Shown here piece by piece: positions 1-64,000 of a DNA stretch of 64,000 nt; within the stretch, counting starts at the first letter, position 1; every line of letters starts with the position of its first letter. This DNA comes from Alphaproteobacteria bacterium 65-37 (GTDB lineage Bacteria > Pseudomonadota > Alphaproteobacteria > Reyranellales > Reyranellaceae). A program made the position numbers and the translations under genes. Location: assembly GCA_001897995.1 (NCBI GenBank), contig MKRV01000236.1, forward strand, positions 1 through 64,000. Reading direction: 5' to 3'. The notes under the pieces were generated by a model. The model was not told the DNA's origin, searched no databases, and worked only from the letters and a program-made list of their open reading frames with translations.

Positions 1-831
1 CATCAGCTTATCGACCGGCAGGCCCGAGCGCATCCAGACCTCGGCCTGATTGAAGCGATCGCGCATGAAGTAGAGCGCTTCGACGGTGAACTCTTCGCGC
101 TCCGCCCGCTCGTGATCCGAGAGCTGCGGATAGTATTCGCGCAGCGCCATGCGGCCGAACGTGACGTGGCGCGCCTCGTCCTGCATCACGTAGGCGTTCA
201 CGGAGGCGGCCAGGTTGTTCTTTGCACTATCGCGGATGCGCTGGAAGGCGGCGAGCGCCAGTCCCTCGATCAACACCTGCATGCCGAGATAGGTCATGTC
301 CCAGCGCCGGTCGGTCAGCGTCTGCTCGAGCAGGTTCTTCAGCGAATCGGTGATCGGATAGGCCGACTTGAACTTCTCGTGGATCAGCCGCTTGTAGCTC
401 TCGACGTGGCGCGCCTCGTCCATCACCTGGGTGGCGGCATAGAACTTGGCGTTCATGTCCGGCACGGTGTTGACGATCTTCGCGGTGGCGATCAGCGCAC
501 CCTGCTCGCCGTGCATGAACTGGCAGATCGAATGGCATTGCAGGTTGAAGCGCAGCCAGTTCTTCTCCTTCTCGGTCATCTTCTCCCAGAAGGGCGAGCC
601 GTAGATCGGGATGGACTCGTCGGCCATGCCCATGGGGTTGTCTTCGAAGAGTTCCTGGCTCCAGTCGATGCGGGTGCTGGTGTCCCACTGCTGCTGCTTG
701 CCCTTTTCGTACAGGTTCAGCAGATCGGCCGAGCCGTCCTCGTATTCCCAGTTGAAAGCGATCTCGGTAGCCCCGTCGAACTTCCAGTTCGTGACCTCGA
801 CCGGCAGCTGATAGATCTTTTGCGTCGTCAT
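1..831 (-). CDS. Ferritin-like diiron protein, paralog A (3' end truncated by window edge)
   Basis: Reverse-strand reading from ATG at 831 gives MTTQKIYQLPVEVTNWKFDGATEIAFNWEYEDGSADLL... with HGEQGALIATAK and two DEARH motifs; closely similar to the protein at 3337-4404. Missed by the ORF track because it runs off the window. Confidence 0.85.
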   Translation of the reverse strand, partial: MTTQKIYQLPVEVTNWKFDGATEIAFNWEYEDGSADLLNLYEKGKQQQWDTSTRIDWSQELFEDNPMGMADESIPIYGSPFWEKMTEKEKNWLRFNLQCHSICQFMHGEQGALIATAKIVNTVPDMNAKFYAATQVMDEARHVESYKRLIHEKFKSAYPITDSLKNLLEQTLTDRRWDMTYLGMQVLIEGLALAAFQRIRDSAKNNLAASVNAYVMQDEARHVTFGRMALREYYPQLSDHERAEREEFTVEALYFMRDRFNQAEVWMRSGLPVDKLM

Positions 832-981
832 GGGCTCTTGACCTCCTGGCGCTGAACCTAGTCCCATCCCCAATGACGGAGCGGTAAACATGACGCTCCG
901 TTCATTTTTCTGAGCGGAACGTATCACAGTCTGCTAGGAGAGTCCCGTACGGAATCGGGGTTATGGAGAACGGATTTATCG

Positions 982-2004
982 ATGTCCTACAACAGCCTGC
1001 GCATCGCCAAAGTCATCCAGGAAACGCCGGATGCGCGCTCCTTCGTCCTCGAGATCCCGGCCGAGTTGGCCGAGAAATACCGCTACAAAGCGGGGCAATT
1101 CCTGACCTTCCGGGTCCCGCACGCCGACGGGGCCTTCAACCGCTGCTATTCGCTGTCCAGTGCCCCGGAAACCGACGGCCTGCCCAAAGTGACGGTGAAA
1201 CGCGTCGACGGCGGTAAAGGCTCCAACTGGTTCCACGATTCCCTCAAGGAGGGCGGCACGATCGACGTTCTGCCACCGGCCGGCCGCTTCGTGCTGGGCC
1301 AGGGTGCAGTCCCTCTGCTGCTGTTTGGCGGCGGCAGCGGCATCACGCCCATGATGTCGCTGATCAAGAGCGCCCTGACGTCGGGCAACCGGCGCGTTCG
1401 CCTGTTCTATGCCAACCGTGACAAGCCCTCGATCATCTTCGACGCCGAGTTCGAGGCCCTGGCGACGGCGCATCCCGGCCGGCTGGAAGTCATCCACCAT
1501 CTCGACGCGGTGCAGGGCCTTACCAGGCCCGAGGAGGTCGCCGCCGCGCTCAAGGGCTTCGAGACTGCCGAGGCCTATCTCTGCGGCCCGGGCCCGTTCA
1601 TGAATCTGGTCGAGGCTGCCCTGCTCGCCGCCGGCATGCCGCGCGAGCGTGTGCTGATCGAGCGTTTCGAAGCGTCGGGCAACGATGCCGTGCCGGTCGA
1701 AGCGCCGGAAGAAGGCGACGTGATCCCGGACGAGATCACCATCCATTTCGAAGGCAAGGCGCACAAAGTCCCCTACCGCAAGGGCCTCACCATCCTCGAA
1801 GCGGCGCGCGGCGCGGGCCTCAACCCGTTGTCGTCGTGCGAGGAGGGGTTCTGCGCGTCCTGCGCGGCCAAGCGCGTCAAGGGTAAGGTCGTTCTGGCCA
1901 AGAACGACATCTATACCGAGGACGATCTCGCCAATAACTGGATCCTGACCTGCCAGGGCCACTGCTTCGGCCCTGAAGTCGAGATCACCTACGACGTGGT
2001 GTAG
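982..2004 (+). CDS. FAD/2Fe-2S ferredoxin-NAD(P)H reductase, PaaE/KshB-like
   Basis: FNR-type N-terminal domain and C-terminal plant-type 2Fe-2S motif SSCEEGFCASC...LTCQGHC. Confidence 0.9.
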   Translation: MSYNSLRIAKVIQETPDARSFVLEIPAELAEKYRYKAGQFLTFRVPHADGAFNRCYSLSSAPETDGLPKVTVKRVDGGKGSNWFHDSLKEGGTIDVLPPAGRFVLGQGAVPLLLFGGGSGITPMMSLIKSALTSGNRRVRLFYANRDKPSIIFDAEFEALATAHPGRLEVIHHLDAVQGLTRPEEVAAALKGFETAEAYLCGPGPFMNLVEAALLAAGMPRERVLIERFEASGNDAVPVEAPEEGDVIPDEITIHFEGKAHKVPYRKGLTILEAARGAGLNPLSSCEEGFCASCAAKRVKGKVVLAKNDIYTEDDLANNWILTCQGHCFGPEVEITYDVV

Positions 2005-2069
2005 CGATTAACGCCAAGCCGATCGCCCAGGCGACGCTCCTGACGGTCGTCGCCGGCATCGCCGACTCG

Positions 2070-2663
2070 GTGGGCTATATCACCATGGGCGGCGTCTTCG
2101 CCGCAAACATGACCGGCAACACGGTGCTGGCCGGCATCGACCTCGCCAAGGGTGACCAGCTCGGCGCCTGGTATCATCTCACACCGCTGGTCGCCTTCTT
2201 CCCCGGCGCCATGCTGGCCCGAGCGCTGCACCTTCTCCTGAAGGCGCCGACCGTGGGCCTGCTGCTCGAGGCGGCAATCATCGCCGCGGTCGGCTTCGTC
2301 GATATCGGCCCCGAGCCCTCGGTGATGGTGGTGGCCTTCGCCATGGGCATCCAGGCCTCGGTGATCACCAGCTTCGCCGGCAACTCGGTCAGCACCGTCG
2401 TGGTGACCAGCACGCTCGCCCGCACCGCCGACACCGTGGTCGACCGGCTCTGGCCGAGCGCCACTGTAAAGCCCCCGTCCACGGTCAACACGCTGCTGCT
2501 TACGCTCACCTGGACCGGCTATCTCCTGGGCGCCCTGATCGGCGCGCTGCTGGTGCCGCGGATGGCCCAGCCGCTGCTCGTGCCGGCTGCACTGCTGCTG
2601 GCCGTCGTCCTGCTCGGGCCCCTCTTCGGCTCGCCTGCGCCGCGGCCTACATCGGCGGCATGA
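2070..2663 (+). CDS. YoaK/DUF1275 family membrane protein (start probably further upstream)
   Basis: GYITMGGVFAANMTGNTVL motif and multiple TM segments. The in-frame sequence upstream of 2070 (TLLTVVAGIADSV) looks like genuine family N-terminus, so the start is uncertain (near 2007). Confidence 0.8.
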   Translation: MGYITMGGVFAANMTGNTVLAGIDLAKGDQLGAWYHLTPLVAFFPGAMLARALHLLLKAPTVGLLLEAAIIAAVGFVDIGPEPSVMVVAFAMGIQASVITSFAGNSVSTVVVTSTLARTADTVVDRLWPSATVKPPSTVNTLLLTLTWTGYLLGALIGALLVPRMAQPLLVPAALLLAVVLLGPLFGSPAPRPTSAA

Positions 2664-3261
2664 GACCGTTCTTGCCGTAGGTCAGGCGCGAGGTTTCGAG
2701 CGCGCCGTCGGGCCGCTTGCGGGCGGCAGAGACGAAGATCCCCGTACCGGCGACGAGGTCGGCCTTGTCGCCCGGTGCAAAGGCGACCACGACGGTCTCG
2801 GGCGTCACCACCAGTTTCTTCTCGCCGTCGCGGTACTTTACCGTCAGGACCTCGCCGTCGCGGCCGGTGACCTTCTGCTCGACATTGGCGTTGGTCATGG
2901 TGGTCTGCGGCTGCAGGTCCCACGGGCGATGGCCGTCGCCCGTGCCGCGCATCGCCTCGGGAAAGATGTGGATCTCGATCGCGCGCTGGCTGCCGTCGGC
3001 CTGTGGCATCCCGCTGGCGCCGAGATAGGTGCCTGGCTTGATGTCGGCCAGGCTCGCTTTCACCACTGCCGTGACCATGGTGTCGGCGGCCGTCACGATC
3101 TTCACTTCGTCGCCGTCGCGCGTCTTCACCAGGAGTGCAGGCCCTTCGACCTTCTCGATCGTGCCGCGCACGCGCACGGCTTCCTGGGCATGCAGCGCCG
3201 GGGCGAGAATGCAGACGGAAAGAAGCGACAGGAGAGCGGAACGGCGCGATACACGAAACAT
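2647..3261 (-). CDS. Secreted hypothetical protein (DUF5666-like)
   Basis: Signal peptide MFRVSRRSALLSLLSVCILAPALHAQ; short beta-rich domain. Converges with the DUF1275 gene, 17 bp overlap. Confidence 0.65.
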   Translation of the reverse strand: MFRVSRRSALLSLLSVCILAPALHAQEAVRVRGTIEKVEGPALLVKTRDGDEVKIVTAADTMVTAVVKASLADIKPGTYLGASGMPQADGSQRAIEIHIFPEAMRGTGDGHRPWDLQPQTTMTNANVEQKVTGRDGEVLTVKYRDGEKKLVVTPETVVVAFAPGDKADLVAGTGIFVSAARKRPDGALETSRLTYGKNGLMPPM

Positions 3262-3336
3262 GGGCGGCCTCCCAAGGAAGACCGCACGCTATCGCATCGC
3301 GCCGTCGCGGCGGATCAACAGGCGGTGACCGGCAGG

Positions 3337-4404
3337 TTACTCCGCCGCGATCGCCCGCTCGACGAACATCTTCTTGTCGAACTCCTCGGCAACCTTGCCG
3401 TCATTGGCGAGCTGCTCGGAGACGTCGATCTTGGCGTATTCCATCACACCCATCTCGCCGAACGCCTTCTGCACCCGGGGGCCCCACAGGCCGATATCCT
3501 TGACCGTGGGCACGACGCGGCTGAACAGCCGGCCGCGGAAGGAGTTCATTTGCTTGGAATTGTAGTGGATGTCGTCTAGCACCTTGGCAGGAAGGCCGAG
3601 CCGCTCCCACACTTCCGACTGGTTGAAGCGATCGCGCATGAAATAAAGCGCCTCGACCACGAACTCCTCGCGCTCGTCGCGCTCGGCATCCGACAGATGC
3701 GGATAGTACTCGCGCAGCGCCAGCCGGCCGAACGATACGTGGCGCGCCTCGTCCTGCATGACATAGGCGTTGACCGCGCCGGCCAGCGTGTTGCCCGACT
3801 TGTCGCGGATCGATTGGAAGGCGGCGAGCGCCAGGCCTTCGATCAGCACCTGCATGCCGAGATAGGTCATGTCCCAGCGACGATCCGTCAGGGTCTGCTC
3901 GAGAAGCTTCTGCAGCGCCTTGTTGATCGGATAGGCGAGCTGGAACTTCTCGTGCAGCAGGCGCTTGTAGGCTTCGACGTGACGGGCCTCGTCCATCACC
4001 TGCGTGGCAGCGTAGAATTTGGCATTCATGTCGGGCACGGTGCCGACGATTTTGGCGGTGGCGATCAGCGCACCTTGCTCGCCGTGCATGAACTGCGAGA
4101 TCGAATTGGCCTGGAGATGGTGGCGTAGCCAGCTCTTCTCCTTGTCGGTCATCTTCTCCCAGTACTCGGTGCCGTAGATCGAGATGGCCTCGTCCTTGAG
4201 CTCCATCGGATTGTCCGGGTTCAGCTCCATCGACCAGTCGAGCCGCGTGCTGGCGTCCCACTGCTGCTGCTTGCCCTTCTCGTAGAGGGTCAGCAGCTCG
4301 GCCGAGCCGTCCTCGTACTCCCAGTTGAACTGCAGCTCCGTGGCACCGTCGAACTTCCACTGAGTTACGTCGACAGGCAGGGAATAGATCCGTTGCGTGC
4401 TCAT
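3337..4404 (-). CDS. Ferritin-like diiron protein, paralog B
   Basis: 355 aa; candidate ligands E109, E139/H142 (DEARH), E189, E219/H222 (DEARH). Confidence 0.88.
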   Translation of the reverse strand: MSTQRIYSLPVDVTQWKFDGATELQFNWEYEDGSAELLTLYEKGKQQQWDASTRLDWSMELNPDNPMELKDEAISIYGTEYWEKMTDKEKSWLRHHLQANSISQFMHGEQGALIATAKIVGTVPDMNAKFYAATQVMDEARHVEAYKRLLHEKFQLAYPINKALQKLLEQTLTDRRWDMTYLGMQVLIEGLALAAFQSIRDKSGNTLAGAVNAYVMQDEARHVSFGRLALREYYPHLSDAERDEREEFVVEALYFMRDRFNQSEVWERLGLPAKVLDDIHYNSKQMNSFRGRLFSRVVPTVKDIGLWGPRVQKAFGEMGVMEYAKIDVSEQLANDGKVAEEFDKKMFVERAIAAE

Positions 4405-4507
4405 GGCGCTGCCCCTCCCGGGCTCATTCGGGTTCTCGTTACGAGAAAGATGACGCTCGTCTCATCTTCTGGCAAGTCCCCTTTGAGTCAGGGGAAATCG
4501 GACCGCA

Positions 4508-5206
4508 TCAGGGCTGGAGCCTGTAGCCGCCGCGATCGGTGATCAGGATGGCGGCGCTGGCAGGGTCCTGCTCGATCTTCTGCCGCAGACGATAAATATG
4601 GGTTTCCAGCGTGTGGGTCGTGACGCCGGCGTTGTAGCCCCAGACCTCGTTCAGCAGCACGTCGCGCGCCACCGGCCGGTCACCGGCCCGGAACAGGTAC
4701 TTCAGGATTGAGGCTTCCTTGTCGGTGAGGCGTACCTTCTTCTTGCCGGCCTTCTCCATCAGCACCTTGGCCGCTGGGTGGAATTCATAGGGGCCGATGG
4801 TCATCACCGCATCTTCGCTGCGCTCGTGCTGGCGCAGATGAGCGCGCAGCCGGGCCAGCAGCACGTTGATGCGAAACGGCTTGGTCACATAGTCGTTGGC
4901 GCCCGATTCCAGGCCGAGGATCGTGTCGGCGTCGCTGTCAGCGGCGGTCAGCATGATCACCGGCGCCCGCACGCCCTGGCGACGCATCAGCTTGCAGAGC
5001 TCGCGCCCGTCCATGTCGGGCAGGCCGACATCGAGCAGGATGGCGTCGAAATGCGCGAGCTTGGCCTTTTCCAGCCCCTCGGCAGCCGTGCCGACCTGGA
5101 TGGTCGTGAAGCCGTCATAGAGATCGAGCTGCTCCGCCAGGACGGAACGCAACGACTGGTCGTCGTCGACCAGGAGGATTTTCTTGCCGCGATTGTTTAC
5201 GGACAT
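4508..5206 (-). CDS. OmpR/PhoB-family response regulator
   Basis: KILLVDDD receiver, LLDVGLPDMDG phosphoacceptor, winged-helix C-terminus (THTLETHIYRLRQKI). Start taken at MSVNNRGKK. Confidence 0.92.
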   Translation of the reverse strand: MSVNNRGKKILLVDDDQSLRSVLAEQLDLYDGFTTIQVGTAAEGLEKAKLAHFDAILLDVGLPDMDGRELCKLMRRQGVRAPVIMLTAADSDADTILGLESGANDYVTKPFRINVLLARLRAHLRQHERSEDAVMTIGPYEFHPAAKVLMEKAGKKKVRLTDKEASILKYLFRAGDRPVARDVLLNEVWGYNAGVTTHTLETHIYRLRQKIEQDPASAAILITDRGGYRLQP

Positions 5207-5295
5207 GCCTCTGCCACCTGCAGCCGATCCCAGATTCACTCTATCCGGTACGATTTGGACACAAAAGCGGCTCACTTCAGTAAAATCGCCCGACC

Positions 5296-6474
5296 ATGGT
5301 AGAGAAAGACATGACTCCCGGTTCCGTTCACTCCCGCACTGCTTCCGCCGTCGCCGCAGTCGAGCGCGCCATGGCCGAGCTGCGCCGCGGCGGCATCGTC
5401 GTGTTGCGCGGCGCCGACGGCAGCGGTGGCCTGGTCATTGCGGCCGAATCCTGCGGCCCGCGCGCCCTGCAGCGCCTGCAGGGCCTGGCCCAGAGCGCGC
5501 CGGTGCTGGTGACCACGCGACGGCGCGCCGAGGCGATCGGCATGGAGATCCCCCCGCATATCGCCGGCAGCATGGGCGAGACCAACAAGCCGATCACCCT
5601 GGACCTGCCCCAAGGCGTTCCGGTCGACGTCATCCTGCGGCCGCACGAAGCCGAAGGGGCCGGCCGCCATGTCGCACTGCGCCATCTGTCGCGACCGGTG
5701 GCCAGCCATGCGCCGCAGATCGCCCAGGCCGCGATCGAACTCTCCAAGCTGGCGCGCCTTCTGCCCGCGGTGGTGCTGGGCCCGCTCAGCAGCGATCCCG
5801 GCAACAATCGGCGCGACTGGTCGCGTGAGCAGGACCTCATCTACGTCGATACCGCCGATGTCACCTCCTATGACGAGACGGCGTCGCGCAACCTGCAGCA
5901 GGTCGCGCAGGCGCACGTGCCGCTGGAAGGTGCGGAGAATGCCCGCATCCTGGCCTGGCGTCCGAGCGACGGCGGCAAGGAGCATCTCGCCATCGTGGTG
6001 GGCGAAATCGATCCGACGGAGCCGGTGCTGATCCGTCTCCATTCCGAGTGTTTCACCGGCGATCTGCTGGGCTCGCTGCGCTGCGATTGCGGCGTGCAGC
6101 TGCGCGGCGCCATCGCCCAGATCGCCCAGCAGGGTTCGGGAGTGCTGCTCTATCTCGCCCAGGAGGGGCGCGGCATCGGCCTGGTCAACAAGCTGCGCGC
6201 CTACGAATTGCAGGATGACGGCTTCGACACGATCGACGCCAACGAACAGCTCGGCTTCGACGCCGACGAGCGCATCTATGCGCCGGCTGCCACCATGCTG
6301 ACCCGCATGGGCATCAAGCGCGTGCGGCTGATGACCAACAACCCGGAGAAGATTGCGCAGCTCGAGCGTTACGGCGTCGAGGTTGTAGAACGCGTACAGC
6401 ATTCCTTCCCGTCGAACGGCCATAACGAGAATTATCTGCGGACCAAGGCAGAAAGGGCAGGCCACCTGCTCTAG
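5296..6474 (+). CDS. ribA: GTP cyclohydrolase II with N-terminal extension
   Basis: HSECFTGDLLGSLRCDCGVQL, EGRGIGLVNKLRAYELQD, LMTNNPEKI motifs. Confidence 0.93.
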   Translation: MVEKDMTPGSVHSRTASAVAAVERAMAELRRGGIVVLRGADGSGGLVIAAESCGPRALQRLQGLAQSAPVLVTTRRRAEAIGMEIPPHIAGSMGETNKPITLDLPQGVPVDVILRPHEAEGAGRHVALRHLSRPVASHAPQIAQAAIELSKLARLLPAVVLGPLSSDPGNNRRDWSREQDLIYVDTADVTSYDETASRNLQQVAQAHVPLEGAENARILAWRPSDGGKEHLAIVVGEIDPTEPVLIRLHSECFTGDLLGSLRCDCGVQLRGAIAQIAQQGSGVLLYLAQEGRGIGLVNKLRAYELQDDGFDTIDANEQLGFDADERIYAPAATMLTRMGIKRVRLMTNNPEKIAQLERYGVEVVERVQHSFPSNGHNENYLRTKAERAGHLL

Positions 6475-6502
6475 GCAAAAAAGACGACTGGAGGGAACGC
6501 CA

Positions 6503-7723
6503 ATGACCAAGCTCAATCGCCGCGCTTTTGCGGCCGGAAGCGCTGCGCTCGTCTTCGCCCCGGCGATCGTGCGCGCCCAGAAGAAATACGACCCGGGCGC
6601 CAGCGACACCGAGATCAGGCTCGGTCACACCAATCCCTACAGTGGCCCGCTCTCGGCCTACGGAGTGATCGGCAAAGCCGAGACCGCCTATTGGCAGGCG
6701 GTCAACGACAAGGGCGGCATCAACGGCCGCAAGGTGAACTTCATCACCTACGACGACGGCTATTCGCCGCCCAAGACCGTCGAGATGGTGCGCAAGCTGG
6801 TCGAGGACGACAAGGTCCTGGCGATCTTCCAGCTGCTGGGAACGCCGACCAACACGGTCGTTCACAAATATCTGAACCAGAAGAAGGTGCCGCAGCTCTT
6901 CGTGGCGACCGGTGCCTCCAAGTGGGGCGACCCCAAGAACTTCCCCTGGACCATGGGCTGGCAGCCCGACTACGCGACCGAGGGCGGCATCTATGCCAAG
7001 CACATCCTCGCCCAGCACAAGGGCGAGAAGATCGCCGTCCTCTGGCAGAACGACGATTCGGGAAAGGACTATGTCGCGGGCTTCATGAAGGGCCTGGGCA
7101 AGGACAACGAGAAGATGGTGGTGGCCTCGGTGAGCTACGAAGTCACCGATCCCACGGTCGACAGCCAGATCATCCAGCTCAAGAACTCAGGCGCCACGGT
7201 GTTTTTCAACGACGCGGCGCCCAAGGCCGCCGCGCAGGCCATCCGCAAGGTCGCCGACCTCGGCTGGAAGCCGGCACACTATCTCACCAACGTCTCGGCC
7301 TCGGTCACCTCGGTCCTGAAGCCCGCCGGCTTCGATGCCAGCCAGGGCATCATCACGGCGGCCTATCTCAAGGACCCGACCGATCCGCAATGGGCCACCG
7401 CGCCCGATTTCATCGAATGGAAGGCCTGGATGGCCAAGTACCATCCGACCGCCAATCCGTCGGACTCGTTCAACGCCTACGCCTATGCCGTCTGCGCCAC
7501 CATGCACGACTGCCTGAAGCGCTGCGGCGATGAGCTGACGCGCGAAAACCTGATGAAGCAGGCGGCCAGCATGAAACGGCTCGTCGTGCCGATGCTGCTG
7601 CCTGGCATCACCATCAACACCAGCGCTACCGACTACTATCCCATCCAGGCGGTGCGCCTGCAGCGCTTCAAGGGCGAGACCTGGGACCTGTTCGGCGATG
7701 TGTTGAGCAACGAAAGCGCCTGA
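6503..7723 (+). CDS. Branched-chain amino acid-type ABC substrate-binding protein (LivK-like)
   Basis: Signal NRRAFAAGSAALVFAPAIVRAQ; periplasmic binding protein fold (IRLGHTNPYSGPLSAYGVIGKAETAYWQAVNDKGGINGRKV). Confidence 0.9.
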   Translation: MTKLNRRAFAAGSAALVFAPAIVRAQKKYDPGASDTEIRLGHTNPYSGPLSAYGVIGKAETAYWQAVNDKGGINGRKVNFITYDDGYSPPKTVEMVRKLVEDDKVLAIFQLLGTPTNTVVHKYLNQKKVPQLFVATGASKWGDPKNFPWTMGWQPDYATEGGIYAKHILAQHKGEKIAVLWQNDDSGKDYVAGFMKGLGKDNEKMVVASVSYEVTDPTVDSQIIQLKNSGATVFFNDAAPKAAAQAIRKVADLGWKPAHYLTNVSASVTSVLKPAGFDASQGIITAAYLKDPTDPQWATAPDFIEWKAWMAKYHPTANPSDSFNAYAYAVCATMHDCLKRCGDELTRENLMKQAASMKRLVVPMLLPGITINTSATDYYPIQAVRLQRFKGETWDLFGDVLSNESA

Positions 7724-7852
7724 GTCCGACCGTCGGGCGTGCCCCGAAGACGGGGCGTGCGTCAGACTGACGCGCATCCCGACAATTGCCGGGCGAAACG
7801 GGCCCGGGAGATGCTTAGTTCGGTCGATGACTGAGCCTCGCATCCACACCCG

Positions 7853-9316
7853 ATGCCCTTTCGCCTGACTCGTCGCGCCTGGATGACCGGCGCCGGCGCA
7901 GCGGCCCTCGCGGCCACTGCCTACGGCGCCGCGTCGACAACAACCCGAACCCGGTCGGCGGTGCCGCGCGGCGCGGCGGCATTCCCGGATGGTTTTCGCT
8001 GGGGCACCGCGACGTCGGCCTATCAGGTCGAAGGAGCGGCCACGGAAGACGGCCGCGGGCCGTCGATCTGGGACACCTTCGCCCGACAGCCCGGCCGCAT
8101 TCGCGACGGCTCGACCGGCGAGACCAGCGTCGACCACTATCATCGCTACAAGGAAGACGTCGCCCTGATGAAGTGGATGGGCGCGCAGGCCTATCGCTTC
8201 TCGATCGCCTGGCCGCGCGTCTTCCCCGAGGGCCGTGGCAAGCCGAACCCGAAGGGCCTCGATTTCTACGATCGCCTGGTCGACGAGCTGCTTGCCGCCG
8301 GCATCGAACCCTACGCGACACTGTACCATTGGGATCTGCCGCAGGCGCTGCAGGATCGCGGCGGCTGGGAGGCTCGCGACACCGCCGAAGCTTTCGGCGA
8401 CTACGCGTCCTACATCGCGGGCAAGCTGACCGACCGCGTGAAGCAGGTCTTCACAATCAACGAGATGCTGAGTTTCGTCGAGCACGGCCACGCCAGCGGT
8501 ATCTTCGCCCCGGGCCTCAAGCTCGATCGCGCGCGCCTCAACCAGGTTCGCCATCACGCGGTGCTGGCACACGGGCTTGCAGTCCAAGCCATCCGCGCCT
8601 CCGGCCGGCGCGGCACCAGGGTCGGTCCGGCCGAGAACATCGCCGCCGCCTTGCCCGCCATCGAAACGGTCGAGAACATCCGCGCCGCCGAGCTTGCGAC
8701 GCGCGAGCTGAACGCGCCCTATCTCACGGTGATGCTGGAGGGCCGCTACACCGACGCCTATCTCGCCAATGCCGGTGCTGATGCGCCGCGCTTCACGCCG
8801 CAGGACCTGAAAACCATCTCGAGCGAGGTCGATTTCGTCGGCCTCAACGTCTACGCGCCCAGCAAATACGTCCTGGCCAGCGAAGCCGCCCCCGGCTTCA
8901 CCGAAGTGCCGCTACAGGCCTCGCATCCGCACATGGCCTCGCCGTGGCTGACTCTGGGCCCCGAGGCGCTCTACTGGGCGCCGCGCCTCGCCGCCAGCCT
9001 TTGGAAGGTGAAGGAGATCTTCATCACCGAGAACGGCGCGTCAGCCGCCGACGAGCCGGCCGCCGACGGCACGGTCTACGACGTCGACCGCGTGATGTAT
9101 CTGCGCAATTGCCTGATGCATCTGCAGCGCGCGACCGCCGAAGGCGTGCCGGTACGCGGCTATTTCCTGTGGAGCCTGCTCGACAATTTCGAATGGGCGG
9201 ACGGCTATGCGACGCGTTTCGGCGTGGTCCATGTCGACTACGCCACGCAGAAGCGGACCCCCAAGCTCAGCGCCTCGTTCTACCGCGAAGTGATCGCCCG
9301 CAACGCCCCGGCCTGA
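7853..9316 (+). CDS. Glycoside hydrolase family 1 beta-glucosidase, Tat-type signal
   Basis: FPDGFRWGTATSAYQVEGA, TINE acid/base motif, ITENG nucleophile motif; RRAWMTGAGAAAL leader. Confidence 0.93.
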   Translation: MPFRLTRRAWMTGAGAAALAATAYGAASTTTRTRSAVPRGAAAFPDGFRWGTATSAYQVEGAATEDGRGPSIWDTFARQPGRIRDGSTGETSVDHYHRYKEDVALMKWMGAQAYRFSIAWPRVFPEGRGKPNPKGLDFYDRLVDELLAAGIEPYATLYHWDLPQALQDRGGWEARDTAEAFGDYASYIAGKLTDRVKQVFTINEMLSFVEHGHASGIFAPGLKLDRARLNQVRHHAVLAHGLAVQAIRASGRRGTRVGPAENIAAALPAIETVENIRAAELATRELNAPYLTVMLEGRYTDAYLANAGADAPRFTPQDLKTISSEVDFVGLNVYAPSKYVLASEAAPGFTEVPLQASHPHMASPWLTLGPEALYWAPRLAASLWKVKEIFITENGASAADEPAADGTVYDVDRVMYLRNCLMHLQRATAEGVPVRGYFLWSLLDNFEWADGYATRFGVVHVDYATQKRTPKLSASFYREVIARNAPA

Positions 9317-9328
9317 GAGCCGGGAAGA

Positions 9329-10030
9329 TCAGATTCGCCGCGGGACCGTGGCGCCGCTCAACAGGGCGTCCATCATCAGCCGCCGCGAATTCTCGAGATG
9401 CCGGCGCGCGACACGCTCGGCCGCCGCCCCATCGCCTCGGTCCAGCGCCTCGATCAGGTCGCGATGATCGCCGCCGATCGACTTTACACGTTCGATGATG
9501 AAGGTGAGCAGATGCATGGTCCGCTGGCTCTCCTCGAGCAGCGCCGCCACGATTTGAGTGAGCCGTTCGTTGCCGGCCGCCCGGGTGATCTCGATATGGA
9601 AGGCGTTGTTCACCTCGATCCAGCGGCGTTCGCTGCGGCGGTCGCCGGCCCGGATCCCGGCAGTGATGCGGTCCTGCAGCTGGTTCAGCAGGGCGATGTC
9701 GGCCCGGCCGGCCGCCTGCCGCGCCGCCGCCGGCTCCAGGATCAGGCGCACGCCGAAGACCTCGTTGAGCGATTCGATGGAAATCGGCGCCACCGTATGG
9801 CCCTGGCGCGGCCGGGCGATCACCAGCCGCTCACGCGACAAGGCCGCCAGCGCCCAGCGAACCGGCGCCTTGCCCACGCCGTACAGCTCGGCGAGCTGGC
9901 TTTCGCTGCAGGACTCGCCCGGCACGAAGACGCAACCGACGATGTCCCGCCGGATCCGCCGGTAGATTTCCTCGCCGAGCGAACTGGTCGCGGCGGTCAC
10001 CTTGCGCTTGCCGCGCGGTCTCGACGCCAT
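9329..10030 (-). CDS. GntR-family transcriptional regulator (FCD domain)
   Basis: GntR wHTH (LGEEIYRRIRRDIVGCVFVPGESCSESQLAELYGVGKAPVRWALAALSRERL) plus FCD domain. Start chosen at MASRPRGK, which has AAGGA upstream. Confidence 0.88.
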   Translation of the reverse strand: MASRPRGKRKVTAATSSLGEEIYRRIRRDIVGCVFVPGESCSESQLAELYGVGKAPVRWALAALSRERLVIARPRQGHTVAPISIESLNEVFGVRLILEPAAARQAAGRADIALLNQLQDRITAGIRAGDRRSERRWIEVNNAFHIEITRAAGNERLTQIVAALLEESQRTMHLLTFIIERVKSIGGDHRDLIEALDRGDGAAAERVARRHLENSRRLMMDALLSGATVPRRI

Positions 10031-10077
10031 AGACACCATCCTTGCGCGGAAATCTCGCCTTGAGGAACGACCAGCCC

Positions 10078-10089
10078 GTGACATGTCAC
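10078..10089. promoter_or_regulatory. Palindromic operator candidate 1 (GTGACATGTCAC)
   Basis: Perfect 12-bp palindrome upstream of the GntR gene; identical to the site at 10176. Confidence 0.6.
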
Positions 10090-10168
10090 AGGCCGGCACA
10101 TCCATCAACTATAATGCCAATTACGTAACTGTCTCCGATCGGCGAAAGGCGCGCTGCCAACCCTTTCC

Positions 10169-10188
10169 TTGACACGTGACATGTCACG
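10169..10188 (+). promoter_or_regulatory. TTGACA -35-like box abutting operator candidate 2 (CGTGACATGTCACG)
   Basis: TTGACA at 10169-10174; 14-bp palindrome at 10175-10188. Confidence 0.55.
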
Positions 10189-10422
10189 ATGCTTTCGTTC
10201 GCGGCACGCATCTTCTGGAGCGAAACGGTGACGCCGTCATGCAAGGATCCTGCCGACGGATATCACTCTCGCCTGGAAACGAGAATTTGGGCATTCATTC
10301 TACGAACGTGGCGAAGGTTGGAAAACGTTTCCTCTCATGAGCCAAACGACCGGGAATATAAAAAAACCTGACGTGATCGGCGTGCCAAGATGCGCCACAT
10401 CAGTCGGCGAAAGGGGTTCTGC

Positions 10423-11265
10423 ATGACATTGCCAGCGGCGACGCTCGATCACGTGGTCATCAATGCGCGCGACGACATGGATCGCGCAGCCGACATCTAC
10501 CGCCGGCTGGGCTTCACTCTCACCGAGCGCGGTTACCATTCGCTGGGGTCGACGAACCATCTCGCGATGTTCGGCACGGACTATCTCGAGTTGATCGCGG
10601 TGCCCAAGGGGGCCACCAGCGGCCGCCTCGACCTGCTCGACTTCTCCTATGGCCTGAACGGCCTGGTCTTCGGTTCCGAGGATTCCGCCATCACCTACGG
10701 CGCGCTCGCCAAGGCCGGCGTGCCGGTCGAGCCGCCGGTCGAGTTCACGCGCCCCGTCAAGGTCGACGGCGCCATGCGCGACGCACGCTTCCGCACGGTG
10801 CGCATGAAGGCGGGCGTCGTGCCCTACGGCCGCGTCTACTATTGCCATCACTTCACCCGCGACCTGGTCTGGCGCGACGAATGGCGCCACCACGCCAACG
10901 GTACGGTGGCGATCGCGCGTGCCCTGATCGTCGAAGCCGACCCGGCAGCAGGCGCCAAGCTCTACGCCGACATGTTCGGAACGGAGATGGTGCGCGACAT
11001 CGAGGGCGGCAAGACGGTCGTCGTCGGCAATTCGCGCTTCGACATCGTGACCGAAAGCCGCCTCAAGGCGGAATTCGGCGATGCGGTTCCCGAGTCCGAC
11101 GGCCGCAAGGCCTACATGGCCGGCCTCACCTTCCGCACGACGTCGGTAACCAAAGCGGCACGTGCCTTGCAGGAAGGAAAGATCGGCGGCGTCACCGAGA
11201 AAGCGGGCCGGCTCGTCGTACCGGCGAAGCAGGCGCTGAATGCCGTGCTGGAATTCATCGAATAG
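10423..11265 (+). CDS. VOC/glyoxalase-like domain protein
   Basis: TLDHVVINARDDMDRAADIYRRLGFTLTERGYHSLGSTNHLAMFGTDYLELIAVP; second VOC-like repeat. Confidence 0.85.
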   Translation: MTLPAATLDHVVINARDDMDRAADIYRRLGFTLTERGYHSLGSTNHLAMFGTDYLELIAVPKGATSGRLDLLDFSYGLNGLVFGSEDSAITYGALAKAGVPVEPPVEFTRPVKVDGAMRDARFRTVRMKAGVVPYGRVYYCHHFTRDLVWRDEWRHHANGTVAIARALIVEADPAAGAKLYADMFGTEMVRDIEGGKTVVVGNSRFDIVTESRLKAEFGDAVPESDGRKAYMAGLTFRTTSVTKAARALQEGKIGGVTEKAGRLVVPAKQALNAVLEFIE

Positions 11266-11338
11266 CCGGAAAGCACGGTCAAAGAAACCGCGCCGGGGCC
11301 GTTGAAAAGGTCGACCGGCGACGGCCGAGAAGGGGCTC

Positions 11339-12430
11339 ATGGAATACTACGACTGCTTCGCGGCGAGCTATGCCAATGCGCGCGCGAAATTCCTGAAGGC
11401 GGCGACGGCGGCGAAAGGCGACGTCCGCTCCTACATCCATCCCGCGAAGAAAGCGCCGGACGGCGGACCGCTGGCGATCGACGTGGCCTGCTTCGGCGAT
11501 CGCAAGGCGCCGCGCCAAGCCCTGTTCGTGAGCGGCACGCACGGCCAGGAGGGCTTCTCCGGCTCGGCCGTGCAGATCGGTTGGCTGAAGCAGGGCGGCG
11601 CCGAGCGCCTGCCCGACGGTGTCGGCGTCGTGCTGGTGCACGGCCTCAACCCCTACGGCTTCGCCCACTTCACGCGCACGACCGAGAACAACGTCGATCT
11701 CAACCGCAACTTCGTCGATCGCGATGCCGGGACCACGCCCGACAATTCCCACTACGAGACGCTGCATGACGGCTTGCTGATCCGCGATTGGACCGATGCC
11801 GAGAATGCCAGGGTCAACGGTGTCCTCGAAGGATTCGCCAAGGCCCACGGCCAGGACACGCTGTTCGACACCCTGGCGCGCGGCCAGTACCGGCACCAGG
11901 ACGGGTTGATGTTCGGCGGCAAGGACCGTGAATGGTCCAACCGCACCTTGGAAACCATCGTCCAGGAGACGCTGCCGGCCGCCGAGCGCGTGGCCTTCAT
12001 CGACTGGCACACCGGCATCGGCGAGTACGGCAAGCCGTTCTTCCTCTGCTTCAACGAGGCCGACGGTCCGTTGTTCGCCCGCGCCTGCGACTGGTGGGGC
12101 AAGGAGAATGTCGACGGCGTGCGCCCGCACGGTATGGCGCGGCCGAACTATACCGGGCTCGTCTTCCACGGCGTGCAGCGCTTCCTCGGCAATCGCCCGA
12201 TGTGCGGCGCCGTGATCGAATTCGGCACGCGCGGCGTCAACATGCGCCGCGTGCTGCGGCTCGACCAGTGGCTGCGCCGCCAGCACGGCCTGGACCCCGA
12301 CACGCGCGCCACCCTGCAGGCCGACATGATGGATGCCTTCTGCCCGTTCGACGGTCAGTGGCGCCAGGACACGCTCGATACCGGCCTCGAACTCACCGAC
12401 CAAGCGATTGCAGGACTTGCCACATGGTAA
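11339..12430 (+). CDS. DUF2817 (M14-like metallocarboxypeptidase superfamily) protein
   Basis: [15 protein letters not shown]...[11 protein letters not shown]...FIDWHTGIG. Confidence 0.85.
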
Positions 12431-13923
12431 CGATCAAGTGGGACAATCAGGGTGACGCGATTTCGCGCGACGTGCCGCCGGGCGGCGTGGCGCTGATCGA
12501 CGCAGGCGGCAATGGCACGGATCGCATCTATAGCTATGCCGACCTGCTGCGGTTGAGCGGTGCCGTCGCCCGCGGGCTCCTGAAGCGCGGACTGCAGCGC
12601 GGCGACCGCGTGGCCATCCTGTCGGCCAACCGCGCCGAGTTCCTGTTCACCTTCCTCGGCACCATGCAGGCGGGCCTGGTCTCGGTGCCGGTGAACTACA
12701 AGCTGCCGGCCGAGACCGTGGCCTACATCGTGGGCGACTGCGACGCCAAGCTGGTGATCGGCGACGACCAGCGCTTGGCCCTTGCACCGGACAGCGTCCC
12801 CAAGATTTCGTTCGACCGGGATTTCGCCGACCTTCTGGACGAAGGCCCCTTCACGCCGCTGGCGATGAAAGGCGAGGAGCCGGCAATGTTCCTCTACACC
12901 TCGGGCTCGACCGGCCGTCCCAAGGGCGTGGTGCTGTCGCATTACTCGCACCTCTGGGCGATCAGCCAGCGCCAGCGGCGCGACGGCGCGTTCGGCCAGC
13001 GCGCCATCGTGGCGGCGCCGCTCTATCACATGAATGGCCTCGCCATGTGCCAGACCACCTTCTCCCACGGCGACACCGTGGTCCTGCTGCCGCAGTTCAC
13101 CACCAAGGGCTACATCGAGGCGGCCGCCACGCATCGCGTCGCCTTCCTCACCTCGGTGCCGACCATGATCGCCATGATGCTGCGCGAGCGCGAGCTGCTG
13201 GCGAAGAACGACCTGTCGGCCGTCGAGGCCGTCCGCATGGGCTCCGCACCGATCACGCAATCGCTGATCGACCAGGTCCGCAAGGTTTTCCCCACGGCCC
13301 AGATCAGCAACGGCTACGGCACCACCGAGGCCGGTCCCGTCGTTTTCGGCCCGCATCCCGACGGCATCCCGCAGCCCGAACTCTCGACCGGCTATCCCCA
13401 CCCCGCCGTCCAGCTCCGCCTGGTGCGCGACGGCAAGGAAGTGAACGACGAAGGCGTGCTCGAGATGAAGTGCGGCGCCCTGATGACGCACTATCACAAG
13501 CTGCCCGACGTCACGGCCAAGGCGATGACGCCGGACGGCTACTACCGTACCGGCGACGTCTTCCGCCGCGACGAGAACGGCTTCTTCTTCTTCGTCGGCC
13601 GCGCCGACGACATGTTCGTCTGCGGCGGCGAGAACATCTATCCGGGCGAGGTCGAGAAGATGCTGGAGCGTCATCCCGGTATCCATCAGGCCGCGGTGCT
13701 CCCGATTCCCGACGAGCTCAAGGGCCACAAGCCGATCGCTTTCGTCGTCAGGACACCCGACGCCGCACTCGACGAACAGGCCGTGAAGACCTACGCGCTG
13801 GCCAATGCACCGGCCTACCAGCATCCGCGGCGCGTGATCTTCGTCGAAGAGATGCCACTTGCCGGCACCAACAAAATCGACAAGCGCGCGCTCGCCCGAC
13901 AGATCCCAACTGGAGAGATATGA
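12424..13923 (+). CDS. AMP-dependent acyl-CoA synthetase/ligase
   Basis: [44 protein letters not shown] motifs. Start at 12424 overlaps the previous stop. Confidence 0.92.
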
Positions 13924-13924
13924 A

Positions 13925-14938
13925 ATGAAAGCAGCAGTTGTCCGTGAGCATGGCGGGCCGGACCGCCTGGTCTACGAGACCAGCTTCCCCGACCCCACGC
14001 CGGGCGAAGGCGATGTGATCGTCGCCGTCAAGGCGTCGTCCCTCAACTACCACGACGTCTTCACCCGCCGCGGCATGCCCGGCATCAAGGTGCCGATGCC
14101 GGCGATCATGGGCCTCGATGTGGCCGGCGAGATCGCCGAAGTGGGCCCCGGTGTCACCGGCTGGAAGAAGGGCGACCGCGTGCTGGTCGATCCGATCAAC
14201 CGGGTCGAAGGCGGCCTGATGGGCGAGACGGTGCATGGCGGCCTGGCCGAACTCTGCCGGGCGCGCGCCCACCAGCTCATCCGGATTCCCGACGGCGTCA
14301 GCTTCTCCGATGCGGCGGCACTGCCCGTCGCCTACGGCACGGCACTGCGCATGATGGTGACCAACGGCCATGTCGCCAAGGGCGAGAAGGTGTTGATCCT
14401 GGGCGCCTCCGGCGGTGTCGGCGTCTGCTGCCTGCAGCTCGCCAAGCTTGCCGGCGCCGAGGTCATCGCCTGCGCCGGCACCGACGCCAAGGCCAAGCGT
14501 CTCACCGAACTCGGCGCCGACAAGACGATCAACTACATCGAAAAGGATTTCATGAAGGAAGTCTTCGCGATGTACGGCAAGCCCACGCGCCGCGGTTCGG
14601 GCACCGACCAGGGCGTCGACGTGGTGGTAAACTACACCGGCGGCGACACCTGGGTGAATTCGCTCAAGTGCCTGAAAGTCGGCGGCCGCCTGCTGACCTG
14701 CGGCGCCACGGCCGGCTACGCGCCTACCGAAGACATCCGCTTCATCTGGACCTTCGAACTGAAGGTGCTGGGGTCCAACGGCTGGGTCCGCTCGGACATC
14801 GAGAAGCTTCTCGAGCTGGTGCAGAGCGGCAAGCTCAAGGTGCTGGTCGACAAGATCTTCCCGCTCGCCGAGGCCCGCGAGGCGCTGCGCGTCATCGAGG
14901 ACCGCGAGGTGTTTGGCAAGATCGTGGTGGCCCCATGA
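13925..14938 (+). CDS. Zinc-type alcohol dehydrogenase/quinone oxidoreductase (MDR family)
   Basis: MKAAVVREHGGPDRL..., GLDVAGEIAEVGPGV, ILGASGGVGVCCLQLAK Rossmann motif. Confidence 0.9.
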   Translation: MKAAVVREHGGPDRLVYETSFPDPTPGEGDVIVAVKASSLNYHDVFTRRGMPGIKVPMPAIMGLDVAGEIAEVGPGVTGWKKGDRVLVDPINRVEGGLMGETVHGGLAELCRARAHQLIRIPDGVSFSDAAALPVAYGTALRMMVTNGHVAKGEKVLILGASGGVGVCCLQLAKLAGAEVIACAGTDAKAKRLTELGADKTINYIEKDFMKEVFAMYGKPTRRGSGTDQGVDVVVNYTGGDTWVNSLKCLKVGGRLLTCGATAGYAPTEDIRFIWTFELKVLGSNGWVRSDIEKLLELVQSGKLKVLVDKIFPLAEAREALRVIEDREVFGKIVVAP

Positions 14939-15375
14939 GCAAGGACAACAACGAGAAGCTGCAACCGCTCACCGCCCAGGAAATGCAGGCGCAGCTCGAC
15001 CGCTCGCCCTTCATCGCCTTCCTCGGCCTCAAGGTGACGGCAACCGATCCGGCGCACGAGGAAGTCACCATGACCTGCACGATGAAGCCGGAGTTCGAGC
15101 GCGGCGCCGGCACCGGCCAATGGCATGGCGGGCCGATCGCGGCGATCATCGACACGGTCGGCGACTATGCGCTGGTGATGGCGCTGCGCCGCGGCCTGCC
15201 GACGATCAATTTCCGTGTCGATTATCTGCGGCCTGCGATCAAGACCGCGCTCACCACGACGGCGCGGGTGCGCCGCGCCGGCAAGAGCGTCGGCGTGGTC
15301 GATGTCGACGTCTACAACGACCAGAAGGCGTTGGTGGCCGTGGGCCGCGCGACCTACTCGACGTTGCCGGCCTAG
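14935..15375 (+). CDS. PaaI-family hotdog thioesterase
   Basis: GTGQWHGGPIAAIIDTVGDYALVMALRRGLPTINFRVDYLRPA; ATGA overlap with the upstream gene. Confidence 0.85.
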   Translation: MSKDNNEKLQPLTAQEMQAQLDRSPFIAFLGLKVTATDPAHEEVTMTCTMKPEFERGAGTGQWHGGPIAAIIDTVGDYALVMALRRGLPTINFRVDYLRPAIKTALTTTARVRRAGKSVGVVDVDVYNDQKALVAVGRATYSTLPA

Positions 15376-15389
15376 CACCGCCTTCTATG

Positions 15390-15412
15390 CCTCCCCCGCA
15401 CGACGGGGGAGG
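15390..15412. repeat. Intergenic 9-bp perfect hairpin (CCTCCCCCG-N5-CGGGGGAGG)
   Basis: Arms 15390-15398 and 15404-15412; no T-tract. Confidence 0.6.
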
Positions 15413-15538
15413 TGTCCGGGGGCGGCCCATGGTCGGCAGGTACAAAGATTGCTTCGTCATCGGACGAAGAAACGTGAAAGACAACGCGGAAAACACCGCG
15501 GGCGACAACGGGGACGGCTTGGGGAAGCGGAGGGGTTC

Positions 15539-17176
15539 GTGAGCAGCAACGATTACATTACACGGCGCATTTTCAGTGTCGGCGCCATGGCAACCGGCCT
15601 GGCCGCGGTCACGCCGGCCTTGGCACAAACGTCACCCGCACCAGCGACGCCCTCACAAGCGACGCCGAGGCGCGGCGGCACGTTGGTGGCGACCTGGGGC
15701 GGCGGCGAGCCGCAGGCCTGCTACGTGCCGGCGGGCGGCGGGTCCAGCCCGACCTTCTCCTCGTCGAAGCTCTTCGAGCGCCTGGCCAACCGCAACATGG
15801 ACGGCGCCTTCGAAGGGGCCCTGGCGGAAAGCTGGAAGCCGTCGGCCGACTTCAAGTCCTACACGATCAAGATCCGCAAGGGCGTGAAATTCCACGACGG
15901 CAAGGACATGACCGTCGACGACGTCGTCTATTCGATCGGCGAGATCTGGAAGAAGTACGCCGCGGCGTCGGCGATGACCGACTTCGTGAGCGTCGAAGCA
16001 CCTGACGCCGACACCGTGGTGATGACCTACTCCAAGCCGACGCCGGAATTCTTCTTCGCGTCGACCTTGTCGGCCAACGTCAACTACATCGTGCCCAAGC
16101 ACGTCTATGCCGGCAGCGACCCCATCACCAATCCGGCGAACAACGCACCGATCGGCACCGGACCGTGGAAGTTCAAGGAATGGGTGCGCGGCAGCCACTT
16201 CGAGTACGTCAAGAACGAGAATTACTGGCAGAAGGACCTGCCCTATCTCGACCGCCTGATCATCCGCTACGTGCGCGACCCGGCCGGCCGGGCCGCGGCC
16301 ATGGAAGCGGGCGACATCCATATCGGCGTCTTCAATCCGATCGCCCCGCCCGACATCAAGCGCCTGACCGCCACGGGCAAGTTCGTCGCGACACCCAAGG
16401 GCTACGAAGAAGCTGTGTGGTCGACCACGCTGGAGTGCAACATGCGCAACCCGGTCTTCGCCAAGCGCGAGGTCCGGCAGGCGATCTTCCACGCCATCAA
16501 CCGCGAATTCATCGCCAAGACCGTCTACTACGGCTACGCGCGGCCGGGCACGAGCCCGATCTATTCGCCGAACAAGGAATTCTTCACGGCCGATACCTAC
16601 CGGACCGGCTTCGATCCGAAGAAGGCGGCCGCACTCCTCGACGCGGCAGGACTCCCGAAGAAGCCCGACGGCAAGCGCTTCACCGTGAATCTGCTGGCAG
16701 CAGGCTGGTTCCCCGAGAACGGCAAGGTTGGCGCCTACGTCAAGCAGGCACTCGAGGATGTCGGCGTCGGCGTCACGCTTTCGGTGCCCGACCGCCCGAC
16801 CTCAATCAAGCGCATCTACACCGACTACGACTTCGACCTGGCGATCTCCAACCAAGCCAACCCGTCGGAGCCGATTCCGACGACGACCCAGTATTTCACC
16901 ACTGACGGCATCAAGAAGGGCGTGCCCTTCCGCAATGCCAACGGCTACTCCAACCCCGATCTCGATGCCCTGGTCGACAAGATCAAGGTCGAGACCGACC
17001 CTGCCAAGCGCAAGGCTCTGGTGGTCGAGTTCCAGAAGATCACCACCCAGGAGGCGTCGCTGCTGCCGCTGACCGAGCTGGAATCGATCACGGTCGCCAG
17101 CACCAAGGTGCAGAACCACTCCAACGATCCGAACTATCTCGCAGCCGGCTGGGCGGACATATGGCTGGCGAGCTGA
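15539..17176 (+). CDS. Peptide/nickel-type ABC substrate-binding protein
   Basis: GTG start; signal peptide (RRIFSVGAMATGLAAVTPALAQ); SBP family 5 features (ESWKPSADFKSYTIKIRKGVKFHDGKDMTVDDVVYS). Confidence 0.92.
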   Translation: MSSNDYITRRIFSVGAMATGLAAVTPALAQTSPAPATPSQATPRRGGTLVATWGGGEPQACYVPAGGGSSPTFSSSKLFERLANRNMDGAFEGALAESWKPSADFKSYTIKIRKGVKFHDGKDMTVDDVVYSIGEIWKKYAAASAMTDFVSVEAPDADTVVMTYSKPTPEFFFASTLSANVNYIVPKHVYAGSDPITNPANNAPIGTGPWKFKEWVRGSHFEYVKNENYWQKDLPYLDRLIIRYVRDPAGRAAAMEAGDIHIGVFNPIAPPDIKRLTATGKFVATPKGYEEAVWSTTLECNMRNPVFAKREVRQAIFHAINREFIAKTVYYGYARPGTSPIYSPNKEFFTADTYRTGFDPKKAAALLDAAGLPKKPDGKRFTVNLLAAGWFPENGKVGAYVKQALEDVGVGVTLSVPDRPTSIKRIYTDYDFDLAISNQANPSEPIPTTTQYFTTDGIKKGVPFRNANGYSNPDLDALVDKIKVETDPAKRKALVVEFQKITTQEASLLPLTELESITVASTKVQNHSNDPNYLAAGWADIWLAS

Positions 17177-18258
17177 AGGAGGCGGGCTCGACCGCCACTC
17201 CTACCGTTCCTCCCGCGCCTGCCGCCGTCTTCCACCCTTCGGCCGCCCTTCCTCGCTCGGCGCCGGCCCGGGTGAAGGGCGGTTCCTCCCGCCGGGTGGC
17301 GGCGCTCAAGCTCCTGCGGCGACGGCTGATCCAGGCCGTGCCGCTGATGCTGGGTGTCGTGGTCATCAATTTCGGCCTGATCCAGCTCGCGCCCGGCAGC
17401 TTCCTCGAGCTGATGACGGCCGAGAACCAGGTGAGCGATCCCGCCACCATCGAGCTTCTGCGCAAGACGTACGGGCTCGAGGACCCGGTCTGGATGCAGC
17501 TCCTGAAATACATCTGGGCGCTGCTGCAGTTCGATTTCGGCTTCTCCTACCGGCAGAACATGCCGGTGATCCAGGCGATCTGGATGCATCTGCCGGCGAC
17601 CCTGCTGCTGATGGTGTCGAGCATCACGCTTGCCGTATCGGTCGGCGTCGCGGCCGGTGTGGTGGCCTCAATGAAGGTCCGCACCTTCTGGGACAGCCTG
17701 GTCTCGGTCGCGGCCATGTTCTTCTACGCCGCACCGAGCTTCTGGCTCGGCATCATGCTGATCGTGCTGTTCGCCGTGAAACTCGGCTGGCTGCCGGTCG
17801 GCGGCATGATGAAGATCGGCGGTGGCGGCGGGGTGCTCGACATCCTGCACCACCTCATCCTGCCGACTTTGGCGCTCGGCCTGTTCTATGCCGCGACCTA
17901 CACCCGCGTCATGCGCTCCTCGATGCTGGAGGTGGCGCAGGCCGACTTCGTGCGCACCGCGCGCGCCAAGGGGCTGAGCCGCAACAAGGTCACGATCAAC
18001 CACGTGCTGCGCAACGCACTGCTGCCCGTCGTCACCATCCTCGGCGTCCAGATGGGCACCGTGCTGGCCGGCAGCGTGGTGATCGAGAGCGTGTTCAGCT
18101 GGCCGGGAATCGGTTCGCTGCTGTTCGACAGCGTGAGCTCGCGCAACTATCCCGTGGTGCTCGGCATCATGGTGCTGGGCTCGCTGGTCGTCATCGCCGC
18201 CAACATCACCGTCGACCTCGTCTATATGTGGCTCGACCCGCGCATCGAGATCCGCTGA
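17161..18258 (+). CDS. ABC transporter permease (DppB-like)
   Basis: RRLIQAVPLMLGVVVINFGLIQLAPG; EAA-type loop (ARAKGLSRNKVTINHVLRNALLPVVTILG). Confidence 0.92.
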   Translation: MAGELKEAGSTATPTVPPAPAAVFHPSAALPRSAPARVKGGSSRRVAALKLLRRRLIQAVPLMLGVVVINFGLIQLAPGSFLELMTAENQVSDPATIELLRKTYGLEDPVWMQLLKYIWALLQFDFGFSYRQNMPVIQAIWMHLPATLLLMVSSITLAVSVGVAAGVVASMKVRTFWDSLVSVAAMFFYAAPSFWLGIMLIVLFAVKLGWLPVGGMMKIGGGGGVLDILHHLILPTLALGLFYAATYTRVMRSSMLEVAQADFVRTARAKGLSRNKVTINHVLRNALLPVVTILGVQMGTVLAGSVVIESVFSWPGIGSLLFDSVSSRNYPVVLGIMVLGSLVVIAANITVDLVYMWLDPRIEIR

Positions 18259-19112
18259 TGGCAAGCTTCGCCTCCTCGCGCTTCGAGTTCCTCGGCCGCT
18301 TCGCACGCAATCGCGGCGCACTGGCCGGTGCCGGCCTGATCCTGGTGGTCGCCCTGATGGCTGTCTTCGCCTCGATCCTCTATCCCGGCGATCCGCTGCG
18401 CATCGTCGGCATGCCGGAACTGTGGCCGGGCGAGGATCCCGAGTTTCCGCTGGGCACCGATTCGCTCGGCCGCGACATCCTCGCCATGATCGTGCATGGG
18501 GCGCGGGCGACCCTGCTGATCGGGCTGTTCGCCTCGGCCGTCGCCACCTTCATCGGCGTCGGCGTGGGCGCCACGGCGGGTTACTTCGGCGGCTGGGTCG
18601 ACGAGATCGTCATGCGACTCGCCGAGCTGTTCCAGACCATTCCCAACCTGATCTTCGTGCTCACCATCGTGGTGATCCTGGGCTCGACCCTCGACAACAT
18701 CGTCATCGCCATCGGCGTGGTGAGCTGGACGCCGATCGCGCGCATGACGCGAGCGGAGTTCCTGGCGCTGCGCGACCGCGAGTTCGTGCAGGCCTGCCGC
18801 TCCATGGGTATGGGCGACTTCAAGATCATCGTGACCGAGATCCTGCCGAACGCCCTGCCGCCGGTCATCGTGCTGTCCTCGCTGGTCGTGGCCGGCGCCA
18901 TCCTGTTCGAATCGGCGGTTTCCTTCCTCGGCCTCGGCGATCCCAACGTCGCGAGCTGGGGCAGGCTGGTCGGCGACGGCCGGCAGCTCATCCGCAGCTC
19001 CTGGTACATCTGCGCCATTCCCGGCGTCGCCATCATGCTCACCGTGCTCTGCCTCAACCTGGTCGGCGACGGGCTGAACGATGCGCTGAACCCCAAGCTC
19101 AGGGATCGCTGA
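18258..19112 (+). CDS. ABC transporter permease (DppC-like)
   Basis: FPLGTDSLGRDILAMIVHGARATLLIG; ATGA overlap with dppB-like gene. Confidence 0.92.
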   Translation: MASFASSRFEFLGRFARNRGALAGAGLILVVALMAVFASILYPGDPLRIVGMPELWPGEDPEFPLGTDSLGRDILAMIVHGARATLLIGLFASAVATFIGVGVGATAGYFGGWVDEIVMRLAELFQTIPNLIFVLTIVVILGSTLDNIVIAIGVVSWTPIARMTRAEFLALRDREFVQACRSMGMGDFKIIVTEILPNALPPVIVLSSLVVAGAILFESAVSFLGLGDPNVASWGRLVGDGRQLIRSSWYICAIPGVAIMLTVLCLNLVGDGLNDALNPKLRDR

Positions 19113-19115
19113 GCC

Positions 19116-20171
19116 ATGTCGCACGCGCGCATTGCACCGGACCGCGGGCCTCCAGGCCCGCTCTTGAAGGCGGGCCTGGAGGCCCGCGGTCCGAAGATTG
19201 CCGCTCCTCTTGAAGTGCGCGATCTGCGCACCACGCTCTTCACGCGCCGCGGCGAGATGAAGGCCGTCGACGGGCTGAGCCTCACCGTCGGCGCCGGCGA
19301 GACCGTGGCCCTGGTCGGCGAATCCGGCTGCGGCAAGTCCCTGTCGGCGCTGTCGATCATGCGCCTGCTGCCCGACCCACCGGCCCGCATCGTCGGCGGC
19401 GAAGTGCGGCTGAACGGGCGCGACATCGTCGCCTTGTCCGAAGACGACATGCTCGATGTCCGGGGCAAGGAGATCGGCATGATCTTCCAGGACCCGATGA
19501 GCTCGCTGAACCCGGTCGCCACGGTCGAAAAGCAGATCGTCGAGGTACTGACGGCCCATGCCGACCTCAGCCGCAGCGCGGCGCGCGCCCGGGCCCTCGA
19601 ACTGCTCGAATTGGTCGGCATGCCCGACGCCGCCCGCCGGCTCGACGCCTATCCGCACCAGCTCTCCGGCGGCATGTGCCAGCGGGTCGTGATCGCCATG
19701 GCGATCGCCTGCAGCCCGTCGGTGCTGATCGCCGACGAACCGACCACGGCGCTCGACGTCACGGTGCAGGCGCAGGTGCTGGCGCTGCTGAAGAAGCTGC
19801 AGGCCGATGCCGGCATGGCGATGATCTTCATCACCCACGATCTCGGCGTGGTGGCGGAGACGGCCGACAGGGTCGTGGTGATGTATGCCGGCCGCAAGGT
19901 CGAGGAAGCGACCGTCGACGACCTCTTCGAGGCACCCCTGCATCCCTACACGGTCGGGCTGATCGGCGCGACGCCGACTCCGGGCGCGGAACGTGCCGAA
20001 CGCCTGGCCGATATCCCCGGCATGGTGCCGCCGCTCAATGCCCTGCCCCAAGGCTGTGCCTTCGCCCCACGCTGCAAGCGCGTGATGGAGCGGTGCCTCG
20101 GTGAACGGCCGGCATTGCGGGAAACCGCCCCCGGCCGGCTGGTCGCCTGTTTCGCCGTCGAAGGGGGCTGA
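19116..20171 (+). CDS. Oligopeptide ABC transporter ATP-binding protein (DppD-like)
   Basis: Walker A GESGCGKS, signature LSGGMCQRV, Walker B VLIADEPT. Confidence 0.93.
19138..19193. repeat. 24-bp perfect inverted repeat inside the dppD-like reading frame
   Basis: Arms 19138-19161 (CGGACCGCGGGCCTCCAGGCCCGC) and 19170-19193, 8-nt loop. Confidence 0.9.
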
Positions 20172-20176
20172 GCGTC

Positions 20177-21154
20177 ATGTCACCTTCAACGTCACCTTCC
20201 GGATCGTCCTCGGCGTCGCTTCTGTCTTTGCGCGACGTCCATGTCCGCTTCAACACCGCCGCCGGCGTGGTCCGCGCCGTGAGCGGCGTCAGCCTCGATC
20301 TCGCGGTCGGCGAGACCCTGGGGCTGGTGGGCGAGTCGGGCTGCGGCAAGTCCACCTTGGGCAAGGCGATCATGAAGCTCGTTCCCGCCGCGGCCGGCGA
20401 GATCCGCGTCGAGGGGATCGACATCGCGCCGCTGGGACGCGCCGAGCTCACCGACATGCGCCGCAAGGTGCAGATGATCTTCCAGGACCCCTACGGCTCG
20501 CTCAATCCGCGGTCGACCGTGGGGCGCTCCGTGGCCCAGCCCATGGTGCTGGCCGGTTGGAAGCCGGACGCCATAGCCGCGCGGCTGGAGACGCTGCTCG
20601 GCTGGGTCGGCTTGCCGTCGGAGGCCAAGCAGCGCTTCCCGCACGAATTCTCCGGCGGCCAGCGGCAGCGAATCGGCATTGCTCGGGCGCTGGCCCTCGG
20701 CCCCAAGCTGATCATCTGCGACGAGCCGGTCTCCGCCCTCGACGTCTCAGTGCGCGCCCAGGTGATCAACCTGCTCGAGGACCTGAAGACCGAGTTCGGC
20801 GTCTCCTATCTCTTCATCAGCCATGATCTCAGCGTGGTCGAGCATATCGCCGACCGCGTGGCGGTGATGTATCTCGGCACCCTGGTCGAGGTCGGCGGCC
20901 GCGACCAGATCTGGCGCACCCCGCAGCATCCCTACACCAAGGCGCTGCTGGCGGCCGCGCCGATCGCCAATCCCAAGATCGCGCGGATGCGCCAGCGCAC
21001 GGTCCTGCAAGGCGAGCTGCCGAGCCCGCTCAATCCGCCGGCCGGCTGCCCGTTTCATTCGCGCTGCCCGATCGCCCAGGATCGCTGTAGGTCCGAGCGG
21101 CCGGAACTGAGGCCTGTGAGCAACGGTGCGCAGGCGGCGTGCCATTTCGTCTGA
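20177..21154 (+). CDS. Oligopeptide ABC transporter ATP-binding protein (DppF-like)
   Basis: Walker [12 protein letters not shown], signature FSGGQRQRIGIARAL, C-terminal CPFHSRCPIAQDRC. Confidence 0.93.
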   Translation: MSPSTSPSGSSSASLLSLRDVHVRFNTAAGVVRAVSGVSLDLAVGETLGLVGESGCGKSTLGKAIMKLVPAAAGEIRVEGIDIAPLGRAELTDMRRKVQMIFQDPYGSLNPRSTVGRSVAQPMVLAGWKPDAIAARLETLLGWVGLPSEAKQRFPHEFSGGQRQRIGIARALALGPKLIICDEPVSALDVSVRAQVINLLEDLKTEFGVSYLFISHDLSVVEHIADRVAVMYLGTLVEVGGRDQIWRTPQHPYTKALLAAAPIANPKIARMRQRTVLQGELPSPLNPPAGCPFHSRCPIAQDRCRSERPELRPVSNGAQAACHFV

Positions 21155-21174
21155 CAGCTCTATATGATCGGCGC

Positions 21175-21732
21175 ATGAAACGACGCGCCCTGTCGGCCGG
21201 CCTTGCCGCGCTCCTGCTCTCCCCCCTCGCGGCTACGGCACAAACGATGGAGTTCGCCTGCCCCGATCCGGGCACGACCTTCACCTACGACAGCGGCGTC
21301 AAGGTCGTGGCGCGCGGCCGCGAGGGCATGACCTGCCTCATGGAGCGGGTCGGCGGCGGCTCCTTCAAGCTTTCCGCCCTGCTGTTCGATAACCCCTCAC
21401 CGGACGGCGCCGACATGTCGGCCTATATCGCTGCCCTGCGGCCCGACCGGTTGTGGCCCCTGCAGGTCGGCAAGAAGATCGAGGCGCATTACAGCGTCGG
21501 CGGCAACAGTTGGGCTTATGTCCTCACCGTGGTGCGCTATGAGCGGCGCACCGGCCCCGCCGACAAGATGATCGACACCTTCCTGATCGAAATGACGGAG
21601 CAGGGCAGCAAAGGCCAGCGCTCGGTCTCGCGCTGGTGGATCTCGCCCGCCGACAAGTTCGCGATCCGCTACGATTTCAGCGACGGCGCCGGCAAAGCCA
21701 ACCGCGCAGTCGTGACCAGCGTAACCCATTAG
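21175..21732 (+). CDS. Secreted hypothetical protein
   Basis: Signal peptide MKRRALSAGLAALLLSPLAATAQT. Confidence 0.65.
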   Translation: MKRRALSAGLAALLLSPLAATAQTMEFACPDPGTTFTYDSGVKVVARGREGMTCLMERVGGGSFKLSALLFDNPSPDGADMSAYIAALRPDRLWPLQVGKKIEAHYSVGGNSWAYVLTVVRYERRTGPADKMIDTFLIEMTEQGSKGQRSVSRWWISPADKFAIRYDFSDGAGKANRAVVTSVTH

Positions 21733-21792
21733 TCGCAGTTTTGTGACCCGCCACCCCTTGGCACCGTAAAAAGGCAGGCGCATCTTCCGCTC

Positions 21793-22131
21793 ATGACGCG
21801 CCTGCGCGCCCTTTCCGCTTTTCTCGCCTGTCTCGCTGTCTTGGCGAGCGGCGTCATGGCGGTGGCCGCGGCCATGCCAGGCGTATCGACTGCCGTCGAG
21901 CGCAGCGCGGCGACCAATGCACCCTGCAGCCACTGCGATGACTGCGATGGCGTGCCCTGCCCGATCCCGATGCCTGCCTGCGCGCAGGTCGGCGGCAGCG
22001 GTGTGCCGGTGCTCGCCGCCATGGCAATCGACCTGCCGGCTATCGGTTCGAGCTCGATCGACTGGCCTGTCGCCAGCACCAGCCTGAGCGGCCTGTCTCC
22101 CCCTCCCGACCCTTTCCCTCCGCGCGCCTGA
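21793..22131 (+). CDS. Small secreted/membrane Cys-, Met-, Pro-rich protein, candidate metal-binding accessory
   Basis: 112 aa; N-terminal hydrophobic segment; CSHCDDCDGVPCPIPMPAC; immediately upstream of cusBA-like genes. Confidence 0.6.
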   Translation: MTRLRALSAFLACLAVLASGVMAVAAAMPGVSTAVERSAATNAPCSHCDDCDGVPCPIPMPACAQVGGSGVPVLAAMAIDLPAIGSSSIDWPVASTSLSGLSPPPDPFPPRA

Positions 22132-22228
22132 TCCTTCGCCGATCTGTTTGATCCGGCGATTTGATCTGACGGTCTAGGCCGGCGCCCCGTGCTCGCTATC
22201 GGGCGCGTCCGGCAGTGCGGAGGATTCC

Positions 22229-23422
22229 ATGAAGTTCGTCTCGTCGCGGCCCGGCCTCGCCGGCGCCGTTCTGTTCGCCGTGCTTGGGCTCGGCCTTGGC
22301 CTGGCGGCAGCGCAGCCGGCTGCCGCCGATGCGGCCTGCAATGGCGGCAAGGTCAAGTACTACCGCAATCCCATGGGCACGCCCGACACCTCGCCGATCC
22401 CGAAGAAGGATTCCATGAACATGGACTACATCCCGGTCTGCGAGGACGAGACCGGGACGAACCCGGGTGCCGTCACGATCGGCCTCGACAAAGTGCAGCG
22501 CCTGGGTGTGCGCACGGCCGAGGTCCAGGAACGGGCACTGAGCCGAATCGTGCGCGCCTTCGCCAGCCTGCAGTTCGACGAACGCCGCCAGAGCGTCGTG
22601 GCACCGCGCTTTGCCGGCTGGATCGAGAAGCTCCTGGTCAACGCCGTCGGCGATCCGGTGACGCGCGGCCAGCCCCTGTTCGAGGTCTACAGTCCCGAGC
22701 TCAATGTGCTGCAGCAGGAATGGCAGCTCGCCGGCCGCACCGCCTACGCCACCGACAAGCTACACAACCTCGGCTATCCCGAGGCCGAGATGGAGAAGCT
22801 GCGGCGGGGCGAACGGCCGCGTACCGTGACCATTCGGTCCCCCGCGACCGGCACCGTCATCGACAAGACGGCGATCGAGGGAGCGCGCTTTCAGGCCGGC
22901 GATCCGCTGTTCCGCATCGTCGACACCTCCAGCATGTGGGTGATCGCCGAAGTCTACGAACAGGACCTCGCCTACGTGAAGGTGGGCGACATGGCCCGCA
23001 TCACCGTGAACGCCTGGCCCAACCGCAGTTTCGAGGGCAAGGTCACTTTCATCTACCCAGGCCTCGGCAAGGAAAGCCGCACCGCACGACTGCGGATCGA
23101 AGTGGCCAATCCCGACGGCCTGCTGCGCGCCGACATGGCCGCCACGGCGGAGATCGCCTCGCCCCTCGAGGGCAGCCGCGTCGTCGTGCCGGACTCCGCG
23201 GTGATCGACAGCGGACGGCGGCAGGTGGTGCTGGTTGAACGCGGCGAGGGCCGCTACGAGCCGCGCCCCGTGAAACTCGGCGCCCGGGTTCCGGGCTTCG
23301 TCCAGGTGATCGACGGCCTCACGGCAGGCGAGCGCGTCGTCACCCAGGCGACCTTCCTGATCGACGCCGAGAGCAACATCCGCGCCGCGCTGGCCGCCTT
23401 CAATGCCGGAGAAAAGCAGTGA
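22229..23422 (+). CDS. RND efflux periplasmic adaptor, CusB-like
   Basis: YYRNPMGTPDTSPIPKKDSMNMDYIPVC heavy-metal-binding-like segment; membrane-fusion-protein core. Confidence 0.88.
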   Translation: MKFVSSRPGLAGAVLFAVLGLGLGLAAAQPAAADAACNGGKVKYYRNPMGTPDTSPIPKKDSMNMDYIPVCEDETGTNPGAVTIGLDKVQRLGVRTAEVQERALSRIVRAFASLQFDERRQSVVAPRFAGWIEKLLVNAVGDPVTRGQPLFEVYSPELNVLQQEWQLAGRTAYATDKLHNLGYPEAEMEKLRRGERPRTVTIRSPATGTVIDKTAIEGARFQAGDPLFRIVDTSSMWVIAEVYEQDLAYVKVGDMARITVNAWPNRSFEGKVTFIYPGLGKESRTARLRIEVANPDGLLRADMAATAEIASPLEGSRVVVPDSAVIDSGRRQVVLVERGEGRYEPRPVKLGARVPGFVQVIDGLTAGERVVTQATFLIDAESNIRAALAAFNAGEKQ

Positions 23423-26400
23423 TCGCCAGCATCATCCGCTGGTCGGCCCGCAACATCCTGCTGATGGTGATCGCCGCCGCTTCCGTTGTCGGTGGCGGCC
23501 TGTTCGCCGTCGGCCGGCTGTCGCTCGACGCCATCCCCGATCTCTCCGACACGCAGGTGATCGTCTACACCGAAATGCCGGGCCAGGCGCCTCAGGTGGT
23601 GGAGGACCAGGTCACCTATCCCCTCAGCACGGCCCTTCTCGCCGTGCCGAAGAGCCGGGTGGTGCGCGGCTTCTCGTTCTTCGGCGTGTCCTTCGTCTAT
23701 GTGATCTTCGAGGACGGCACCGACATCTACTGGGCCCGCAGCCGCGTACTCGAATACCTGAATTCGGCGGCACAGCGGCTTCCGGCCAATGCCCGCCCGA
23801 CCTTGGGACCCGACGCGACCGGCGTGGGCTGGGTCTATCAATATGTCGTCCTGGGCGCCGACCGCACGCTCGCCGAACTGCGCTCGCTGCAGGACTGGTA
23901 CGTGCGCTTCGGCCTCGCCAAGGCTCAGGGCGTCGCCGAAGTGGCGAGCGTCGGCGGCTTCGTGCGGCAATACAACGTCGTTCTCGACCCGGTGAAGCTG
24001 CGTAGTTTCGGCATTCCGCTCGGCCGGGTGATCGAGGCCATCCGCCAGTCCAATCGCGAGACCGGCGGCCGGGTCGTGGAAATGACCGAAACCGAGTTCA
24101 TGGTGCGCGGCCGCGGCTACCTACGGGACGCCGCCGACCTGGAGCTGATCGTGCTGAAGGCCGGCGGACCCACGCCGATCCTGATCCGCGATGTGGCGCG
24201 GGTCGAGCTGGGCCCCGACGAGCGACGCGGCCTGAGCGAGCTCGACGGCGAGGGCGAAGCGGTCGGCGGCATCGCCGTGCAGCGCTTTGGACAGAACGCG
24301 CTCGACGTCATCGATCACGTGAAGGCGAAGCTCGGCGAGATCGCCGACGGTCTTCCCGAGGGCGTGCGCATCGCGGCGGTCTATGACCGCTCCGAGCTGA
24401 TCCATCGCGCCATCGCCACCCTGAAATGGACCCTGATCGAGGAAAGCCTCGTGGTCGCCGCCGTATGCATGGTGTTCCTGCTGCATGTCCGTTCGGCGCT
24501 GGTCGCCATCGTGACCTTGCCGATCGGCGTGCTGATGGCCTTCATCGCCATGCAGGCGCTCGGCATCGGTTCCAACATCATGAGTCTGGGCGGCATCGCG
24601 ATCGCGATCGGCGCCATGGTCGACGCCGCCATCGTCATGATCGAAAATGCCCACAAGCATCTCGAACGGCTGGAACCCGGCCGCTCGCGCCGCGAGGCGA
24701 TCGTCGCCGCCGCGGTCGAGGTCGGGCCGGCGCTGTTTTTCAGCCTGCTGGTCATCACCGTCTCCTTCCTGCCGATCTTCGCCCTGGAGGATCAGGAGGG
24801 ACGGCTGTTCAAGCCACTGGCCTGGACCAAGAGCCTGGCGATGGCCGCCGCCGCCCTCCTGTCGGTGACGCTGGTGCCGGCCCTGATGATGCTGTTCGTG
24901 CGCGGCCGCCTGGTCCCGGAGCATCGCAATCCGATCAACCGGCTGCTGATCTTCGTCTACCGGCCGCTGATCCGATGGGTGCTGAAAGCACGGCTGCTGA
25001 CCGTCGCCATCGCGCTCGCAGCGATGGCCGCCGCCCTCTGGCCATTGTCGCGTCTCGGCGCCGAATTCATGCCGACCCTCGACGAGGGCACCTTGATGTA
25101 CATGCCGGTCACGCTGCCCGGCCTCTCGGTCACCAAGTCGGCCGAGCTGCTGCAGACACAGAACAAGATCATCAAGTCGTTTCCCGAGGTCGCTTCGGTG
25201 TTCGGCAAGGCCGGTCGCGCTGCGACGGCCACCGATCCCGCACCGCTCGAAATGTTCGAGACGGTGATCAACCTCAGGCCCCGCGAAGAATGGCGGGCCG
25301 GCATGACGACGGAGCGGCTGATCGCCGACATGGACGCCGCCCTGCAGTTTCCCGGCGTCAGCAATGCCTGGACGATGCCGATCAAGGCCCGCATCGACAT
25401 GCTGGCGACCGGCATCCGCACGCCGGTCGGAGTCAAGATCCTGGGGCGCGACTACGCCCAACTCGAGCAGACGGCCCGCCAGGTCGAGGCAGCGATCCGT
25501 GCCGTTCCCGGCACGACCGCCGCACATGCCGAACGGGTCACCGGCGGCTACTTCCTGGAAATCCTGCCGCAGAGGTCCCGGCTCGCCCAGTACGGCGTGA
25601 TGATCGAGGAGGTGCAGCAGGCCGTCGCCAGCGCGCTCGGCGGCGAGACGGTGACGACCACGGTCGAAGGCCGCGAACGCTATTCGGTGACGGTCCGCTA
25701 TCCGCGCGACTTCCGTTCCGACCCGCGCGCCATCGCCTCGGACGTGCTGATCCCCACCATGCAGGGCGGCATGCTGCCGCTCGGCCAGCTGGCCGAGATC
25801 GCGCTGACACAGGGGCCGACATCGATCCGGACCGAGAACGCCCAGCTCGCAGTCTATGTCTATGTCGACTTCCGCGACCGCGACCTCGCCGGCTATGTCG
25901 CCGACGCCCGGCGTGCGGTGCAGGAAACAGTGACTTTCCCGCCCGGCGCCTACGCCATCTGGAGCGGTCAGTTCGAGTATCTCGAGCGGGCCGAGGCCAA
26001 GCTGCGGTTGGTCGTCCCGGCGACTCTGCTGCTGATCTTCGTTCTGCTCTATCTCAACTTCGGACGCCTGACCGAGACCCTGATCGTCATGCTGTCGCTA
26101 CCCTTTGCCCTGGTCGGCGGCCTCTGGCTCGTCTGGTGGATGGGCTTCAACATGAGCGTGGCCGTTGCCGTCGGCTTCATTGCGCTGGCCGGCGTCGCCG
26201 CCGAAACCGGCGTGGTGATGCTGATCTACCTCGACCAGGCCCTCGCCGCGCGCCGCGCTCGCTGCACCGAGGAAGGACGCGCCTTCACCCGCGCCGACCT
26301 CGACGCGGCAATTATGAGCGGCGCCGTCGAAAGGGTGCGGCCCAAGATCATGACGGTGACGGCAATCGTCGCGGGCCTTCTGCCGATCCTGTGGAACCAT

Positions 26401-26532
26401 GGCACTGGCTCCGAAGTGATGCAGCGTATCGCCGTGCCGATGATCGGCGGCATGGCGAGCTCCACCCTGCTCACCCTGCTGGTGATCCCGGCGATCTACG
26501 CGCTGGTGAAACGCCTGCCATTGAAAACTTAG
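23419..26532 (+). CDS. Heavy-metal RND permease, CusA/CzcA-like
   Basis: 1037 aa RND; KARIDMLATGIRTPVGVKILG and duplicated TM domains. Confidence 0.93.
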   Translation: MIASIIRWSARNILLMVIAAASVVGGGLFAVGRLSLDAIPDLSDTQVIVYTEMPGQAPQVVEDQVTYPLSTALLAVPKSRVVRGFSFFGVSFVYVIFEDGTDIYWARSRVLEYLNSAAQRLPANARPTLGPDATGVGWVYQYVVLGADRTLAELRSLQDWYVRFGLAKAQGVAEVASVGGFVRQYNVVLDPVKLRSFGIPLGRVIEAIRQSNRETGGRVVEMTETEFMVRGRGYLRDAADLELIVLKAGGPTPILIRDVARVELGPDERRGLSELDGEGEAVGGIAVQRFGQNALDVIDHVKAKLGEIADGLPEGVRIAAVYDRSELIHRAIATLKWTLIEESLVVAAVCMVFLLHVRSALVAIVTLPIGVLMAFIAMQALGIGSNIMSLGGIAIAIGAMVDAAIVMIENAHKHLERLEPGRSRREAIVAAAVEVGPALFFSLLVITVSFLPIFALEDQEGRLFKPLAWTKSLAMAAAALLSVTLVPALMMLFVRGRLVPEHRNPINRLLIFVYRPLIRWVLKARLLTVAIALAAMAAALWPLSRLGAEFMPTLDEGTLMYMPVTLPGLSVTKSAELLQTQNKIIKSFPEVASVFGKAGRAATATDPAPLEMFETVINLRPREEWRAGMTTERLIADMDAALQFPGVSNAWTMPIKARIDMLATGIRTPVGVKILGRDYAQLEQTARQVEAAIRAVPGTTAAHAERVTGGYFLEILPQRSRLAQYGVMIEEVQQAVASALGGETVTTTVEGRERYSVTVRYPRDFRSDPRAIASDVLIPTMQGGMLPLGQLAEIALTQGPTSIRTENAQLAVYVYVDFRDRDLAGYVADARRAVQETVTFPPGAYAIWSGQFEYLERAEAKLRLVVPATLLLIFVLLYLNFGRLTETLIVMLSLPFALVGGLWLVWWMGFNMSVAVAVGFIALAGVAAETGVVMLIYLDQALAARRARCTEEGRAFTRADLDAAIMSGAVERVRPKIMTVTAIVAGLLPILWNHGTGSEVMQRIAVPMIGGMASSTLLTLLVIPAIYALVKRLPLKT

Positions 26533-26550
26533 CGATGCCCGCTGCCGGAA

Positions 26551-27726
26551 TCAGAGAATCCGGCGCAGCAACGGCATCCGTCGGAACACCAGGGCAGAGA
26601 GGGCGAATGTCGCGACCGCAGCGGCGGCCGTCAGAAGAGCTGCCTTGAACAGGCCGCCCCCCGGCAGGCGATGCAGCAGCAGCGCCAGGGCGATGATCAC
26701 CGGCGGATGGAAGAGGTAGACGGCGAAGGCATTGTCGGAGAGGAACTTCGCGGCGGGTCCCTGGCGGCCAAAATTGCGGCGATAGAGCGCGAGGAGACCG
26801 AAGCTCATGCCGACACACACCAGCGCTTCCCAGAGACACTTTCCGGCACTCACCGGATTGAAGCCGCCATTGTAGGGCCTCGTGTCGCCCTGCAGGGCGC
26901 CACCCGCAACGATCAAGATGACGAAGATCAGAGCGGCCGGCGCCAGCAGAGCTGCTGCCCAGGCCAGCGCGTCGCGCTGCGGCAGGTGTTCGAACCAGCG
27001 CCCGCGAAAGGCGGCGACGCCCGCCACGAACATGAGGATGTACTGAGGAAAATCGCCGGGATGCATGTTGAAGACGCTGACGTCCTCCGGCAGCACAACG
27101 CGCACGGCGAATGTCGTGGCTGCCATGGCGAGCAGAAAGCCGGCGATGATTCCGGCGGCAGGCTTGCCGGCCATCTTGCCCGGGACGGGCGGCAGTGCCG
27201 ACCGCATGAGGGCATAGACGAGTGAGAAGGCGAGAAGGGCGGCGCAGAACCACATCGGTCCCGTTTCGGAAAGCCATTCGCCGTTGCGAAAATGCACGAG
27301 CCATTGATGGGTGAAGCCACCGCTGCCCCAGGTGCGTGACACGAAGTACTGCGTCAAAGGTCCAATCACGAGCATGTAGAGGAGTGTCGGCACACCGAGC
27401 CGCAGGAAGCGATCGCGACTGAAGCGACGCAACCCCTTCCTGTCGAAGGCCGGCGCCGCGAAGTAGCCGGCAATCAGGAAGAGCAGCGCCATGAAGAAGG
27501 CCTGCAGGACGCTTTGATAGACGCCGAATACGATCGCAGTGCCGAAGCCTGTCGTCGCGCGATCCGTATAGTACCAGTTGCCGAACGGACTGTAGGTGTC
27601 GCTGGCATGCATGCTCAGGACGAGGATGATCATCGTCCAGCGGACGTTGTCGACGAAGGCCAGCCGCGTCACCTCCGCTTTGCCGGCAGCGGCGACGGGC
27701 CCCAAGCCGCACCGATCGGATGCCAT
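26551..27726 (-). CDS. Acyltransferase 3-family membrane protein
   Basis: RLAFVDNVRWTMIILVLSMHASDTYSPFGNWYY, many TM segments. Confidence 0.82.
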   Translation of the reverse strand: MASDRCGLGPVAAAGKAEVTRLAFVDNVRWTMIILVLSMHASDTYSPFGNWYYTDRATTGFGTAIVFGVYQSVLQAFFMALLFLIAGYFAAPAFDRKGLRRFSRDRFLRLGVPTLLYMLVIGPLTQYFVSRTWGSGGFTHQWLVHFRNGEWLSETGPMWFCAALLAFSLVYALMRSALPPVPGKMAGKPAAGIIAGFLLAMAATTFAVRVVLPEDVSVFNMHPGDFPQYILMFVAGVAAFRGRWFEHLPQRDALAWAAALLAPAALIFVILIVAGGALQGDTRPYNGGFNPVSAGKCLWEALVCVGMSFGLLALYRRNFGRQGPAAKFLSDNAFAVYLFHPPVIIALALLLHRLPGGGLFKAALLTAAAAVATFALSALVFRRMPLLRRIL

Positions 27727-27801
27727 AGGGGCACTCTGGCAGGACAGTGACGGCGCCTCCAGGCGCTCCAGGTCATTGCAGTCGAGCCGAATCCCGACCC
27801 T

Positions 27802-28248
27802 TCAGTCGCCTGCAGCGTCCAGCATCTCCGCGAGGTTCTCCGGCCAGACCGTCGCCCGAGTTCGCCGGAGGTCCTCAAGCGACCACCAGCGATGCTCGAC
27901 CATGACCTCGCGCTCGAAATCGGTCCAGCTCTCCCACGAAAGTGCATCGGCGCCGAGACGAACGAGGTAGTACCACTCGTCCGATATGGCGTGTTCGCCG
28001 TCCGGCAACTGCATGACGACTTCGCGCCGCGCAACCACTTCGCCGACGGAGTCGCGCCGAAGGCCAGTCTCCTCGAGGAGCTCGCGAAGTGCTGCCTGCT
28101 CCAGGGTCTCGCCCTCCTCGACACCGCCGCCCGGTGTCGCCCAGAAATCCAGTCCGGCAAGCGGCCCGCGCTTGTGCACGAAGCGAAAGAGCAGGAGCTC
28201 GCCCGCCTCGTTCAGGATCAGAAAGCGGGCCGATGGGCGTCTGCGCAT
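27802..28248 (-). CDS. NUDIX hydrolase
   Basis: Nudix box GGGVEEGETLEQAALRELLEETGL. Confidence 0.92.
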   Translation of the reverse strand: MRRRPSARFLILNEAGELLLFRFVHKRGPLAGLDFWATPGGGVEEGETLEQAALRELLEETGLRRDSVGEVVARREVVMQLPDGEHAISDEWYYLVRLGADALSWESWTDFEREVMVEHRWWSLEDLRRTRATVWPENLAEMLDAAGD

Positions 28249-28267
28249 CGTGGCCGCCGAGGTCGAC

Positions 28268-29191
28268 TTAGACGACCGATGCCGGATCGGTGTTGGCGCC
28301 GCAGATCAGGGTCGCCACATGCTCACCGGCGACGGGCCGATAGGCGCCGCAGATCAGTGCCGCCAGTCCGGTCGCCCCGGCCGGTTCGGCGACCACACGC
28401 AACTCATCCCACAAAGCACGTTGAGCCGCCCGCACAGCATCGTCGTTCACCAGCACCGAGTCGCGCACCAGCTTGCGGGCGATCTCGAAATTGGGCGCAC
28501 CGATGCGGCTGGCGCCCAGCGCATCGGCGGCGATGCCTGAGATCGCCACGTCGACCGGCTTGCCGGCCTTCAGGGCCTCGTGCAGCGTCGGCGTGCCCTC
28601 GGTTTCGACGGCGACGATCTTGATCTTCTCGCCGACCGCTGCGGCGCACCCGGCGATCAGGCCGCCGCCACCAACCGCCACCAGCAAGGTATCAAACCCG
28701 GCCTGCTCAGCGAACTCCAGCGCCACGCTGCCTGCGCCAGCAAAGACCACCGGGTCTTCATAGGCCGGGACGATCAGGGCGCCGGTCTCGGCGGCGCGCT
28801 TCTCCGACGCAGCACGCGCTTCGGCGTAGACGGCGCCGATCTGGTGTACGACCGCACCATAGCTCTTCAACCGCGCCACCTTGGCGGGCGAGGAGATGGT
28901 GGGCACGAAGATCTCCGCCTTGTGGCCCAGCGCCCGCGCCGCATAAGCCGCGGCGGCACCGTGATTGCCGCCCGAGGCCGCGACGATGCCGGCGGCCGGC
29001 ACCTTCGATGCCAGCAGCTTGTGGAACGCCCCACGGCCCTTGAACGAGCCACTGACCTGCAGCGCTTCCAGCTTGAGCGCGAGAGGCACGGTGCTACCGA
29101 AGGCGCCGGTCGCCAGTTCGAGGACCGGGGTACGGCGCACATGCGGGCGAACGAGGCCCCACGCGGCTGCGACATCCTTGGTGGAAATCAT
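28268..29191 (-). CDS. PLP-dependent threonine/serine dehydratase-like protein
   Basis: SGSFKGRGAFHKLL (PLP lysine), ASGGNHGAAAAYAAR, VAVGGGGLIAG. Start at MISTKD. Confidence 0.88.
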   Translation of the reverse strand: MISTKDVAAAWGLVRPHVRRTPVLELATGAFGSTVPLALKLEALQVSGSFKGRGAFHKLLASKVPAAGIVAASGGNHGAAAAYAARALGHKAEIFVPTISSPAKVARLKSYGAVVHQIGAVYAEARAASEKRAAETGALIVPAYEDPVVFAGAGSVALEFAEQAGFDTLLVAVGGGGLIAGCAAAVGEKIKIVAVETEGTPTLHEALKAGKPVDVAISGIAADALGASRIGAPNFEIARKLVRDSVLVNDDAVRAAQRALWDELRVVAEPAGATGLAALICGAYRPVAGEHVATLICGANTDPASVV

Positions 29192-29198
29192 CGGAGTC

Positions 29199-29750
29199 TC
29201 AGGCGCGGCGGCAGGCGGGCACGTGGCGAAGATAGTGATCGAAATCCGGCGTGCGGGCGTGCGGATCCTTTGCCTCTTCGTCGTAACGGCGCAGCCGCAC
29301 CGCCTCAGCATGATGTGGATTGGCGCGGAACGCCTCGACCTCGTCGACCGACATCAGGCCACCCTGCAGCTTCAGGCTGCGCACCGAGTCGGGGGCGAGC
29401 TTGCTGAAATAGTCCGACTCGACGGTGCAGAGATAGCGCTTGGCCGACACGTGCAGACGGACCGGCTCGCTGACCTCGGGGCCGAAGCGCTCGGCCAGCC
29501 ATTTCGCGCCGAGTTCCTCGTGCACATCGTCGACGCCGCGCGAGGCCGGATCCTCGCCAAGGCCGTGGATCATGTGGCCGACATCGTGCAGCAGCGCCGC
29601 CAGAACGGTCGCGGGGGGTGCCTGATCGGCCTCCGCCAGCGCTGCCGACTGCAGCGCATGCTGGAGCTGGTTGATCTCGCTCAGGCCGTAACGGCGCGTG
29701 GCGCGACCGACGAAGATATCCAGGAGTTCCTGACGCAGGGGATCACTCAT
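29199..29750 (-). CDS. HD-domain protein, PhnZ-like (candidate diiron oxygenase)
   Basis: Y21/E25/H31, H55-D56, H77, H100, D157 spacing resembles PhnZ. Confidence 0.7.
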   Translation of the reverse strand: MSDPLRQELLDIFVGRATRRYGLSEINQLQHALQSAALAEADQAPPATVLAALLHDVGHMIHGLGEDPASRGVDDVHEELGAKWLAERFGPEVSEPVRLHVSAKRYLCTVESDYFSKLAPDSVRSLKLQGGLMSVDEVEAFRANPHHAEAVRLRRYDEEAKDPHARTPDFDHYLRHVPACRRA

Positions 29751-30814
29751 GCACTCTTCTTATCACGAACCGGGTTGTAGCCGGGAATCAGGGAAAGTGC
29801 CTGTTTCAAAGGGTCGGCCTGCCACGCACGCGTAACAAAATCGCCATGCATGTCGAGCCCACCCGTGCTGACGAAGGCGGCGGTGCCCGCCGACAAGGTG
29901 CGCGGCATGCCCCGAGTCGTGGGAATTCGGCGCTTGGCGAGCAGGCCTTCCAGGTTCGCGTTCTCGTCCCGCGTCGAGTCGGTGTAGGCGCTGAGCAGGA
30001 AGGCCTGCCGGCGACGGGCCGCAAACCAGGCGGCGAACTTGTCCTCGTCGCCATAGAGGGCATCGAGCAGCACCACACCCTGCACGCGATGATTGGCGCC
30101 GCCGCGGTCCAGCGCATAGGCGGCCGGCAGGTAGCCGCCGCTATAGGCCACGATCGTCACCGGCGCGGTGTTGAACGCGCGGCCGGCCAGGCGATTGCCG
30201 TAGAGACGCATCAGCCGCTCGGCCGCCTCGTCGAGATAGGCCGCGAAGTGGCCGCCGCGCCAGAAATTGCCGGCGCTGGAATCGGCAGCGTCGACAGCGA
30301 GCTGCGGCGCCACCAGGGCGATGTTCTGGCCCGAGTCGGCGATCTGTCGCGGCACCCCCTGACGGGCGACGACATCGCGCTCCAGGGTCGCACCGTTGCC
30401 GTGCAGATAGAGCACGAGCAGGACCGGTCGCGCCGGATCGAAGCCCGGCGGCAGATAGATCAGCGAGCGCCGGTCGCTGTAGACCGTCTCCTCCCAGTAG
30501 ACGTCGCCGCGGCCGGTAGTATGGCCGCGCCGCTTGCCGTCACGCGCATCGAGGAACGGCTTGGTCGTCCCGGGGAGGAAGCCACGGTAGGGAAAGGCCG
30601 ACGTGTTGAAGGCAACGAAGTCGATCTTGCCCTCCTTGAGCGCCGGCGTCGGTGACGGCGGCGGCGCCTTTGGTGCAGGCTTGGGGGCTGCCTTCGGGGC
30701 CGGCGACTTGGCGGCCGGCTTGGCCGCCTGCTTCTTGACCGGCTTCTTTTTCTGGGCGTGCGCGGCGGTCGGCATCAGCAAGGCCCCCAACAGCAGCAGC
30801 GCCCGCCGCTTCAC
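29747..30814 (-). CDS. Secreted alpha/beta-hydrolase-like protein with Ala/Pro/Lys-rich linker
   Basis: GTG start; leader VKRRALLLLGALLMPTAAHAQ; VLLVLYLHGNGATLERD, AYSGGYLPAAY. Confidence 0.7.
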   Translation of the reverse strand: MKRRALLLLGALLMPTAAHAQKKKPVKKQAAKPAAKSPAPKAAPKPAPKAPPPSPTPALKEGKIDFVAFNTSAFPYRGFLPGTTKPFLDARDGKRRGHTTGRGDVYWEETVYSDRRSLIYLPPGFDPARPVLLVLYLHGNGATLERDVVARQGVPRQIADSGQNIALVAPQLAVDAADSSAGNFWRGGHFAAYLDEAAERLMRLYGNRLAGRAFNTAPVTIVAYSGGYLPAAYALDRGGANHRVQGVVLLDALYGDEDKFAAWFAARRRQAFLLSAYTDSTRDENANLEGLLAKRRIPTTRGMPRTLSAGTAAFVSTGGLDMHGDFVTRAWQADPLKQALSLIPGYNPVRDKKSA

Positions 30815-33501
30815 GCAGCGGCGGGCCGTCCCGCCCCCAGGGCCTGGGGGCGGAGCGGCATCAACACGGAGAAGAAGGCCGGCAGAGCGATCAGGTAGGC
30901 GAAGGCGCCGACCAGCACGACGGCCGGCAGTCCGAAGCTGGTCGCCACGATCGGCACCAGTGCGGCGCCGATCACCGAGAAGCAGCCATTGATGCCCCAG
31001 GCCCACAGGAACATATGGTCCTTGCCGAGGCGGCCGAGCGTCGTCATTGCCGTCGGCATGGGGAACCCCATCAGGAAAGCCGGCGGCAGGATGATCAGCA
31101 GGCAAAGCAGGATGCGCAGCGCATAGGGCAGCGTGCCGATCCAGTCGAGCGCGTAGTCGATCGTGAAGGCGTAGACCGCCAGGATCAGGAAGATTGCCAG
31201 GAACACCTTGGGCATGACGCTGCGTGCGTGATCGAGATAGCGCTCGGAGACGAAGCTGCCGATGCCGGAGAAGACCAGCATGCCGGTGATCAGGACCGAA
31301 GCGGACACCGTGGCGTTGGAAAGCGCCAGGATGAAGTGGGAGATCATGCCCACTTCGACGATGATGTAGCCCAGCCCCAGGCAGAGGAAGTAGATCATCG
31401 TGCCGAACTTGCCGGGATAGCGACTGAAGATGGTGCGCCAGCCGAAGATCACCGGAAACAGCACCAGGGTCAGCGCGAAGACCGTCGCGATGCCGAGCGT
31501 CGCCCAGAGCAGCAGGTAGCCCCATTCGTCCTGCACCAGCTCGAGCCGGTCGGTGAACTTCAGCAGGTCCGGCACTTTGATGTAGGCCGCGAAATAGGGC
31601 TGGTGGTTGGTCAGCACCCGGGTGTCGAAGACATACTCGTCCGCGACCTTCTGCCAGCCCCCATGGACCAGGTAATGCCAGGCCAGCCGGCCGAGCACCG
31701 TGGCGGGAATCTTGGGCGCCGGCGGCGTGCCGTCGGCCTGCGTTTCGCCGGAGCTCGGCGTTTCGCTGGCACCGGGAGCGCCCGGCGGCGGCTTGTCGTT
31801 GGGCTCGCTCTCCGAGGGCGCGGTCGGATCTGCCGGCTGGCCCACGTAGAAGAACTGGTTGCGATAGTCGGCGAGGATCTGCGGCAGCTCGGCCGTGTCG
31901 ACCTTGATGCCGGGATAGTAGACCGTGTCGAAGGACATCGCCTTGGAATGGGCGTTGAGCTTGGCGATCTCGTCGGGCGTGAAGCCGTCGCGCTTGTAGA
32001 GCACGGTCGTGGTCGAAAGATAGGCCGAGACGACGTAGAACTTGTTGGCGATGTCGTTATCGCCCCCCTGACCTCCCGCCACGTCGCGCGCCGCCGCCGC
32101 CATCGTGGCGTAGAGCTTGAGCACCGACTTGGGCGGTTCCTCCTTGTTCCACAAGGTGACCGACAGGATGCCATCGGGCTTCAGCGCCCGCATGTAGGCG
32201 CTCATCGCCTCGCGGGTGTAGGAGTATTTCTCGACGATCGAGAAGCCACCGGGGCTCGACAGGCCGGCCGAGTCGGCCAGCGACAGGTCGACCACGTCGT
32301 AACGGTTCTTGGTGTGCGCGACATAGAGCCGGCCGTCATAGTCGATGACGTTGATTTTCGGGTTGTTCAGGATGTCGCCGGTGAAGTCGCGCAGGCCCTT
32401 GTCCTCGCGGAACGCCGTCAGTACCGCCGGATTGCCCTCGGCCACCGTCACCTTCTGCGAGCCCGACTTCAGCGCCACTGCCGTCGAGATACCGCCACCG
32501 AACTGGACCACGAACGTCGTCGGGTCCTTCTTCAGCAGGTACGGGTAGTACATCGGCAGATACTTGAAGTAGGCCGTCTCGTCGGCCGGCAGGTCCTTGA
32601 TGATGCCGGAGGGGCCGTCCGAATCGATGTAGAGGCCGAGATAGGCGTTCGACGGCATCTTGGGCAGGTTGAAGGCGGCGTTGTCCGACAGGCCCGGCGC
32701 GAAATGCAGGTAGGAGCTCGAATAGACCTCGAGGTAGCCGAATGGCGAGGTGCGTTCGTAAGTGCGCTTGTTGTCGGGGAACTTGCGGACGTAGGAGACG
32801 CCCTTGTAGTCCGACACGGCGAGCTTGGGGATGCCCAGCACCTGCGGCGCGACGTAATGCACGACGGCCGACAGGATCGCGACGGCCACAATGGCGGCGA
32901 TGCCGCGGCGGTCGCCCATCGCCACGAACCACAGCACGCCACCGGCCAGCCAGAGCAGCAGCGGCGCCATGATCAGGTCGTCGGGCCGCCAGTAATACAT
33001 GGCGAGCAGGGCCGAGAGGCCGCACAGGCCCGAGCCGACGAGGTCGGCGAAATAGACGCGATTGAAGGTCTTCTGCGCCTTCAGGAAGACCACGCCGAGA
33101 TAAAGCGCACCGGCCAGGAAGGGCAGGAAGTAGAGCACGAAGTTGGCGAACAGCCGCCACTTCTGCATCGGATCGGAAATCAGGAAGATGGCGTTGAACG
33201 GCACCTGCTGGGCGGCGAGGTTGCACACCACCATCAGCGGGCCGAACAGCAGCAGCGCGCCCTTGATTGCGCCTATCCAGTGGCGCTCGAACCAGCCCTT
33301 GCCGACGCACATCACTGCGCTGGTGAGCCCGAAGCCGAACATGGCGAGGCTCACCACCAGCGAGCCGAAGTGCGCCCAGCTCCCCACCGAGAAGACGCGC
33401 ATGATGCCGATCTGCAGCGCGATGATGCTGCCGGCGACCAGGCCTACGGACAGATAGAAGGCAAAGGGGGGGCGATGGTCGAGATCGACCGCGACGGTCA
33501 A
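30811..33501 (-). CDS. Polytopic membrane protein with spermidine-synthase-like domain
   Basis: N- and C-terminal TM bundles flanking a central domain (FGGGISTAVALKSGSQKVTVAEGNPAVL...YDVVDLSLADS). Confidence 0.75.
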   Translation of the reverse strand: MTVAVDLDHRPPFAFYLSVGLVAGSIIALQIGIMRVFSVGSWAHFGSLVVSLAMFGFGLTSAVMCVGKGWFERHWIGAIKGALLLFGPLMVVCNLAAQQVPFNAIFLISDPMQKWRLFANFVLYFLPFLAGALYLGVVFLKAQKTFNRVYFADLVGSGLCGLSALLAMYYWRPDDLIMAPLLLWLAGGVLWFVAMGDRRGIAAIVAVAILSAVVHYVAPQVLGIPKLAVSDYKGVSYVRKFPDNKRTYERTSPFGYLEVYSSSYLHFAPGLSDNAAFNLPKMPSNAYLGLYIDSDGPSGIIKDLPADETAYFKYLPMYYPYLLKKDPTTFVVQFGGGISTAVALKSGSQKVTVAEGNPAVLTAFREDKGLRDFTGDILNNPKINVIDYDGRLYVAHTKNRYDVVDLSLADSAGLSSPGGFSIVEKYSYTREAMSAYMRALKPDGILSVTLWNKEEPPKSVLKLYATMAAAARDVAGGQGGDNDIANKFYVVSAYLSTTTVLYKRDGFTPDEIAKLNAHSKAMSFDTVYYPGIKVDTAELPQILADYRNQFFYVGQPADPTAPSESEPNDKPPPGAPGASETPSSGETQADGTPPAPKIPATVLGRLAWHYLVHGGWQKVADEYVFDTRVLTNHQPYFAAYIKVPDLLKFTDRLELVQDEWGYLLLWATLGIATVFALTLVLFPVIFGWRTIFSRYPGKFGTMIYFLCLGLGYIIVEVGMISHFILALSNATVSASVLITGMLVFSGIGSFVSERYLDHARSVMPKVFLAIFLILAVYAFTIDYALDWIGTLPYALRILLCLLIILPPAFLMGFPMPTAMTTLGRLGKDHMFLWAWGINGCFSVIGAALVPIVATSFGLPAVVLVGAFAYLIALPAFFSVLMPLRPQALGAGRPAAA

Positions 33502-33608
33502 GGGGGCTCTCCGTTGTTGTTGGATCGCTTTCTGCGATCTTTAGAGGGAGTCTCAGGTGGCCCGACGTCGGTGTCGTCCCGTCCGTTTCGCGTCACCTCA
33601 AGCAGTTC

Positions 33609-33682
33609 GTGTCATCCCGAGCATAGCGAGGGATCTTTGCTGATCCACAAAGGTCCCTCGGCCTTCGGCCTCGGGATGACAC
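33609..33682. repeat. Intergenic long hairpin (GTGTCATCCCGAG...CTCGGGATGACAC)
   Basis: 13-bp perfect outer arms (33609-33621, 33670-33682); inner near-complementary CGAGGGATCTTT/AAAGGTCCCTCG. Confidence 0.75.
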
Positions 33683-33710
33683 AGTTACTTTAGTTCAGGA
33701 CGACATGCCG

Positions 33711-34580
33711 TCAGCGATTGTGCGTGCCGACGATCTTGTCGCCTTCGAGCTTGGTGAAGGGCACGAAGGGAACGATCTTGCCGCCGTAGATGTCCTCGCG
33801 GCTGGTCATGATGGCGCCGTCGGCACCCTGGGTCTTGGTCACCTTGAGCACGCGCTGCGCGCCCGGCGGGCCGACCGGGATAACCATGATGCCGCCCGAC
33901 TTGAGCTGCTGCAGCAGCGGCGGCGGCACGTGGTCGATGCCGGTGGTCACGATGATCTTGTCGAACGGGGCGGCCTCTTCCCAGCCATAGTAGCCGTCCG
34001 CGTGCTTGGTCTTGATGTGCTGGAACTCGGTGTAGCCCTTCTCGATCAGCTTGTCGTAGAGCCCGCGTGTGCGCTGGGCGAGCGGCGCGATGATCTCGAT
34101 CGTGTAGGCGTTCTCGGTGAGGTTGGCGATGTAAGCCGACTGCACGCCCGACCCGGTGCCGATCTCGAGCACCTTCTCGCCGCGCTTCACGTCGATGACG
34201 TTGGTCATGCGGCCCTGAATGTGCGGGCCGGACATGGTGACGCCATAGCCAATGTCGAGGAAGTTGTGCTCGTACGCCCGCTTATGGATCGCCGGGTTGA
34301 TCGCGGCGAACTCCTCGCGCGGCGTCAGCAGGAAGGCACGGCTCGTCTTGGCGTCCCAGATGTCCTTGTTGCGCAGGAGCGCCTGGAAGCGGTCCCAGCG
34401 CTGGCCGAGGAACACCGGATCCTCACCGCGCGCCTTGCCCCAGGCGATGAAGTTGTCGCGGGTGTCGGTCGGGGGATTGAGGTCCCAGCTGTAGGGCTTG
34501 ATCGTGGCGGCGATGGCCGGGGCGGCCAGCGCACCGGCGGCGAGCGCCACCGAACCGGAGACGAATGTGCGCCTCTTCAA
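33711..34580 (-). CDS. Protein-L-isoaspartate O-methyltransferase-like protein with Tat-type leader
   Basis: TTG start preceded by AAGGAGG; KRRTFVSGSVALAAGALAAPAIAA; VLEIGTGSGVQSAYIA, FDKIIVTTGIDHVPPPLLQQLKSGGIMVIPVG. Confidence 0.85.
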   Translation of the reverse strand: MKRRTFVSGSVALAAGALAAPAIAATIKPYSWDLNPPTDTRDNFIAWGKARGEDPVFLGQRWDRFQALLRNKDIWDAKTSRAFLLTPREEFAAINPAIHKRAYEHNFLDIGYGVTMSGPHIQGRMTNVIDVKRGEKVLEIGTGSGVQSAYIANLTENAYTIEIIAPLAQRTRGLYDKLIEKGYTEFQHIKTKHADGYYGWEEAAPFDKIIVTTGIDHVPPPLLQQLKSGGIMVIPVGPPGAQRVLKVTKTQGADGAIMTSREDIYGGKIVPFVPFTKLEGDKIVGTHNR

Positions 34581-34874
34581 GATAATCCTCCTTGGCACGG
34601 ACCCCGGGGGGTGAGGGGGACGAACCGCCGGAAAAGCCCGGCGAATCGGGGGCAGCCGCACGCCGAACTAGATACGGGAATTGTGGCGGATTTGCCAGCG
34701 CGGCCGGGACCGCAGGCGGCCAACCCCCTGAAATCAAAAGGAAGAAATCGTGAGGTCATAAATCGCCGATGCGGCGCGCGGCATCGCGCACCAGACGTGC
34801 AAAAGCGGCCAGCAGGTGGGCCTCGCAGAGTGGGTGAAAGGACGCAGGCGGGACACGGCCAAGCCCTGGGCCGT

Positions 34875-35858
34875 TCATCCAACCTTTCCGGCGCCGGCGC
34901 CTCTGGTATCGGCAAGAGCCGTCAATCCCCGGGCGCCGAAACGTCCGACCTCGCTGCGCACCAACCGCCGCAGCCAGATGTGCCCGGGATCCTGCCGACG
35001 CCCGGCATGCCAGCTCAAGGTCACCGGGAAGGCCGCGATGGCCTCGGGCAGCGGCAGCATCCGCAGCAGCCCGGTTTCCATCAGCGCCCCGGCGATCGAC
35101 AGCGGGACTGCGCCGACCAGCGGCGTGGCCCCGACAACCAGCGGAATCTCCAGCAGTTCGCTGACATGGAAAGCGACGCTCCATTTCCGCCGCGTGACCA
35201 GCTCGCGGACCTGGCGGAGCGCCGCCGGTTCGACCCACGATGCGGTGCGGCCATAGTGGATCACGAACCGCTCCGCCTCGAGGTCCCTGAGGCTGGCCTT
35301 TGCTCCCAGGCGCGGATGACGGGCGCTGTAGAGCAGGGTGAGGCGGTCGTCGAAGACGTGCTGATGCACGAAGCGGCCCTCGGCGATCCTCAGCCAGTCG
35401 ATAGCCATGTCGACGCGCCCCTCCTCCATTTCGCGCAATACGCCGGCCGGCATGGTCCGTGTGTCGAAGCTCAGCCTGACCCCCGGCGCCTCGTGCGCCA
35501 CGCGCTTCTCGATCTGAAGGCCGATGATGGGGCCGGCGATGTGCGGGATGGCGATCCGGAATTCGCGGCGGGAGCGCAGTGGATCGAACTGCGCCTTGCC
35601 GGCGATGGCGCCGCGGATGTTGTCCAGCGAATCGCGAAACGACGGATAGAGCGTCGTTGCCGTCGCGGTCGGTTTCAGCACGTTGCCGTTGCGGACGAAA
35701 AGCTCGTCGGCCAGTGCGCCACGCATACGGCTGATGGCATGGCTGACGGCCGACTGCGTCAAGCCGAGGCGGTCGGCAGCGGCGGTGATGCTGCCGGTCT
35801 CGAAGACCGCCTCGAAGACGGTCAGCAGGTTGAGGTCGAGAGGACGACTGCGGGCCAT
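34875..35858 (-). CDS. LysR-family transcriptional regulator
   Basis: LDLNLLTVFEAVFETGSITAAADRLGLTQSAVSHAISRMR HTH. Confidence 0.9.
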   Translation of the reverse strand: MARSRPLDLNLLTVFEAVFETGSITAAADRLGLTQSAVSHAISRMRGALADELFVRNGNVLKPTATATTLYPSFRDSLDNIRGAIAGKAQFDPLRSRREFRIAIPHIAGPIIGLQIEKRVAHEAPGVRLSFDTRTMPAGVLREMEEGRVDMAIDWLRIAEGRFVHQHVFDDRLTLLYSARHPRLGAKASLRDLEAERFVIHYGRTASWVEPAALRQVRELVTRRKWSVAFHVSELLEIPLVVGATPLVGAVPLSIAGALMETGLLRMLPLPEAIAAFPVTLSWHAGRRQDPGHIWLRRLVRSEVGRFGARGLTALADTRGAGAGKVG

Positions 35859-36013
35859 CTTCGTCTCCTGTCGGCCGGCGCATGCACGGCATTCATGCCC
35901 GGAGTGTAGCCTATTCGCTGGCGGCGACAGCCGATCGCCGCCATCTGGCAGCCTTCGCCTTTCTCTCCCTTCCCTGCATCGACCCGATTTCCCGAGCTGC
36001 CCCCCGCTTCGCC

Positions 36014-36409
36014 ATGGCCCTCCATTGGACAATCGACACGAGAAGTAGGCTGATCGTTGCCACCGCCGAGGGGGAGATCAGAGCCGGGGAGGTACGCGAC
36101 TATCTGGCGATGGTCGCCGGCGCCCGTGTCCAGGACTACCGTCAGTTGTTCGATTTTTCGCGGGCCTCGGCCAATTTCTCCCCCAGCGAGACGCTGGAAC
36201 TGGGCGTGCTCATTCAGGTGCACCAGAAGCAGCCGTCCTCGAGTGCGCTCGCCGTCGTGATGCCGGACCGACCGGCGGAAGCGGTCGCGCGGCTGCTCGG
36301 CATCATGGCGACGGTGCAACGCCCGATGCGCCTGTTCGGCAAGCCCGAGGCGGCCCTGAAGTGGCTGGGCGAACCCGTTGCCCGGCGCCTCGACAAGGAC
36401 CTTGCCTGA
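36014..36409 (+). CDS. Hypothetical STAS/SpoIIAA-like protein
   Basis: MALHWTIDTRSRLIVATAEGEIRAGEVRDYLAMV; about 131 aa, no signal peptide. Confidence 0.55.
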   Translation: MALHWTIDTRSRLIVATAEGEIRAGEVRDYLAMVAGARVQDYRQLFDFSRASANFSPSETLELGVLIQVHQKQPSSSALAVVMPDRPAEAVARLLGIMATVQRPMRLFGKPEAALKWLGEPVARRLDKDLA

Positions 36410-36431
36410 AGAGACAGGCTGTCTACCGCGA

Positions 36432-37679
36432 TCAGGTGTACTTGCGGACGTCGTCGATCACCTTGCCGTCGTTCGGCAGGCTGCCCGGCTTGGCGAACTC
36501 GACCTTGCCGCCGACCTTGCAGACAGCGCGGATGGTGCCTTCCATGGCCTTCTCGAGGTCGGTCGAGGCCTGCGGCGCCTCGACCTTCAGGGTCATGATG
36601 TCGGCCTGATCGACCCAGTCGATCACCAGCCGCAGGCGGCCGAGGCCGGGATGCTTCCGGGCGATCTCGGCGATCTGTTCGGGATCGACGAACATGCCGC
36701 GCACCTTGGTGCGCTGGTCGGCCCGCCCCATCCAGCCCTTGATGCGCGTGTTGGTGCGGCCGCAGGGGCTGGCGCCCGCCAGCACCGCCGACATGTCGCC
36801 GGTGCCGAACCGGATCAGCGGATAGGCCCGATTGAACGAGGTCACCACGACTTCGCCGACATCGCCGTCGGGGACCGGATCGCCGGTGCCGGGACGCACG
36901 ATCTCGACGATCACACCCTCATCGACGACCATGCCCTCGACCGTGCCGTCCGGTCCCGCCGATTCGTAGGCAATCGTCCCGAGATCGGCCGTGCCGTAGC
37001 TCTGCAGGCACGTCATGCCCGCGGTCCGGAACATCTGGCGCAGGCTGGGGGGCAGCGCTTCGGCGCCGACGAAGGCATGCTTCAGCGAGGAGATGTCCTT
37101 GCCCAGTTCGGCCGCCTTCTCGATCAGGATCTTGAGAAAGGACGGCGTGCCGACATAGCCGGAGGGCCGGATGGCCGCGATGGCGTCGAGCTGCAGCTCG
37201 GTATTGCCCACCCCGCCCGGCACGACGGCGCAGCCCAGCGCCCGCGCTGCCGACTCCATCATCATGCCGGCCGGCGTCAGGTGATAGGCGAAGGTGTTGT
37301 AGACCACGTCGCCGGGGCGGAAGCCGCAGGCGTACATGGCACGCGCGCCGCGGAAGTAATCGGGCTCGTCGGTGTCGATCTCAAAGATCGGGCCGGGCGA
37401 CATGAAGACGTGGCGCACCTTGCTCATCGGCACGGTGATCAGCCCGCCCATCGGCGGGTTCTTCTTCTGCACCTCACCCAGCATTGACTTACGCAGCACC
37501 GGCAGCCGGGCGAGCGCCGCCCGCGAAGTCACCGAGGTCGGATCGACGTCCTTCAGCCATTCTGCAAAGAACGGTGCATTGGCCTTGGCATGGGCGATCT
37601 GCTGCGGCAGGGCCTGCATCAACGCCTTCTCGCGCGCCTCGGGCGTCCTGGTCTCCAAGGTGTCGAAGTGCGGCGCCAT
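36432..37679 (-). CDS. Phenylacetate-CoA ligase-like (PaaK family) protein
   Basis: QSYGTADLGTIAYES, YPLIRFGTGDMSAVL, GRADQRTKVRGMFVDPEQI. Confidence 0.85.
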   Translation of the reverse strand: MAPHFDTLETRTPEAREKALMQALPQQIAHAKANAPFFAEWLKDVDPTSVTSRAALARLPVLRKSMLGEVQKKNPPMGGLITVPMSKVRHVFMSPGPIFEIDTDEPDYFRGARAMYACGFRPGDVVYNTFAYHLTPAGMMMESAARALGCAVVPGGVGNTELQLDAIAAIRPSGYVGTPSFLKILIEKAAELGKDISSLKHAFVGAEALPPSLRQMFRTAGMTCLQSYGTADLGTIAYESAGPDGTVEGMVVDEGVIVEIVRPGTGDPVPDGDVGEVVVTSFNRAYPLIRFGTGDMSAVLAGASPCGRTNTRIKGWMGRADQRTKVRGMFVDPEQIAEIARKHPGLGRLRLVIDWVDQADIMTLKVEAPQASTDLEKAMEGTIRAVCKVGGKVEFAKPGSLPNDGKVIDDVRKYT

Positions 37680-37745
37680 GCGTTTCTCTCCCGTCAGATC
37701 GCAGTTTGCGCGACGGTAGAACCCCGCTTCCGGCCTTGCAACGGC

Positions 37746-37789
37746 GTGGGCGGGCCATAATATCAGAGCTCGAATATTATGGAGCCCAC
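37746..37789. promoter_or_regulatory. Nested dyad in divergent PaaK/AhpD promoter region
   Basis: GTGGGC-N3-CCATAATAT-N10-ATATTATGG-A-GCCCAC. Confidence 0.6.
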
Positions 37790-37790
37790 C

Positions 37791-38273
37791 GTGTCGTCAG
37801 TCCGCATCGCCTACGAGACCTTTCAGAAGACCGCGCCCGCCGCCCAGGCCGCCCTGCTGGCCATGGGCAAGGCCGCCGACGAGGCCGGTCTCGACAAGAC
37901 GATCATCGAACTGGTGAAGCTCAGGGTCTCGCAGATCAACAACTGCGCCTTCTGCCTGCAGATCCATCTCAACGTCTCGCGGCGGCTCGGCCTGCCGCAG
38001 GAAAAGCTCGACCTGGTCGCGACCTGGCGCGAGGCCGGCATCTTCACGGAGAAGGAATGCGCCGCCCTTGCCTGGGCTGAGGCGCTGACGCGGCTCGCCG
38101 ACCGCAGCGTGCCCGACGAGGCCTACGAGGCGGTGCGCCGGCACTTCGACGAGAACCAGCTGATCTTCCTCAGCACGTCGATCGCCACCATCAATGCCTG
38201 GAACCGGCTGGGCGCCGCTTTCGGCTTCGCGCCGCCGATCCCGAAGGCGGCCGCCGCCGGCAAGGCGGCCTGA
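37791..38273 (+). CDS. Carboxymuconolactone decarboxylase/AhpD-family protein
   Basis: KLRVSQINNCAFCLQIHLNVSRRLG (CxxC...H motif). GTG start at 37791 has GGAG spaced upstream; ATG at 37779 is the alternative. Confidence 0.88.
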   Translation: MSSVRIAYETFQKTAPAAQAALLAMGKAADEAGLDKTIIELVKLRVSQINNCAFCLQIHLNVSRRLGLPQEKLDLVATWREAGIFTEKECAALAWAEALTRLADRSVPDEAYEAVRRHFDENQLIFLSTSIATINAWNRLGAAFGFAPPIPKAAAAGKAA

Positions 38274-38276
38274 TCC

Positions 38277-38291
38277 TTACCCGCCGGGTAA
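38277..38291. promoter_or_regulatory. Palindromic operator candidate TTACCCGCCGGGTAA
   Basis: Perfect 6-bp arms around GCC, between AhpD stop and the next start. Confidence 0.45.
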
Positions 38292-38327
38292 TTGCCCGCA
38301 ACGACGCGACGCGGCGATGGTGGTGGC

Positions 38328-38705
38328 ATGTGGACCACCATTGCCCTGCCGATGGCCTTCGCCCTCGTCGGCATCATTCACCTGTTGCCGATCGCGCCTG
38401 TGTTCGCGCCCGACACGCTGTCGCGCCTCTATGGAATCGCCCCCACCGACATTACGCTGCTGGTGCTGATGCGCCACCGAGCGCTTCTGCTGGCGCTGGT
38501 CGGCATTCTCTGCTTGTGGGCGAGCTGGTCGCCCTCGGTCAGGCCAGCCGCTCTGCTGGCAGCCGGCATCAACGTCGTGGGCTTCCTCGGTTTCTATGCG
38601 CTCTACGGCAGCCCAGCGGGGGCACTGCGCACCATCGCCATCGCCGACCTGGTCGCCCTGCCGCTGCTGGCCTTCGCGGCCTGGATGACGTTCGCCCGCG
38701 GCTAA
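38328..38705 (+). CDS. Small membrane protein
   Basis: About four predicted TM helices; start at MWTTIALPM. Confidence 0.65.
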   Translation: MWTTIALPMAFALVGIIHLLPIAPVFAPDTLSRLYGIAPTDITLLVLMRHRALLLALVGILCLWASWSPSVRPAALLAAGINVVGFLGFYALYGSPAGALRTIAIADLVALPLLAFAAWMTFARG

Positions 38706-39547
38706 AGCCAGCGCTTGCGGCGACGGTAGTGCTTGACGTCGCGGAAGGAGCGGCGGCCCTCGCCGCCCACGCCCAGATAGAATTCCTTCACATCTTCGTT
38801 CTCGCGGAGCGCCGCCGCATCGCCGTCGAGCACGACGCGGCCGTTCTCCAGGATGTAGCCGTAATGGGCGTAGCGCAGCGCCACGTTGGTGTTCTGCTCG
38901 GCCAGCAGGAAGGAGACCTTTTCCTGCTCGTTGAGGTTCTTCACGATCTCGAAGATCTCCTCGACGAGCTGAGGTGCCAGCCCCATCGACGGCTCGTCGA
39001 GCAGGATGGTGTTGGGCCGGCTCATCAGTGCCCGGCCGATCGCCGTCATCTGCTGCTCACCGCCCGAAGTGTAGCCGGCCTGGCTCGTCCGCCGCACCTT
39101 GAGGCGCGGGAAGTAGTGGTAGACCTTCTCGAGGTCGTCGGCGATCTGGCGGCGCTTGTTGCCGTGGATGAAGGCGCCGGTGAGCAGGTTCTCCTCGACA
39201 GTGAGATGGCCGAAACAGTGCCGGCCCTCCATCACCTGGATGACGCCGCGCCGCACCAGATCGTTGGGCGAGAGGCCGTCGACCCGCTCCCCGCGGCACT
39301 GGACCTGGCCCTTGGTGACCTCGCCGCGCTCGGCCAGCAGCAGGTTGGAGATCGCTTTCAGGGTCGTCGACTTGCCCGCCCCATTGGCGCCGAGCAGCGC
39401 CACGATGCCGCCCTCCGGTACCGCGAGCGACACGCCCTTCAGCACCAGGATCACGTGGTTGTAGATCACTTCGATATTGGAGACCTCGATGACCTTGACG
39501 GACGCCGGTGCGGCTTCGGTCACATCGTGGCTCGCAGATTGAGGCAT
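38702..39547 (-). CDS. Branched-chain-type ABC transporter ATP-binding protein (LivF-like)
   Basis: Walker A GANGAGKSTTLK, Walker B ILLDEPSMGLAP. Confidence 0.92.
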   Translation of the reverse strand: MPQSASHDVTEAAPASVKVIEVSNIEVIYNHVILVLKGVSLAVPEGGIVALLGANGAGKSTTLKAISNLLLAERGEVTKGQVQCRGERVDGLSPNDLVRRGVIQVMEGRHCFGHLTVEENLLTGAFIHGNKRRQIADDLEKVYHYFPRLKVRRTSQAGYTSGGEQQMTAIGRALMSRPNTILLDEPSMGLAPQLVEEIFEIVKNLNEQEKVSFLLAEQNTNVALRYAHYGYILENGRVVLDGDAAALRENEDVKEFYLGVGGEGRRSFRDVKHYRRRKRWL

Positions 39548-39574
39548 CGTTCGGTTCCTCTGCCGCGCTTACGC

Positions 39575-39605
39575 CCTCTCCGCCCACGTCATCGTGGGGG
39601 AGAGG
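39575..39605. repeat. Intergenic imperfect hairpin (CCTCTCCGCCCACG/CGTGGGGGAGAGG)
   Basis: Inverted repeat between livF-like and SBP genes; no T-tract. Confidence 0.55.
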
Positions 39606-39645
39606 ACACATGAGAGGCGTGCGAATCGGCGGCGAAAGCCGTCGT

Positions 39646-40977
39646 TCAGTTCTCCTTGGAGCAGTCGCGCGGCGTGATCTTCTTTTCCGCCGCGTACTTG
39701 GCTGCCGTCGCCTTGACCAGCGGCTCGATGATCGTGTCGTCGCCGGTGTACCAGTCGGAGATCACCTTCCACTGCTTGCCGTCCCACTGATGGACGCGGC
39801 TGAGCCGGGTGCCTTCGTGGTCGGTGCAGCTCACCTTGAGCGGCCCGATCATGCCCTCGAAACCGAGCTGCTTGATGCGTTCGGCCGTGAGATTGAGGTT
39901 CTCGATGCCCCAGCGCACCTGCTCACCGGTCATCGGCTTGTTGCCGAACTTGGCCATGGCAGTACGGATCGCCTCAGTGCCCAGCATCGAGTTGATCAGG
40001 CCGCGATTGTAGAGCACCGCGCCGATCTCGTCGGGCTTGGCCAGCGACTTGCCCTGCGAGTAGACGTACTTCTCGAGGTCGGCATAGACCGGCGCCTTGC
40101 CCGACGTGTGCTGCAGCATCAGCGCCTTGTAGCCCGCGCCCTTCTCGCCGGCCGGGATGACGTCGGGTTCCGCACCCGACCACCACACGCCGATCATCTT
40201 GTCGCGCGGATAGTTGACATTGCCGGCCTCGGTGACGGCGGCGGAGTTCATCACGCCCCAGCCCCACAGCAGCACATAGTCCGGCCGTTGCTGGCGGATC
40301 TGCAGCCACTGCGACTTCTGCTCGCTGCCCGGTGCTGGCACCGGGATCGGCAGGAACTCGAAGCCATACTTCTTGGACAGCACTTCCAGTGCCGCGATCG
40401 GCTCCTTGCCGTAGGGCGAATCGTGGTAGAGCAGCGCGATCTTCTTGCCCTTGAGCTTGTCGAAGCCGCCGAGCTCCTTGGCGACGTGCTGGATCGCGAC
40501 ATCGGCTGCCGTCCAGTAGGTGCCGAGCAGCGGGAAGTTCCAGGTGAAGACCTGGCCGTCACGGCTGTCGGCGCGGCCGTAGCCCATGGTGATCAGCGGA
40601 ATCTTGTCGCCCGGCGCCTTCTCGGTCAGCGCAAAGGTGATGCCGGTGCTGAGCGGGCTGAAATAGGCGGCACCGGTCGGCCCCTTGTTCTTCAGGCGCT
40701 CGTAGCACTCGACGCCGCGGTCGGTGGCGTAGCCGGTCTCGCATTCCTCGAAGGAGATCTTGACGCCGTTGATGCCGCCGTCGCGGGCATTGAGCATGGC
40801 GATGTAGTCGGCCACGCCGTCGGCGAACGGAATGCCGTTCGGTGCGTAGGCTCCGGTCCGGTAGACCAGGCCCGGAATGAACTGCTCGTTCTGTCCTTGC
40901 GCCTCGGCCGTGCCCACCGCGACCATGCCGGCCGATACGAGGGCAGCGCCGAGCAGCGCCAATCTGCGAAGTCCCAT
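39646..40977 (-). CDS. Branched-chain-type ABC substrate-binding protein
   Basis: Signal MGLRRLALLGAALVSAGMVAVGTAEAQ; type I periplasmic binding protein fold. Confidence 0.9.
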   Translation of the reverse strand: MGLRRLALLGAALVSAGMVAVGTAEAQGQNEQFIPGLVYRTGAYAPNGIPFADGVADYIAMLNARDGGINGVKISFEECETGYATDRGVECYERLKNKGPTGAAYFSPLSTGITFALTEKAPGDKIPLITMGYGRADSRDGQVFTWNFPLLGTYWTAADVAIQHVAKELGGFDKLKGKKIALLYHDSPYGKEPIAALEVLSKKYGFEFLPIPVPAPGSEQKSQWLQIRQQRPDYVLLWGWGVMNSAAVTEAGNVNYPRDKMIGVWWSGAEPDVIPAGEKGAGYKALMLQHTSGKAPVYADLEKYVYSQGKSLAKPDEIGAVLYNRGLINSMLGTEAIRTAMAKFGNKPMTGEQVRWGIENLNLTAERIKQLGFEGMIGPLKVSCTDHEGTRLSRVHQWDGKQWKVISDWYTGDDTIIEPLVKATAAKYAAEKKITPRDCSKEN

Positions 40978-41046
40978 CGTTTCCTCCTCACCATTGTGGG
41001 CGGTCTCTTGACGGCCGCCCCTTCCCCAAAGCCTATCCCCCGCCGC

Positions 41047-42123
41047 TCAGTGCGGAAAGGGCCACAACCGGAGCTTTTCCTTGGCGATCGACCACAAGCG
41101 CGCCAGCCCATGCGGCTCGACCACCAGGAAGAAGACGATCAGCGCCCCGAACGCCATCGCCTCGAAATGCGAGACCGTCGCCGTGCTGATCTTCCACGCG
41201 ACCAGGCCGCCGATCGGCGGCAGGGCCTGATTGAGGAAGATCGGCAGCAGGATGATGAAGGCGGCCCCCAGGAAACTGCCCAGGATCGACCCCAACCCGC
41301 CGATGATCACCATGAACATGAGCTGGAAGGAGCGATCGATCGAGAAGGCCGCCGGCTCCCAGGAGCCGAGATAGATGAAGGCCCACAGGCCGCCCGCCAC
41401 GCCGATCAGGAAGGACGAGACGGCGAAGGCGGAAAGCTTGGCGTACATCGGGCGCACGCCGATGATCTCCGCGGCGATGTCCATGTCGCGGATCGCCATC
41501 CACTGCCGACCGATATGGCCGCGCACGATGTTCTTCACGGCGAGCGCCAGCACGACGGTGAAGCCGAGAGCGACCATGTAGTTGGCGACGGGCGAGCTCA
41601 GGTCGTAGCCGAACATCTGCAGCGGCGGCGCATTGACCGAACCGGAGGGCGCGTAGTTGGTGAAATACTTCACGCGCAGAAAGACCCAATCGATGAAGAA
41701 CTGGGCCGCGAGTGTGGCGCAGGCGAGATAGAAACCCTTGATGCGCAGGCTGGGCGCGCCGAAGACGACGCCCACGGCGGCGGCGAAGAACCCGCCGAGC
41801 AGGATGCAAACGAACGGATTGAGGAAGGGCAGCCGTATCGAGAGATTGTAGGCCGCATAGGCGCCGACTGCCATGAAGGCGCCCGAGCCCAGCGAGACCT
41901 GGCCGCAATAGCCCATCAGCACGTTGAGCCCGATCGCCGCCAGCGCCAGGATCACCGTCGGGATCAGGACGGCCCGATAAAGATACTCGGTGGCGATGAA
42001 TGGCACGACGAAGAAGGCCACGGCCAACAGCGTCAGAATGAGAAAACGATCCTGAGCGATCGGAAAGATCGCCTGATCGGCTTCGTAGGAAACCTTGTAC
42101 TGGCCGGCCTCGCGGTAGATCAC
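41047..42123 (-). CDS. Branched-chain-type ABC permease (LivM-like)
   Basis: ALAAIGLNVLMGYCGQVSLGSGAFMAVGAYAAYNL; GTG start. Confidence 0.92.
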   Translation of the reverse strand: MIYREAGQYKVSYEADQAIFPIAQDRFLILTLLAVAFFVVPFIATEYLYRAVLIPTVILALAAIGLNVLMGYCGQVSLGSGAFMAVGAYAAYNLSIRLPFLNPFVCILLGGFFAAAVGVVFGAPSLRIKGFYLACATLAAQFFIDWVFLRVKYFTNYAPSGSVNAPPLQMFGYDLSSPVANYMVALGFTVVLALAVKNIVRGHIGRQWMAIRDMDIAAEIIGVRPMYAKLSAFAVSSFLIGVAGGLWAFIYLGSWEPAAFSIDRSFQLMFMVIIGGLGSILGSFLGAAFIILLPIFLNQALPPIGGLVAWKISTATVSHFEAMAFGALIVFFLVVEPHGLARLWSIAKEKLRLWPFPH

Positions 42124-42140
42124 TGGATGGCCTCCTGCCG

Positions 42141-43067
42141 CTACACGCGCTCGATGATACGTTCGCCGAACAGGCCCTGCGGACGAAACAAAAGGAACAG
42201 CAGCGCCAGCACATAGGCAAACCAGATCTCGATTCCGCCGCCCATCGAGGGGCCGAGGAAGACCTCGGCAAGCTTCTCGCCGGCGCCGATGATCAGCCCG
42301 CCGATGATGGCGCCCGGCACCGAGGTGAAGCCGCCCAGGATCAGTACCGGCAGCGCCTTCAGCGCCAGCAGGCTCAACGAGAACTGCACGCCGAGCTTGC
42401 TGCCCCACACCGCGCCCGCGGCAAGTGCGACAAGGCCCGCGACCAGCCAGACGATGAACCAGATGTGATTGAGCGGGATACCCACCGACTGAGCGGCGGC
42501 GTGATCGTCGGCGACGGCACGCAATGCCCGTCCGATGCGGGTGCGCTGGAAGAAGATCGCCAGCGCCGCCACCAGGAGCCCGGCGATGACGGCCGCCCAG
42601 ATGTCGAGCTCGTTCACCAGGATGCCGCCGTCGAACACCGATTCGAGGATGAAAAGCGGCTCGCGCGGCAGGCCGATATGGAGGGGATAGACCTCGGCGC
42701 CGAATACGGTCTGCGCCAGGCCTTCGATGAAGAAAGTGACGCCGATGGTCGCCATGAACAGGATGATGCCTTCCTGGTTCACAAGCTTGCGCAGCACCAG
42801 CCTCTCGCAGGCCCAGGCGATCAGCGCCATGACGGCACCGGCGAACAGAAAGGCCGCGATCAAGGCGAGGCCGAACGGCCATTTCCACTGTGTCTGCATC
42901 ACGTCGAGCGCCCGCACCAGCGCCAGCGCCGCCGTCAGGACCATGGCGCCCTGGGCGAAATTGAAGACGCCCGACGCCTTGAAGATCAGCACGAAGCCCA
43001 GCGCCACCAGGGAATAGAGCACCCCCGCCAGCAGGCCGCCGATCAGGACTTCAAGGAAGAAACCCAT
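42141..43067 (-). CDS. Branched-chain-type ABC permease (LivH-like)
   Basis: LLAGVLYSLVALGFVLIFKASGVFNFAQGAMV. Confidence 0.93.
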   Translation of the reverse strand: MGFFLEVLIGGLLAGVLYSLVALGFVLIFKASGVFNFAQGAMVLTAALALVRALDVMQTQWKWPFGLALIAAFLFAGAVMALIAWACERLVLRKLVNQEGIILFMATIGVTFFIEGLAQTVFGAEVYPLHIGLPREPLFILESVFDGGILVNELDIWAAVIAGLLVAALAIFFQRTRIGRALRAVADDHAAAQSVGIPLNHIWFIVWLVAGLVALAAGAVWGSKLGVQFSLSLLALKALPVLILGGFTSVPGAIIGGLIIGAGEKLAEVFLGPSMGGGIEIWFAYVLALLFLLFRPQGLFGERIIERV

Positions 43068-43080
43068 GGTCAGGTCTCCT

Positions 43081-43187
43081 GCTGGGAGCGCGCCACTCCA
43101 GTGGCGGCTCTTCTTGCCTGCGCCGCAGGTCCATGAGCGCCACTTCGCGCGGGAGGGGCCCCCGCGCTTGAGTGGCGCGCCCCCAGC
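43081..43187. repeat. Structured intergenic element with nested inverted repeats
   Basis: Outer arms 43081-43097/43171-43187 (16/17); inner stems 43100-43110/43135-43144 and 43147-43153/43161-43167. Confidence 0.75.
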
Positions 43188-43206
43188 CCTGAGACTATCG
43201 CCCTCA

Positions 43207-43998
43207 TCAGTGGCTCACCCCGAGATAGGCGGCGATGACCGCCTGGTTGTTCTTGACCTCGTCGGGCACGCCGTCGCCGATCTTCTTGCCGTAATCGAGC
43301 ACGACGACGCGGTCGGAGATGTCCATGACCACGCCCATGTCGTGCTCGATCAGGCAGATCGTCGTGCCAAACTCGTCGTTCACGTCGAGGACAAAGCGGC
43401 ACATGTCCTGCTTCTCCTCGAGGTTCATCCCGGCCATCGGCTCGTCGAGCAGCAGCAGCTCCGGCTGGGCGGCGAGCGCCCGGCCAAGCTCGACCCGCTT
43501 CTGCAGACCATAGGGCAGCCGACCGACCGGCACCTTGCGGACATGCTGGATCTCGAGGAAGTCGATGATCTGCTCGACCACCTTGCGATGCTCGATCTCC
43601 TCACGCTGCGCCGGACCGAAATGCAACGCCTGCCAGAACAGCCCGGTCTTCATGCGCAGGTTGCGGCCGGTCATGATGTTGTCGAGGGTCGACATGCCCT
43701 TGAACAGCGCGATGTTCTGGAAGGTGCGCGCGATGCCTTGCGCGGCCGCCTGGTGCGGTCGCATCTGGTGCCGCCGCACGCCCTTGTAGGTAATGGCGCC
43801 CTGCTGCGGGTGATAGAAGCCGTTGATGCAGTTCAGCATCGAGGACTTGCCCGCGCCGTTGGGCCCGATAATGGCGCGGATCTCGCCCTTGCGGATGTCG
43901 AAACTGATGTCGGTCAGCGCCTTCACGCCGCCGAACGACAGGCTGATGTTCTCGACGGACAGCAGGACCTCGGTGAAGGAACGCGCATCCCTGGCCAT
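43207..43998 (-). CDS. Branched-chain-type ABC ATP-binding protein (LivG-like)
   Basis: Walker A GPNGAGKSSMLN, LLLLDEPMAGMNLEEK. Confidence 0.93.
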   Translation of the reverse strand: MARDARSFTEVLLSVENISLSFGGVKALTDISFDIRKGEIRAIIGPNGAGKSSMLNCINGFYHPQQGAITYKGVRRHQMRPHQAAAQGIARTFQNIALFKGMSTLDNIMTGRNLRMKTGLFWQALHFGPAQREEIEHRKVVEQIIDFLEIQHVRKVPVGRLPYGLQKRVELGRALAAQPELLLLDEPMAGMNLEEKQDMCRFVLDVNDEFGTTICLIEHDMGVVMDISDRVVVLDYGKKIGDGVPDEVKNNQAVIAAYLGVSH

Positions 43999-44003
43999 TG
44001 CCG

Positions 44004-45965
44004 TCAGCCCGTCTTGCGCAGCGCCAGCTGCGGCGTGAGATCGCGGATCGCCACGTCGCCCTCGATGCGCCCCTTGCGGCCATCCTCGAAGGTGACGTCG
44101 ACGCCGATATGGGCGGTCCTGGCACCGCCGTAGAGGGCGTCGATCAGCGGCTTGTAGCGTTCGCCGATGAAGCTCCGCCGCACCTTGTTGGTGCGCGTCA
44201 GCTCGCCGTCGTCGGCGTCGAGTGCCTTGTGCAGGATCAGGAAGCGGCGGATCTGGGCGCCGGCCATCCGCGGATCGGCCGCCAGGTCGCGGTTGACCTG
44301 CTCGATCTCGCTCTGGATCAGGTCGTAGACCTCCGGCCGCCCCGCCAGCTCCTGGTAGCTGGCATAGGCGATGTTGCGCCGTTCCGCCCAATCGCCGACC
44401 GCCGTCATGTCGATATTGACGAAGGCGGTGACGAAATCTCGACCGTCGCCAAAGGCCACCGCCTCGTTGATATGGGCGAAGAACTTGAGCTTGTTCTCGA
44501 TGTATTTCGGCGCGAACAGCGTGCCGTCGAGGAGCTTCCCGACATCCCTGGCCCGATCGATGATGCGCAGATGGCCGCGCTCGTCGAGGTAGCCGGCGTC
44601 GCCGGTATGGACCCAGCCGTCGGCTGTCTTGGTGTCGTTGGTCGCCTCGGGATTCTTGAAATACTCCTTGAACACGCCGGGACTGCGATAGAGCACCTCG
44701 CCCGACTCGGCGATCCGGAGCTCGACATTGGAAACCGGCTTGCCGACCGTGTCGCTGAAGACCTCGCCGTTGGGATGGATGGTGACGAACACCGAGGCTT
44801 CGGTCTGGCCGTAGAGCTGTTTCATGTTGACGCCGAGGGCGCGGAAGAAATTGAAGATCTCCGGCCCCACCGCCTCGCCGGCCGTATAGGCCACGCGCAC
44901 GCGGCTCATCCCCAAGGTGTTCTTGAGCGGGCCGTAGATCAGCAGATCGCCTAGCGCATAGAGCAACCGGTCGCCGATCGAGACGGCGCGGCCGTCGAGC
45001 CGCGCCGGACCGACCCGGCGCGCCACCGCCATGAAGAACTGGAACAGCCGGCGCTTCACCAGCCCGGCATCCTCCATCCGGATGGTGACCTGGGTGATCA
45101 GGTTCTCGAGCACCCGCGGCGGCGCAAAGTAATAAGTCGGCCCGATCTCGCGCAGGTCGGTCATGACCGTGCTGGCCGATTCGGGACAGTTCACGACCAA
45201 CCCGACGACGTAGCCCTGGGCATAGGAGAAGATGTGGTCGCCGACCCAGGCCATCGGCAGATAGGACAGCAGCTCGTCGCCCGCCCTCAGCCCGTCGAAA
45301 GCGGCCCCCGCCTCGGCGGCCCAGACGAGATTGTCGTAGCTCAGCACCGCACCCTTCGGCCGCCCGGTGGTGCCCGAGGTGTAGAGCATGATGGCGTCGT
45401 CGCCGCCCGTGCCCTTGGCGACCTCGGCCGACACCGTCTCGGGAGCCGAGGCGAGGCACTTCTCGCCGCGGGCCTGCACCTCGGCGTAGGACAGCAGACC
45501 CTCGTAGTGCCGCATGCCGCGAGGATCGACATAGAAGATCGTCTGCAGCGACGGCACTTTCTTCTGGATCTCCTGAAGCTTGTCGACCTGCTCCTGGTTT
45601 TCAGCCAGCGCATAGCGGGCGCCGGCATGCTCGACGACATAGGCGAGTTCGTCGGCCACCGAATCCTGGTAGACCGGCACCGGCACGCCGCCCAGCGACT
45701 GCGCCGCACACATCGCCCAGTAAAGTCTCGGCCGGTTGTCGCCGACCACGATCAGCCGGTCGCCGCGCCCGAAACCGAGATCGGCCAGGCCGGCCGCCAG
45801 CAGGCGCACCTCGGCTGCGACCTGTGCCCAGCGGTAGGTTTGCCAGATGCCGTATTCCTTTTCGCGATAGGCGGGCTGGTCGCCGCGCGCGCGGGCAAGC
45901 TCCGCCAGCCGCTTGGGGAACGTGTCCAGTCGCGCGTACTCGGCAAGGGCCTTATCGGCAGTCAT
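44004..45965 (-). CDS. Long-chain-fatty-acid-CoA ligase-like AMP-binding protein
   Basis: IMLYTSGTTGRPKGAVLSYDN, LYGQTEASVFVTIHP, VHTGDAGYLDERGHLRIIDRARDVGKL. Confidence 0.92.
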   Translation of the reverse strand: MTADKALAEYARLDTFPKRLAELARARGDQPAYREKEYGIWQTYRWAQVAAEVRLLAAGLADLGFGRGDRLIVVGDNRPRLYWAMCAAQSLGGVPVPVYQDSVADELAYVVEHAGARYALAENQEQVDKLQEIQKKVPSLQTIFYVDPRGMRHYEGLLSYAEVQARGEKCLASAPETVSAEVAKGTGGDDAIMLYTSGTTGRPKGAVLSYDNLVWAAEAGAAFDGLRAGDELLSYLPMAWVGDHIFSYAQGYVVGLVVNCPESASTVMTDLREIGPTYYFAPPRVLENLITQVTIRMEDAGLVKRRLFQFFMAVARRVGPARLDGRAVSIGDRLLYALGDLLIYGPLKNTLGMSRVRVAYTAGEAVGPEIFNFFRALGVNMKQLYGQTEASVFVTIHPNGEVFSDTVGKPVSNVELRIAESGEVLYRSPGVFKEYFKNPEATNDTKTADGWVHTGDAGYLDERGHLRIIDRARDVGKLLDGTLFAPKYIENKLKFFAHINEAVAFGDGRDFVTAFVNIDMTAVGDWAERRNIAYASYQELAGRPEVYDLIQSEIEQVNRDLAADPRMAGAQIRRFLILHKALDADDGELTRTNKVRRSFIGERYKPLIDALYGGARTAHIGVDVTFEDGRKGRIEGDVAIRDLTPQLALRKTG

Positions 45966-46061
45966 TCCCTGCAGCACTCCCGTGGTCCGCCGTTCGTCTC
46001 GATGCGCGGCAGTTCCGTCAGGCAGATAGCCACAGCGGCTTCGGGCCGGTCAAGCCAACGG

Positions 46062-47414
46062 TCAAGCCAGCCGGAGCTTCAGGGTGAACATGGCGCCGCC
46101 ACCGGGTCGATCATCGACGGTAATGCTGCCGTCATGGGCAGCGGCGACCCGCGCCACGATGGCGAGGCCCAGCCCGCGGCTGTCGGCCTTGGCGCGATCC
46201 CGGCGCCAGAAGCGTGCAAAGATCGACTGTCGCTCCGCCATCGGCACGCCGGGCCCGTCGTCCATGACACGCACCGTGCCGTCGGCAGCGACGTCGACCT
46301 CGATCGAGCCGCCCCGCGGCGTGTGGCGGATGGCGTTCTCGATGAGGTTGCGGACCGCCCTGAACAGCGCCTCGGCATGACCGCGCACCCAGACCTCCTC
46401 TTCGACACCGGTCAATGCGATCGCCTTGTCGTTGCCCACGGCGAGCGGCGCCATGAAGCCCACGGCATCGGCGCAGACGGCGTGGATGTCGGCCTGGGAA
46501 TCGGTGTGCACGACGAAGGCCTCGAGTTCGGCGATGTCGAGCACCTGGTTCACCGTGCGTGTCATGTTGACGATGTCGGTCTGCAGCGATTCCCGCAACG
46601 TTCCGGGGTCCATCGAATCGACGCGGGCCCGCATGATGGCCAGCGGGGTCCGCAACTCGTGCGCCATGTCGGCGGTAAACTCGCGCTGCGCCTGGAAGCC
46701 GGCCTCGAGACGGTCCAGCGCCTGGTTGACCGCATGGACCAGGGGCACGACCTCGGCCGGCATAGAGGCCTCCGACAGGCGGACGTCGGTGCTGGTCGGC
46801 CCGATCGTCGCGGCCGTGGTCGACGCCTGGCGAACCGGCTCCAGCGCCCGGCGGAAGATCATGATATCGATCAGAAGGAGCAACAGCAGGATCGGAAAGG
46901 TGATCCAGGCGACGCGCGGCACGAACGAGGTGACGATGTCGTCGATGATGACGTCGCGGTGCGCGAGATCCTGGCCAACCTGGATCCAGTAGAGCCGCTC
47001 GCCCACGGCGCGCGGCACGCTCACGCCGAACAGCACCGAGCCGCTGCTGCGCCGCCTTGTGAACCATTCACTCGACGCGGGATCGATCGCGTCGAAGAGG
47101 GGCTTGTCGTCGCCGCGTGAGGAGAACAGCACCTGCCCCTTGGTGTCGAGCACGGCGTAGGAATAGAGCGCGTATTCGCCGGAGTAGAGCGGCAACGCCT
47201 CGCTCGGAATGTCGAGTTCGGTACCGCCCGACGGCGTCGGCCGCAGGAAGCTGCCGATGGTGAGCGCCTGGCTGCGTAGAGCGTCGCGATGGAGGTTGTT
47301 GGCGGCCTGGTTCAGAAGCCAGTAGAGCGCCAACGGCATCAGGATCGAGGTGATCGCCACCGCCACGACATGCAGCGCGACGACGCGCGAGATGATCGAG
47401 CGGAAGCGGTTCAC
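46062..47414 (-). CDS. Sensor histidine kinase
   Basis: HAMP-like region, H-box DMAHELRTPLAIM, N-box NLIENAIRHT, SRGLGLAIV; GTG start. Confidence 0.92.
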   Translation of the reverse strand: MNRFRSIISRVVALHVVAVAITSILMPLALYWLLNQAANNLHRDALRSQALTIGSFLRPTPSGGTELDIPSEALPLYSGEYALYSYAVLDTKGQVLFSSRGDDKPLFDAIDPASSEWFTRRRSSGSVLFGVSVPRAVGERLYWIQVGQDLAHRDVIIDDIVTSFVPRVAWITFPILLLLLLIDIMIFRRALEPVRQASTTAATIGPTSTDVRLSEASMPAEVVPLVHAVNQALDRLEAGFQAQREFTADMAHELRTPLAIMRARVDSMDPGTLRESLQTDIVNMTRTVNQVLDIAELEAFVVHTDSQADIHAVCADAVGFMAPLAVGNDKAIALTGVEEEVWVRGHAEALFRAVRNLIENAIRHTPRGGSIEVDVAADGTVRVMDDGPGVPMAERQSIFARFWRRDRAKADSRGLGLAIVARVAAAHDGSITVDDRPGGGAMFTLKLRLA

Positions 47415-48091
47415 CCGGCCTTGTCCTCGGCCAGCAGGTAGCCGACACCGCGCACCGTGTGAACCCGCACCGTGGCGCCGCAATCGGCCAGCATCTTGCG
47501 CAACCGGTGGACATAGACCTCGACGGCGTTGGACCCGACATCGCCCGACAGGCCAAAGAGCTGATCCTCGAACAGGCGCTTGGGCGCCACGTTGCCGCCG
47601 CGGCGCAACAGGATCTCCAGCACCGCTGTCTCGCGTGCCGGAAACGAGCGCACTACGCCGTCGACCAGGACCTGCCGCCCCTCGGTGTCGAGCGAAACAT
47701 TGCCGAAGGTCAGCCGCCGGCCCAGCATGTTGCCCGGGCGCCGCAGCAGGGCCTGCAGCCGCGCCACCAGCTCCTCCATGGCGAAGGGCTTCACGAGGTA
47801 GTCGTCGGCACCGGCGCGCAGCCCGTTGACCCGGTCGGAGACGCCGTCGCGCGCCGTCAGGACCAGAACGGGCGTCGAATCGCCGCGGCTGCGCAACCCG
47901 CGCAACAGCGAGAGCCCATCCTCGTCCGGCAGGCCGAGATCGAGCACGACGGCGGCATAACGCATGGCCGCCAGCGCATGGGCGGCGTCACCGGCGGTGT
48001 CGACGGAATCGGCGGAGAAACCGTTGCGCGCCAGGCCCTTGACCAGCAACGCAACCAGCTCGGCATTGTCCTCGACGAGAAGGACTCTCAT
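47411..48091 (-). CDS. OmpR-family response regulator
   Basis: MRVLLVEDNAELVALL, VLDLGLPDEDG, wHTH C-terminus; 4-bp overlap with the kinase. Confidence 0.93.
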   Translation of the reverse strand: MRVLLVEDNAELVALLVKGLARNGFSADSVDTAGDAAHALAAMRYAAVVLDLGLPDEDGLSLLRGLRSRGDSTPVLVLTARDGVSDRVNGLRAGADDYLVKPFAMEELVARLQALLRRPGNMLGRRLTFGNVSLDTEGRQVLVDGVVRSFPARETAVLEILLRRGGNVAPKRLFEDQLFGLSGDVGSNAVEVYVHRLRKMLADCGATVRVHTVRGVGYLLAEDKAG

Positions 48092-48237
48092 GGGCGCAAG
48101 GTCCGGAAACGCGATTGCATGTCGCAACTCTAGCATAGCGAGCGCAAAGCGGGTCGCCGGCCCGCCACACCCTGTCAGCTTTTCGTAAAAGCCAGCGTCA
48201 GGTGCACGTAATCTGCACTGGATAGGGTCGCGGCATC

Positions 48238-49485
48238 ATGAGCCCGACGCCTGATCGCTCCTCGACCGCCCGCCTGCGCCGCAACCGCCTGTTGTTCGCC
48301 GGAGCTGGCATCGCCTGTCTGGCGCTGGCCGGGCTTTGGGCCTTCGATACGCAGCCGGGCAATGCCCTGGTTCGCCCGGCCGCGACCGTGGCCGAGAGCG
48401 ACGGCGCGTTCCGGCCGAGCGACACGCAATGGTCGGGCTTCCGGTTCGAGACCGTGAAACAGGTGGCGTTCCGCGAGGAACGGGCGACCGACGGCAAGAT
48501 CGGCATCAACGAGGACACGTCCACTCCGGTTTTTTCGCCCTATTCCGGCCGTGTCACCCGCCTGATCGCCAAGCCCGGCGACAAGGTCGAGCGCGGCGAT
48601 CCGCTGTTCGCCATCGAAGCCAGCGAATTTGTCCAAGGCCATAACGACCTGGTGAGCGCAGTCGCCGGCGTCGAGAAGGCCCGCTCCCGGCTGGCGCTGG
48701 CGCAGGCCGCCGAGAAGCGCCAGAAGGAGCTGCTGGCGATCCGCGGCGGCGCCCTGAAGGACCTCGAACAGGCGCAGTCCGACCTTATCGCCGCGCAGGG
48801 CGATCTGCGCTCGGCCGATATCGCGCTTGCCGCCGCCCGCAACCGGCTGCGCATCCTCGGCCGCTCCGACACCGAAATCGCCGATCTCGAGAAGATGGAC
48901 CGCATCGCCGCCGAAACCCTCGTTTCTGCGCCGATCTCCGGCACCGTCATCCAGCGCAAGGTCGGCCTCGGCCAGTACATCAATGCCGGCGCGACCGACC
49001 CCGTGTTCAGTATCGGCGACCTCTCCAAAGTCTGGCTGATTGCCAATGTCCGCGAATCCGACGCGCCGCGCATGAAAGTCGGGGCACCGGTCGAGGTTTC
49101 CGTGCTGGCCTATCCCGGCCGCACCTTCAACGCCAAGCTGAGCTATGTGGCTCCGGCACTCGACCCCAATACCCGCCGCCTGCCGGTTCGCGCCGAGATC
49201 GACAATGCCGGCCGCGAGTTGATGCCCGAGATGTTCGCGAGTTTCCGTATCGTCACCGGTGCGCCGCAGATCATGCCGGCAGTACCGCAGGACGCCGTCG
49301 TCTACGAAGGCGCCAATGCCCGTGTCTGGGTGGCGCGCCCGGCCGACAAGTCGATCGTATCGCGCCCCATCGAAGTCGGCACGACCGTCAACGGCCTTGT
49401 CGAAGTCCGCAAGGGCCTGCAGACCGGCGAGACGGTGGTGACCAGCGGCACCCTCTTCATCGACCGCGCCGCCAAGCGCGACTGA
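48238..49485 (+). CDS. RND efflux periplasmic adaptor
   Basis: Membrane-fusion-protein architecture with FSPYSGRVTRLIAKPGDKVERGDPLFAIEA lipoyl-like domain. Confidence 0.9.
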   Translation: MSPTPDRSSTARLRRNRLLFAGAGIACLALAGLWAFDTQPGNALVRPAATVAESDGAFRPSDTQWSGFRFETVKQVAFREERATDGKIGINEDTSTPVFSPYSGRVTRLIAKPGDKVERGDPLFAIEASEFVQGHNDLVSAVAGVEKARSRLALAQAAEKRQKELLAIRGGALKDLEQAQSDLIAAQGDLRSADIALAAARNRLRILGRSDTEIADLEKMDRIAAETLVSAPISGTVIQRKVGLGQYINAGATDPVFSIGDLSKVWLIANVRESDAPRMKVGAPVEVSVLAYPGRTFNAKLSYVAPALDPNTRRLPVRAEIDNAGRELMPEMFASFRIVTGAPQIMPAVPQDAVVYEGANARVWVARPADKSIVSRPIEVGTTVNGLVEVRKGLQTGETVVTSGTLFIDRAAKRD

Positions 49486-49537
49486 CGGTCAGCCGGGCAC
49501 CGCAAGCCCCAGCGCCTCCCAGTACGGCGGTCGTTTC

Positions 49538-52500
49538 ATGCAAGCCCTCATCGCCGCCGCCCTAAAGCAGCGCATCCTCGTCGTCATCCTGAGCGTTGTT
49601 CTCGTCGTCGCCGGCCTCTTCGCCTATGCCCGACTGAACATCGAGGCCTATCCCGACCCGGTGCCGCCGCTGGTCGACATCATTACGCAGAATCCCGGCC
49701 AGTCGTCGGAGGAGATCGAGCGCTACATCACGGTCCCGATCGAGATCCAGATGGCGGGCATGCCTTATGTCCAGGCAATCCGCACCATCTCGCTGTTCGG
49801 GCTCTCGGACGTGAAGGTGCAGTTCACCTACGACGTCACCTACCAGCAGGCCTCGCAGATGGTGATCAACCGTCTGTCGCAGCTCGGGCCGCTGCCCAAC
49901 GGAGCGCAGCCCACTTTGTCGCCGACCAGCCCGATCGGCGAGGTCTTCCGCTATCGCGTGGTCGGACCGCCCGGCTACAGCTCGGCCGATCTCAAGACGA
50001 TCCAGGACTGGGTCCTGCAACGCCGCTTCAAGGCCATTCCCGGCGTGACCGACGTCACCGGCTGGGGCGGCAAGATGAAGACCTACGACATTACCGTCGA
50101 TCTCGACCGGCTGCTGGCTTACGGCCTGACCCTGAAGCAGGTGCTGGACGGGCTGAACAACGCCAACATCAATGTCGGCGCCAATACCGTGAATATGGGT
50201 ACGCAGTCGGCGATCGTGCGCAGCGTCGGCCAGATCCGCTCGATGGACGATATCCGCAATACCATGCTGACGGTCCGCGACGGCGCTCCGGTGCTGGTGT
50301 CCGACGTGGCGACCGTCACGGTCGGCAATCAGCCGCGCCTCGGCATCGCCGGCCAGAACGACGACAACGACATCGTGCAGGGCATCGTGCTGATGCGCCG
50401 CGGCGCCGAGACCATGCCGACGCTCACCGGCGTGCTGGCCGAGGTCGACAAGATCAACAACGGCAACATCCTGCCGCCGGGCGTGCGCATCGAGCGCATC
50501 TACGACCGCAGCGCCCTGGTCAACATCACCACCCACACCGTGCTGCACAACATGGTGCTGGGCGTGGTGCTGATTTTCCTGATCCAGTGGCTGTTCCTGG
50601 GCGACCTGCGCAGCGCCCTGATCGTGTCGGCGACCATCCCCTTCGCCCTGCTCTTCGCCGTGGTGATCCTGGTCTTGACCGGCGAATCGGCCAACCTGCT
50701 GTCGATGGGTGCGATCGACTTCGGCATCATCGTCGACGCCACCGTGATCATGGTCGAGAACATCTTCCGCCACCTCGCCGCGGCGAGCCACGGCACGCCG
50801 CCGGTCTGGCGTCGCGCCACCCCCGAAGGCCTCACGGGCAAGCTGGCGACGATCTTCCATGCCTCGAGCGAAGTCACACAGGCGATCTTCTTCTCGGCCA
50901 CCATCATCATCGCAGGCTTCCTGCCGCTCTTCACCCTGTCCGGAGTCGAAGGCCATATCTTCGGGCCGATGGCGCGCACTTATGCCTACGCACTGCTGGG
51001 CGGCCTGATCGCCACCTTCACCGTCTCGCCGGCCCTCGCGGCACTCCTGCTGCCGGAAAAGGTCGCCCATGCCGAGACGCGTGCCATGCGCCTGCTCAGC
51101 CGCGGCTACGCCCGGCTGCGCGACCTGGTGCTGGCCGCCCGGCGCCTCACCGTCGCCGCCGGCCTCGGCGCCGCCGCGCTGGCGGTCCTGGCCGGCAGCA
51201 CGATCGGCCTCGAGTTCCTGCCCAAGCTCGAGGAAGGCAACATGTGGATCCGCGCCGTCATGCCGGCCTCGATCTCGCTGGAAGCCGGCAACGACTACGC
51301 CAACCGCATGCGCAAGCTGATCAAGAGCTTCCCCGAGGCCGAGACCGTCATCTCCCAGCACGGCCGGCCCGACGACGGCACCGATTCCACGGGCTTCTTC
51401 AATGCCGAGTTCTTCGTGCCGCTGAAGCCGATGGATCGCTGGCGCAAGGGCGTCGACAAGGAAGCCCTGATCGCCGAGATCAACGACGCCCTGCAGAAGG
51501 CCTTCCCCGGCGTCGAATTCACCTTCTCGCAATACATTCAAGACAACGTTCAGGAAGCCGCGTCGGGCGTGAAGGGCGAGAACTCGGTCAAGATCTCGGG
51601 CAATGACCTCGAGACGCTCGCCAAGCTCGGCGACGAGATCAAGAACGTGCTGGCGACCGTACCAGGCATCACCGACCTCGCGGTTTCCGCCTCACTCGGC
51701 CAGCCGACGATCCGCATCGATATCGATCGCGCCCGGGCGGCGCGCTACGGCCTTGCCCCGGGCGACATCAACGCCACTGTCCAGGCGGCGATCGGCGGCC
51801 AGGCCGCCGGCGACGTCTACGAGACCGGCAGCGACCGGCACTTCCCCATGGTCGTCCGCCTGGCGCCCAAGTACCGCGAGAATATCGAGGCGATCAAACG
51901 CATCCAGATCGGTGCCCAGGGCAACAGCGGCGTGACCCAGGTGCCGCTGACGGAAGTAGCCAATGTCGAGCTGGTCTCCGGCGCCTACTACATCTACCGC
52001 GAGCAGCAGGAACGGTACGTTCCGGTGAAGTTCAGCGTGCGCGGCCGCGATCTCGGCAGCGCCATCCTCGAGGCGCAGCAGAAGGTCGCCGAGCAGGTGA
52101 AGATCCCCGGCGGCTACCGCATCGAATGGGTCGGTGAGTTCGGCAACCTCAAGAATGCCCTGCAGCGCCTGGCCGTCGCCGTGCCGATCGCCATCGGACT
52201 GATCGGCCTGCTGCTCTATGTCAGCTTCGGCTCGTTCCGCGACACGCTGCTGGCCGCCAGCGCCATCCCGATGGCGCTGATCGGCGGCATCCTCGGCCTG
52301 TTCGTGGTCGGCATGCCGTTCAGCATCTCCGCCGCCATCGGCTTCGTGGCCCTGTTCGGCATCGCGGCGATGAACGGCATCATGGTGGTGTCCTGCTTCA
52401 ACCGCCTGATCGACGCCGGCCTGGAGCGGGAAGCCGCCCTGCGCGAAACCTGCACCGTGCAGTTGCGCCCGGTGCTGATGACCTGCGCCGCCGCCGCGGT

Positions 52501-52705
52501 CGGCCTGCTGCCGGCCGCCTTCTCGACGGCGATCGGCAGCCAGGTGCAGCGGCCGCTGGCGACGGTCGTGGTCGGCGGCACCCTGCTGGCGCCCCTGCTC
52601 TTCCTCACCGTGCTGCCGGCCGCGATCGGTCTCTTCTCGCGTCGCCGCGTGCCTGCGCCCGACGCTCCGCCTACCCCCCAGGCATCCGCCGTAGAGGCAT
52701 CATGA
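49538..52705 (+). CDS. CzcA-family RND efflux permease, copy 1
   Basis: 1055 aa RND with IDFGIIVDATVIMVENIFRHL and duplicated TM domains. Confidence 0.93.
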   Translation: MQALIAAALKQRILVVILSVVLVVAGLFAYARLNIEAYPDPVPPLVDIITQNPGQSSEEIERYITVPIEIQMAGMPYVQAIRTISLFGLSDVKVQFTYDVTYQQASQMVINRLSQLGPLPNGAQPTLSPTSPIGEVFRYRVVGPPGYSSADLKTIQDWVLQRRFKAIPGVTDVTGWGGKMKTYDITVDLDRLLAYGLTLKQVLDGLNNANINVGANTVNMGTQSAIVRSVGQIRSMDDIRNTMLTVRDGAPVLVSDVATVTVGNQPRLGIAGQNDDNDIVQGIVLMRRGAETMPTLTGVLAEVDKINNGNILPPGVRIERIYDRSALVNITTHTVLHNMVLGVVLIFLIQWLFLGDLRSALIVSATIPFALLFAVVILVLTGESANLLSMGAIDFGIIVDATVIMVENIFRHLAAASHGTPPVWRRATPEGLTGKLATIFHASSEVTQAIFFSATIIIAGFLPLFTLSGVEGHIFGPMARTYAYALLGGLIATFTVSPALAALLLPEKVAHAETRAMRLLSRGYARLRDLVLAARRLTVAAGLGAAALAVLAGSTIGLEFLPKLEEGNMWIRAVMPASISLEAGNDYANRMRKLIKSFPEAETVISQHGRPDDGTDSTGFFNAEFFVPLKPMDRWRKGVDKEALIAEINDALQKAFPGVEFTFSQYIQDNVQEAASGVKGENSVKISGNDLETLAKLGDEIKNVLATVPGITDLAVSASLGQPTIRIDIDRARAARYGLAPGDINATVQAAIGGQAAGDVYETGSDRHFPMVVRLAPKYRENIEAIKRIQIGAQGNSGVTQVPLTEVANVELVSGAYYIYREQQERYVPVKFSVRGRDLGSAILEAQQKVAEQVKIPGGYRIEWVGEFGNLKNALQRLAVAVPIAIGLIGLLLYVSFGSFRDTLLAASAIPMALIGGILGLFVVGMPFSISAAIGFVALFGIAAMNGIMVVSCFNRLIDAGLEREAALRETCTVQLRPVLMTCAAAAVGLLPAAFSTAIGSQVQRPLATVVVGGTLLAPLLFLTVLPAAIGLFSRRRVPAPDAPPTPQASAVEAS

Positions 52706-54261
52706 TGCGACAAGCCCTTTCCAGAACGGTGCCGGCGCTGGCACTGGCCGCGGCAATGGCCACCGCATTGGCCGCCTGTTCGGTCGGCCCGGACTTCGTA
52801 GCGCCGGAAGGCCCCAAGACGTCGGGCTATCTGCCCGACCAAAAGACCAACCTGATCGCCGCCGGGATCCCGGGCGGCGAGGCGCAGCGCATCGTGCAGG
52901 AGATGGACATTCCCGGCCAGTGGTGGGCCGTGTTCCAGTCGCCGCAGCTCAACAGCCTGATCGAGCGGTCGTTGACGGCCAATCCCGACGTCCGCGCCGC
53001 CGCCGCCGCGCTCAAGGTCGCGCAGCTCAACGCCCGCGCCCAGCGCGCGACCCTCTTTCCCACCATATCGGCGGGCCTCACCGGATCGCAGAACCAGACG
53101 GCGACCATCCTGCAGACGCCGCTCGCCAACCAGGAGCTGACGATCTTCGGCCTGTTCACCGCCGGCCTGCAGATCACCTACGCGCTGGACATCTGGGGCG
53201 GCAACCGCCGGCAGATCGAATCGCTCGATGCGCTGGCCGAGGCGCAGTGCTTCCAGCTCGAAGGCACCTACCTCTCGCTCGCCTCCAACGTCGTCGCCGC
53301 AGCCATCCTGGAAGCCTCGCTACGCGCCCAGGTCGAAGCGACCAAGCGCATCATCGCAGCGCAGCGTGAAACGCTCGGCATCCTGACGCAGCAATCCGGC
53401 CTCGGCGCCATTCCCGGCGCCGACGTCGCCACGCAGCAGGCCGCCCTGGCGCAATCCGAGGCGACTCTGCCGCCGCTGCAGAAGGCCTTGGCGCAGCAGC
53501 GCAACCTGATGGCCAACCTGGTCGGGCGACTGCCGAGCAACGCGGTCGCCGAGCACTTCGAGCTCGCCGACCTCAAGCTGCCCGCCGACCTGCCGCTCAG
53601 CCTGCCGTCCAAACTGGTCGAGCAGCGCCCCGACGTGCGCGCTGCCGAAGCCAACCTGCATTCGGCCAGCGCCCTCGTCGGCGTGGCGATCGCCAATCAG
53701 CTGCCACAGCTCACCCTGAGCGCCAGCGTCACCGCCAACTCCCTCACCCTCGATTCGCTGTTCGGGTCGGGCCTCGCGGGAACGGTGGCAGGGTTCAACC
53801 TCCAGCAGACCGTGCTCGACGGCGGCGCGCTCTACGCCAAGAAGAAGGGCGCGCAGGCCGGCCTGGAACAGGCCGGCGCGCAGTATCAATCGACCGTGCT
53901 GGCCGCCTTCCGCAACGTCGCCGACACGCTGAACGCCCTCGAATACGACGCTATCACGCTCAAGGCCGCGGTCGACGCCGAGCGTGCCGCGGCCACCAGC
54001 CTCACCATCGCGCGCAAGCGCCTCGAACTCGGCGACACGACCTATGTCTTCGTGCTGATCGCCGAGCTCACCTACCAGCAGGCCATCCTCAACCGCATCC
54101 AGGCCCAGGCGGCGCGACTCACCAATACGGCGGCACTGTTCCAGGCGCTGGGCGGCGGCTGGTGGAACCGCGATACGACGCCGACCGCCAGCGTCCGCTC
54201 GGCATGCCGGCCGCCGGCGGCAACGCCGGCCAAGGCGCCGTTGCAGGCGGCGGCGCGCTGA
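52702..54261 (+). CDS. Outer-membrane efflux lipoprotein (NodT/OprM family)
   Basis: Lipobox LAAC; OMF repeats (VEQRPDVRAAEANLHSASALVGVAIANQLPQLTLSAS). Confidence 0.92.
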   Translation: MMRQALSRTVPALALAAAMATALAACSVGPDFVAPEGPKTSGYLPDQKTNLIAAGIPGGEAQRIVQEMDIPGQWWAVFQSPQLNSLIERSLTANPDVRAAAAALKVAQLNARAQRATLFPTISAGLTGSQNQTATILQTPLANQELTIFGLFTAGLQITYALDIWGGNRRQIESLDALAEAQCFQLEGTYLSLASNVVAAAILEASLRAQVEATKRIIAAQRETLGILTQQSGLGAIPGADVATQQAALAQSEATLPPLQKALAQQRNLMANLVGRLPSNAVAEHFELADLKLPADLPLSLPSKLVEQRPDVRAAEANLHSASALVGVAIANQLPQLTLSASVTANSLTLDSLFGSGLAGTVAGFNLQQTVLDGGALYAKKKGAQAGLEQAGAQYQSTVLAAFRNVADTLNALEYDAITLKAAVDAERAAATSLTIARKRLELGDTTYVFVLIAELTYQQAILNRIQAQAARLTNTAALFQALGGGWWNRDTTPTASVRSACRPPAATPAKAPLQAAAR

Positions 54262-54264
54262 TCC

Positions 54265-55587
54265 TCAGATCTTGCCGTCGCCGTCCAGGAAGCCGTGCTT
54301 GCGCGTGTCGGGCATCCAGAGCGCCGCCAGCAGGCTGACGAACACCATCGCCGCGACGTACCAGGGGAAGACGCCCTCGATACCACTGGCCTTCATCTGC
54401 AAGGCGACCGCTTCGGCCGTGCCGCCGAAAATGGCGTTGGCGATGGCATAGGGCAGGCCGACCCCCAGCGCACGCACCTCCGGCGGGAACAGCTCGGCCT
54501 TCGCCACGCCGCTGACCGAGGTGTAGAAACTGCCGAACAGCAGGCCGACGGTGATCAGGGCGAAGGCCGCCAGGGGACTGGTGACGCCGGCCAGCAGCGA
54601 GTAGAGCGGCACCACGCCCAGGCAGCCCAGGCCGGCGAAGAGCAGCAGGTTGCGCTTGCGGCCGATGCGGTCAGACAGGCTGCCGAACAGCGGCTGCACC
54701 AGCATGAAGACGATCAGCACCGGCGTCATGACGGCGGTCACCGTGGTCGCCGGCATCTTGGCGGTGTTGACGAGGTATTTCTGCATGTAGGTCGAGAAGG
54801 CGTAGAAGTAGAGCGAGCCGCCCATTGTCAGGCCGAGCGTGATCAGCACCGATTTCGTGTAGGGCAGCAGACCGCGCAGCGAGCCCGTCTCCTTGTGCTT
54901 CATGGCTTCGGCCGAAGCCGTCTCCTGCAAGGTGCGACGCAGGAGCATGGCCACGATGGCGCCGACCGCGCCGATCGCGAACGGGATGCGCCAGCCCCAG
55001 GCCTTGAGCTGATCGACGGTCAGCAGTTGCTGCAGCACGAACAGCACCAGCACCGCCAGCAGCTGTCCGCCGATCAAGGTCACGTACTGGAAGGATGACA
55101 GGAAGCCGCGATTTCGCGGGCTCGCCACCTCGCTCATGTAGGTCGCCGCGGTGCCGTACTCGCCGCCGACCGACAGGCCCTGCGCGATGCGGGCGATCAG
55201 CATCAAGGCGGCGGCCGCCATGCCGATGTCGTCCACGGTCGGCAGGCAGGCGATCATCAGCGAGCCGGCACACATCAGCAGCACCGAGGACACCATCGAG
55301 ACCTTGCGGCCCTTCGTGTCGGCGATCCAGCCGAACAGCCAGCTGCCCAGCGGACGCATGAAGAAGCCGATCGCGAAGATCACCGCGGCGTAGAGCAGCT
55401 GGGTGGTCTCGCTGGCACCCTTGGGTGAGAAGGAGGCCGCGAAATAGATCGAGGTGAAGGCGTAGGTATAGAAGTCGTACCACTCGACGAGATTGCCGGA
55501 CGAGGCGCCGACGATGGCCCTGATGCGGAGCAGGTTCTGACGGCGCTCCTCGGCCTTGTCGAAATCGTTGGAAGCAATCGCGGTCAT
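54265..55587 (-). CDS. kgtP: MHS-family MFS transporter, KgtP (alpha-ketoglutarate permease)-like
   Basis: RIRAIVGASSGNLVEWYDFYTYAF, GLSVGGEYGTAATYMSEVA, FQYVTLIGGQLLA; strong resemblance to E. coli KgtP from memory. Confidence 0.75.
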   Translation of the reverse strand: MTAIASNDFDKAEERRQNLLRIRAIVGASSGNLVEWYDFYTYAFTSIYFAASFSPKGASETTQLLYAAVIFAIGFFMRPLGSWLFGWIADTKGRKVSMVSSVLLMCAGSLMIACLPTVDDIGMAAAALMLIARIAQGLSVGGEYGTAATYMSEVASPRNRGFLSSFQYVTLIGGQLLAVLVLFVLQQLLTVDQLKAWGWRIPFAIGAVGAIVAMLLRRTLQETASAEAMKHKETGSLRGLLPYTKSVLITLGLTMGGSLYFYAFSTYMQKYLVNTAKMPATTVTAVMTPVLIVFMLVQPLFGSLSDRIGRKRNLLLFAGLGCLGVVPLYSLLAGVTSPLAAFALITVGLLFGSFYTSVSGVAKAELFPPEVRALGVGLPYAIANAIFGGTAEAVALQMKASGIEGVFPWYVAAMVFVSLLAALWMPDTRKHGFLDGDGKI

Positions 55588-55662
55588 CGTGGGCGTTCCT
55601 CCGCACGCTGTCGTGGATCGATAGCTGACGCCTTGTTGCGACCGACCATACCGCCCCCTCGA

Positions 55663-55795
55663 CACACAAGAAATGCAATGAAACCTGCATCTCTTGTGTG
55701 GTCTGCCTCGACGCATGGATCGCACAGGATGTGAAGCACGAGACGCTGCAGAGAGAATGCACTCACAGTGGTAGTGTGATTGCAGAACTTGTGCC
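55663..55795. promoter_or_regulatory. Operator region with three TGCA-N3-CTTGTG half-sites
   Basis: TGCATTTCTTGTGTG (minus, 55663-55677), TGCATCTCTTGTGTG (55686-55700), TGCAGAACTTGTGCC (55781-55795). Confidence 0.55.
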
Positions 55796-55851
55796 TTAGC
55801 TGCGGCCCAAGGGGAGACGCCGCGCGTTGCGGTGATCGACAGGGGCCGCGG

Positions 55852-58800
55852 ATGCACGCAATCGTCGGGGCTGCGCTACGGCAGCGCATTCTGGTGCTGA
55901 TCCTCAGCGCCGCGCTGATCGTCGGTGGGCTGTTCGCCTACAAGAAGCTGAACATCGAGGCCTATCCCGATCCGGTGCCGCCGCTGGTCGACATCGTCAC
56001 CCAGAATCCCGGCCAGTCTTCGGAAGAGATCGAGCGTTACATCACCATTCCCATCGAAGTGCAGATGGCTGGCCTGCCCTTCGTGAAATCGATCCGCACG
56101 ATCTCATTGGTCGGCCTCTCGGACGTGAAGGTGCAGTTCACCTACGACCTCACCTATCGCGAAGCCGCACAGCTAGTGACCAACCGGCTGTCGCAGCTCG
56201 GGCCGCTGCCCAACGGCGCGCAACCCTTCATCTCGCCGACCAGTCCGATCGGCGAGATCTTCCGCTATCGCGTCGTCGGGCCGCCGGGCTACTCCGTCGC
56301 CGACCTCAAGACCATCCAAGACTGGATCCTGTTACGCCGGCTGAAGGCCGTGCCGGGCGTGATCGACGTCACGACCTGGGGCGGCAAGAGCAAGACCTAC
56401 GACATCACCGTCGATCTCGACCGGCTGATGGCCTATGGGCTGACGCTCAGGCAGGTGCTCGACGCCGTCAATGGCGCCAACAGCAATGTCGGCGCCAACA
56501 CCATCAATCTCGGTCCGCAATCGGCGGTCATCCGCAGCATCGGACAGATCCGTTCGATGGACGACATCGCGCACACGATGCTGACGGTGCGCGACAATGC
56601 GCCGATCACTGTTGCCGACGTGGCGACCATCACGGTCGGGCACGAACCGCGACTGGGCGTCGCCGGACACGACGACAATGACGATGTCGTGCAGGGCATT
56701 GTGCTGATGCGCCGCGGCGCGGAGACCATGCCGACCCTGCGCAGCGTCGAGCGCGAGGTCGACCGCATCAACAGTTCCGACCTGTTGCCGCCTGGCGTCC
56801 GCATCGAGCGCATCTACGACCGCAGCGTCCTGGTCGACGTGACGACCAGCACGGTGCTGCACAACATGGTGATGGGCGTCGTCCTGGTGTTCCTGATCCA
56901 GTGGCTGTTCCTGGGCGACCTGCGCAGCGCCCTGATCGTGTCGGCGACCATTCCCTTCGCCCTGCTCTTCGCCGTGGTGATCCTCGTCTTGAGCGGCGAA
57001 TCGGCCAACCTGCTGTCCATGGGCGCGATCGACTTCGGCATCATCGTCGACGCCACCGTGATCATGGTCGAGAACATCTTCCGCCATCTCGCCGAGGCCA
57101 GTGCGGGACACCGCCCGCGCGGGCCGCTACTCGCGCCGCCGGCGGCGCTGACCGGCAAGCTTGCGATCATCTACGAAGCCTCGAGCGAGGTGACGCAGGC
57201 GATCTTCTTCTCGGCCACCATCATCATCGCGGGCTTCCTGCCGCTCTTCACCCTGTCCGGCGTCGAGGGTCACATCTTCGGACCGATGGCCAAGACCTAC
57301 GCCTTCGCCCTGTTGGGCGGCCTGCTGGCGACGTTCACCGTCTCGCCGGCGCTGGCGGCGATCCTGCTGCCGGAGAAGGTCTCCGAGAAGGAGACGATCG
57401 TCGTGCGCAGCCTGCGCCGCCTCTACAGCCGGCTCATCGACATCGTGATGGCCTGGCGCCTGCCGACCCTGGCGGTCGGCGCAGGCCTCGTGCTTCTCGC
57501 CGGCGCCGCGGCGACCTCGGTCGGCCTCGAGTTCCTGCCGAAGCTCGAGGAGGGCAACATCTGGATGCGCGCCGCCCTGCCGCCCTCGGTGTCGCTCGAT
57601 GAGGGCAACGCCTATGCCAACCGCATGCGCAAGCTGATCAAGAGCTTCCCCGAGGTCGAGACGGTCGTCAGCCAGCATGGCCGGCCGGACGACGGCACTG
57701 ACCCCGACGGCTTCTCCAATGTCGAGTTCTTCGTGCCGCTCAAGCCTGCCCAGAAATGGCGCAAGGGGATGGAGAAGCCGGACCTGATCGCCGAAATGAG
57801 CGACGCGCTGCGCAAAGCCTTCCCCGGCGTCACCTTCGCCTTCTCGCAATACATCCAGGACAACGTGCAGGAGGCAGCCTCCGGCATCGATGCGGAGAAC
57901 GCCATCAAGATCACGGGGCCCGACCTCGCCACCTTGCGCAAGATCGCCGTCGAGATCCGTGGCGTGCTGGAGGGCGTGCGCGGCGTCACCGACATCCAGG
58001 TGCCGCCGCTGCTCGGCCTGCCGACCATCCAGATCGCCATCGATCGCCAGCGCGCGGGGCGCTACGGCCTCTCGCCGGGCGACATCAACGCCACGGTGCA
58101 GGCGGCGGTGGGCGGCCAGGCGGCCGGCGACCTCTACGAGGACGGCAGCGACCGCCACTTCCCGATGCTGGTGCGGCTCGCGCCGCAATATCGCGAGAAT
58201 ATCGATGCGCTGCGCCGCATCGCCGTCGGCGTGCCGGGTTCCAGCGGTGGCGTCGCGCAGGTGCCGCTGAGCGAGGTCGCCAAGATCGGCCTGTCGAGTG
58301 GTGCCTTCTACATCTACCGCGAGCAGCAGGAACGCTACATTCCGGTGAAATTCAGCGTCCGCGGTCGCGATCTCGGCAGCACCGTGCTCGAGGCGCAGGA
58401 CAAAGTCACCGAACAGGTGAGGCTGCCGCCCGGCTATCGGCTGGACTGGGCCGGTGATTTCGTCAATTTCGAGAGCGCCGTGGCGCGGCTCGCCATCGCC
58501 GTGCCGATCGCCATCGCGATCATCCTGCTGCTGCTCTATGTCAGCTTCGGCTCGCTGGTCGACACGCTGATCGCCGGTAGCGCCATTCCCCTGGCGTTGG
58601 TCGGCGGCATCCTGGGGCTGTGGCTGGCCGACATGTCGTTCAGCATCTCGGCCGCCATCGGCTTCGTGGCCCTGTTCGGCATCGCGGCGATGAACGGCAT
58701 CATGGTGGTCGGCTGCTTCAATCGCCTGGTCACAGGCGGCATGGCGCGCGAAGCGGCACTGCGCCGGACATGCGACCTGCAGATGCGGCCGGTCCTGATG

Positions 58801-58992
58801 ACCTGTGTGGCCGCCGCGGTCGGCCTGCTGCCGGCCGCCTTCTCGACCGCGATCGGCAGCCAGGTGCAGCGACCGCTCGCCATCGTCGTGGTGGGCGGCA
58901 TGGTGCTGGCGCCGATCCTGTTCCTCACCGTGCTGCCGGCCCTCATCGGCGCCTTCTCTCGGCGCCGCGTCCCGGCTACATCTCACGTGTGA
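55852..58992 (+). CDS. CzcA-family RND efflux permease, copy 2
   Basis: Close paralog of 49538-52705 along its whole length; start at MHAIVGAALRQR. Confidence 0.92.
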   Translation: MHAIVGAALRQRILVLILSAALIVGGLFAYKKLNIEAYPDPVPPLVDIVTQNPGQSSEEIERYITIPIEVQMAGLPFVKSIRTISLVGLSDVKVQFTYDLTYREAAQLVTNRLSQLGPLPNGAQPFISPTSPIGEIFRYRVVGPPGYSVADLKTIQDWILLRRLKAVPGVIDVTTWGGKSKTYDITVDLDRLMAYGLTLRQVLDAVNGANSNVGANTINLGPQSAVIRSIGQIRSMDDIAHTMLTVRDNAPITVADVATITVGHEPRLGVAGHDDNDDVVQGIVLMRRGAETMPTLRSVEREVDRINSSDLLPPGVRIERIYDRSVLVDVTTSTVLHNMVMGVVLVFLIQWLFLGDLRSALIVSATIPFALLFAVVILVLSGESANLLSMGAIDFGIIVDATVIMVENIFRHLAEASAGHRPRGPLLAPPAALTGKLAIIYEASSEVTQAIFFSATIIIAGFLPLFTLSGVEGHIFGPMAKTYAFALLGGLLATFTVSPALAAILLPEKVSEKETIVVRSLRRLYSRLIDIVMAWRLPTLAVGAGLVLLAGAAATSVGLEFLPKLEEGNIWMRAALPPSVSLDEGNAYANRMRKLIKSFPEVETVVSQHGRPDDGTDPDGFSNVEFFVPLKPAQKWRKGMEKPDLIAEMSDALRKAFPGVTFAFSQYIQDNVQEAASGIDAENAIKITGPDLATLRKIAVEIRGVLEGVRGVTDIQVPPLLGLPTIQIAIDRQRAGRYGLSPGDINATVQAAVGGQAAGDLYEDGSDRHFPMLVRLAPQYRENIDALRRIAVGVPGSSGGVAQVPLSEVAKIGLSSGAFYIYREQQERYIPVKFSVRGRDLGSTVLEAQDKVTEQVRLPPGYRLDWAGDFVNFESAVARLAIAVPIAIAIILLLLYVSFGSLVDTLIAGSAIPLALVGGILGLWLADMSFSISAAIGFVALFGIAAMNGIMVVGCFNRLVTGGMAREAALRRTCDLQMRPVLMTCVAAAVGLLPAAFSTAIGSQVQRPLAIVVVGGMVLAPILFLTVLPALIGAFSRRRVPATSHV

Positions 58993-59786
58993 ATGCCGAC
59001 GACCAACTGATCGATCTCTCGGACCGCCGCCTGCGGGTGCGCCGCCTGTCGCCCACCCGGGACGACGGGCTCGACCGCACGACGCTCGTCTTCCTTCACG
59101 AGGGGCTGGGCTGCATCGAAATGTGGCGCGACTTCCCGCAGAAGCTCTGCGACGCCACGCGCTGCCGCGGCATCGTCTACGATCGCACGAGCTACGGCGG
59201 GTCCAGTCCCTGGCCGTCCGATCCCGGCGTCCGCTACATGGAGATCGAGGCCGACGACGTGCTGCCCCGGCTTCTCTCGGCACTGGCCGTCGACGACTGC
59301 GTCCTGGTCGGCCACAGCGACGGCGGCACCATCGCCCTGAACTATGCCGCCCGCGACCCCGAGCCTTTGCGCGCCGTGGTCACCCTGGCGGCGCATGCGA
59401 TCAACGAGCCGGTCTGCGTCGCAGCGATCGAGAAGGCGCGACAGGCCTTTGCCGCAGGCGACCTGCGCCAGCGGCTCGCCAAGTATCACGGCGACAATGT
59501 CGACCGCGCCTTCCGCCTGTGGTCCGACGCTTGGGTGGCGCCGGGATTCGAACCGATGGATGCCGCCGGCCGGCTGCCCGGCGTGCAGGTTCCGTTGCAG
59601 GCGATCCAGGGCGAAGACGATGAATATGGCAGCGAGCTGCAGCTCGGCGTCATCGCCGGCAAGGTCGGCGGCTACTGCGAGACCCGGCTGATTCCCGACT
59701 GCGGGCACAGCCCGCACCTGCAGCAGCCGGCCTATGTGCTGTCCGAAGCCGCCCGCTTCATCGCCCCGTTGGCGTTAGCGGGCTAA
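58989..59786 (+). CDS. Alpha/beta hydrolase
   Basis: FLHEGLGCIEMWRDFP, VGHSDGGTIAL nucleophile elbow, IPDCGHSPHLQQP; GTG start overlapping the RND stop. Confidence 0.85.
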   Translation: MNADDQLIDLSDRRLRVRRLSPTRDDGLDRTTLVFLHEGLGCIEMWRDFPQKLCDATRCRGIVYDRTSYGGSSPWPSDPGVRYMEIEADDVLPRLLSALAVDDCVLVGHSDGGTIALNYAARDPEPLRAVVTLAAHAINEPVCVAAIEKARQAFAAGDLRQRLAKYHGDNVDRAFRLWSDAWVAPGFEPMDAAGRLPGVQVPLQAIQGEDDEYGSELQLGVIAGKVGGYCETRLIPDCGHSPHLQQPAYVLSEAARFIAPLALAG

Positions 59787-60793
59787 AGTCGCTTCAGCTC
59801 GCTGGCGGCTGCCCAGTTCATCTCCGACACGGTCGGGCAGCGTGCCTGGGCGAGCTGGAACTGCTCGCGCGCCTTCTGCTTGTCGCCGCGGCGCACGGCG
59901 TCCATGCCGATGAAGAAGGCAGCCGGACACTTGCCGTTGGTGCGCTTGGCGGCGTCGTCCGATTCGGCGGCGACCTCGAGCTCGCCCGCCGTACCCTTGC
60001 CCAGCAGGAACCGCACGATCGGACCCGGCCATTCGTTCAGGCTCTCTGCGCCGACTTCTTTCGCAAGCGTGGCCCGGGCGTCGCGCTTGGCCCGTACTTG
60101 GGCGGCATAGCGCCAGAGCAGGGGCGCGATCTTCGACCTGAAGGTCGGCCGGCCGTCTAGAGAAGCGCCGAAATCGTCGGCCGCCTGGGCATAGTTGCCA
60201 AGATTGAAGTTGGCATGGCCGCGGAAGAACAGCGCACCGCGGCGCTCGCCTTCAGTCTTGGCATTGGCGAGCGCGCTGTCGAGCAGGCCGAGCGCCCGCG
60301 GGAAGTCGGCGATCTGCATATTGACCTGGGCCTGAGCTACCATCAGCGAGGGATCGCCGGGCTTGCGCGCAAGCGCGCTGTCGAGCGTCCTGAGCGCCGC
60401 GGCGCGGTCGCCGCCGCCCGCCAGGCTGGGCATGGCCAGCGACATCACGACCTGCCAGTCGGACGGCAGGACCCTGCCCATCTCGGCGATGTCCCTCTGG
60501 CTGTCGGCCTCGCGGCCGAGCCGGCTGAACTGGAAGGCACGGATGCTGAGATACATCGACCGGTCGACCGCCGAGAGTTGCGAGGCCGACAGGATCTTGT
60601 TCAGCGAATCGAGGGTTGCATTGGGGCCGGTGGGCGCGCCCCCACCGGGCAGGCCGCGCGACGACCCGCCTGACGAGAAGTCGCGCGCTGTCGGGTCCCA
60701 CGACTCGGTCGCATTGCGCTGCGCGGAGGCTTCGCCGGACAAGGCGAGGACCACGGCGAAAAGCCCGACAAATGGCGTCATCCTGCGATGCAT
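59783..60793 (-). CDS. Secreted TPR-like hypothetical protein
   Basis: Signal MTPFVGLFAVVLALSGEASAQ; TPR-like helical repeats. Confidence 0.7.
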   Translation of the reverse strand: MHRRMTPFVGLFAVVLALSGEASAQRNATESWDPTARDFSSGGSSRGLPGGGAPTGPNATLDSLNKILSASQLSAVDRSMYLSIRAFQFSRLGREADSQRDIAEMGRVLPSDWQVVMSLAMPSLAGGGDRAAALRTLDSALARKPGDPSLMVAQAQVNMQIADFPRALGLLDSALANAKTEGERRGALFFRGHANFNLGNYAQAADDFGASLDGRPTFRSKIAPLLWRYAAQVRAKRDARATLAKEVGAESLNEWPGPIVRFLLGKGTAGELEVAAESDDAAKRTNGKCPAAFFIGMDAVRRGDKQKAREQFQLAQARCPTVSEMNWAAASELKRL

Positions 60794-60905
60794 CGTGCCA
60801 ATCTGACATAAGGGCCCGCAGGCCGCATCCGCCGATTGCCTGTGCAGGCCGGTACCCCTATTTTGCCACCCGACCGCACGAAAACCGACCTCCCAGGAGT
60901 AAGAT

Positions 60906-63593
<2,688 letters not shown>

Positions 63594-63613
63594 CGCCGGA
63601 GGACGCGGAAGCC

Positions 63614-64000
63614 ATGGCGCCAGCTTCTCAAGACGGGGGGCTGGCCGACCGCATGGTCGCCATGGCCCGCAACAACATCCTGGCGAACCACCGCCTGCTC
63701 GGCGCCTGCAAGGCGCTGACGCCGGCGGAGTTCGCCGCTCCGCGCACCAGCTTCTTCCCGTCGCTGCGCGCCACGCTCAATCACATCCTCTGGGTCGACA
63801 CCTACTACATCGACGCGATCGAGCGCGATCCGACGGTGCTCAAGCGTTACAACGATCCGCCGCCCGATTTCGCCGACGGCGGCTCGCTCTATCCGGCCCA
63901 GATCGCCAGCGACCGCCGGTTGCTCGCCTTCTGCGAGCGTCAGACCGCGGCGAGCCTCGGCGAAATGCTGGTCCTGCCGCGGCCCAATCGCACGCCGCCG
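63614..64000 (+). CDS. DinB-family protein (3' end beyond window)
   Basis: Open frame from 63614: MARNNILANHRLLGACKALTPAEFAAPRTSFFPSLRATLNHILWVDTYYIDAI. Confidence 0.75.
   Translation, partial: MAPASQDGGLADRMVAMARNNILANHRLLGACKALTPAEFAAPRTSFFPSLRATLNHILWVDTYYIDAIERDPTVLKRYNDPPPDFADGGSLYPAQIASDRRLLAFCERQTAASLGEMLVLPRPNRTPP

Follow-up and report, generated by a model that had tools for sequence, protein, structure and literature searches.

Gene content of the locus

The window, a stretch of 64,000 nucleotides, opens with a gene for a predicted ferritin-like dimetal oxygenase, paralogue A (1–831, minus strand). As base 1 of the window is also base 1 of the contig (C236), A lacks its C-terminal 78 residues; intact A orthologues are 355 aa long. 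The gene for a reductase, Red (982–2004, plus strand), is divergent from A across a gap of 150 bp, and the putative operator of A (TGAACGGAGCGTCAT, core TGA-N8-TCA; 890–904, minus strand) lies within this divergent promoter. Two variable inserts follow, a DUF1275 membrane protein (2070–2663, plus strand; Pfam match), which is missing here in several relatives, and a secreted DUF5666-like protein (2647–3261, minus strand; weak Pfam match, below the cut-off). Both are probably outside the A/B/Red system. Paralogue B, a predicted ferritin-like dimetal oxygenase of 355 aa (3337–4404, minus strand), has its own putative operator upstream (ATGAGACGAGCGTCAT, with the same core as for A; 4450–4465, minus strand). 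In the genome neighbourhoods of the genus, B was constantly accompanied by an OmpR-type response regulator (4508–5275, minus strand; Pfam match) and a RibA-like protein named from its sequence motifs (5296–6474, plus strand). The host is a soil and water bacterium of the genus Reyranella.

The preliminary description had placed the reductase between the two paralogues. Its divergence from A was borne out, but the DUF1275 and DUF5666-like genes separate it from B, so that Red adjoins A and not both paralogues.

Predicted metal site of A and B

A and B were recognized from the start as close paralogues, and their identity amounts to 79% (274 residues in common). In the phylogeny they form two old clades. 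The ligand spacing read from B, E109-x29-E139-x2-H142 ... E189-x29-E219-x2-H222, proved exact, with E109, E139, H142, E189, E219 and H222 as the predicted ligands. These six residues were kept throughout 30 A and 28 B orthologues and were invariant both in 41 homologues of at least 50% identity and in 17 homologues with identity down to 25%, which shows that they do not occur by chance. Both ligand motifs of A and B read DEARH, with no extra histidine. The position of the third histidine of AurF was occupied by V215 in 30/30 A and 28/28 B orthologues and was nearly invariant as valine across the subfamily (the 17- and 41-homologue sets). As this histidine marks AurF-type N-oxygenases, A and B are assigned to a 2-His/4-Glu group. 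The second-shell residues D138 and D218, the counterparts of D135/D226 in AurF (PMC12101540), were invariant in the 41 homologues at 50% identity or more.

AlphaFold gave a confident helical model with a ferritin-like diiron fold (mean pLDDT 88.6), in which the ligands fall in helices 87–122, 126–154, 177–202 and 206–236. The top Foldseek matches were aldehyde-deformylating oxygenase (ADO), R2, R2lox, CmlI and AurF, all with a probability of 1.00, but their TM-scores by query length were only 0.35–0.55. In the profile alignment the six ligands corresponded to the E...ExxH...E...ExxH pattern of ADO and R2lox homologue II; a single-protein sequence search of the PDB returned marginal matches only. 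Fold, helix placement and profile alignment support the prediction that the six ligands form one dimetal site, and the conserved E, ExxH, E and ExxH ligands on a four-helix bundle, seen in A and B, are the features that define the ferritin-like dimetal oxygenase/oxidase (FDO) superfamily. The diiron-type (dimetal-carboxylate) fold and ligand set suggested previously are therefore supported by conservation, the AlphaFold fold and profile alignment. The metal could be Mn/Fe instead of Fe/Fe.

The reductase and its pairing with A

Red contains FAD_binding_6, NAD_binding_1 and a C-terminal Fer2 domain in this order, all above the Pfam cut-off. This is the complete FAD, NAD(P) and 2Fe-2S set in the domain order of the PaaE/KshB type, to which the reductase had been ascribed. 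An identification of Red as PaaE itself was dropped; its TIGR02160 score was 211.8 bits against a curated cut-off of 420.8. A single Red homologue was found in each Reyranella genome having a match (E≤1e-30; in G018 it was distributed across two contig ends). The lone PaaA/PaaC-like protein of the genus is encoded at a separate place and has a reductase domain in its own operon, so that Red is not needed there.

A and Red were arranged head-to-head in 24 of the 25 genomes of the genus, and the exception, a genome of 81% completeness, lacked both. The gap between them measured 145–179 bp except in one case (224 bp, in the sister genus). In the complete genome G016, B was located 0.49 Mb from A while Red remained with A; this separability of A and B is read from G016 only, with G024 and G012 dropped (genes at contig ends). 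A single-copy homologue was paired with the reductase in the sister genus (G210), in Burkholderiaceae bacterium 16 and in the DeepCast MAG, and pairing outside the Reyranellaceae was confined to about three lineages. Most homologues outside the genus had no Red-type reductase adjacent and must therefore be served by other electron donors; a comparison of inner and outer neighbourhoods for a Red reductase was not significant (2 vs 0, p=0.22). The neighbourhood survey thus agreed with the expectation that other genomes, too, would keep oxygenase and reductase together, namely across the genus, in the sister genus and in two unrelated lineages. The picture of a two-paralogue enzyme with its own donor held in part: the pairing of A with Red stood, but the unit consists of A and Red, and B is a separable paralogue.

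A promoter motif common to A and B

The TGA-N8-TCA core was present in 31 of 32 A promoters and 22 of 29 B promoters, against 1.4% and 1.0%, respectively, of shuffles. Judged from its sequence, the common motif looks like an operator; it could also be part of the core promoter. A regulon search of ten genomes with TGAMCGNNNCGTCAT yielded no recurrent target except A and B and hence no hint of function, and upstream of homologues outside the family only sporadic similar palindromes were seen. New in this analysis are this common motif, the conserved A–Red pairing, the position of Red as the sole close reductase of its kind and the two old clades.

Proposed function

Most probably, A and Red act together as an NAD(P)H-dependent monooxygenase or desaturase of two components, with B as a co-regulated, specialized paralogue. 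With moderate confidence we propose that the dimetal oxygenase consists of A and Red and depends on NAD(P)H, and that B is an ancient paralogue probably sharing Red in trans. Red would accept hydride from NAD(P)H via FAD onto its 2Fe-2S cluster, from which electrons would pass one at a time to the 2-His/4-Glu dimetal centre in A. Once reduced, this centre would activate O2, and a C-H (or C-C) bond would be hydroxylated, desaturated or otherwise oxidized, the substrate of A being a small metabolite, probably hydrophobic or of acyl type. B, which has the full ligand set, is probably fed by Red in trans and may differ in substrate preference. A repressor-type regulator probably acts on both promoters via TGA-N8-TCA. 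Relatives of A and B occur in Pseudomonadota, Actinomycetota, Chloroflexota, Acidobacteriota and others. We tentatively suggest a widespread six-ligand oxygenase family, which in the Reyranellaceae may provide a minimal soluble C-H monooxygenase with two co-regulated paralogues and one reductase, i.e., one hydroxylase polypeptide and one reductase, with neither extra subunits nor a coupling protein.

A narrower version of this reading, compatible with it, is a reaction on a fatty acyl thioester or aldehyde (hydroxylation, desaturation or cleavage), as in ADO or BioE, which we regard as conceivable but somewhat doubtful. ADO is the top profile and fold match, and BioE, a six-ligand FDO that oxidizes and cleaves long-chain acyl-ACP/CoA and needs NADH and PMS, provides a precedent (PMC12915131). 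An AMP-ligase gene lies 10 bp downstream of the Red gene in the DeepCast MAG, and a 41% identical homologue on a Streptomyces plasmid lies amid AMP-ligases, carrier proteins, a PaaI thioesterase and an acyl-CoA dehydrogenase. However, A and B have 355 aa compared with about 230 in ADO, the Reyranella locus has no adjoining acyl-CoA gene, and the enrichment of acyl-CoA genes near homologues was not significant (ECH, 5 vs 1, p=0.08; ACAD, p=0.29; no enrichment of AMP-ligases). MerR regulators were enriched there (6 vs 0, p=0.01). The link of A and B to acyl-thioester metabolism is thus weak and the substrate class speculative. It appears unlikely that A and B are N-oxygenases of the AurF/CmlI/DnfA type acting on an amine, hydroxylamine or hydrazone, with Red as the counterpart of DnfB. 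AurF was indeed the top Pfam model and above its cut-off, and DnfA/DnfB of Alcaligenes is a precedent (PMC9478400), but V215 replaces the third histidine in every A and B orthologue, whereas a true AurF-type relative from the same survey keeps it and reads HVVEEARH.

We likewise give little weight to A and B being R2lox-like ligand-binding oxidases or stress proteins whose site is kept reduced by Red, with Mn/Fe, single turnover or rubrerythrin-like peroxide reduction. R2lox was among the profile and fold matches, but the NCBIfam R2lox models scored far below their cut-offs, and the dedicated reductase and regulated promoter suggest catalytic turnover. Slightly less probable still is a single heteromeric oxygenase in which A and B would depend on each other as alpha and beta subunits. 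Nearly all Reyranella genomes carry the two genes, usually adjacent and with the common promoter motif. Beta subunits of bacterial multicomponent monooxygenases (BMMs) lose metal ligands, whereas A and B each retain all of theirs, which counts against a heteromer, as do the lineages that pair one copy with Red and the distance between A and B in G016.

Current annotations of such proteins go no further than 'ferritin-like domain-containing protein' or 'diiron oxygenase'. The Pfam AurF label would imply N-oxygenation. At the sequence level, the missing third histidine argues against this label for the whole subfamily. As A has an evident electron donor next to it, the Reyranella pair offers a practical entry to the substrate of a large oxygenase group, and it might also yield a soluble monooxygenase of simple composition.

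Comparison with known systems

Literature searches retrieved no characterized close member of the A/B family and no biochemical data on one. The nearest Pfam family is AurF/CmlI/Dob3 (PF11583; cut-off 29.6 bits), on which A (partial) scored 55.8 and B 73.4 bits, against 302 bits for an AurF-type control. These proteins share with A and B the four-helix ferritin-like diiron fold, ExxH...ExxH and an Asp in the second shell before each ExxH. The AurF-type controls were 22–25% identical to A and B, with fold matches of TM 0.45–0.50 by query length. A histidine as seventh ligand characterizes FDO N-oxygenases (PMC13061610, PMC12101540); the corresponding HxxxExxH, whose histidine is present in control L171, is absent from A and B, which have V215 instead.

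In the Dirammox hydroxylamine oxidase/reductase of Alcaligenes, DnfA/DnfB, an AurF-like diiron protein is likewise encoded with an FAD/2Fe-2S NADH reductase, but DnfA has a three-His/four-carboxylate site of seven ligands and the dnfABC cluster includes an amidotransferase, DnfC (PMC9478400); A and B lack the third histidine and no amidotransferase was recognized at the Reyranella locus. The six ligands of cyanobacterial ADO match those of A and B one to one, but ADO belongs to a different Pfam family and its models gave at most 19.5 bits (cut-offs: PF11266, 28; TIGR04059, 222.65). BioE, compared here by description only, resembles A and B in its six ligands, E-x29-ExxH in the second half and its requirement for an external reductant, but is smaller by residue numbering; no biotin gene was recognized next to the Reyranella locus. 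The dimetal-carboxylate halogenases CylC and NocO have the AurF-like diiron fold in common with A and B, but CylC-type enzymes carry QExxH and HxxDExxH (PMC12101540), whereas in A and B both motifs are DExxH and V215 takes the place of the histidine. For R2lox, NF006200 and NF006198 gave 23.5 and 21.6 bits against cut-offs of 194 and 274. AibH1H2 was rejected as an analogue because its fold is unrelated.

As had been supposed, the system is neither PaaABCDE nor a classical BMM: no PaaA/PaaC lies beside Red at the locus, a scan of the window's own genome for the BMM hydroxylase (PF02332) gave no match, with A and B below the cut-off, and no further BMM subunits were found near A, B and Red. Red itself has the FAD, NAD and C-terminal 2Fe-2S order of PaaE/KshB-type reductases and matches TIGR02160 over its full length, but at about half the PaaE cut-off score. 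The partners of these reductases are PaaABC or a Rieske oxygenase, whereas Red is encoded with a diiron protein.

Gene arrangement and the reductase

The window is the initial 64 kb of contig C236 (164 kb), part of a 7.1-Mb draft genome. The closest relatives by name are Reyranella, Enhydrobacter aerosaccus and Rhodospirillales MAGs, which places the organism in or next to Reyranella. The gene for the ferritin-like dimetal protein A (1-831, minus strand) is truncated by the contig end and is followed by a reductase gene, Red (982-2004, plus), a DUF1275 gene (2070-2663, plus), a DUF5666-like gene (2647-3261, minus), the gene for the paralogue B (3337-4404, minus), an OmpR-type response regulator gene (4508-5275, minus) and a RibA-like gene (5296-6474, plus). 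The preliminary description correctly placed Red between A and B but omitted the DUF1275 and DUF5666-like genes separating it from B. The presence of these two genes (2070-3261) at this position varied among related genomes, and they are probably bystanders.

The FAD, NAD and C-terminal 2Fe-2S domains of Red each exceeded the Pfam cut-off. A and Red were arranged head-to-head in 24 of 25 Reyranella genomes, the sole exception being an 81% complete genome (G020) from which both were missing; B was found in all 25. The A-Red intergenic distance was 145-179 bp, except in the sister genus (224 bp). In the complete Reyranella genome G016, A-Red (1.75 Mb) and B (2.24 Mb) occupied separate positions. 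Genomes having Red contained one homologue each (E ≤ 1e-30), present in G018 as two pieces at contig ends. Red belongs with A as its genus-conserved reductase partner. A displaced PaaE was considered for Red and dropped, because the PaaA/PaaC-like protein of the genus has its own reductase domain close by. This lone 234-aa protein occurred in many Reyranella genomes (e.g., L227 on G005:C87 and L228 on G002:C17), in an operon with the reductase domain, an SDR and an alpha/beta hydrolase.

Outside Reyranellaceae, a Red-type reductase adjoined a family member in a DeepCast alphaproteobacterial MAG (57% and 56% identical) and in Burkholderiaceae bacterium 16 (60% and 44%), where a TetR gene overlapped the reductase gene; a more distant pairing in genome G067 comprised Red-type, MerR and oxygenase genes. 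Other family members outside Reyranellaceae mostly had no such neighbor, and the enrichment test for Red-type reductases near family members was not significant. 

Family and predicted structure

A and B were close paralogues, as first described, with 79% identity over 274 common residues, and the ligand spacing read from B (E109, E139, H142, E189, E219, H222) was matched exactly. All six residues were unchanged in the A (n = 30) and B (n = 28) orthologues, in 41 homologues of at least 50% identity and in 17 homologues with identities down to 25%. The Pfam AurF model (PF11583; cut-off 29.6) scored 55.8 bits for A and 73.4 for B, compared with 302 for a true AurF-type protein in the same survey, and no NCBIfam model reached its cut-off for either protein. 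When the family profile was compared with ADO (aldehyde-deformylating oxygenase) and R2lox structures, the E...ExxH...E...ExxH residues aligned in register. The AlphaFold model of B, built from 41 sequences (mean pLDDT 88.6, pTM 0.88), placed the ligands on helices 87-122, 126-154, 177-202 and 206-236; the six would be expected to cluster together. Foldseek matched the model to ADO, R2, R2lox, CmlI and AurF, all with probability 1.00, and the TM-scores by query length were just 0.35-0.55, so B has no close match among solved structures. A and B represent an uncharacterised but well-defined variant of the ferritin-like dimetal oxygenases.

Beside a purC-like gene on G000:C122 (L003:1306-2430) lay the gene for a third ferritin-like protein, distantly related (25-30% identity) and retaining every one of the six ligands; counterparts occurred in nearly all Reyranella genomes and were common in other Alphaproteobacteria. 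Some Reyranella genomes (G005:C55, G006:C77, G012:C295, G013:C3) carried an additional close paralogue, ∼72% identical to B.

Divergence and probable shared regulation of A and B

In the maximum-likelihood tree A and B formed separate clades (support 100/99 each), and the A clade also took in sequences from the sister genus and from one other Rhodospirillales MAG; the paralogy is old. Only 22 positions were diagnostic for A versus B, none of them a ligand, with the majority in the C-terminal third and a few on bundle helices. This pattern would fit a divergence of specificity with the same chemistry retained. Because relatives present in one copy also pair with a reductase, A and B are unlikely to be obligate partners in a heteromer. 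Of the earlier interpretation, the oxygenase and its electron donor were upheld, whereas a two-paralogue enzyme is unproven and less likely.

Within the final 100 bases upstream of the start codon, TGA-N8-TCA was present for A in 31 of 32 promoters and for B in 22 of 29, counts that are not independent because the genomes are related, and in ∼1% of shuffled control sequence. The core was constant, the flanking columns varied, and in some B promoters the motif was a perfect palindrome (TGACGGGCCCGTCA). It resembles a putative operator of the TetR kind. A search across ten genomes revealed no conserved target besides A and B, and a regulator for the motif was not found. We regard B as a co-regulated paralogue of A. 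Elsewhere, MerR-type regulators were enriched beside family genes (6 inner vs 0 outer, p = 0.01), which fits inducible, substrate-sensing control.

Chemistry and substrate

N-oxygenases of the superfamily have a histidine as seventh ligand, while most diiron hydroxylases use two histidines and four carboxylates (PMC13061610; PMC12101540). The seventh-ligand position was valine (V215) in 58 of 58 A and B orthologues, and the AurF-type control read HVVEEARH in this region; this ligand set is not that of an AurF-type N-oxygenase. The second-shell D135 and D226 of AurF correspond to the invariant D138 and D218 of A and B, which thereby differ from halogenases carrying QExxH (PMC12101540). Together, V215 and the kept aspartates would favour C-H chemistry rather than N-oxidation or halogenation.

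At 16 loci of Streptomyces and Actinomadura (e.g., L171:5888-6823 and 7001-8110; similarly in L158-L178), a six-ligand relative of B had an AurF-type gene as its neighbour or two genes away; the seventh-ligand histidine was checked in L171 and L178. Such a pairing of two different diiron enzymes merits separate study.

Several hints, none decisive, point to acyl thioesters as substrate. An AMP-ligase gene lay 10 bp downstream of the Red-type gene in the DeepCast MAG. A 41% identical homologue on a Streptomyces sp. NBC_00536 plasmid (L224, NZ_CP107820.1) was accompanied by AMP-ligases, carrier proteins, a PaaI thioesterase and an acyl-CoA dehydrogenase; this apparent natural-product cluster also contained DAHP synthase and anthranilate synthase. 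Enoyl-CoA hydratases were located near 5 of 36 dereplicated loci (5 vs 1, p = 0.08). Finally, A and B resemble ADO and BioE, the substrates of which are fatty aldehydes and acyl thioesters.
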